Origin: Bacteroidales bacterium
GTDB lineage: Bacteria > Bacteroidota > Bacteroidia > Bacteroidales > JAIPAH01
DNA length: 33,839 nt
Assembly (NCBI GenBank): GCA_021740175.1
Contig: JAIPAH010000021.1
Span: 1-33,839 of the forward strand
Reading direction: 5' to 3'
The position numbers and the translations under genes were made by a program. This document shows, one piece after another, positions 1 to 33,839 of the stretch. Under the pieces are notes generated by a model. The model was not told the DNA's origin and did not search any database. It saw only the letters and a list, made by a program, of their open reading frames with translations. The stretch's first letter is position 1; every line of letters begins with the position of its first letter.

Positions 1-2797
1 CTATCGTGGGGTTTTTATTAATCGATAGGATTAATGTGTCAGAATCAGGTGCTTCGCAAGGAGTAACCGCCCAGGCCGATAATTTAAGCGCTATGCTGTC
101 TTTAGCCAAGTCTCCTGAGCTCGGATTGTACGTGGTGGTGAGCGAATTCTCATCACTAAAACTTCCGCTTCCATTTAGTGCGTCCCACTGAACACTGCCA
201 TAATGCTGTGCTTCAGCATCTGAAATTTCGGCCATCTCATCTTCACAAATAGTTGTATCCTCGCCGGCATCAGCTACCGGAAGCTTCTGTACATTGTAAA
301 TTACTGTATCCCTGGCTTCTATCTGGTTACAATCACCGGCTCCAAAAGCCTGTAACATAAGCTTGATTTCTCCGGCTTCAAAATCGGCACTGCTGGGATA
401 ATAAACCGGGTCCTCAACAACCTGACTGCCAAAATTCCCACTATTCAATGTATCGGGTATTCTCTGCCATATTAATGTGCTTTCATGAGATACATCTCCA
501 TCGAGTTGTATCGAATCAGCCCCTTCGCATATCACTGTATCCACACCTGCATCGACAGTAGGCTGCCAGGAAAAGCTCAACTCCACTTCATCACTATCCG
601 GAGTCGGACAGGGGCTTATGGCGTTAGCTGTTAGGGTAAGTGTGGCGGACTGATTTTCCATTCCTTGCGGTCCAAAAGAAAAGACAGGGTCCAATATATT
701 TACTGTTGAATCAAAACTACCTGTTGAATTACCTCCTTCCACTGACCAAACATAATAATCGGAATTTTCCACAGAGCCATTTAAGGTGAACTGGGGTGTT
801 ACTCCTTCGGGCACGCACTTACTTGTATCTTCACCAGCATCTGCCATAGGATCTCCCTGAATTGTGAGAAGCAATGAGTCCTGATTGTCAGAACAATTAT
901 CATTCTCACCGGTAAGCACTAAATAGACACTGTCTTCAGCAATATCTTGTTCACCGGGGATATATTCGGGCGTTAACGTATTCAAAGTATCATCATCAAT
1001 AAAATTGCCATCGCCGGTGGTGGACCAATAGTAGGTATCCGCATCTTCAACATCCGCATTATTCGGTTCGAATGTCCCGGTTTCACAAATCGTATTATCG
1101 CTACCCGCATACACAAAAGGACTTGGCAGGATGTCAAGCTGCATTGAATCCTGAATTGTATCGCTACACGGACTTACCGGTGTGGCCGATAATGTTAGCG
1201 TAACCTCTCCGTTCTGACCGTCCTCTTCTACCGGAAAATAAGTGGCATTGAGTTGGGTTGAATCATCAAAAGTTCCCTCCCCGTCCGAGCTCCAGTACAC
1301 ACTTTCCGAAAAAATTGTATCACCATCGAGCTGATAAGCCCCATTGTCGCAAACCTCTCCATTTTCGCCGGCACTCACAATGGGTGAAGGTTCAAAACTC
1401 AGCGTCATTTCATCACTCGCCGGCTCTTCGCAAGGGGCAATAGGTTGAGCCGTTATTGTAAGCTCTACACTATCGTTAGCTATGTCCTCTTCTCCGGGAT
1501 CATAAACCGCATTTTCCGTAGTATCATTTATAAATGTTCCGTCGCCGGAAGTACTCCATTGCACTTCATTGCTGTATTGTACGGTTGGTTGGAGCTGATA
1601 CGTATCGCTCTCACATATACTTGCATCTTCACCGGCGTCCACTTCAGGAGCATAATTGATAGTCAGCGTCATTGCATCCGACACTTCTTCATCGCAGGCC
1701 TGCTGACCGGAGGCCGTCAGAGTTAACATCACCTCTCCGCTCTCAATATCATTACTTCCGGGATTATAGACTGGATTAAGGGAATTCGGATTTTCAAATT
1801 CTCCGTCACCATCACTAGTCCAGGAAACGGTGCTGTAATACTGCGCGTTAGCCTGGAAAGGTGTATAAGTGTTGCCTTCACAGATGGTATCATCCGGTCC
1901 GGCTTCAGCGATCGGCAAATTCGTGATATCCACTTCTAACTGATCCGTCACGGCTTCAGTGCAGGGTTCCTCGGGATCGGCTGTCAGTGTAAGTTCTACA
2001 TATCCGTTACTGGTATCATTTTCCCCCGGTGTATAAATCGTTTGAAGTGAATTCGGATCTCCGAAATCTCCGTCACCCCCGGACCATGTTACCTGGCTAT
2101 AATCCGAGGCATTACCGGCTAATTGCACGATTTCATTCTCACAAATATTCTGATTTTCACCGGCATCAACTGTAGGCTTTGGAATAATAGTCAAAGTCAT
2201 CTGGTCCGAATCAAAACCTGTACAAGGTGGCGTAGCAAAAGCATGCAGGGTTATCTGCACAGAGCCATTTTGCTGGTCCTGCTCGCCCGGTTCATAAGGG
2301 GTTTGTAAAGAACCCGTACTTCCAAAGGAACCATCACCGGCAGTAGTCCACTCGGTATAGTCGTTGTCTGTAGCTTCTCCATTAAGAAAATAAGAATTGT
2401 CTGTTTCACACATAGAGGCATCCGCTCCTGCATCCGCTTCGGGATTGGCAATAACATGGACCACTACAGCGTCCTGTGCGGTATTTACACCGTCGTTTAC
2501 TACAACAGTGTATGTTATATCAGTCGTTGTCGATACATCAGGAAAAACGGTGGGATTTTGTATTGAGGAGGTAAAATTACCTGGGTTCCCAACCCAGGAG
2601 TAATCATAGTCTCCCGTTCCACCGGTCGCCTCAGCATTCAATTCTACCGCCCCCTGAGTGCAAACAGTTGAAGGATCAGCAGTAGCCTCTACCTGGAGGT
2701 CCGGTTGAGATTGAGCGGTGGGCCCTATAACCATAAGCAAAAAGCAACTTATTATTAAAGCGAACAAATTTTTGGATGCGTATGTGAAAGTAGGCAT
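1..2797 (-). CDS. Large secreted PKD-like repeat protein (5' part, cut by window edge)
   Basis: The minus strand is open from an ATG at 2797 to the left edge, about 932 codons with no stop. The first ~30 residues (MPTFTYASKNLFALIISC, then LLMVIGPTAQSQ) form a signal peptide. A first PKD-like module (about residues 32-113) is followed by nine complete units of about 90 residues and the start of a tenth. Each unit opens with a P-x-V-D-A-G-x-D-x-x-I-C-E motif, continues through W-S-T-x-G-D-G-x-F and Y-x-P-G-E, and ends near P-C-x-x-x-x-S-D-x-M-T-L-T-I. The paired cysteines recur in every unit. Such repeats are typical of very long Bacteroidota surface or gliding-associated proteins, which usually end in a type IX sorting domain; that end lies outside the window. 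The exact ligand or role is unknown. No gene precedes it on the same strand, and it diverges from meaB. Confidence 0.85.
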   Translation of the reverse strand, partial: MPTFTYASKNLFALIISCFLLMVIGPTAQSQPDLQVEATADPSTVCTQGAVELNAEATGGTGDYDYSWVGNPGNFTSSIQNPTVFPDVSTTTDITYTVVVNDGVNTAQDAVVVHVIANPEADAGADASMCETDNSYFLNGEATDNDYTEWTTAGDGSFGSTGSLQTPYEPGEQDQQNGSVQITLHAFATPPCTGFDSDQMTLTIIPKPTVDAGENQNICENEIVQLAGNASDYSQVTWSGGDGDFGDPNSLQTIYTPGENDTSNGYVELTLTADPEEPCTEAVTDQLEVDITNLPIAEAGPDDTICEGNTYTPFQANAQYYSTVSWTSDGDGEFENPNSLNPVYNPGSNDIESGEVMLTLTASGQQACDEEVSDAMTLTINYAPEVDAGEDASICESDTYQLQPTVQYSNEVQWSTSGDGTFINDTTENAVYDPGEEDIANDSVELTITAQPIAPCEEPASDEMTLSFEPSPIVSAGENGEVCDNGAYQLDGDTIFSESVYWSSDGEGTFDDSTQLNATYFPVEEDGQNGEVTLTLSATPVSPCSDTIQDSMQLDILPSPFVYAGSDNTICETGTFEPNNADVEDADTYYWSTTGDGNFIDDDTLNTLTPEYIPGEQDIAEDSVYLVLTGENDNCSDNQDSLLLTIQGDPMADAGEDTSKCVPEGVTPQFTLNGSVENSDYYVWSVEGGNSTGSFDSTVNILDPVFSFGPQGMENQSATLTLTANAISPCPTPDSDEVELSFSWQPTVDAGVDTVICEGADSIQLDGDVSHESTLIWQRIPDTLNSGNFGSQVVEDPVYYPSSADFEAGEIKLMLQAFGAGDCNQIEARDTVIYNVQKLPVADAGEDTTICEDEMAEISDAEAQHYGSVQWDALNGSGSFSDENSLTTTYNPSSGDLAKDSIALKLSAWAVTPCEAPDSDTLILSINKNPTI

Positions 2798-2909
2798 AAT
2801 TGATTTTTTAAGCTTAACTCACAAATTTAGTTAAAATGAACAAATATCTCAATAAAGTTTTTCGTTCGGTTGTAAATAATTATTTTTAAAAGGATTGCCG
2901 TTGAAAATG

Positions 2910-2917
2910 TAATTTTG
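2910..2917 (+). promoter_or_regulatory. Candidate -7 element (TAnnTTTG) of the meaB promoter
   Basis: TAATTTTG is an exact match to the Bacteroidota -7 consensus TAnnTTTG and lies 10 bases before the meaB ATG. No convincing -33 TTG lies at the usual 17-23 base spacing, so only this half of the promoter is supported. The short distance would give a very short or nearly leaderless mRNA. Confidence 0.4.
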
Positions 2918-2927
2918 CAAAAAAAAT

Positions 2928-4010
2928 ATGTCGGAGAGAAAAAAGAAAGATTCCTCGCTGAAAGTCAATGATGGCATCGAACAGCCGCCTTCAGTGAATC
3001 CAAACCTGGAAATAAAGAAAAAGGGGAATACTTACTCTCCTAATCAATATGTCGATGCTATTACAAAAGGGGATCGATATATGCTGAGCAGGGCTATTAC
3101 ACTCATTGAAAGCTCTTCGTCAAAACACCAGGAGAAAGCCCAGGATATTGTTGAAAAATGCCTCCCTCATTCCGGGAACTCCATTCGCATTGGTATCACC
3201 GGAGTACCGGGAGTAGGTAAAAGCACGTTTATAGAATCCATTGGCAAATATCTCACTAGCCGGGGGCATAAACTCGCTGTTTTAGCAGTCGATCCAAGCA
3301 GCAGCCGATCAAAGGGAAGTATTTTAGGCGATAAAACCCGGATGACAGATCTTTCCACCGATGAAAATGCTTTTATCAGACCCTCGCCGGCATCCGGCTC
3401 CTTAGGAGGAGTTGCGCGAAAAACCCGTGAATCTATCATCTTAACCGAAGCGGCGGGTTATGACGTGATTTTCGTTGAAACCGTAGGCGTCGGACAATCA
3501 GAGACCACGGTCCATTCTATGGTGGATTTTTTCCTGCTTCTGATGCTGGCCGGGGCCGGAGATGAGCTCCAGGGAATCAAAAGAGGCATCATGGAAATGG
3601 CCGATGCTATTTTAATCAACAAAGCCGATGGAAATAATCTCAACAATGCCCGCCAAGCGCGTAACGAATACAAGAAAGCCCTTCATCTTTTCCCTCCCAC
3701 CGAATCGGGATGGACTCCGAAGGTTGACGTTTGCTCCTCTCACACGGGGCTCGGAATGGACAACGTATGGAGAATCATTAAAGCGTATTACAACCATACG
3801 ACTTCGAACGGCTATTTCAAAGAAAAAAGAAATCAGCAAGCTCGGATGTTTATGTATGATTCTATTAATCAAGCGCTAAAAGATAACTTCTACAATAATG
3901 AAAAAATGAAACAGATGTTGCCGGATATTGAAAAAGATCTGCTCAACTCAAAAATCTCTTCCTATATGGCTGCCAGAAAACTTCTTAAAATCTATTACGG
4001 AGAGAAGTAG
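2928..4010 (+). CDS. meaB: Methylmalonyl-CoA mutase-associated GTPase MeaB (ArgK family)
   Basis: This is a G3E-type P-loop GTPase that guards adenosylcobalamin loading and protects methylmalonyl-CoA mutase from inactivation. The protein has 360 residues. The Walker A motif GVPGVGKS is at residues ~92-99, followed by the family signature VDPSSSRSKGSILGDKTRM at ~121-139. The ETVGVGQSE switch segment is at ~184-192 and the base-specificity motif NKAD at ~231-234. The C-terminal helical region (~290-360) is the dimerisation arm usual for MeaB. The N-terminal ~35 residues are lysine-rich and poorly conserved in such proteins. No mutase subunit lies in the window, so the partner must be elsewhere. 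The ATG at 2928 follows the -7 element closely. It diverges from the adhesin gene and is separated by 139 bases from glnA, which has its own promoter. Confidence 0.93.
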   Translation: MSERKKKDSSLKVNDGIEQPPSVNPNLEIKKKGNTYSPNQYVDAITKGDRYMLSRAITLIESSSSKHQEKAQDIVEKCLPHSGNSIRIGITGVPGVGKSTFIESIGKYLTSRGHKLAVLAVDPSSSRSKGSILGDKTRMTDLSTDENAFIRPSPASGSLGGVARKTRESIILTEAAGYDVIFVETVGVGQSETTVHSMVDFFLLLMLAGAGDELQGIKRGIMEMADAILINKADGNNLNNARQARNEYKKALHLFPPTESGWTPKVDVCSSHTGLGMDNVWRIIKAYYNHTTSNGYFKEKRNQQARMFMYDSINQALKDNFYNNEKMKQMLPDIEKDLLNSKISSYMAARKLLKIYYGEK

Positions 4011-4091
4011 GCGAATCTACCTCATCGTATAGCGAAACGAATCAATTGTTTCAACAAATTATAAATTAAGAGAGCAACGCTTCTCACAAAA

Positions 4092-4120
4092 TTGAACTCT
4101 TCAAAAAATTGCTACATTTG
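4092..4120 (+). promoter_or_regulatory. Promoter of glnA (TTG-N18-TACATTTG)
   Basis: TTG at 4092-4094 is followed after 18 bases by TACATTTG at 4113-4120. This is a full match to the Bacteroidota housekeeping promoter (-33 TTG, -7 TAnnTTTG). It ends 29 bases before the glutamine synthetase ATG. Confidence 0.6.
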
Positions 4121-4149
4121 GAGCCCTTTTAACCATAAATGGCATTATT

Positions 4150-5649
4150 ATGAAGAAGAATATTGAGATGCAACCCAATCCGCTGGTACAATATCTGAAT
4201 AAACCCACCGGTGAATTTACCAAAGCCGATCTCATCAAATACATCGAAGATAATGACATAGAAATGATTAATTTCAGGTATGTAGCCGAAGACGGACGCC
4301 TGAAATGTCTCAATTTTGTAATCAACAGTAAGGAACACTTAGACAATATCCTGAGCACCGGTGAACGAGTGGATGGCTCCAGTCTTTTTTCGCATATAGA
4401 AGCCGGTGAAAGTGACCTGTATGTCATCCCCCGATTTCGAACCGCTTTTTTAAATCCCTTCTCCGAGATTCCCACCCTGGATTTACTCTGCAGCTTTTTC
4501 GATGCCGCGGGGAATCCCTATGAAGGAGCCCCGGAATATGTACTCAAAAAAGCCCATGATGCCCTTCAGCAAAGGACGGGATACCAATTTGAAGCCATGG
4601 GAGAGCTGGAATATTATGTTATCAGTGAAGAAGAAAAACTCTTCGAAGCAAGCGACCAGAAAAATTATCATGAAGCAGAACCCTTTGCTAAGTGGGGATG
4701 TTTTAGAAGAGAAGCCATGCTGGCTGTAGCCCAATGCGGAGGAAATATAAAATACGGACACTCCGAAGTGGGGAATTTTACACAAAAGGGGCAGGTCTAC
4801 GAACAAAATGAAATCGAATTTCAGCCCACACCCCTCGAAGAAGCAGCCGATCAGCTCATCATAGCTAAATGGGTTATTCGCGAGTTGGCTTATCAATATG
4901 GCGTAACCGTCACCTTTGCCCCGAAAATCACGGTAGGAAAAGCCGGTAGCGGTCTGCATATCCATACCCGTTTAACCAAGGATGGCAAAAATGTAATGAC
5001 CGAAAGCGGCGAACTTAGCAATATAGCTAAACGAGCTATTGCAGGTTTCCTTGATTTGGCTCCTTCGCTTACCGCTTTTGGCAATACCAACCCTACTTCC
5101 TATCTGCGACTTGTTCCTAACCAGGAAGCTCCTACCAATATCTGCTGGGGCGATCGAAATCGCTCGGTGTTGGTGCGCGTGCCCCTGGGCTGGCGGGAGT
5201 CCATCAACATGTCGGCCATTGCCAACCCACTCGAAAAAGACGATCCGGTGGATTTTTCGGAAAGACAAACGGTGGAGTTCAGGTCTCCCGACGGATCAGC
5301 CGATATTTACCTGCTTTTGGCCGGACTTACGGTAGCAGCACGTCACGGCCTGGAAATGGAAAAAGGGCTGGAATACGCTAAAAAGACCTATGTTGACGTC
5401 GATATCTTTGACAAAGAACATCAACATAAGCTCAATCAATTGGACCATCTGCCGGCATCATGTATCGAGTCGGCCCATAGACTGGAAGAACAGAAAACTA
5501 TTTACAAGGCTGACAATGTATTCCCCGAATCATTGCTCAACACCAGAATTAAACAACTCAAAGATTTTGAGGACCAAAATCTCAGACAAGAAATAGAGAA
5601 GAACCCGGATAAAATTCTGGATTTAGTGAACAAATACTTTCACGTCTAA
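4150..5649 (+). CDS. glnA: Glutamine synthetase, type I-like
   Basis: The protein condenses ammonia and glutamate to glutamine with ATP in the cytoplasm. It has 499 residues, the length of a type I enzyme and far shorter than the ~730-residue GSIII also found in Bacteroidota. The GS beta-grasp domain contains RVDGSSL (~73-79), equivalent to the usual FDGSS. The catalytic domain has the metal-binding GELEYYV (~151-157), HSEVGNFTQKGQVYEQNEIEF (~204-224, split here only for reference), ATP-site GSGLHIH (~266-272), NRSVLVRVP (~337-345) and the EFRSPDGSAD segment before a helical C-terminus. The usual adenylylation-loop NLYDLP is not present at the expected place (the sequence there is KTYVDVDIFD), so control by adenylylation is unlikely; that is an inference. 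The gene stands alone with its own promoter. The family is certain, the subfamily less so. Confidence 0.9.
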   Translation: MKKNIEMQPNPLVQYLNKPTGEFTKADLIKYIEDNDIEMINFRYVAEDGRLKCLNFVINSKEHLDNILSTGERVDGSSLFSHIEAGESDLYVIPRFRTAFLNPFSEIPTLDLLCSFFDAAGNPYEGAPEYVLKKAHDALQQRTGYQFEAMGELEYYVISEEEKLFEASDQKNYHEAEPFAKWGCFRREAMLAVAQCGGNIKYGHSEVGNFTQKGQVYEQNEIEFQPTPLEEAADQLIIAKWVIRELAYQYGVTVTFAPKITVGKAGSGLHIHTRLTKDGKNVMTESGELSNIAKRAIAGFLDLAPSLTAFGNTNPTSYLRLVPNQEAPTNICWGDRNRSVLVRVPLGWRESINMSAIANPLEKDDPVDFSERQTVEFRSPDGSADIYLLLAGLTVAARHGLEMEKGLEYAKKTYVDVDIFDKEHQHKLNQLDHLPASCIESAHRLEEQKTIYKADNVFPESLLNTRIKQLKDFEDQNLRQEIEKNPDKILDLVNKYFHV

Positions 5650-5807
5650 CAACATAGCTGCTTATAACAACAAACCGGGCTAAAATAACGGATCGGCATT
5701 TTGCTCCAATTCGGATGCTTTCTTAAAGGATCCCTAAGCCCAGTCCAAAAAACCTTATGACCCCTAATCCCAAAAACTTACAGGGCTGAAGGGAACTTTT
5801 TCAAACT

Positions 5808-5849
5808 GCTGATTTTTGGCATTTTGATCCCTGACTGCTAAAAATCAGC
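5808..5849. other. Inverted repeat in the glnA-hsp20 gap
   Basis: GCTGATTTTT (5808-5817) and AAAAATCAGC (5840-5849) form a perfect 10-base stem around a 22-base loop. It lies about 160 bases after glnA. There is no clean U-tract directly after it (ATTTTGAAGGCTTTTT follows), so it may be a weak terminator or an RNA/DNA regulatory dyad. The rest of the 5650-5907 stretch shows no gene. Confidence 0.4.
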
Positions 5850-5913
5850 ATTTTGAAGGCTTTTTAGACCAAACTCTTCCCTGCCTTGTTAGCATAACTT
5901 ATAAAGCGTTAAA

Positions 5914-5957
5914 TGCCATTTTGACTTGTTTATAAAAACATTAATGCCATTTTGACT
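5914..5957 (+). promoter_or_regulatory. Tandem 13-bp direct repeat, candidate heat-shock operator
   Basis: TGCCATTTTGACT occurs at 5914-5926 and again, identical, at 5945-5957. The start-to-start distance is 31 bases, about three helical turns, so both lie on one face of the DNA. Each copy is an imperfect dyad around TTT. Related GCATTTTG words also occur near 5695, 5818 and 5848. The pair lies ~95-140 bases upstream of the small heat-shock gene, which suggests a regulator or alternative sigma site. No known regulator can be assigned from sequence alone. Confidence 0.45.
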
Positions 5958-6051
5958 GTTTTTTGCTTTATATCATTTTTGGTATACGTGTTGATAAACT
6001 TTATTTGAATTCAATCAAAATAAATGTTTAACTAAAAAAACAGGAGTAAAA

Positions 6052-6462
6052 ATGAGATTAATCAGATATGGATATGCAAATCCGATGGAAGAGTTGCTGA
6101 GAAATTTTATGGATTATGAAAATGCCGATGGAGAAAACAACTGCTATGTACCAAAGTCAAATATTGCTGAAAAAGATAATGAATATGCAATTGAAATAGC
6201 AGCTCCGGGGCTCAGCAAAAAAGACATCACAATAGAAATTGAAGATGATGTGCTTGCAGTAAAATCAGAAAAGAAAGAAGATCCTGATGTCCAGTATACA
6301 TTGAAGGAGTTTGGTTATGGAAATTTCGAGCGCACTTTTTCCCTGCCGGAAGATATTGACCAATCAAATATCAATGCTTCATTTGAAGATGGGATCCTTA
6401 CCATTTCGTTACCCAAGAAAGAAGAAGTTGAAGCACCTAAAAAGGAGATAACAATCTCATAA
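6052..6462 (+). CDS. Small heat-shock protein, Hsp20/alpha-crystallin family
   Basis: This ATP-independent cytoplasmic holdase binds unfolding proteins during stress. The protein has 136 residues, normal for bacterial Hsp20. The alpha-crystallin domain spans about residues 38-128 (begins near SNIAEKDNEYAIEIAAPGLS), with the family signature A-x-x-x-D-G-x-L-T-I-x-x-P as ASFEDGILTISLPK near the end. The C-terminal ITI is the I-x-I motif used for oligomer assembly. An AGGAG ribosome site sits 6 bases before the ATG (AACAGGAGTAAAAATG). It is monocistronic, with a long 5' region carrying tandem candidate operators, which fits stress induction. Confidence 0.93.
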   Translation: MRLIRYGYANPMEELLRNFMDYENADGENNCYVPKSNIAEKDNEYAIEIAAPGLSKKDITIEIEDDVLAVKSEKKEDPDVQYTLKEFGYGNFERTFSLPEDIDQSNINASFEDGILTISLPKKEEVEAPKKEITIS

Positions 6463-6680
6463 ACGGACAAAGTTAATTGCTTAAAGGGATAGGATAGGGC
6501 GGCACATCATATCGCCGCTCTACCCAAATTCCAAAAATTTCCGCATTAAGTCCCCTATATCCACTTCGTTAGTCAATAGCTGGAAGATCATTTCTATCCC
6601 AAACAGGTGGCTTCTGTTATCTCAATAATATGGGGAAACAGGCTCGATTATTCTGGTAGTATAAATATCGGTCCAAAGTA

Positions 6681-6721
6681 AAAAAGGAGTGCAAAAAATG
6701 TTACTAATTCCGTGCACTCCT
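6681..6721 (-). terminator. Intrinsic terminator after the metal-binding protein gene
   Basis: Read on the minus strand, AGGAGTGCA (6721-6713) pairs with TGCACTCCT (6693-6685) in a perfect 9-base stem with a 19-base loop. It is followed at once by a run of five to six T. It lies 29 bases past the stop of the 6750-6983 gene. Confidence 0.8.
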
Positions 6722-6749
6722 GAGTATTATTTGCTAAAAATTTCGCTTT

Positions 6750-6983
6750 TTATCCAAAAATTCCGCCAAGGATGCCTTTCTTTTGCTCGGCGTTATAACC
6801 GGCCGCTTCAAAAGCTTTCTTTACATCCTCCGGATTAATGTTTTCCCCTTCCACGGTTACCGGGCTGCCCTTACTCTTGAGGTCGACATCCCAATCCGTA
6901 ATATTCAGCTTTTCGAGATGGGGCTTCACTTTGCTCACACACCCGTCGCAATTCAAGTTTGTTTTGAATTTGAGTTTACTCAT
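6750..6983 (-). CDS. Small heavy-metal-associated (HMA) protein, CopZ-like
   Basis: A 77-residue single HMA domain. NCDGCVSKV at residues 11-19 carries the C-x-x-C metal ligand pair (C12, C15), followed by the beta-alpha-beta pattern ending in GYNAE. The glycine-rich tail (GILGGIFG) is short. The family delivers Cu(I) or similar soft metals to P1B ATPases or acts as a cytosolic buffer. It lies 77 bases downstream of the copper ATPase on the same strand, with its own strong AGAAGGAGT ribosome site, and is followed by an intrinsic terminator. Together these suggest an ATPase-chaperone operon. The metal is inferred as copper from the neighbour. Confidence 0.88.
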   Translation of the reverse strand: MSKLKFKTNLNCDGCVSKVKPHLEKLNITDWDVDLKSKGSPVTVEGENINPEDVKKAFEAAGYNAEQKKGILGGIFG

Positions 6984-7005
6984 ACTTACTCCTTCTTTTT
7001 ATTTG

Positions 7006-7038
7006 ACAATTGGCCGTATCATTCTAACAGCCAATTGT
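7006..7038 (-). promoter_or_regulatory. Inverted repeat between copper ATPase and chaperone genes
   Basis: ACAATTGGC (7006-7014) and GCCAATTGT (7030-7038) form a perfect 9-base dyad with a 15-base spacer in the 77-base gap between the two metal genes. On the minus strand no U-tract follows, so it is not a clear terminator. It could be an mRNA processing or stabilising hairpin, or a regulator site for separate expression of the chaperone. Confidence 0.4.
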
Positions 7039-7060
7039 AAATGATTCCACAATTATTATT

Positions 7061-9256
7061 TTAATTATCCCCTAATTTCATCCACTTCAGTCCGAGACTA
7101 TTCGTAACCACTGACACCGAACTGAAAGCCATAGCGCCGCCGGCAATCATCGGGCTTAGCAACAGGCCGAAAGCGGGATAAAGCACTCCGGCAGCCACCG
7201 GGATAGCAATCACGTTGTAAAAGAAAGCCCAGAACAAATTCTGGCGAATTTTTTTGTTGATTGCTCTCGACAAAACAAAGGCCTGGCTCAAATGGTTCAG
7301 GTCGGAATGCATAAGAGTGATATCGGCCGTATCCAGGGCGATATCGGAGCCGCTGCCCATAGCAATGCTCATATCAGCCAGGGCCAGGGCCGCCGCATCA
7401 TTCACGCCGTCTCCTGTCATCGCCACGGTCTTGCCTTCTTGCTGGTATTTTTCAACAAAAGTCTTCTTATCTTCAGGTAAGAGCGAAGCATGATATTTGT
7501 CAATGCCGGTTTTTTGCGCCACTTCATGGGCCGTATTTTCAGCATCGCCGGTCAGCATCACCACTTCTATCTTCTGCTTTTGCAGGGCTTCTATAACCTT
7601 AGAGGCATTTTCCTTAACCCGGTCTTTCAAGATAAAAACGGATTTGGCATCTCCTCCGGCAGCAAAGTAAATCGCCGTTCCCGTACTTGCGCGGGCTTTT
7701 TCATTCAGCTCCCGGTCGATTTGAATATCGTATTGCTGCATTAGCTTGAAGTTTCCTGCCAGATAATCAATCCCGTTAATTGTAGCCGTAATACCTTTTC
7801 CGCTAAGATTCTGAAAATCATCCACATCAAAGGTATTACTGCCTTGCTTTTGAAGATAGCTTGTTATGGCCTTTGCCAGCGGATGCTCACTTTTCTCTTC
7901 CATACCGGCCAGCGCCGGGGCCAATTCCCTTTTGTCATGGTCGTTTTTCCAAAAAGCTTCTGCCACTTCGGGTTTTCCGTGTGTTAAAGTACCGGTTTTA
8001 TCCAGGATCAACGTATCGACTTTTTTGGCTATCTCCAAACTAGTAGCCCCTTTCACCAGGATACCATGCTCAGCACCCATCCCGATACCGGTCATCAGGG
8101 CTGTGGGAGTGGCCAATCCCAAAGCACAGGGGCAGGCAATAATCAGCACGCTAACCATAGTAATGAAAGCATGGGAAAAAGAAGGACCTGCCCACAGCCA
8201 GACACCAAAAGTGATCACAGCTATGGCTATAACTATCGGTACGAAGATGGAGGCGATTTTATCCACCAGCTTCTGCACCGGCGGCTTACTGCCTTGTGCC
8301 TGCCTTACCATATCGATAATGCGAGACAGGTAAGAGCTTTCCCCTACACCGGTGGCTGATATAGTAATGCTACCATCCTGGTTCATGGTGCCGCTAAAGA
8401 CGCTTTGCCCTTTTTTCTTATCCACCGGAAGGGATTCGCCCGTCATCATAGATTCGTCTACGCTGGTACTACCTTCCATTATCTCCCCGTCAACGGGAAT
8501 CCGCTCGCCGGGACGGATTAATACCCGCTCTTCAGGTTTTACCTGCGAAAGTGGCTTTTCACTGGTCTCTCCATTTTCAATCACCCTAACGCTGTCGGGT
8601 TGTAGCTCCATAAGTCTTTTTATCGCCGAGGAAGCATTACTCTTGGCCCGCTCTTCCAGGAAGCGCCCCAGCAAAATAAGCGTAATAATAATCACTGCCG
8701 ATTCGTAATACACATCAGCCGGTAATCCTTGCGATAACATAAACTGTGGGAAAACCGTATTAAAAACGCTGAAAAGAAAGGCGATACCAGTACCCAAAGC
8801 CACAAGGGTGTCCATGTTGGTGGTGCGATGTTTTAACTGCTTCCATGCATTAACGTAAAACTCATTGCCGGCATATCCAACAACCGGTGCCGTCAAAGCA
8901 AGGAGTATCCACTTCTGGAAGGGCAGTAACCCTGCAAAAAACATGGAGAGGACAAATACCGGCAGGGAAAACCCAACAGCTATCCAGAGTTTCCGCTTCC
9001 TTTTCTGAAAAGCTCGGCGCTCTTCCTCTTCCATATCCTGGTTGTCATCAATGACCAACTCGTAGCCAATCTGATCAACAGCTTTCGCCAGGCTTTCCTC
9101 GGCCACTGTTTCATCAGCATACTGGACCCTTACGGAAGAATCGGCAAAGTTAACCACCGCTTCATCCACGCCTTCGGTGCTTTTAAGCATACTCTCTACG
9201 CTGGAAGCACAAGAAGCGCATGTCATGCCTCTTACCGGATATATTTTTGTTGTCAT
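7061..9256 (-). CDS. copA: Copper-translocating P-type (P1B-1) ATPase
   Basis: This membrane pump exports Cu(I) using ATP. I start it at the ATG at 9256 ([10 protein letters not shown]), because the HMA domain begins at once; an in-frame ATG at 9286 adds ten basic residues. Numbering from 9286, MTCASC (~21-26) carries the C-x-x-C of one HMA domain. The actuator motif TGES is at ~282-285, the transmembrane metal site CPC at ~385-387, phosphorylation DKTGT at ~429-433 and the P1B hallmark HP at ~468-469. GDGVND is at ~625-630. The helix-7 YN and helix-8 M-x-x-S-S (MAFSS) near the end are those of Cu(I) pumps. Eight membrane segments can be read. Length is normal for a one-HMA CopA. It is probably co-transcribed with the HMA protein that follows. 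No CopY/CueR-type regulator gene is adjacent. Confidence 0.94.
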
Positions 9257-9422
9257 TTTTTTATGGTTTTTGGTTTTTCTTATCATTTACAAATGTATTA
9301 AGCTACCTAGTGAGAAATGTTATATAATTTTGGTTAAAGTTTGCATGATATTGGAAGGCAATGGGGAAAAACGCAAGTATAATATTGCGACTAAAGCAAC
9401 TTTTTGCATAAAATTCTTTACC

Positions 9423-9452
9423 TTGTAACAATTTTCGACGTTTAACGTCATA
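9423..9452 (+). promoter_or_regulatory. ECF-type promoter of the sigma factor operon
   Basis: TTGTAAC (9423-9429) is followed after exactly 16 bases by CGTCATA (9446-9452), 27 bases before the sigma factor ATG. The -35 AAC and -10 CGTC elements and the 16-base spacer are the general ECF promoter form. The same arrangement recurs at 11197-11226. Confidence 0.6.
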
Positions 9453-9479
9453 CTATAACAAACGACTGAATAAGAATGA

Positions 9480-9965
9480 ATGACAGTCGAAGAGTATAAC
9501 ACTTGCGTAGATGATTTTTCCGATGGCATCTATCGTTTCATTCTCAAAAATATCAGGGATGAGGATGAAGCGCAGGATATCGTTCAGGAGAGCTATATGC
9601 GGATGTGGGAGCGGGTGAATCACATTCAATACCAGAAAGCTCGCTCTTACCTTTTCACAACGGCCTATCATACCATGATTGACCGTTTGCGCAAAAACAA
9701 CCGCTTATCACCTATAGAAGAAGCTCCCGAACATGAAACCAGGCAACACAACAACTACTCCGACCTGTCGGAAGTCTTAAGCAAAGCCGTGGACACCCTT
9801 CCCGTCATTCAGAAGAACGTGGTGTTGTTGCGGGACTATGAGGGATACAGTTATAAAGAAATCGGAGAGATAACAGACCTGAATGAATCGCAGGTAAAAG
9901 TATATATTTACAGGGCAAGGAAAGCGTTGCGGAATTATATAGGAAGTGTGGATAAAGTATTGTGA
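9480..9965 (+). CDS. ECF-family RNA polymerase sigma factor
   Basis: A 161-residue sigma-70 protein with only regions 2 and 4. Region 2 spans ~residues 10-75 (DEDEAQDIVQESYMRMWERV, then a RSYLFTTAYHTMIDRLRK helix for -10 recognition). Region 4 spans ~100-155 (LPVIQKNVVLLRDYEGYSYK, then an EIGEITDLNESQVKVYIYRA helix-turn-helix). It directs polymerase to a specific regulon. A promoter of ECF form lies just upstream, and the same motif precedes the gene at 11252, so autoregulation is likely. The stop codon overlaps the GTG start of the next gene, showing translational coupling to a membrane protein that probably restrains it. The inducing signal is unknown. Confidence 0.93.
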   Translation: MTVEEYNTCVDDFSDGIYRFILKNIRDEDEAQDIVQESYMRMWERVNHIQYQKARSYLFTTAYHTMIDRLRKNNRLSPIEEAPEHETRQHNNYSDLSEVLSKAVDTLPVIQKNVVLLRDYEGYSYKEIGEITDLNESQVKVYIYRARKALRNYIGSVDKVL

Positions 9966-11062
9966 AGATGCGGATTACAAGAGCGAATTATGAAGTGTAT
10001 TTTGTCGATTATTTCGACGGTCGCCTCAGCCAGGAGGCGAAGGAGGAGCTTATGCGCTTTCTTGAAGCCCATCCTGACCTTAAAGAAGAGTTTTACAATT
10101 TTGATGAAAATGTTATTCTTCAGGCCGATTCCGACATAACGTTCCCTAAAAAGGACATCCTAAAAAAACAGGAGACCGCCAAGGCAAAACCGGACCCGGA
10201 AGACTATGAAACATGGTTTATTGCTTATGCCGAAGGGGATCTGAACAGGGAAGAGCAACAACAAGTAGAACGTTTTGTGGATGATAATCCCGCACTGAAA
10301 CAGGAATTCCTCATCTATCAAAAGCTATCACTAAAAGCGGATTCCCGAATCCGCTATCCCGATAAAAAGCGGCTAAAGAAAAAATCCCAGCGGAAAAGAA
10401 CGCTTCTTGCTCGTTATGCGGGATATGCAGCCGCTGCGGGAATCCTCCTTTTCGCAGGATTATTCTGGTTGATTCGACAGGAAGCGCCCGAAAGGCAGGA
10501 AAAAAATATTTCACAATTACCTCATTATGAAGTAGAAAAAATCTCCGGAAACCAAACACTTTACGAGCAGCCACCAAAATTAATCAGAAATAATGCCGAT
10601 AAGGCTATTACAGAACCCCTGTCCAGTAAGGATAGAAATCAAATAGAAAGGCTTACAAAAATGGAGCCCCTGACTGAAAAGAAAATAAATATAAACAACC
10701 GCTCTATAACAAATATATCTCCGCGCTATGAACAAACCAGCGAGTACTACTATCAAACGGTAATGAAAGACCTCGAATACTTAGAAGCTCTTAGTGAGTA
10801 TAAGGAGAAAACGCTCCCGGGCAAAATCTTTTACCGGATCAAAAACGCAATAGCTCCCCCGGAAGATTATTATGTTATCAGTGAGGGGTTCTCGCCGCTA
10901 AAGCTATTAGGCATAACATCGAAATCATTTGGAGAGGTGGCCACAAATACGCTTCCGGAAAATATTACTATCGAAAATAACAACTCAAATACAAAAAAAT
11001 ACGGTATAAAAACCGGAATTCTTGAAATTACCCATAAGCGAACGCTCGAAGAAGACCAATAA
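9962..11062 (+). CDS. Probable anti-sigma factor, single-pass membrane protein with duplicated N-terminal module
   Basis: The GTG start overlaps the sigma stop (GTGA); an ATG two codons on is the alternative. The 366-residue product has two related cytoplasmic modules, residues ~9-44 (NYEVYFVDYFDGRLSQEAKE...) and ~81-116 (DYETWFIAYAEGDLNREEQQ...). Both share the acidic-G-x-L-x-x-E pattern of anti-sigma helices. No H-x-x-x-C-x-x-C zinc site is present. A basic stretch and one transmembrane helix (~150-171) precede a ~190-residue outside region without a recognised domain. Position, coupling and topology argue for an anti-sigma protein that holds the ECF factor at the membrane. The family is inferred, not proven. 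The C-terminal part is low in cysteine and may sense an envelope signal. Confidence 0.72.
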   Translation: MKMRITRANYEVYFVDYFDGRLSQEAKEELMRFLEAHPDLKEEFYNFDENVILQADSDITFPKKDILKKQETAKAKPDPEDYETWFIAYAEGDLNREEQQQVERFVDDNPALKQEFLIYQKLSLKADSRIRYPDKKRLKKKSQRKRTLLARYAGYAAAAGILLFAGLFWLIRQEAPERQEKNISQLPHYEVEKISGNQTLYEQPPKLIRNNADKAITEPLSSKDRNQIERLTKMEPLTEKKININNRSITNISPRYEQTSEYYYQTVMKDLEYLEALSEYKEKTLPGKIFYRIKNAIAPPEDYYVISEGFSPLKLLGITSKSFGEVATNTLPENITIENNNSNTKKYGIKTGILEITHKRTLEEDQ

Positions 11063-11196
11063 GGTAACATTTAAGGCTCTATTCTAATAAATGGCTGATA
11101 AATTTAAAATTATGTTTTAGAAATCCTTAAATAAAAGCCAAAGTTCTAAATCCAAAGATCAAGATAGATTATTTTCGATGGTGAACTGCACGGGGG

Positions 11197-11226
11197 TTGT
11201 AACTTTTTTTCACCTCTACCGTCTTA
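11197..11226 (+). promoter_or_regulatory. ECF-type promoter of the GIN-domain gene
   Basis: TTGTAAC (11197-11203), a 16-base spacer and CGTCTTA (11220-11226) lie 25 bases before the ATG of the next gene. Spacing and both elements match the site upstream of the sigma factor, with one base different in the -10 element. Confidence 0.6.
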
Positions 11227-11251
11227 AGAAAAATTAAAAAGGAAAAATGCC

Positions 11252-12748
11252 ATGAAAACAAGTAAAAATTTAATAAAAGGGCTGATAACATTAATTTTTC
11301 TCTCAGGACTTTTTTCGATGACTTATGCTCAGCATGAAAAAGAAATGGTTGTAGAGCCTTTTACCAAGATAGAGGCCGAAGGTAAACTACAAATTTACCT
11401 ATTCCCTGCCGACACTCATAAGATAAGGATTGAGTCGGAAAAAGCCATAGCCGACCCTATTGAATACGAAGTAGATAATGGAACACTGGAAATAGAAAGT
11501 GAACAGGATATCAAAAACTCCTTTAAAAAAGGAGATGTTCAGGTTTATCTCTATTTCAAAGAACTTCGGGACATAGAAGCCGAAGGGATGGTGCGTATCG
11601 ATACAAAAAAAGAAGCTCTCACCACTTCTCATCTGAAACTCAATTTTCAGGGAGCTACAAAAGCAAAGCTGGCTATAGAAGTAGACAAGCTTACCTCCGA
11701 AATATCAGGAGCGGCAGAGGTGACCCTCACAGGGAAAGCGGCTCATCACGTCTTAGAGGCTTCCGGAGCGGCAAAAGTTAAAGCTTATGACCTCAGCACC
11801 CAAATCACCAACGCTGAAGTTAGCGGCGCATCAATGGCTTATGTGAATTCCTCTAAAAAGCTGGCAGGAAGCAGAAGCGGTGTAGCTCAGTTGCATTATG
11901 AAAAGCAAGCTGACACTGTTGACATTAATGAATCGGAATCTGTGGAAGGTATCATAGAAAAAGAAGTATCCCGGAATCATTACGAAGATTCGGTAAAAGT
12001 AAAGCTCGGGAAAATGGACTTTGAAGTGATTGACTCGGATACTACCGTCATCAGAATGGGCCGCTCCAAAATCAGCATCGACGACGAAGGCAATATCGAC
12101 ATCGGCAAAAAAGAAAAAGAGCAAACTTTCGATGGCCATTGGAGCGGTTTCTATCTCGGTATAAACGGCTACATGACGAGTAATGATAAGCTTACTCCTC
12201 CCGAAAATTACGATGAACTGGATCTCACTTATGAAAAATCCATTGATGTGCAATTAAACCTATTTGAACAGAATTTCAATTTAGTACGCGAAAAACTGGG
12301 TCTGGTCACTGGCTTAGGGCTACAATGGAATAATTACCGTTTTGATAACGATGTAAAATTAAATGGAAGTGCCGACACCCTGGCATTTGTAGAACCCGAT
12401 CCTGATAAGAACTATGAAAAAAGTAAATTAGTTGCCACTTATCTTACTGTCCCTTTGTTTTTAGAATACCAGACCAATAACGATAACGAGACAGACAGCT
12501 TTCACATTAACATCGGAGCGATAGGTGGGCTGCGAATCGGTGCCCATAGTAAAAACATTGTCAATGGAAACAAAACCAAGCAGCGCCAGGATTTCCATCT
12601 AAACCCTTTCAGGGCAGATGCCGCAGTGCGTATTGGCTGGGGAAAAATCAACCTTTACGGCTCCTATGGCTTAATAAATCTCTTAAAAGATAATAAAGGC
12701 CCTGAGCTCTATCCATTTAGTGTAGGCATACAGGTTCTGGGGTTGTAG
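11252..12748 (+). CDS. GIN-domain (DUF2807) protein with C-terminal outer-membrane beta-barrel
   Basis: The 498-residue protein has a signal peptide (residues 1-26, cut near TYAQ). Residues ~33-215 form a head-GIN/DUF2807 beta-helix with recurrent S-G-A-A turns (ISGAAEVTL, EASGAAKV, VSGASMAYV, RSGVAQL). A linker of charged residues (~216-295) follows. Residues ~296-498 resemble the PorT-like/OmpA-like barrel of Bacteroidota, with alternating aromatic strands ending in YPFSVGIQVLGL, a terminal aromatic/aliphatic strand. The family's function is unknown; surface adhesion or envelope-stress roles have been proposed. A shared ECF promoter links it to the upstream sigma/anti-sigma pair, so it is likely their target. 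A strong hairpin terminator follows. Confidence 0.8.
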   Translation: MKTSKNLIKGLITLIFLSGLFSMTYAQHEKEMVVEPFTKIEAEGKLQIYLFPADTHKIRIESEKAIADPIEYEVDNGTLEIESEQDIKNSFKKGDVQVYLYFKELRDIEAEGMVRIDTKKEALTTSHLKLNFQGATKAKLAIEVDKLTSEISGAAEVTLTGKAAHHVLEASGAAKVKAYDLSTQITNAEVSGASMAYVNSSKKLAGSRSGVAQLHYEKQADTVDINESESVEGIIEKEVSRNHYEDSVKVKLGKMDFEVIDSDTTVIRMGRSKISIDDEGNIDIGKKEKEQTFDGHWSGFYLGINGYMTSNDKLTPPENYDELDLTYEKSIDVQLNLFEQNFNLVREKLGLVTGLGLQWNNYRFDNDVKLNGSADTLAFVEPDPDKNYEKSKLVATYLTVPLFLEYQTNNDNETDSFHINIGAIGGLRIGAHSKNIVNGNKTKQRQDFHLNPFRADAAVRIGWGKINLYGSYGLINLLKDNKGPELYPFSVGIQVLGL

Positions 12749-12790
12749 CTTTAAAGAGCGAGCCCAATCTAAAAGTCTTATGATTCATAA

Positions 12791-12823
12791 AGGCCCCATC
12801 CACTGAAAGCAGTGATGGGGCCT
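12791..12823 (+). terminator. Terminator hairpin after the GIN-domain gene
   Basis: AGGCCCCATC (12791-12800) pairs with GATGGGGCCT (12814-12823), with an inner ACTG/CAGT extension next to one bulged base. The stem is strong. Only a short GTCTT follows, so it may work as a 3'-end stabiliser as well as a terminator. Confidence 0.6.
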
Positions 12824-12948
12824 GTCTTAAACTTTGACGTGCCAGCCACTGCAGCCATAGTCTACCGGAAAGTTTTTCTGCCACCTCTTAATTTTTTCTT
12901 ATCTTTATCCTTGCAAAAACAGGGCAGAAACAAATAAAGCAGAAATTT

Positions 12949-13698
12949 ATGTCAGGTCATAATAAATGGTCCAAGGTTAAGCACATTAAAGGAGCAGAAG
13001 ACGCAAAACGGTCAAAACTTTTTTCTAAACTTTCAAAAGAAATTTCCGTGGCGGCAAAGGAAGGCGGAACTGATCCGGAGGCGAATCCCAGGCTGCGGTC
13101 GGCAATCCAGAATGCCAAATCGGCTAGCATGCCCAAAGACAATATCGAACGGGCTATCCATAAATCCGATAAGGATTCAGAATCTATCCAGGAGATCACT
13201 TATGAGGGCTATGCGCCTCACGGCATTGCCATTTACCTGGAATGCATGACAGATAACCAGCAGAGAGCAGTCTCCAACATTAAAGCGATTTTTAATAAGC
13301 ATGGAGGAAGCCTTGGGAAGAATGGCTCCCTGAAGTTTTTATTCGATACCAAAGGAATCTTCAACATCAAAAAAGAAAAAATAGAGGATATTGAAGCATT
13401 TGAGCTGGAAATTATCGATGCCGGAGCAGAAGATGTTAATGTTGAAGATGATATCATTACTATCACAACGCCTATGGAAGATTACGGGCCGATGCAGAAA
13501 AAACTGGAAGAGATGGGCATTGAGCCCGAGAATTCGGGATTAGAACGTGTATCCAAAACCACCAAAAAACTTGATACCAAAGATGCTCTAAAAGTGATGA
13601 AAATCATCGACTTGTTTGAAGATGATGAAGATATCCAGAAGGTTTATCACAACCTGGAAATCGACGATGAGATGATAAAGGCGTACAATCAAAATTAG
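12949..13698 (+). CDS. yebC: YebC/PmpR family protein
   Basis: The 249-residue protein begins with the family signature MSGHNKWSKVKHIKGAEDAK and continues with the conserved AxKEGG-DPE-NPRLR and MPKDNIERAIHK motifs (residues ~35-70), then YEGY-P-G-A-hydrophobic and CMTDN at ~85-105. The family has been described as DNA-binding transcription regulators and more recently as helping ribosomes through proline-rich stretches. It is cytoplasmic with an acidic middle domain. The length is normal. It is monocistronic, with a clean intrinsic terminator after it. Confidence 0.95.
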   Translation: MSGHNKWSKVKHIKGAEDAKRSKLFSKLSKEISVAAKEGGTDPEANPRLRSAIQNAKSASMPKDNIERAIHKSDKDSESIQEITYEGYAPHGIAIYLECMTDNQQRAVSNIKAIFNKHGGSLGKNGSLKFLFDTKGIFNIKKEKIEDIEAFELEIIDAGAEDVNVEDDIITITTPMEDYGPMQKKLEEMGIEPENSGLERVSKTTKKLDTKDALKVMKIIDLFEDDEDIQKVYHNLEIDDEMIKAYNQN

Positions 13699-13751
13699 AT
13701 CCGAGAAATTTAAATGAGATTGTAACTAAAGAATAAGACCTGTGTTCCAGC

Positions 13752-13780
13752 AAAGAGAGGTAAATAAATGACCTCTCTTT
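13752..13780 (+). terminator. Intrinsic terminator of yebC
   Basis: AAAGAGAGGT (13752-13761) and ACCTCTCTTT (13771-13780) form a perfect 10-base stem with a 9-base loop. A T-rich tail (TTTCTTTTTC) follows directly. Confidence 0.9.
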
Positions 13781-13924
13781 TTTCTTTTTCCGGCTATTTT
13801 CCTAAAAATCAGCAATATGCGGCTTTATACTATTTGATAATCAAAATTTTTTTTACTATCCCCTGAAATATATAAACATATAGATGTTTTCATTGTTATC
13901 GCCCCGAACATAAAAAAGGAAATT

Positions 13925-15487
13925 ATGAAAAATATTTTAATTTTACTCACCGTACTAATCACGCATATTGTAGCTACAGGACAGCAGGAAAATGCTGCTG
14001 CCAAGGCCAGCCTTGACAATCATTTAAATCCTAATGATCAAATCATTGACTCCCAGGGAAACGAAAAGAATGCCCTGGCGGCGGAAGGTTTTATGGAGAA
14101 TCCATATGATAAAAGGGATTCAACGCTGACTTATACTTTCAGCACTGTGCTGGATTCGATGCCATCAAAGCGCTATAAATACCAACATTCGGGAAATGAA
14201 ACCACTGAAATTTATTATCAATATGATGAAAACGAACAAGAATGGCTCCCCACAACCAAACGAACTTACGTTTTCAACGAAAATGGTAAAACGGTGGAAG
14301 AGACTGAAATGCAATGGGAAGAAAGCCTTGAGGATTGGAGCCCTCTTAAAAAAGAAGTTGACGAATTCAATGACGCCGGTATAAAAACCCTCCATGAACA
14401 ATCTTTATGGGACGATGCAGAAGCCGAATGGTACGTTTCTGAAAAATTTGAGCAATCGTTTAATGCATCCAATCGGAAGACAGACAGTATTTATTATGAA
14501 TACTCTGAAGCAGAAGGCCTGCAACCAAAAACTAAAGGGAAATGGTATTACAATGATGACAACAAACTTGATTCAACAATAAAATATACACACGACGGCT
14601 CGCAGTATGTAAATGATTCAAAAGAGTTTTATTTATATAATGAGGATGGCTACAAAGAAAAAAAGACTCACTGGAATTGGACTGAATCATTATCCACCTG
14701 GCAGCTTTCTTACAAATGGGAGTTTTCCTACAACAATCAAAACAAGCTAACAAACAGGGAAAAATCAAGCTGGAATTTTGCAACTGGCTGGAGCCGTGTA
14801 AGAAAAAACAGTATCGGTTACAATAACGAAGGATATGAAAACGTAACTATCTCCTATGAATGGGATAGCAACAATGGTGAATATGTGCCGCAGAATAAAG
14901 TAGAATACACTTACCCAACAAATTTAGATACCAGCGCCGTTGCAAACATTATTGGGTATACGTATGACAGCAACGCAGAAACTTTTGTTTATAGCTACAA
15001 AAACGAAGTGGAATACACAGATTTTGGAGCATGGAGCCTTTTTTCGCAAATGTTCTGGGATGAAAACAATTCAGAATGGGTTCCCGATGTGAAATTTCAA
15101 TTCAGCTATAACAATAGTCATCAACTCACGATTAGCGAGCGTCATGAAAAAGATCCCAATAGTAATGACTGGAAGCTTTTAAGAAAGTCATTTTACTACT
15201 ATTCTGATCCGAGTGCAATACCTGCTCATGAAAGTAATGTAGCTTTCAGTGCTTTTCCTGTGCCGGCAGAAAATAATGTGACGTTCAATCTTGATGCGGA
15301 AGAAACAGGTGAAATGACGCTAAGCGTTTATAATACGAGGGGTCAGCTTGTTCATCGCGAGGAAGTTAGTAACTCAAGACAGGGCAACTCCCTTCATTGG
15401 GATGTTTCCGGAAATCCGCCGGGAATGTACACAGCGGTTCTCGAAACTTCCGAAGTTGCAATAACCCGCAAGATCATTGTGAAATAA
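13925..15487 (+). CDS. Type IX-secreted repeat protein with Por sorting tail
   Basis: The 520-residue protein has a signal peptide (MKNILILLTVLITHIVATGQ). Residues ~60-430 consist of about eight degenerate ~43-residue repeats rich in tyrosine, tryptophan and asparagine, with the pattern Y-x-Y-D-x-N-x-x-E-W-x-P-x-x-K-x-x-Y-x-Y-N. The C-terminal ~80 residues are a type IX sorting domain: FPVPAENNVTF, then LSVYNTRGQLVHREEV, a PPGMYTAVLETSE strand and the terminal KIIVK. The protein should cross the outer membrane through the T9SS and be attached or released. The ligand is unknown. It stands alone between the yebC terminator and a MITE-like repeat. The repeat class is common in Bacteroidota but lacks an assigned function. 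Confidence 0.85.
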   Translation: MKNILILLTVLITHIVATGQQENAAAKASLDNHLNPNDQIIDSQGNEKNALAAEGFMENPYDKRDSTLTYTFSTVLDSMPSKRYKYQHSGNETTEIYYQYDENEQEWLPTTKRTYVFNENGKTVEETEMQWEESLEDWSPLKKEVDEFNDAGIKTLHEQSLWDDAEAEWYVSEKFEQSFNASNRKTDSIYYEYSEAEGLQPKTKGKWYYNDDNKLDSTIKYTHDGSQYVNDSKEFYLYNEDGYKEKKTHWNWTESLSTWQLSYKWEFSYNNQNKLTNREKSSWNFATGWSRVRKNSIGYNNEGYENVTISYEWDSNNGEYVPQNKVEYTYPTNLDTSAVANIIGYTYDSNAETFVYSYKNEVEYTDFGAWSLFSQMFWDENNSEWVPDVKFQFSYNNSHQLTISERHEKDPNSNDWKLLRKSFYYYSDPSAIPAHESNVAFSAFPVPAENNVTFNLDAEETGEMTLSVYNTRGQLVHREEVSNSRQGNSLHWDVSGNPPGMYTAVLETSEVAITRKIIVK

Positions 15488-15508
15488 TCAGATTATACAA
15501 CTAAAGAA

Positions 15509-15657
15509 GCCGTCCAAAAAGGTAAATATTTACCGTTAAAGTAACTTGGTAAAGGCCAATTAAAAAAACGAAACTCAATGATATTCAGTAACTACCTTTC
15601 AGGGAATTGAAGGGTGAAAGTTGCTGAATATCATGTTATAAGGCTCTTTGGCCGGAC
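15509..15657. repeat. MITE-like dispersed repeat, copy 1
   Basis: A ~149-bp element starts GCCGTCCAAAAAG (15509-15521) and ends CTCTTTGGCCGGAC (15644-15657), an imperfect inverted match. It contains an internal dyad, GATATTCAG (15580-15588) against CTGAATATC (15624-15632). It is highly similar along its whole length to 27314-27461 (copy 2), with scattered substitutions. It holds no ORF and lies in the gap between converging genes. Confidence 0.75.
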
Positions 15658-15681
15658 CCTTCATTTCCTTCCCATAAATGC

Positions 15682-18435
15682 TCAATAAGCACTCATTCTG
15701 CCTGAATCTTTCACTAAATTATAAACCATTCCGTTAAACTCATCCTGCTGCATCATTTCTTCCAGCGACAGGTGTATGCGGTAGCGCCAATAGTGATTCG
15801 GATTGGAAGGCACATTAATACGCTCTTCACGAGCATCTTTTCGGCGAATATTTCCGTCAGCACCCATCAAATCCTGTAAGGGAATAACCGCCCACATGCC
15901 GGGGGAATAAAAGTGCTGATCCAAAATCTGCTTCACTATCCATGGCTCGCAGAAAAACGGGGAATTTCCGTCGTTCCCGAGAATACTGTTAAAAAAAACC
16001 TGTGCACGATCCGGGTCTTCTTCCCACCAGCCTCTTATAGTCGGCATATCGTGGGTGGAAGTGCTGGCTACCGATAGCCAGGGGTAATCATTGGGATGGT
16101 TAAAATCTTTTGTGGTATCCTTGGGCATTCGCTGGATTTCCAGGCTCAAAATCCCCAGGTTATCCATAACTTCCGGAACCACTGCCGGCACCATTCCCAA
16201 ATCCTCACCGCAAATCAACATATTGGTAGCCTTTTTAAGGGCCGGAAGTTTAATGTTGGCCTGCTGTTTCCAGAGTTCTTCATTGCGACTGTAGAAATAG
16301 TCCATGTACAGCTCATTGATAAGATGTTTTTGTTCATTATCAAGCTCCTGGAAAGAACGGGTATAATGCAGGGTGCTCCGGGGAAAATAGCTTTTCTTTG
16401 ATCCGTATGGATTTTCAATAAACACCACTTCAGCCACAAGGCTCATTAATCCTTCTTTTAACCGCTCTTTAGTCATTCTTTCGTGGACCGAGTCGGAAGG
16501 TTCGGCGCTGAAAATATCGGCGATCTTACGCTGCGTATTCACCTCTTGTTTCAGTTGAAAAAGTCCGGGAGCATATTCGTCCAGGTAATTTTGCTTAGCC
16601 ACATCCGTAAGATCACCAAAACGTTCATGAAGAAAATGTTCACGGATGTAAGGTTTGCAAAATCTTTCCTCATCCATCATTATGCCCCGCTGCTGAAGCT
16701 CTTCTGTATCATAAGCCAGGGAAGGATTGAAATAGCCCATCACTCCTTCCACCGATTCTATCGGGATTTCCCAAATGCGGAAAAAGCCCAGTATATGGTC
16801 TATTCGAAAGGCGTCGAAGTATTCAGCCATTTTCTGAAGACGATTACGCCACCATCTATACTTATCCCTGGCCATCTCTTGCCAATTATAGGTAGGAAAC
16901 CCCCAGTTTTGTCCATTCTCGGAGAAATCATCAGGAGGCGCGCCCGCTTGTTTATCCAGATTGTATAATTGGGGTTCTACCCAAGCATCCACGCTATTAC
17001 GATAAATACCTATCGGAATATCTCCTTTAAGAATAACGCCGTTTTGCCGGGCATATTCCGCTGCCTCGTAAAGCTGCTTATGGAGATGGTACTGAATAAA
17101 GTAGTGTATGGCAATATCATCATAATGTTCGCTTTTTTCGGAGGTAATTTCTTCAACAATAGTCTCGGAATAATTTCTATAAGGCCCCCATTTTTCAAAA
17201 TTGGGTGTATTGAAAAGGTCCCGCAGATAGCTGAAAGCTGCATAGGGTTTAAGCCAATATTTATTTTTTTCAAAAAAGTCATTAAAATCTCTGTCTTTTA
17301 AAAACTGTTCTTTCTGCTCATCGAAAAGCATTTTAAAATACCTCGACTTCAACTGCATCACCCCTTCATAATCCAGCTTGCTGTTTTTATTAAGGCTGAG
17401 GCCTCTTTCCTTCACGATATTATTGGCCGTCTCTGATTTTAAGCGACCCATTTTCTCGATATTAGCATAAATCGGATGAAGGGCATAAACCGATATAGCA
17501 GCATACGGATAGGAATCCGTCCATGTATGGGTAGCTACTGTATCATTAACCGGCAGGATTTGTATCATTTTCATGCCTACCTTCCTTGCCCAATCCACAA
17601 GCATTTTAATATCGGTAAACTCGCCCACACCATAGCCTTCTTTCCGGCGAAGAGAGAAAACAGGTATCGCTATACCGGCTCCTTTCCATGGCTCCATGGG
17701 GAAAAGGAACCGTTCATCACCTTGTATGAAGAGGGTATCGCTACCTGACTCTTTCACAGAGGGCAGATACCGGTCTTCTCCTGCTTCAAAAAACAAAAAA
17801 GTGTCATTATTTTCATCGTAGATAAAGTATTTATAATGCAGGGGAAAATCGGACTTTGACAACCTCACTTCCGCTTGCCATTGAGGATGGCCTTCGTTTG
17901 TCATCAATATGCCCTTGGCCGTATTCCATCCTCCCAAAGCATCGGCATTTCCGGTAAGGCCTACACGCTGACCACGCTCTATGCGGGCTACATGTATCTG
18001 AAAACGAATGAGGATATCATCATCACTATCTAAGGGGAAAGCAGTGGCAGTATCCTTCCAAATCTTTTCGGGTTTAAGGAGGGCTTTCGTAAAAGCAGAG
18101 GAGAACAATGTATTTTCCTGGTCATCGGTGGCTCTCCATGTATCGTGAATGACAGCATTTTTACAATTCTCGTTCACCACCTTAAGCTGGCGATCATCGC
18201 ACTCATAAATTCTTATGTTTTGGTTTTCATCCTCAACAAAATAGCGATACTGCAAAAGATTGAGAGCTTTTCGGGAAATATCCACGGAAAATTCCCAAAG
18301 GCCGTTTTCGGGAGATACGAGGTGCATATCGGGAGCGTGTTCTTCATTCATAGCGCCCATCTTGTCAATATTGCTTGTTATTCGTAGGCGCTGACCCCAA
18401 ACGGTGAAATACTTTATCCTGAATGTAATATGCAT
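15682..18435 (-). CDS. malQ: 4-alpha-glucanotransferase (GH77) with two N-terminal starch-binding domains
   Basis: The enzyme transfers alpha-1,4-glucan segments between maltodextrins or to glycogen-like acceptors. The 917-residue protein has two CBM20-type domains, ~1-105 (MHITFRIKYFTVWGQRLRIT) and ~140-245 (second copy with GLTGNADALGGW), then a GH77 catalytic domain from ~250. Visible motifs are GYGVGEFTDIKMLVDWA (~268-284) and SYPYAAISVYALHPIY (~308-323). The nucleophile is in FRIDHILGF (D546), the acid/base in GEDLG (E744) and the third carboxylate in STHDMPTIRGWW (D796). The double-CBM20 plan and the insert inside the GH77 barrel resemble plant DPE2 rather than the shorter E. coli MalQ. 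It is cytoplasmic, with no signal peptide. A -7-like element lies 33 bases upstream, and it stands alone. Confidence 0.92.
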   Translation of the reverse strand: MHITFRIKYFTVWGQRLRITSNIDKMGAMNEEHAPDMHLVSPENGLWEFSVDISRKALNLLQYRYFVEDENQNIRIYECDDRQLKVVNENCKNAVIHDTWRATDDQENTLFSSAFTKALLKPEKIWKDTATAFPLDSDDDILIRFQIHVARIERGQRVGLTGNADALGGWNTAKGILMTNEGHPQWQAEVRLSKSDFPLHYKYFIYDENNDTFLFFEAGEDRYLPSVKESGSDTLFIQGDERFLFPMEPWKGAGIAIPVFSLRRKEGYGVGEFTDIKMLVDWARKVGMKMIQILPVNDTVATHTWTDSYPYAAISVYALHPIYANIEKMGRLKSETANNIVKERGLSLNKNSKLDYEGVMQLKSRYFKMLFDEQKEQFLKDRDFNDFFEKNKYWLKPYAAFSYLRDLFNTPNFEKWGPYRNYSETIVEEITSEKSEHYDDIAIHYFIQYHLHKQLYEAAEYARQNGVILKGDIPIGIYRNSVDAWVEPQLYNLDKQAGAPPDDFSENGQNWGFPTYNWQEMARDKYRWWRNRLQKMAEYFDAFRIDHILGFFRIWEIPIESVEGVMGYFNPSLAYDTEELQQRGIMMDEERFCKPYIREHFLHERFGDLTDVAKQNYLDEYAPGLFQLKQEVNTQRKIADIFSAEPSDSVHERMTKERLKEGLMSLVAEVVFIENPYGSKKSYFPRSTLHYTRSFQELDNEQKHLINELYMDYFYSRNEELWKQQANIKLPALKKATNMLICGEDLGMVPAVVPEVMDNLGILSLEIQRMPKDTTKDFNHPNDYPWLSVASTSTHDMPTIRGWWEEDPDRAQVFFNSILGNDGNSPFFCEPWIVKQILDQHFYSPGMWAVIPLQDLMGADGNIRRKDAREERINVPSNPNHYWRYRIHLSLEEMMQQDEFNGMVYNLVKDSGRMSAY

Positions 18436-18467
18436 AAAACTTCTAACTATTTAGTATATTCCATTTG

Positions 18468-18475
18468 CAAATTTA
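18468..18475 (-). promoter_or_regulatory. Candidate -7 element of malQ
   Basis: On the minus strand TAAATTTG matches TAnnTTTG exactly and lies 32 bases before the malQ ATG. A TTG occurs 14 bases upstream of it, shorter than the usual spacing, so the -33 half is uncertain. Confidence 0.4.
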
Positions 18476-18631
18476 AGATCAAGATATGGCAATTCTTCAG
18501 GAAAAACAAAAGTTTCCGCTGACCGCTTAAGAAAATTTTTCGGCTTAACCAGTTCTCAAACTTTTGGCTTTAAGATAAGCTATACCCTGCCAATCATTTC
18601 CATCATAAAAACACAGACATCAACCCTCTTA

Positions 18632-19645
18632 TCAAGCCACTACCAAAAAATGGCTGCCTTCTGCATAGCCTTTCTTACAAAGCTTCTTAACGATTGCTTG
18701 CTGAACCGATTCACTTTTTACATATATCAGGATAAATGCTTCTCCGGGTTGAGGTAATTCAGAAAATCGAATAACGGGTGTTTTTAGACCACGTTCCTTC
18801 TTTAAATCAATAAAAGCACAAATCCTGATATTATAATTTTCAAGAAGTCCGGAATATCTGCGCAATTGCCGATTAGCCCCCCAAACAAAAACTTCGGGAT
18901 GGTGTGGATTATTGATTTCAAGCCATTTAGCCAAATAAAATGTTTTTATCCGCAAAAAAGCATCTTCGGAATAAATCGGGTAATTTCTTGTGATACGATT
19001 CGAATAATCGTGCCACCTGAGCACATAGGCATCCGTTTTGGTGATTTTTGCCCCGTAGTGCAGCCATCTCAACCACATCTCATAATCTTCCGGATAAGAA
19101 CCTTGTTTGTAAAGGCCATATTTTTCAGCGGAAGCCAATCGCCACATCATGGAAGGATTAACTACCGGCATTCCTTGAAATTGCTTTAAACAAATCTGTT
19201 GTGGAGTTTTTATAGTGTTAATTCCAGCGACATATCTCTCAAAGCCATCAGATTGTGAGATATGAGAACTATATTCTACCAAACCACCCACGGCATCACA
19301 TTCAGCATCTTTTTCCAGTATATGACTCTGAATTCTAAGGCGTTCGGGAAAAGATTCATCATCGGCATCCATTCGCGCCAGGTATTTGCCTGCAGCCAAG
19401 CTTGCTCCCCTGTTAAAAGCGTTTGCAACCCCCTGTTTTTCCTCGCTTATCCATTTGAAGCGGGAATCATTTTCAGCCCATGTTTTGGCGATAGCTAAAG
19501 AATCATCCGTCGAATTATTGTCCACCATGATGCATTCGAAATTCCCGCACGATTGCTCAGAGATACTTAAAAGCGCTCTTTCAAGGGTGTTTTCGGCATT
19601 AAAGAAAGGAAGAATAACCGATATCAAAGGAGATGGGTTCTTCAT
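18632..19645 (-). CDS. Family 2 glycosyltransferase
   Basis: A 337-residue GT-A fold protein. The N-terminal ISVILPFFNAENTLERALLS (~8-27) with VDNNSTDDS (~41-49) is the nucleotide-sugar site. ARMDADDES (~90-98) holds the metal-binding D-x-D. Residues ~165-180 (MMWRLASAEKYGLYK) and ~195-215 carry the acceptor-side YPEDYEMWLRW motif seen in GT2 enzymes acting on lipopolysaccharide or capsule sugars. The last ~90 residues form a second, Rossmann-like segment (VFVWGANRQLRRYSGLLENY) that may be an accessory domain. The transferred sugar and acceptor cannot be told. No other polysaccharide genes are adjacent, so it is an isolated transferase. No signal peptide or membrane helix is visible. Confidence 0.85.
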   Translation of the reverse strand: MKNPSPLISVILPFFNAENTLERALLSISEQSCGNFECIMVDNNSTDDSLAIAKTWAENDSRFKWISEEKQGVANAFNRGASLAAGKYLARMDADDESFPERLRIQSHILEKDAECDAVGGLVEYSSHISQSDGFERYVAGINTIKTPQQICLKQFQGMPVVNPSMMWRLASAEKYGLYKQGSYPEDYEMWLRWLHYGAKITKTDAYVLRWHDYSNRITRNYPIYSEDAFLRIKTFYLAKWLEINNPHHPEVFVWGANRQLRRYSGLLENYNIRICAFIDLKKERGLKTPVIRFSELPQPGEAFILIYVKSESVQQAIVKKLCKKGYAEGSHFLVVA

Positions 19646-19718
19646 AAGTTATTGACCATTGTCAATGATTATCCTGCGATAGCAACCAAAGAGCGCAACC
19701 CTATTACAAATTATCAGC

Positions 19719-19767
19719 TAAAAAAAACCGGAAATTCTTTCGTAAGGTAAAGAAAAAATTCCCGGTT
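19719..19767 (-). terminator. Intrinsic terminator of the pta-ackA operon
   Basis: On the minus strand AACCGGGAATT (19767-19757) pairs with AATTTCCGGTT (19736-19726) through one G-U pair, and an inner TCTTT/AAAGA extends the stem. A run of eight T follows. It begins 15 bases after the ackA stop. Confidence 0.85.
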
Positions 19768-19781
19768 CATCATAAAAAGCG

Positions 19782-20996
19782 TTATACTTTAGTCTCTTCT
19801 CCTGTCACAATCCCATAGGTATCAGAAGCTATGACCAACTCCTCGTTTGTAGGAACGACAATCACCTTCACGCTCGAATCTTCGGCGGAAATCACTTGCT
19901 CTTTACCCCGCAAACCTTTATTTTTTTTATCATCGACTTTAATACCTAAGTACTCCATATCTTTCAGCATATCACGCCGTGTAGTGTCGGCATTTTCACC
20001 AACACCGCCGGTAAATACAATAGCATCCGCGCCATTCATGGAGGCGATATACGAACCGATATATTTTTTCGCCCTGTAATGATACATTTGAAGCGCTAAT
20101 TCGGCACGTCGGTTTCCTTCTTCGGCGGCCTCTTCGATTTCCCTCATATCCGATGAAACTCCTGAAACACCAAGCACACCGGCATGCTTATTCAAAAGCT
20201 TATTAGATACGCTGATGCTAAGCTCCTCTTTATCGGCGATTGCCAACAAAGCTCCTACATCGAGGTCTCCCGAACGGGTACCCATAATAAGCCCTTCCAG
20301 CGGTGTTAATCCCATGGAAGTATCCACCGATTTGCCGTTTTGAACAGCAGTAATAGAAGCTCCATTACCAAGGTGGCAGGTAATAAGTTTTGAATTGTAA
20401 ATATCCAAATTTAAAAGTTCAGCCGCTCGCTGGGAAACATAGCGATGGCTGGTACCATGGAAACCATAGCGCCGTATACCATGCTTTTCGTACAAGGAAT
20501 AGGGAATGCCATAGAGATAAACATGGGGCTTCATCGTTTGATGGAAAGCCGTGTCAAACACGCCGGCCATAGGTACTCCGGGGAGTAGATTCTGGCAGGC
20601 ATAAATTCCTTCGAGGTTCGGGGGGTTATGCAGCGGTGCCAATTCTATCGTTTCCTCCAGCGCCTTAATAACGTCGCCGGTTATTTTAACACTTCCATTG
20701 AATTTTTCTCCGGCATGGACAACACGATGTCCCACGGCATCGATCTCCTTCAGGTCATTAACACTGCCGTATTTTTTATCTGATAAAATACCTAACAGGT
20801 ACTCGATAGCTTGCTGATGGTCAAGGATTTCTCCTTCGAGATTTAATTCGGTACCATCTTTTTTGGTATGTTTAATGCCTGCACCCTTAAGGCCTATTTT
20901 TTCGACAACGCCCTTGGCGAGAACATCCTGGTCAGGCATCTCAAATAATTGATATTTTACTGATGAACTTCCGCAATTGAGAACGATTATTTTCAT
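19782..20996 (-). CDS. ackA: Acetate kinase
   Basis: The enzyme makes ATP and acetate from acetyl phosphate and ADP, the last step of acetate fermentation. The 404-residue protein is of normal length. Visible family motifs are LNCGSSSVKY at residues 5-14, VGHRVVHAGE (~88-97), FDTAFHQTM (~143-151), the catalytic RYGFHGTSHRYVS (~172-184), CHLGNGASI (~203-211) and the nucleotide-site FTGGVGENA near residue 325. It is the last gene of a three-gene minus-strand operon after pta and a hydroxyacyl-CoA dehydrogenase, 33 bases from its neighbour, and ends at an intrinsic terminator. Start ATG at 20996. Confidence 0.96.
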   Translation of the reverse strand: MKIIVLNCGSSSVKYQLFEMPDQDVLAKGVVEKIGLKGAGIKHTKKDGTELNLEGEILDHQQAIEYLLGILSDKKYGSVNDLKEIDAVGHRVVHAGEKFNGSVKITGDVIKALEETIELAPLHNPPNLEGIYACQNLLPGVPMAGVFDTAFHQTMKPHVYLYGIPYSLYEKHGIRRYGFHGTSHRYVSQRAAELLNLDIYNSKLITCHLGNGASITAVQNGKSVDTSMGLTPLEGLIMGTRSGDLDVGALLAIADKEELSISVSNKLLNKHAGVLGVSGVSSDMREIEEAAEEGNRRAELALQMYHYRAKKYIGSYIASMNGADAIVFTGGVGENADTTRRDMLKDMEYLGIKVDDKKNKGLRGKEQVISAEDSSVKVIVVPTNEELVIASDTYGIVTGEETKV

Positions 20997-21029
20997 TTGA
21001 TCTGTATTTTTTTTCGAGATATCAGTTAT

Positions 21030-22001
21030 TTAATCTGTGATCTGGGCGCAAGTTACAGCCTGCTCCACAGGTTGGCTGCCCTTATATTTATAGAATCCTA
21101 TTTCCGTTTTACGGCCCAGATGGTTAGCCCTAACCAACCGTTTTATAACCGGAGAAGCTTTATATTTTTGTTCTCCGAATTCCTGGTAAAGGTTATCCAT
21201 CCAGCGCTGCAACTTATCCAATCCGATTTTATCCGCCAGTTCAAATGGCCCGTATTGATTACCAAAGGTGGTAGTCATGGAATAGTCGATGTCTTTCACC
21301 GATGCCACACCTTCCATAAGAATATTACAGGCTTCATTAATCATTGGCACCGTCATTCTTGTAGTGATATTTCCCGGGGATTCATGAACCTGGATGAGCT
21401 CTTTGTTGATCATCCGAACGAATTTTGCGGCAGTATCATGAGCCTCATCAGTAGTTTTGACGTGCCTAACCACTTCAACTATTCGAACGTTTTCGACCGG
21501 CGACATGAAATGCATCCCCAGGGTGCGACCGGGATATTTAAGGACGGAAGCCAAATCGGAAATCATCAGGGTGGAGGTGTTGGAAACAATCACGCTATCT
21601 TTGGGAACGATCGCTTCCACATTTTTGAACACTTCCTGCCGTTGATAAATACTGGTTCCTTTTGTTGCGGTATTGATAGCTTCGATAATAAGATCACAAT
21701 CTTTAAGGATTTTATAATCTGTCGATCCTTCAATACGGGTGAGGGTGGCTTTTTTCTCACTTTCGGTGAGTCCCCAATGGGCAATTTTTGCATCCAGGGC
21801 CTCTTCAATATCCCGGATGCCTTCCTTTACCACTTCATCATTAACATCCACAAATCTGACATCAAAGCCTTGTTGGCTTACATATTTTACGATTTCCTGC
21901 CCCATTGCTCCGCAACCTATCACGCCGATGGTGGAAAGTGCGCCTTTAGGTTGCATTTTAGCTTCAAGGGCAAAATCTTCTAATTTTGGTTGTTCTGCCA
22001 T
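21030..22001 (-). CDS. 3-hydroxyacyl-CoA (3-hydroxybutyryl-CoA) dehydrogenase family protein
   Basis: A 323-residue NAD-dependent enzyme of the short, two-domain kind. The Rossmann motif GVIGCGAMGQEIVKYVSQQG lies at ~26-45 after an N-terminal extension of ~22 residues, with the acidic VDVND after strand 2. The catalytic region has IIEAINTATKGTSIYQRQEV and SNTSTLMISDLA (~139-150), then the MHFMSPVENVRIVEVVR (~158-174) histidine loop. The C-terminal domain carries the FGNQYGPFELADKIGLDKL and GRKTEIGFYKYKG signatures. It oxidises 3-hydroxybutyryl- or longer 3-hydroxyacyl-CoA to the 3-keto form, or runs the reverse way in butyrate-type pathways. It lies between pta and ackA with gaps of 16 and 33 bases, so all three should be co-transcribed. 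Substrate length is unknown. Confidence 0.88.
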   Translation of the reverse strand: MAEQPKLEDFALEAKMQPKGALSTIGVIGCGAMGQEIVKYVSQQGFDVRFVDVNDEVVKEGIRDIEEALDAKIAHWGLTESEKKATLTRIEGSTDYKILKDCDLIIEAINTATKGTSIYQRQEVFKNVEAIVPKDSVIVSNTSTLMISDLASVLKYPGRTLGMHFMSPVENVRIVEVVRHVKTTDEAHDTAAKFVRMINKELIQVHESPGNITTRMTVPMINEACNILMEGVASVKDIDYSMTTTFGNQYGPFELADKIGLDKLQRWMDNLYQEFGEQKYKASPVIKRLVRANHLGRKTEIGFYKYKGSQPVEQAVTCAQITD

Positions 22002-22017
22002 TTTAACTCTTTTTTAT

Positions 22018-23028
22018 TTACTTATTTTTCATTCCTTCAGCCTGGTTAGCAGTAATTGCCGCCAGGTTCACAATATCACTCACTGAACATCCCCTGGAAA
22101 GGTCATTAATTGGAGCTGCCATCCCTTGCAGAACCGGACCTACCGCTTCAACACCGGCCAAACGTTCAACTAATTTATAAGAAATATTACCCGTTTCCAG
22201 GGAAGGGAATACCAACACATTGGCCTCTCCCGCTACCTGGCTTTGAGAGGCTTTCTTGGTTGCGATTTTTTCCACAATGGCAGCATCGGCCTGAAGCTCT
22301 CCGTCAAAAGCAATATCCGGGGCTTTTTCCTTAGCTATGCGGGTAGCTTCAGCGACCTTATCCACCATTTCGTGCTGAGCACTTCCCTTGGTAGAAAAAC
22401 TCAATAGCGCTACCTTCGGTTCCAGGCCGGCAATATCTCTTGCGGTTTTGGCGGTTGAGACAGCAATTTCGGCCAGCTCTTGAGCATCCGGATCGGGGTG
22501 GACAGCACAATCGGCAAAGACAAGGATATTGTCCGGGGCATATTCACAATCCTTAAAAATCATGAAGAAAGCTCCGGAAACGATACTAATACCGGGCAAA
22601 GTCTTAACGATTTGAAAAGCCGGTCGCAAAACATCACCGGTAGCATTGTCGGCACCGGCCACTTCGCCATCGGCTTGCCCATCTTTAATCAATAAAGTAG
22701 ACAAATAAAGCGGGTCGGTTACCAACTTAAGGGCTTCTTCTTTGGTAAGGCCCTTCTTTTTTCGGATTTCTACCAGCATATTTGCGTAGTAATCCTGCTG
22801 TGGGTTGTTTTCAGGATCAATAATGGTCGCCTGGTTGACATGTTCTAATTTCCATTCACCGGCTTGTTGTTCAATGGTCTGCTTGTTGCCCAACAAGATG
22901 ATATTTGCGAGCCCTTCTTTCAGGAGTTCATCAGCAGCTTTCAGAGTTCTTTCCTCTGTGCCTTCGGGCAGGACAATGGTCTTTTTGAGCTGCTTGGCGC
23001 TGTTTCTAATATTTGTTAATAAATCCAT
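22018..23028 (-). CDS. pta: Phosphate acetyltransferase
   Basis: The enzyme interconverts acetyl-CoA and acetyl phosphate. The 336-residue protein is the short (PTA domain only) form. Visible motifs are KTIVLPEGTEERTLKAA (~15-31) and EVAGADNATGDVLRPAFQIV (~123-142), then FADCAVHPDPDAQELAEIA (~170-188) and the C-terminal GPVLQGMAAPINDLSRGCSV followed by DIVNLAAITANQ. It is the first gene of the operon pta-dehydrogenase-ackA. An inverted repeat TTGATTG/CAATCAA (23044-23050, 23068-23074) lies in its 5' region and may be a regulator site. Confidence 0.96.
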   Translation of the reverse strand: MDLLTNIRNSAKQLKKTIVLPEGTEERTLKAADELLKEGLANIILLGNKQTIEQQAGEWKLEHVNQATIIDPENNPQQDYYANMLVEIRKKKGLTKEEALKLVTDPLYLSTLLIKDGQADGEVAGADNATGDVLRPAFQIVKTLPGISIVSGAFFMIFKDCEYAPDNILVFADCAVHPDPDAQELAEIAVSTAKTARDIAGLEPKVALLSFSTKGSAQHEMVDKVAEATRIAKEKAPDIAFDGELQADAAIVEKIATKKASQSQVAGEANVLVFPSLETGNISYKLVERLAGVEAVGPVLQGMAAPINDLSRGCSVSDIVNLAAITANQAEGMKNK

Positions 23029-23183
23029 CTTCTTACTTTAATTTTGATTGAGTTTAAATAATTCTGACAATCAATGTTTTTCACGCGAAAATATAATTTA
23101 TTCTGCATTGTTCCTAACCCCTTAGGGTTAATTTTATTTGAAAACAGCAGCGAAAACGTTAAAAGGGAGAGCAAATTTTGGTT

Positions 23184-23191
23184 TAACTTTG
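23184..23191 (+). promoter_or_regulatory. Candidate -7 element upstream of the DUF4271-hemD genes
   Basis: TAACTTTG is an exact TAnnTTTG match, 37 bases before the ATG at 23229. No clear -33 TTG is present at the proper distance. Confidence 0.4.
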
Positions 23192-23228
23192 TAGCTCAAA
23201 CAATAATCGGTTTATTTCGCCATAAGCG

Positions 23229-23993
23229 ATGAATTTCATGCATTTTATTCCCACATTGTTTAAAGATTACACGCTCAACCTGGCTAGTTTCTTTCCGGGT
23301 AAAGGGGTAGAAATCACCCCCGTAGTCTTGGATCGCCCGGAGACTAACTGGTTCTTTTATATTGTCGTAGCTCTATTGGCATTGCTTGCATGGAGCCGTC
23401 ATTTTTCACCTTATCGTTTCTTTTTCATCCTGGGCGCTATTTTCTCGTATCGTAAAACAGAATTTCTTCAAGACGATGGCAAAGTTATCCGTAATGGCAC
23501 CTCATTTGCCTTCATTCTTATTGCAGTATTCAGTATCGGCCTTTTTGCCTATCAATTTAAGGAGATATTCCATTATAAACTCTTGCAGGATGGAGGCTCT
23601 CCCCTGCTAAATATCACTTATCTCAGCTTTGCTGCCGGAGCCATATGGCTGGCTAAATCTATTGTGGCAAAAATCGTGGGAAGCCTGTTTAAAGCTCCTT
23701 ACAGCAGTTCGCTTTTTGTTTCTAACATCTTCATCATCAATACCGCCGGAGGACTTTCCTTATTAGTCTTTACTACACTGTACTTTTATACCAAAGTAAT
23801 GTTTTTTTTGTATACCCCTTTATATGTAATCTTAATCCTATATATTTATCGCTTAATCAGAAACTTTCTTATAGGGCAAAGGGCAGGCAAGTTTTCAATA
23901 TCATATATTATTTTGTACATTTGCACTCTTGAAATATTACCTGTTTTGGTCCTTTATAAATTTTTAAAGGACCAAATTCTTCAAGGGATATAG
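23229..23993 (+). CDS. DUF4271 membrane protein
   Basis: A 254-residue integral membrane protein with about seven hydrophobic segments (for example WFFYIVVALLALLAW near residue 41, FAFILIAVFSIGLFAY, SLLVFTTLYFYT and the final ILYICTLEILPVLVLYKFL). The family is conserved in Bacteroidota directly upstream of hemD, as here, with a gap of 37 bases. The function is unknown; the constant link to hemD hints at a heme or envelope role, but nothing in the sequence proves it. Alternative start: a second ATG two codons on. Confidence 0.82.
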   Translation: MNFMHFIPTLFKDYTLNLASFFPGKGVEITPVVLDRPETNWFFYIVVALLALLAWSRHFSPYRFFFILGAIFSYRKTEFLQDDGKVIRNGTSFAFILIAVFSIGLFAYQFKEIFHYKLLQDGGSPLLNITYLSFAAGAIWLAKSIVAKIVGSLFKAPYSSSLFVSNIFIINTAGGLSLLVFTTLYFYTKVMFFLYTPLYVILILYIYRLIRNFLIGQRAGKFSISYIILYICTLEILPVLVLYKFLKDQILQGI

Positions 23994-24030
23994 AAGGATT
24001 TAGGTAATAAATGAGTTAATAATAAAAAAC

Positions 24031-24798
24031 ATGAAAATCAAAAACGTTTTAGTTTCTCAGCCAAAGCCTTCGGAGGTAGAAAAATCTCCCTATTATGAAT
24101 TGATGACGGATTATAATATGAACCTGGATTTTAGGAAATTCATTCAGATTGAGGGAGTGACTTCTAAAGAGTTTCGCGAATCAAAAATCCGTATCATTGA
24201 TCATACGGCAGTTATATTAACCAGCAGAAATGCGGTAGACCATTTCTTTCGTTTATGTGAAGAATTAAGAGTGGAGGTTCCGGATACCATGAAATATTTT
24301 TGTACTTCGGAATCCACGGCATATTACTTACAGAAGTATGTACAGTTCAGAAAGCGAAAAATTTTCCACGGTAATCAAAATGTTAAACAGCTTGTAGAAA
24401 TTATCAAAAAACATAAGGATGAAAAATTCATCCTCCCTACTTCTGAAGATGGTAAAAAGTCGATCATGACTTATCTGGATAAAGAGGGCATCAAATATAC
24501 CAAAGCTGTTATGTACAGGACTTTGCCCAGTGATTTATCGGATCTGCAACTTGACACTTATGACTTGCTGATTTTTTTCAGCCCGACAGGGGTCGAATCC
24601 CTTTTCAAGAATTTTCCCGATTTTCAGCAAGATAGCAAATTAATTGCTGCATTCGGTCCTAACACGAAAAAGGCATTAAAAAACCATGGACTGAAGCTTG
24701 ATATTGAAGCGCCGACAAAGAAATCCCCTTCTATGACAATGGCTATCAAAGAATATCTCAACGACAAGTCTGCAAAGGGACAGAAAAAGAAAAAATAA
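24031..24798 (+). CDS. hemD: Uroporphyrinogen-III synthase
   Basis: A 255-residue HemD-type protein that cyclises hydroxymethylbilane to uroporphyrinogen III in tetrapyrrole synthesis. The Bacteroidota form opens with VLVSQPKPSEVEKSPYYEL. The two-lobe fold shows the AVILTSRNAVDHFFRL segment (~70-85), the YFCTSESTAYYL switch (~98-109), and in lobe two the DLLIFFSPTGVESL (~183-196) and IAAFGPNTKKAL (~212-223) motifs. The catalytic family is poorly conserved in residues, so the assignment rests on these patterns and on the DUF4271-hemD-rnpA context. The C-terminus is lysine-rich. A hairpin follows before rnpA. Confidence 0.87.
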   Translation: MKIKNVLVSQPKPSEVEKSPYYELMTDYNMNLDFRKFIQIEGVTSKEFRESKIRIIDHTAVILTSRNAVDHFFRLCEELRVEVPDTMKYFCTSESTAYYLQKYVQFRKRKIFHGNQNVKQLVEIIKKHKDEKFILPTSEDGKKSIMTYLDKEGIKYTKAVMYRTLPSDLSDLQLDTYDLLIFFSPTGVESLFKNFPDFQQDSKLIAAFGPNTKKALKNHGLKLDIEAPTKKSPSMTMAIKEYLNDKSAKGQKKKK

Positions 24799-24819
24799 AT
24801 TACGGAAATTTAAGCATAC

Positions 24820-24862
24820 AGGGATCTTATATCGTACCAAAACTTGATATAGGTCCCTTTTT
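24820..24862 (+). terminator. Terminator or attenuator between hemD and rnpA
   Basis: AGGGATCTTATATC (24820-24833) pairs with GATATAGGTCCCT (24846-24858) with one bulge and one wobble. TTTTTA follows directly. It lies 16 bases before the rnpA start, so it either ends hemD transcription or modulates read-through. Confidence 0.6.
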
Positions 24863-24878
24863 ACATTTTATAACACCC

Positions 24879-25274
24879 ATGCTCCTTTACGGCAATACAC
24901 TAAAAAAACAAGAGCGACTGAAAAAAAAGCAGTTGATTGACCAAATCTACCGGGAAGGCGACAAGATTTTTGATTACCCTTTCCTGGTTAGATGGATAAT
25001 CGCTGATTTGCCAACAAAATATCCCGCTCAGGTGTTGATAGGAGTGTCGGGGAAACGAATTAAAAAAGCCGTACAGCGAAACAAAATTAAAAGGAGGATG
25101 CGGGAGGCTTACCGTACCCAAAAACACATTATTTATCCACTATTGGATAAAAATGATCAACAGATGGCGATAGCCATCAACTACGTCGGCAAAAAAATGC
25201 CGGAATACAGTGATGTTGAACAAAAAATAATTATACTTTTACAGCGTTTAGCCAATCGATATGAAAAAAGTTAA
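24879..25274 (+). CDS. rnpA: Ribonuclease P protein component
   Basis: The protein cofactor of RNase P, which trims tRNA 5' leaders. The 131-residue, basic protein has the diagnostic RNR motif as [16 protein letters not shown] (~64-79), preceded by the conserved [13 protein letters not shown] strand. The N-terminal [15 protein letters not shown] equals the usual RL-x-x-x-x-x-F-x-x-V-x-x-x-G. As in other Bacteroidota it lies by hemD and yidD, not next to rpmH. Its last 14 bases overlap the start of yidD. Confidence 0.93.
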
Positions 25275-25539
25275 ACCTTTCCTCGGGAAAATAATGATAG
25301 GATTCATCCGGTTCTATCAATACGCGATTTCGCCTTATACACCGGGTTCTTGTCGTTATGTGCCCACATGCTCGGCCTACGGTGTGGAAGCCATAAGTAA
25401 GCATGGCCCTCTCAGGGGAGGAAAGCTGGCTATTAAACGTTTCGCTTCATGCAACCCATGGGGCGGTAGTGGTTATGATCCTGTACCAGAAAAATCAGAT
25501 AATTCATGGAAAAAACAAGAAAACATCTCACAGCGCTAA
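25261..25539 (+). CDS. yidD: Membrane protein insertion efficiency factor YidD
   Basis: The 92-residue protein shows the whole family signature: [19 protein letters not shown] then [15 protein letters not shown] and [18 protein letters not shown]. The three conserved cysteines are at ~37, 43 and 69. An amphipathic N-terminal helix ([20 protein letters not shown]) peripherally binds the membrane. It helps YidC-type insertion. It overlaps rnpA by 14 bases and the next gene by 34 bases, which shows tight translational coupling. Confidence 0.95.
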
Positions 25540-27185
25540 TAGGGGCTTTTTTAATAGCCATCACGGCCTTTGGCCAAAGCAAAGAATTTGAAATTTCAAA
25601 AAATGTGGATATTTATTCCACGCTTTTCAAAAAATTAAGCCTCAACTATGTAGACGAGCTCAAACCCGGTGAGCTAAACAAGACAGCCATCGATGCTATG
25701 CTCGAATCATTGGACCCGTATACCGTATATATCTCTGAATCGGAAATCGAGGATTACAAATTTATGACAACAGGCCAATATGGAGGTATTGGTGCCCTTA
25801 TCCAGAAAAAGGGCGATTATATTGTCATCAGCGAACCTTACAAAGGTTTCCCCGCCGATAAGGCCGGAATCATAGCCGGCGACAAAATCCTGGAAATCGA
25901 CGGGCAATCCATGAAGGGAAAGCAAGCCGACCAGGTGAGCGAGTTGATGAAAGGTCAACCCGGAACCGAATTCGATCTTACTATCAAGCGTCCCGGACTG
26001 GAAGAGCCCCTGACCAAAACCATCACCCGCGAAAAAATCAAAATTGATGATATTCCCTATTATGGCATTGTACAAGAGGATATCGGGTATATCAAATTGC
26101 GTAGTTTTACAAAACACTCAGGACGAAATGTAAGAAAAGCTTTCCAGGATTTAAAAAATAAAAATGACCTGCAAGGGATTATCCTCGACCTGCGCAACAA
26201 TGGTGGAGGTTTGTTAAGCGAAGCTGTTAATATTACCAACCTGTTTGTGGATAAAGGCCAGACCATTGTTAAAACCAAAGGTAAGCTGCCCGATAAAAAC
26301 AAGACCTACAAGACAACACAGGAACCTGTGGATACGGATATTCCGGTGACTGTGCTGATAAATGGAAGAAGCGCCTCAGCTTCCGAAATTGTTTCAGGCT
26401 CACTTCAGGACCTCGACCGCGGGGTTTTGATAGGACGCAGGACTTTCGGCAAAGGACTGGTACAAAATATCATACCCTTAAGTTACAATACCAAAGCCAA
26501 AATCACCGTAGCTAAATACCACATCCCCAGCGGACGGTGTATCCAGGAAATTGATTATTCCGACAATGATGGAAATGGCAATGGGGAGCAAACTCCTGAT
26601 TCGCTCATAAAATCCTACAAAACAAAAAATGGTAGAACAGTGTATGACCGTAAGGGTATTGACCCGGATGTTCACATCGAAAAAGAGGAGCCCAGTCGCA
26701 TTACCCTTACCCTGCTTTCCAAAAATTACATCTTTAATTTTGTCAACCGTTTTTATCAAAATCATGATAGTATTGCCCCACCGAGAGAATTTGAAATCAC
26801 TCCCGGAATCTACAAGGATTTTGTGAATTTCCTTGACAACAAAGATTTTGAATATACGACGAAGACCGAAGAGTCACTTAAGAAACTTAAGAAAACCGCT
26901 AACGAAGAAAAATATTCTGAATTTATCGAGGAAGAATATAAAAAACTTAAAGAAAAGCTCCTCGAGCATAAGAAAAATGACCTTCAAACCTTTAAAGATG
27001 AGATCAAGGAAGCTTTGCTTGATGAAATTGTCACACGGTATTATTACCAACAGGGTGCTGTCGAATCTTCTTTAAATAACGACCGGTTCGTTCGGAAAGC
27101 TATCAAGTTCATTGATGATACCGACCGCTATCAGGAAGTCTTCCGGGTTAGCCACAAAAAACCTAGCGAAGAGGAGTCTGAATAA
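25506..27185 (+). CDS. S41 family C-terminal processing peptidase
   Basis: A 559-residue periplasmic serine protease with a signal peptide ([17 protein letters not shown], ~8-24). A PDZ domain occupies ~86-165 ([40 protein letters not shown]). The protease core follows with [16 protein letters not shown] (~228-243), the nucleophile in [15 protein letters not shown] (S291 by analogy with Prc) and the base lysine in [12 protein letters not shown] (K316). Residues ~400-559 form a helical, charged C-terminal region. The family clips C-terminal tails of envelope proteins; substrates are unknown. The ATG lies inside the end of yidD (34-base overlap), so it should be co-translated. The context (rnpA-yidD-peptidase) is usual in Bacteroidota. 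Confidence 0.92.
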
Positions 27186-27218
27186 GTTTTCAAGCCTTTT
27201 CGGAATTTTCTATGGCCT

Positions 27219-27260
27219 AAAGAAGGATAAGGGCAAAAGAGCCCTCATCCTTCTTTCTTT
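27219..27260 (+). terminator. Intrinsic terminator after the S41 peptidase gene
   Basis: AAAGAAGGATAAGGGC (27219-27234) pairs with GCCCTCATCCTTCTTT (27241-27256) with a single mismatch and a 6-base loop, followed by CTTTATT. It starts 33 bases after the stop. Confidence 0.85.
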
Positions 27261-27313
27261 ATTCTAACCCGAGTCGTAATTATTTACTATTCAAATCATT
27301 TTTACGTGTCGAA

Positions 27314-27461
27314 GCCGTCCAAAAAGGTAAATGTTTACCGTTAAAATAACTTGGTAAAGTCCAATTAAAAAACGAAACTCAATGATATTCAGCAACTTCC
27401 CTTCAGGGAATTTAAGGGTAAAAGTTGCTGAATATCCTATTATAAGGCTTTTTGGACGGAC
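27314..27461. repeat. MITE-like dispersed repeat, copy 2
   Basis: The 148-bp element begins GCCGTCCAAAAAG (27314-27326) and ends CTTTTTGGACGGAC (27448-27461). The ends are inverted copies of each other with one mismatch. Inside, GATATTCAGCAACTT (27384-27398) and AAGTTGCTGAATATC (27422-27436) form a perfect 15-base dyad, extended by CCCTT/AAGGG. It is the better-preserved copy of the element at 15509-15657. It has no coding potential. Confidence 0.78.
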
Positions 27462-27485
27462 CCCTCTGATGATACGTTTTACCAT

Positions 27486-27579
27486 CTACACAGGGTTCCA
27501 TTTCATTCCACCCCCGCCCGAACGAATCTCGAGACTTCGGGATTCGGGCGGGGGTGAAGCGCAGCGGAACCCTGTGATA
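27486..27579. repeat. Composite palindrome (long hairpin)
   Basis: Outer arms CACAGGGTTCC (27489-27499) and GGAACCCTGTG (27566-27576) enclose inner arms CACCCCCGCCCGAA (27509-27522) and TTCGGGCGGGGGTG (27543-27556); both pairs are perfect. The core contains CTCGAG. It is far more GC-rich than its flanks and looks like a mobile or REP-like palindrome. The remaining bases 27580-27728 show only a small GCTCT/AGAGC hairpin and no gene. Confidence 0.7.
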
Positions 27580-27728
27580 GAATGGGCAACGTTATAATAA
27601 AAGCTCTGAAAGAGCAACGTGTACATTGCTATAAAGCTTTGGAAAGTTGAACAAGCCTCATCCCCAACATGCCAGTTTCCATTCCCTGAAATTTCATTAC
27701 ATTAGTTGCGAAAAAAATAATACCTACA

Positions 27729-28217
27729 TTGAAAAAGAAAAAGCTAGAAATACAGTATAAGGAATTAGCCTCTCGGGAGGAGCTTAGCAAAGAAGATTTT
27801 GAACTACTGAAAAAATCCGAGGAAGCAAGAGAAAGAGCCTATTCACCATACTCGAAATTCAAAGTCGGAGCAGCCCTGATGTTAAGTAACAGGAAAATTG
27901 TCACGGGCAATAACCAGGAAAACGCCTCTTTCCCCGTGGGGCTTTGCGCTGAACGTGTGGCTTTATTTGCCGCCCATTCCCAATTTCCCGATGAAAAAAT
28001 CAACACACTGGTGATCACAGCCTCAGGAAGCGAAAAGGTGCTGGAAACGCCCATCTCTCCCTGTGGTTCATGCCGCCAGGTTTTTACGGAATTTGAGAAA
28101 GAGCAGGGCGCCCCCATGCGGATTATTCTTGCTTCGGGAAAAGGGAAAATCCTGGTTTTTGAGGAAGCTGACACCCTGCTGCCGCTATCTTTTTTCTCAA
28201 ACCAGCTTAATGAATAA
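27729..28217 (+). CDS. cdd: Cytidine deaminase
   Basis: The enzyme deaminates cytidine and deoxycytidine to the uridine forms in pyrimidine salvage. The 162-residue protein carries the zinc site: NASFPVGLCAERVALFAA (~59-76; the C-A-E provides Cys ligand and catalytic Glu) and PISPCGSCRQVFTEF (~103-117; P-C-x-x-C). The N-terminal AYSPYSKFKVGAALML is also diagnostic. The only start that keeps the usual Bacteroidota N-terminal extension (LEIQYKEL...) is a TTG at 27729; no upstream in-frame ATG exists. The gene follows two repeat elements, and its end overlaps a possible gene remnant. Confidence 0.93.
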   Translation: MKKKKLEIQYKELASREELSKEDFELLKKSEEARERAYSPYSKFKVGAALMLSNRKIVTGNNQENASFPVGLCAERVALFAAHSQFPDEKINTLVITASGSEKVLETPISPCGSCRQVFTEFEKEQGAPMRIILASGKGKILVFEEADTLLPLSFFSNQLNE

Positions 28218-28316
28218 ATTATAAAACTTATCAGGTCACTTATCCTGGCATCAATCCTATTGCTCACACTCTCATTCAACAGTGATAAACCAGGATATCG
28301 TATTTACAATTCGGCC
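28210..28316 (+). pseudogene. Possible remnant of a signal-peptide protein (ChaN-like N-terminus)
   Basis: An ATG overlapping the cdd stop (28210) starts MNKL and stops at once. In the frame read from ATA at 28221 the sequence gives IKLIRSLILASILLLTL, then SFNSDKPGYRIYNS, which reads like a signal peptide and mature N-terminus. The KP-x-Y-x-I-x-N pattern recalls ChaN-family lipoproteins, but this is from memory of the family and weak. The fragment ends where the solitary type II-C repeat begins (28317). It seems frameshifted near its start and truncated. Confidence 0.3.
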
Positions 28317-28362
28317 GTTGTGAATTGCTTTCAAATTGGGAATTAACGTTCTTTGAAACAGC
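28317..28362 (+). CRISPR. Solitary type II-C-like CRISPR repeat (46 nt)
   Basis: This segment starts GTTGTGAATTGCTTTCAAAT and ends CTTTGAAACAGC. Repeats of type II-C systems in Bacteroidota begin GTTGTGAATTGCTTTCAAA or GTTGTGATTTGCTTTCAAA, are 46-47 nt long and end in GAAAC-A-G/A-C. No second copy is visible on either side at the expected ~77-base period. It lies about 107 bases past the 3' end of the decayed type II cas2, where the array of such a locus would be. The strand is given for the GTTGTG reading. Confidence 0.6.
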
Positions 28363-28433
28363 TACCTCAAATCAACTTTCTGGCTTGCTGTTGTTTACGT
28401 CAGTTTTTGGAATGAAAAAAAGTGCTGTATGAT

Positions 28434-28466
28434 AAGCAATCGGAGGTCTATCCGGTCGCTTTTTTT
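28434..28466 (+). terminator. Terminator-like hairpin beyond the cas2 relic
   Basis: AAGC-N3-CGGA (28434-28444) pairs with TCCG-N3-GCTT (28451-28461), leaving a 6-base loop and a 3x3 internal loop, followed by TTTTTT. It reads on the plus strand, towards the 3' end of the minus-strand cas2 relic. It may end a plus-strand transcript through the solitary repeat. Confidence 0.4.
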
Positions 28467-28468
28467 AT

Positions 28469-28799
28469 TTAAAACATTTCAAGCTGTTGGGGGGTATCAG
28501 GTTTATCCTCCGGTTTTTTCCTTTGAAAAACTCCATCATTCCAAATTGCTTATCGGTTAATGTGAAAATTACTACTTCGCCTTTTGGGGGTAAAAAGGAT
28601 TTTACCCGTTTCTTGTGTACATCAACATTCTCCCGGTACTGCAATGGCGAACGTAGATAGAGTATTGTAACATAGTAAAACCATCTCGCTTCAAATTCTT
28701 TCTGAACTGTGCATATTGTTTCCGGTCTTTTTGTGTTTCCGTTGGCAAGTCAAAAAATACAAATACCCACAAAATCCTGTATTGATTTAATCGTTCCAT
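28469..28799 (-). pseudogene. cas2: Frameshifted cas2 of a type II-C CRISPR system
   Basis: The minus strand begins [20 protein letters not shown], with the Cas2 beta-strand and metal-site Asp, and runs on to [10 protein letters not shown] before a frameshift. A +1 change near 28634-28638 restores [20 protein letters not shown] and [21 protein letters not shown] second single-base gap in an A6 run (28514-28519) must be closed to reach [15 protein letters not shown] and a stop at 28469. Adding the two missing bases to the 331-base interval gives exactly 333, or 110 codons plus stop, the normal length for type II Cas2. The sequence is unlike the type I Cas2 at 32408-32671. The start lies 3 bases after the stop of the cas1 fragment, the normal cas1-cas2 spacing. 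Confidence 0.82.
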
Positions 28800-28802
28800 A
28801 AA

Positions 28803-28920
28803 TTAAGCTTCCTGCAAGTGGGGATATAGCAACTTTCGACTGCTTTTTTCAAAGCATTGCATTAATGATGCAGTTGTTCTCTGAGTTGCTACCATTAAAG
28901 GACTTTGCATCTATCTCGGG
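28803..28920 (-). pseudogene. cas1: C-terminal fragment of a type II cas1
   Basis: The frame ending at TAA (28805-28803) reads MQSPLMVATQRTTASLMQCF then EKSSRKLLYPHLQEA. This matches the family pattern S-P-L-M-x-x-x-Q-x-T-T-A-S-L-x-x-C-F-E-x-x-x-R-K-x-L-Y-P at the very C-terminus of type II Cas1. An in-frame TAG precedes the ATG at 28910; in the neighbouring frame EIDAK would join on with one added base, so a further frameshift is possible. The fragment is cut at the degenerate terminal repeat of the large array (28919). No other part of this cas1, and no cas9, is in the window. Confidence 0.65.
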
Positions 28921-31900
28921 ATCAATTCCAACATGGTGCGATTAAAAGAAGCTCATAACAGAGCGAATGCCTTCAAGGGTTGTAAATTTCAATTCCAGTA
29001 TGGTGCGATTGATAGTCTTGGAAAATCCAAAGTTTTTGATTCTTTATAAACCATTTCAATTCCAGTATGGTGCGATTGATAGAAAAGACATCAAGATCGA
29101 GCAGCTTCAAAAGGAAGATTTCAATTCCAGTATGGTGCGATTGATAGTCGGAATGGAAAAAATAAGGCGCGCGGCATCAGTAAATTTCAATTCCAGTATG
29201 GTGCGATTGATAGATGGCAACCTCGTTTTCCATTTTCTCATTTGTTTGATTTCAATTCCAGTATGGTGCGATTGATAGAAATGTTGCACAAAATTAATAT
29301 TCCAGCCCCCGTCAATTTCAATTCCAGTATGGTGCGATTGATAGATAAACAAAAATATCAAAAACGCTCGCTTAAAACTATTTCAATTCCAGTATGGTGC
29401 GATTGATAGAAAGCCACGCCACCATCTTGCAGAGGCTCTTGTGGTTAATTTCAATTCCAGTATAGTGCGATTGATAGAGCGTCTGAAAGCCCTGCACTTC
29501 TTTCCGAAGTTTATTTCAATTCCAGTATGGTGCGATTGATAGAGCGAGGAATACAACCGCACCACCCGCAAAATCAAGATTTCAATTCCAGTATGGTGCG
29601 ATTGATAGGGGCTTAGATGTCGAATCGCTTCAATTTAATCTTGATTTCAATTCCAGTATGGTGCGATTGATAGGTTCATTCACGCGCTCCCCCTCTTCCC
29701 TGATGGTGTATTTCAATTCCAGTATGGTGCGATTGATAGGTATATAATCATGCTGTCCATAGGTCATACTTTTTTATTTCAATTCCAGTATGGTGCGATT
29801 GATAGTTGGTCTAATTCGTTAAGGTAAATATTAGAAAATAAAATTTCAATTCCAGTATGGTGCGATTGATAGCTCAATAGCTTCTTCCTTTGCATCAAAT
29901 ACTTTTTTCATTTCAATTCCAGTATGGTGCGATTGATAGGCAAGAAAAAGCCGGTTTTTTAGAAGGTGTGGAATCATTTCAATTCCAGTATGGTGCGATT
30001 GATAGAAGATCACCGAGCAACAGAAAATCAACGTATCGACATTTCAATTCCAGTATGGTGCGATTGATAGATCACGTTTGAAGATAATGGACAGGACTTT
30101 TTAAAAATTTCAATTCCAGTATGGTGCGATTGATAGTACGCAGGATTTCCAGTTTGCCCAGGTTACCGGTTATTTCAATTCCAGTATGGTGCGATTGATA
30201 GATTTCTCAGATTGGGTTTTGGCTGCTAATAGCGAATTTCAATTCCAGTATGGTGCGATTGATAGTATTTAAAGCGTTTGATATTTCTTTTAATGATTTC
30301 ATTTCAATTCCAGTATGGTGCGATTGATAGAATTCAATTAATGACTGGGTTAAAACGGCTTCCGTATTTCAATTCCAGTATGGTGCGATTGATAGTTTTG
30401 TACTCTTTCATAACCATTTTTCCTTTCTCCATTTCAATTCCAGTATGGTGCGATTGATAGTGCTGGAGGGCATATCCCTGGTAATCGCCTTTTTGTATTT
30501 CAATTCCAGTATGGTGCGATTGATAGGTCACTATTGCGCAGATTAAACAGCTTCTTAATGAATTTCAATTCCAGTATGGTGCGATTGATAGTTTTATCCC
30601 CGCGCAATATTAAGATATGTTCAACATTATTTCAATTCCAGTATGGTGCGATTGATAGTTTTTTCTTTTCTCTCATAATCAGATATTTGCCAAGTTATTT
30701 CAATTCCAGTATGGTGCGATTGATAGTTTAAAATCCCGGCACAGCGTATTTGTGTCGGGTTTTTATTTCAATTCCAGTATGGTGCGATTGATAGGGGAGG
30801 ATAACCAGTTTGATTCTACTCATAGTAATATTTCAATTCCAGTATGGTGCGATTGATAGATGGTATGTAACCACAACCGACACATTTATGAGCGGATTTC
30901 AATTCCAGTATGGTGCGATTGATAGGCAATAAGTTGAGCCATACGTTCCCGTTCTTTGTTAAATTTCAATTCCAGTATGGTGCGATTGATAGGGATTGCC
31001 TGAAAAACGTGTTAGGCAGGGATTGCTTATTTCAATTCCAGTATGGTGCGATTGATAGAAAAGTTCTTTGAAAGATAAAACAAGAAGTACAGGTATTTCA
31101 ATTCCAGTATGGTGCGATTGATAGCCAACTACTACACCAAAACGGAGCTCGACGCAAGCGAATTTCAATTCCAGTATGGTGCGATTGATAGAGGGTATGA
31201 GGCACAGATTCGTACAAGAAGTGGTTATTTCAATTCCAGTATGGTGCGATTGATAGTAAATTACTTGAAAGGGCTTATGCGTTGGCTCAGAGATTTCAAT
31301 TCCAGTATGGTGCGATTGATAGTTTGACACTCTGTGTGATGACTGAGAAAAGATCATATTTCAATTCCAGTATGGTGCGATTGATAGGCGCCAGGTAGGT
31401 GGCGATATATTTGTGGTAGGACAATTTCAATTCCAGTATGGTGCGATTGATAGGACGTGTAGAACTTGGCAAACAAATTCTCCCCGAAATTTCAATTCCA
31501 GTATGGTGCGATTGATAGATGATAAAAAAATATTGGTGGGTTGGATTGCTGCTTTATTTCAATTCCAGTATGGTGCGATTGATAGATGTTAGGTTTATAT
31601 TAGAAAAATTTAAGGTTTTACAATTTCAATTCCAGTATGGTGCGATTGATAGCTATTCACCCAGAGACGCCGCAAACGCCCGGATGACAATTTCAATTCC
31701 AGTATGGTGCGATTGATAGATTATTAACCTGGACTATCCGGTTAATGCTGAAACGCATTTCAATTCCAGTATGGTGCGATTGATAGTACGCGATATGAAC
31801 GTGATGATAAAAGTGGAGCGCAATTTCAATTCCAGTATGGTGCGATTGATAGGGTAAGGACCAGGCCGAAGATGAAATCCGGGAATATATTTCAATTCCA

Positions 31901-32187
31901 GTATGGTGCGATTGATAGATCGGCCACGGGCCTGATCCAGTTCCTGCAATCCAATTTCAATTCCAGTATGGTGCGATTGATAGAATTTAGAAAGAGAATC
32001 TCAAGACCAAGCTCTTGCATAATTTCAATTCCAGTATGGTGCGATTGATAGTGTTTTTATACTCTTTCATAACCATTTTTCCTTTTTCCATTTCAATTCC
32101 AGTATGGTGCGATTGATAGTGTCATTCTGATTAAAATCTTCTGCCGGTGGTCTTTCGATTTCAATTCCAGTATGGTGCGATTGATAG
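28919..32187 (-). CRISPR. CRISPR array, 49 repeats of 30 nt plus one degenerate repeat (type I-B/III-like)
   Basis: Forty-nine copies of a 30-nt repeat start at 28986 and end at 32187, at a 64-68 base period; the 48 spacers are 34-38 nt. Read on the minus strand the repeat begins CTATCAATCGCACC and ends GGAATTGAAAT, so processed crRNAs would carry the 8-nt tag ATTGAAAT known from Cas6-cut type I-B and III systems. All repeats look identical except one G-to-A change in the copy at 29448-29477. A fiftieth copy at 28919-28948 differs at seven positions and marks the old, trailer end. The leader is therefore on the right, next to cas2. Order of age: newest spacers near 32187, oldest near 28949. 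Confidence 0.97.
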
Positions 32188-32407
32188 CCGTTAAACCGGG
32201 CCTTAAAAAAGCCCTTTTAACAGGCTTTTCAAAAGGACTAATATACGAATTTTTTCCGGTTTACGTCGTCAACCGTCAATAACCGTATTTTGATCCGTCG
32301 ATCGACGACTTTTATAAATATTTTATTTCCAGGATGTCAAAGAACGTACCTGTAAAATTAATCGATTTGAATGAGGATAACAAACCTTGTTTAGGGCTGA
32401 CCGACGA
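32188..32407 (-). promoter_or_regulatory. CRISPR leader
   Basis: The 220 bases between the first repeat and the cas2 stop are AT-rich and non-coding. Notable parts are a hairpin AAAAGCC/GGCTTTT (32207-32213, 32223-32229) only 19 bases from the first repeat, the 12-base perfect palindrome CGTCGATCGACG (32296-32307), and a GTCGTC/GACGAC dyad (32265-32270, 32304-32309). GACCGACGAC at 32399-32408 repeats GATCGACGAC at 32300-32309. These may be sites for leader-guided integration or transcription start. Confidence 0.6.
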
Positions 32408-32671
32408 CTATAAAAAGGTATCCAAACCGGCCTTCTCCTGCCCGATAATCTCCTTTTTGAGCCATTTCTCCTCGCGCGATTTAAAAATGATCATGCTATC
32501 TTCTTCCTTATCCATGATTTTACCGGCGGCACTTTTCAGTTCTTTTAACTTAACCTGTGTGATTTCGCCTTCAAATACCGAGTTCTGAATCCAGTTTACA
32601 TATCGGCGGCACAGTTTGAGCATCTTGCCCACGCGTTTCTCATTCACATCATAAACCAAAATAATATACAT
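32408..32671 (-). CDS. cas2: CRISPR-associated Cas2 (type I-B-like)
   Basis: An 87-residue, intact Cas2 that pairs with Cas1 to insert new spacers. It opens with MYIILVYDVNEKRVGKMLKL (first strand and the acidic D8) and continues with CRRYVNWIQNSVFEGEITQV and DKEEDSMIIFKSREEKW. This is the pattern of Cas2 from Bacteroidota type I-B loci. It is followed by the leader and array. The gap to cas1 (141 bases) is wider than usual for this gene pair and holds a short tandem repeat. The start ATG at 32671 gives the standard N-terminus. Confidence 0.95.
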   Translation of the reverse strand: MYIILVYDVNEKRVGKMLKLCRRYVNWIQNSVFEGEITQVKLKELKSAAGKIMDKEEDSMIIFKSREEKWLKKEIIGQEKAGLDTFL

Positions 32672-32690
32672 AATGTCTGTTTCTTATTTC

Positions 32691-32732
32691 TTTCAATCTT
32701 CCTTTTCAATCTCCTTCAATCTCCTTCAATCT
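32691..32732. repeat. Short tandem repeat between cas1 and cas2
   Basis: Four near-copies of TTCAATCTCC lie head to tail (about 10-12 bases each) just upstream of the cas2 start. On the minus strand they read GGAGATTGAA, so each copy offers an AGGAG-like ribosome site. The rest of the gap to cas1 shows nothing. Confidence 0.6.
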
Positions 32733-32812
32733 GATTCCAAAACGCTAAGATAAAAACACAAGCCCAATCTAACGCTTACCGGTAGTAACACCCCACCATT
32801 CAATCTCCCCTC

Positions 32813-33787
32813 CTACCACCAAATCTTAAACGGCTTGTAGGTATCCATTTTCAAAATATGCTTCACCAGCTTGTAGCATTCCAGCCGTATTAAATGCTTA
32901 TAGCTTACCTTTCTTTTGAGGTGCCGGTGATGAATGGTTTCGTTAAGCCGTTCCTCAAAGGCTGCAATGAATTTCTTTTTCCCGGCTTCTTTCAGCACAA
33001 TCCGGTTGACCTTCTTGTCAAAATCCTTTACCTGGATTTCCTTTTTATTCAAAACCTTAAAAATGACGCGATCCACCAGTAAAGGCTTGAATATCTCTGC
33101 CAAATCGAGTGCCAGCGAATAACGCCGCTCGCCGGGCGTATGCAGGTAGCTGATGGTTGGGTTGAGCTGTGTTTGATGAATAGCCCTGAGGCATTGGCTG
33201 TAGCACATCATGTTACCGAAAGAAATCAGCGAGTTGAGTTCGTTTTTCGGGGGTTGCTTGCTGCGACCTTCCATCCTGAAATCTTCGGCCACAATATGGT
33301 CAAACGCTTCGTAGTAAATATTCCGGATATTCCCCTCGAGTCCCATCAACTCATCAATGGCTGTGGTTGCTTCGAGGTTGTTCCGGTAATCTTCAATCAC
33401 ATCAATATAGGATTGCAGCTCTTTGCCGCGACTGTTATAGTATTTCAGGTTTCGAAGGATGTTATAGCTGGCCCCGTCGATAAATTGTTTAGCTATAACG
33501 CTCCGTTTTTTCTGCGATTTATGAAACTCCGCCTGGGCCAGGATGACCTTCCCGGCCAGTAATTGGTCTTTGGGCATAAACGACCCGGAGTAGTTCTCGT
33601 AGTAATCGAAAAAGTGTACGGCAATGTCATTCTTTCCCAGAAAGTTGTACAAGGCCGAATTCGCATCCAGCGATCCAAATATGTACAAATCTTCCACCCC
33701 TGGATATACCGGAGCAAGCTGACCCCCCAATTCTGCCGATAAAAAGGAAGATTTTTTTCTGTCATTCCGGCGGATGTTGACCCCCAA
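32813..33787 (-). CDS. cas1: Cas1 (type I-B-like), N-terminus replaced by IS-derived codons
   Basis: The integrase of CRISPR adaptation. The open frame is 324 codons from a TTG at 33787, but only residues ~31-324 look like Cas1. [20 protein letters not shown] (~31-50) is the usual segment that follows ~40 N-terminal residues in this family; those are missing. The first 30 residues ([20 protein letters not shown]...) come from the adjacent insertion-sequence end. The active site is intact: E151 in [15 protein letters not shown]216 in [19 protein letters not shown] with D228 and E231. Loss of the N-terminal strands should harm the Cas1 dimer. Translation could start at a GTG (33697) with no known ribosome site. 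cas2 follows after 141 bases. Confidence 0.85.
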
Positions 33788-33839
33788 ATCCTGATAATAG
33801 GGAAAATTTCCGGAGCATATTGACCCCGGATTATAGCAT
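33701..33839. mobile_element. End of a probable IS21-family element
   Basis: Three direct copies of a CCGGAG-N5-TGACCCC word occur: 33709-33728, 33767-33785 and 33810-33827. The terminus is set near 33701 (TGGATATACCGG) because Cas1-like coding stops there. Multiple terminal repeats of this kind are typical of IS21-family ends in Bacteroidota, where they bind the transposase. The transposase genes would lie beyond the right edge. Family assignment is from the repeat pattern only. Confidence 0.6.

Follow-up and report, generated by a model that had tools for sequence, protein, structure and literature searches.

Spacers S2 and S27 of the CRISPR array in the window (the whole stretch of DNA that was analysed, 33,839 nt) were very probably acquired independently, from two copies of a single target that had diverged. 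Two captures are favoured because the two spacers share a fixed tag-side edge while their far edges lie 3 nt apart, because their neighbours are unrelated, and because they carry two substitutions in 35 bases, compared with about one in 1470 bases of the repeats. The original prediction, that one diverging target had been sampled repeatedly, stands as the best-supported reading on these grounds and on the assignment of the system to type I-B. It had also named a phage as the source and given the drift a direction, and on these two points it went further than the data, since no protospacer was found.

The spacer pair in its array

The array (28919..32187, minus strand) was parsed directly and comprised 49 spacers, each 34-38 nt long, interspersed with 50 repeats of 30 nt that read CTATCAATCGCACCATACTGGAATTGAAAT on the crRNA strand. 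Forty-eight of the 50 repeats were identical, one carried a single substitution and one, the trailer repeat at the low-coordinate end of the array (28919-28948), was degenerate. On the minus strand the 3' end of the repeat was ATTGAAAT, a tag of the usual 8-nt type. Three features concur in assigning the crRNAs to the minus strand and in placing the leader above 32187: the degenerate repeat at the low end, the AT-rich region beside cas2 and the repeat end ATTGAAAT. The AT-rich leader region between the array and cas2 (32188..32407, minus strand), which was assigned from its position and a shared motif only, contained ACGTTCTTTGACATCCTGGA. This motif was also present in the leader region of a second array on contig C213 (L009 14345-14370), the repeats of the two arrays being different, and it is a possible common promoter or adaptation signal.

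Direct parsing of the array reproduced exactly the coordinates, lengths and ranks that had been predicted for the pair. S27, the older spacer (30396..30430, minus strand, 35 nt, crRNA strand GGAGAAAGGAAAAATGGTTATGAAAGAGTACAAAA), is the 27th from the leader, and S2, the recent spacer (32052..32089, minus strand, 38 nt, crRNA strand GGAAAAAGGAAAAATGGTTATGAAAGAGTATAAAAACA), is the 2nd; about 24 insertions separate them. Their near-identity and common tag-side edge were likewise confirmed, with 33 of 35 bases in agreement when the two were aligned at the base that directly follows the 5' tag. At spacer position 4, S27 carried G where S2 had A, and at spacer position 31 it carried C where S2 had T; at the far end S2 extended 3 bases (ACA) beyond S27. 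Both 35 nt and 38 nt are ordinary spacer lengths for this array. When the 49 spacers were compared all against all on both strands, the S2/S27 pair scored 30 and the second-best pair scored 12, and no second similar pair was present. As the maxima of 40 shuffled arrays ranged from 10 to 15, the match between S2 and S27 is far beyond chance.

Near-identical spacers in the I-E/I-G arrays of Bifidobacterium animalis subsp. lactis have been ascribed mainly to duplication (PMC12915315), as have most near-identical spacers of one array (PMC11472070), and duplication, the usual account of repeated spacers, also explains most complex events in reconstructed arrays (PMC12915315, PMC11472070). Accordingly, S2 could be a duplicate of S27, or the reverse, produced by recombination or slippage between repeats and later altered by two point mutations and by a length change of 3 nt. 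We regard this origin as highly improbable. Duplication predicts equal lengths, whereas S2 and S27 differ by 3 nt and at one edge only, and it usually copies neighbours, whereas the spacers flanking S2 and S27 were unrelated and no duplicated neighbour of either was found. The copy also sits near the leader. Moreover, the difference at 2/35 bases stands against about 1 change in 1470 bases of the repeats (Fisher p=0.0016, on the premise that spacers and repeats mutate alike, although the repeats may be homogenised). Copying within the array, the outcome that had been set in advance as contradicting repeated sampling, is thus not indicated by the unequal lengths, the two substitutions and the unrelated neighbours.

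A fixed tag-side edge combined with a variable far edge is the pattern that PAM-anchored capture is expected to give. Three features of a re-acquired spacer, namely the same tag-side (PAM-side) edge, sequence divergence and an independent far edge, were present, in a case that rests on a single spacer pair. Chance resampling of the same site is not extraordinary: with 49 spacers taken from one 50-kb genome and a 2-3-nt PAM, 0.2 to 0.75 same-site pairs would be expected, and fewer if the spacers derive from many elements.

The analysis directly shows the two spacer sequences, their register, their unequal length, the polarity of the array and which cas genes are present. In the explanation that we infer, of which a common target, PAM anchoring, seed escape and priming are parts, S27 and S2 would have been taken up from two versions of one invader sequence, the system responsible being of type I-B (Cas8b1/Cst1, TNEAP-type). 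Each time, Cas4-Cas1-Cas2 would have cleaved at one and the same tag-side PAM, and the far end would have been trimmed to a different length. Between the captures the target would have been altered by at least two transitions. With the position-4 change in the seed, the crRNA of S27 would probably have ceased to permit cleavage, and S2 would have restored a perfect match. Priming of the S2 capture by the S27 crRNA would be a further step.

The cas genes and the insertion in cas1

Two adaptation genes lie beside the array on the minus strand. The cas2 gene (32408..32671, 87 aa) matched PF09827 (E=5.5e-23) and TIGR01573, and a cas1b gene that lacks its first ~38 codons (32813..33700) matched TIGR03641 (E=1.5e-128) from position 33 of the profile. 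The cas1 gene is interrupted by the end of a repeated insertion-sequence-like element (33701..33839) with TGGATATACCGG...TGACCCCC repeats, at which the contig ends. Contigs C115 and C129 carry identical copies of these 139 bp (33701-33839). The first part of cas1, MKKTYYLFNPGRLSRRDQTLKFTPVDEEGNEQKPRFLP, which is missing here, was located at the end of contig C60 (L018:142-255, minus strand), beside the other end of the element. This 42-residue piece gave a profile E=0.025, which is weak alone, and its place, its orientation and its complementarity to the missing part make the identification convincing. The adaptation gene cas1 is therefore broken in the assembled sequence. Since cas1 is split by the element, the array may be frozen and no longer growing.

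The element itself (window 33701-33839 and C60, L018 1-141) ends in TGGATATACCGG and TGCATATTCCGG, followed by several TGACCCCC units, and is IS21-like in style. No transposase for it was found in the assembly, where a search for IstB returned no convincing match.

The position of the missing cas1 start, at the end of C60 and next to the other end of the element, ties C60 to the array in the window. C60 carries cas6, a second cas6, cas8b1/Cst1, cas7/Cst2, cas5b and cas3, in addition to cas4. The effector genes of type I-B1 (Cst/TNEAP), cas8b1/Cst1, cas7/Cst2, cas5b and cas3, were thus all present on this contig, with matches to TIGR01908 (E=4.9e-62), TIGR02585 (E=1.5e-66), TIGR01895 (E=5.8e-46) and TIGR01587 (E=3e-70) in L018. 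The cas4-cas1b-cas2 adaptation module was also complete in gene content, with cas4 on C60, cas1b and cas2 in the window, and cas1 interrupted. The array is part of a type I-B system, and the effector genes of this system, on C60, are intact. No PF22335 match was found in the assembly (79.65% complete), so the Cas10 of a type III system was not detected there, and the tag side was accordingly read as the PAM side, as in type I.

Within the cas operon on C60, an AbiEi/AbiEii abortive-infection pair lies between cas3 and cas4 (L018 2241-3867) and an AAA-ATPase gene lies between cas4 and cas1 (L018 317-1432, minus strand). Just after the AAA-ATPase gene, two tandem copies of the initial ~28 bases of cas1 (ATGAAAAAAACCTACTACTTATTCAATC) are present (L018 216-330). 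A second, separate type I-B-like CRISPR-Cas locus on C213 (L009 4673-14942) has a Cas_TM1802-type Cas8b, its own cas1, cas2 and cas4, a WYL regulator, a 37-nt repeat and at least 6 complete spacers. Six of its spacers and a partial spacer at the contig end matched none of the spacers in the window.

The target of S2 and S27

Frame 2 of the crRNA strand of the spacer reads EKGKMVMKEYKN, and both differences between S2 and S27 are silent in this frame. The antisense frame LYSFITIFPFS is likewise left unchanged by both, and in a simulation 41% of random transition pairs were silent in some open frame, so that a coding target is plausible from the reading frame but unproven.

The silent differences bear on a second origin of the pair, in which S2 and S27 derive from two separate elements with a conserved stretch in common, such as members of a gene family. 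This would be a version of the two-capture reading and compatible with it, with two captures but no escape or drift, and we consider it possible though short of probable. Silence of both changes in frame EKGKMVMKEYKN is what would be expected for homologues under protein-level constraint, but its weight is small given the 41% of random pairs that behave in the same way.

It had also been proposed that both spacers read through a ribosome site and a start codon, and a target of this kind might be sampled preferentially. A purine-rich stretch does precede the ATG in GGAGAAAGGAAAAATGG. However, frame EKGKMVMKEYKN is open upstream of the ATG and through the supposed site, the GGAG of S27 is GGAA in S2, and no protospacer was found. 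A T9SS sorting-domain protein (TIGR04183) of the host points to Bacteroidota, in which Shine-Dalgarno sites are rare or naturally missing (PMC6847099, PMC9976891). The ribosome-site reading is very unlikely and was not retained; the account of two captures from one target does not depend on it.

The protospacer of S2/S27 was not found in IMG/VR, searched with one exact joint pattern and with four degenerate ones, or in GTDB genome contigs, searched with two patterns; both scans were exact pattern matches, which a target with several further changes would escape. It was also not found in phages or plasmids by blastn, or with up to 3 mismatches in the genome itself (as a 79.65% complete assembly) or in relatives. 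None of the array spacers had a protospacer in 393 genomes of the order, and about 850 related genomes were covered in total.

Four candidate targets were rejected as chance matches. The match in L003 was in a different frame and had no ribosome site, and L019/L020 is a host gene, which we take to be S1/P1-nuclease-like, that shares GKMVMKEY only. L031 is a 511-aa host gene resembling NAD(P)HX epimerase/dehydratase (32/38), and Agrobacterium phage Atu_ph07 matched at 84% with E=0.01.

Two other spacers of the array showed features of their own. On its opposite strand S15 (31192-31226) encodes GYEAQIRTRSG, a conserved dUTPase motif, and several relatives have dUTPase-like genes that resemble it (up to 31/35); its target is therefore probably a phage dUTPase. 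As a route to the PAM, S15, S12 and S7 were searched as degenerate codons in IMG/VR, with no match. S22 (30727-30764) is a terminator-like hairpin, AAAACCCGACACA...TGTGCCGGGATTTT (-11.1 kcal/mol, z -3.4), and its crRNA could therefore fold on itself.

Seed mismatch, priming and known parallels

In the I-B system of Haloferax, defence requires pairing at spacer bases 1-10, with position 6 as the exception (PMC4390866). Position 4 of the pair would therefore lie in the seed and position 31 outside it, and by these haloarchaeal I-B rules, carried over to the present system, S27 would probably be ineffective against the target from which S2 was taken. Adaptation in the I-B system of Haloarcula requires a partly matching old spacer (PMC3936756). 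S27 matches the S2 sequence partly (33/35), and a dependence of the S2 capture on S27 is putative.

Capture of S2 by S27 priming against a seed-escape mutant would be a true update of the memory. It is again a version of the two-capture reading and compatible with it, and we hold it to be somewhat unlikely. The position-4 mismatch falls within the I-B seed, and it is established that old spacers with a partial match can prime adaptation in I-B; but primed spacers come from many sites of the invader, so that re-capture of the same site is not specifically predicted, and neutral resampling is plausible at the chance expectation given above. The full sequence of events, in which a phage escaped S27 through the silent position-4 seed mutation and primed I-B adaptation re-took that very protospacer to give S2, appears unlikely. 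If true, it would be site-faithful updating and not capture from neighbouring sites.

The behaviour of the S2/S27 pair is already known, and the pair is a clean natural example of it, not a new mechanism. Pairs of this kind would be natural records, within one array, of phage escape and immune re-matching, and the difference in far-edge length is a simple sign by which re-acquisition can be parted from duplication. The value of S2/S27 lies in the combination of this length difference with a seed-position change, which makes the update hypothesis testable; if the seed change is an escape mutation, the pair would give a direct test of same-site memory update in I-B.

As in the arrays of B. animalis subsp. 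lactis, where spacers that are identical or a few bases apart occur adjacent or dispersed in one array (PMC12915315), the near-identical spacers described here share a single array. The authors of that study used seed positions 1-8 to part functionally distinct spacers (PMC12915315). Unlike those arrays, the present one is of type I-B, and the unequal spacer lengths and the invariant repeats speak for captures made independently. In priming assays with the type I-C system of Legionella the same protospacer was acquired independently (PMC5071653), and here too one target site would have been taken twice. The Legionella result came from one identical plasmid in a laboratory assay, whereas two diverged versions are found here in one natural array. 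The closest system by subtype is the I-B system of Haloarcula hispanica, in which an older spacer with a partial match drives the uptake of new ones (PMC3936756), a role that S27 may have played for S2. In Haloarcula hispanica, however, the new spacers originated on both the upstream and the downstream side of the old site, whereas S2 would have re-taken the same site.
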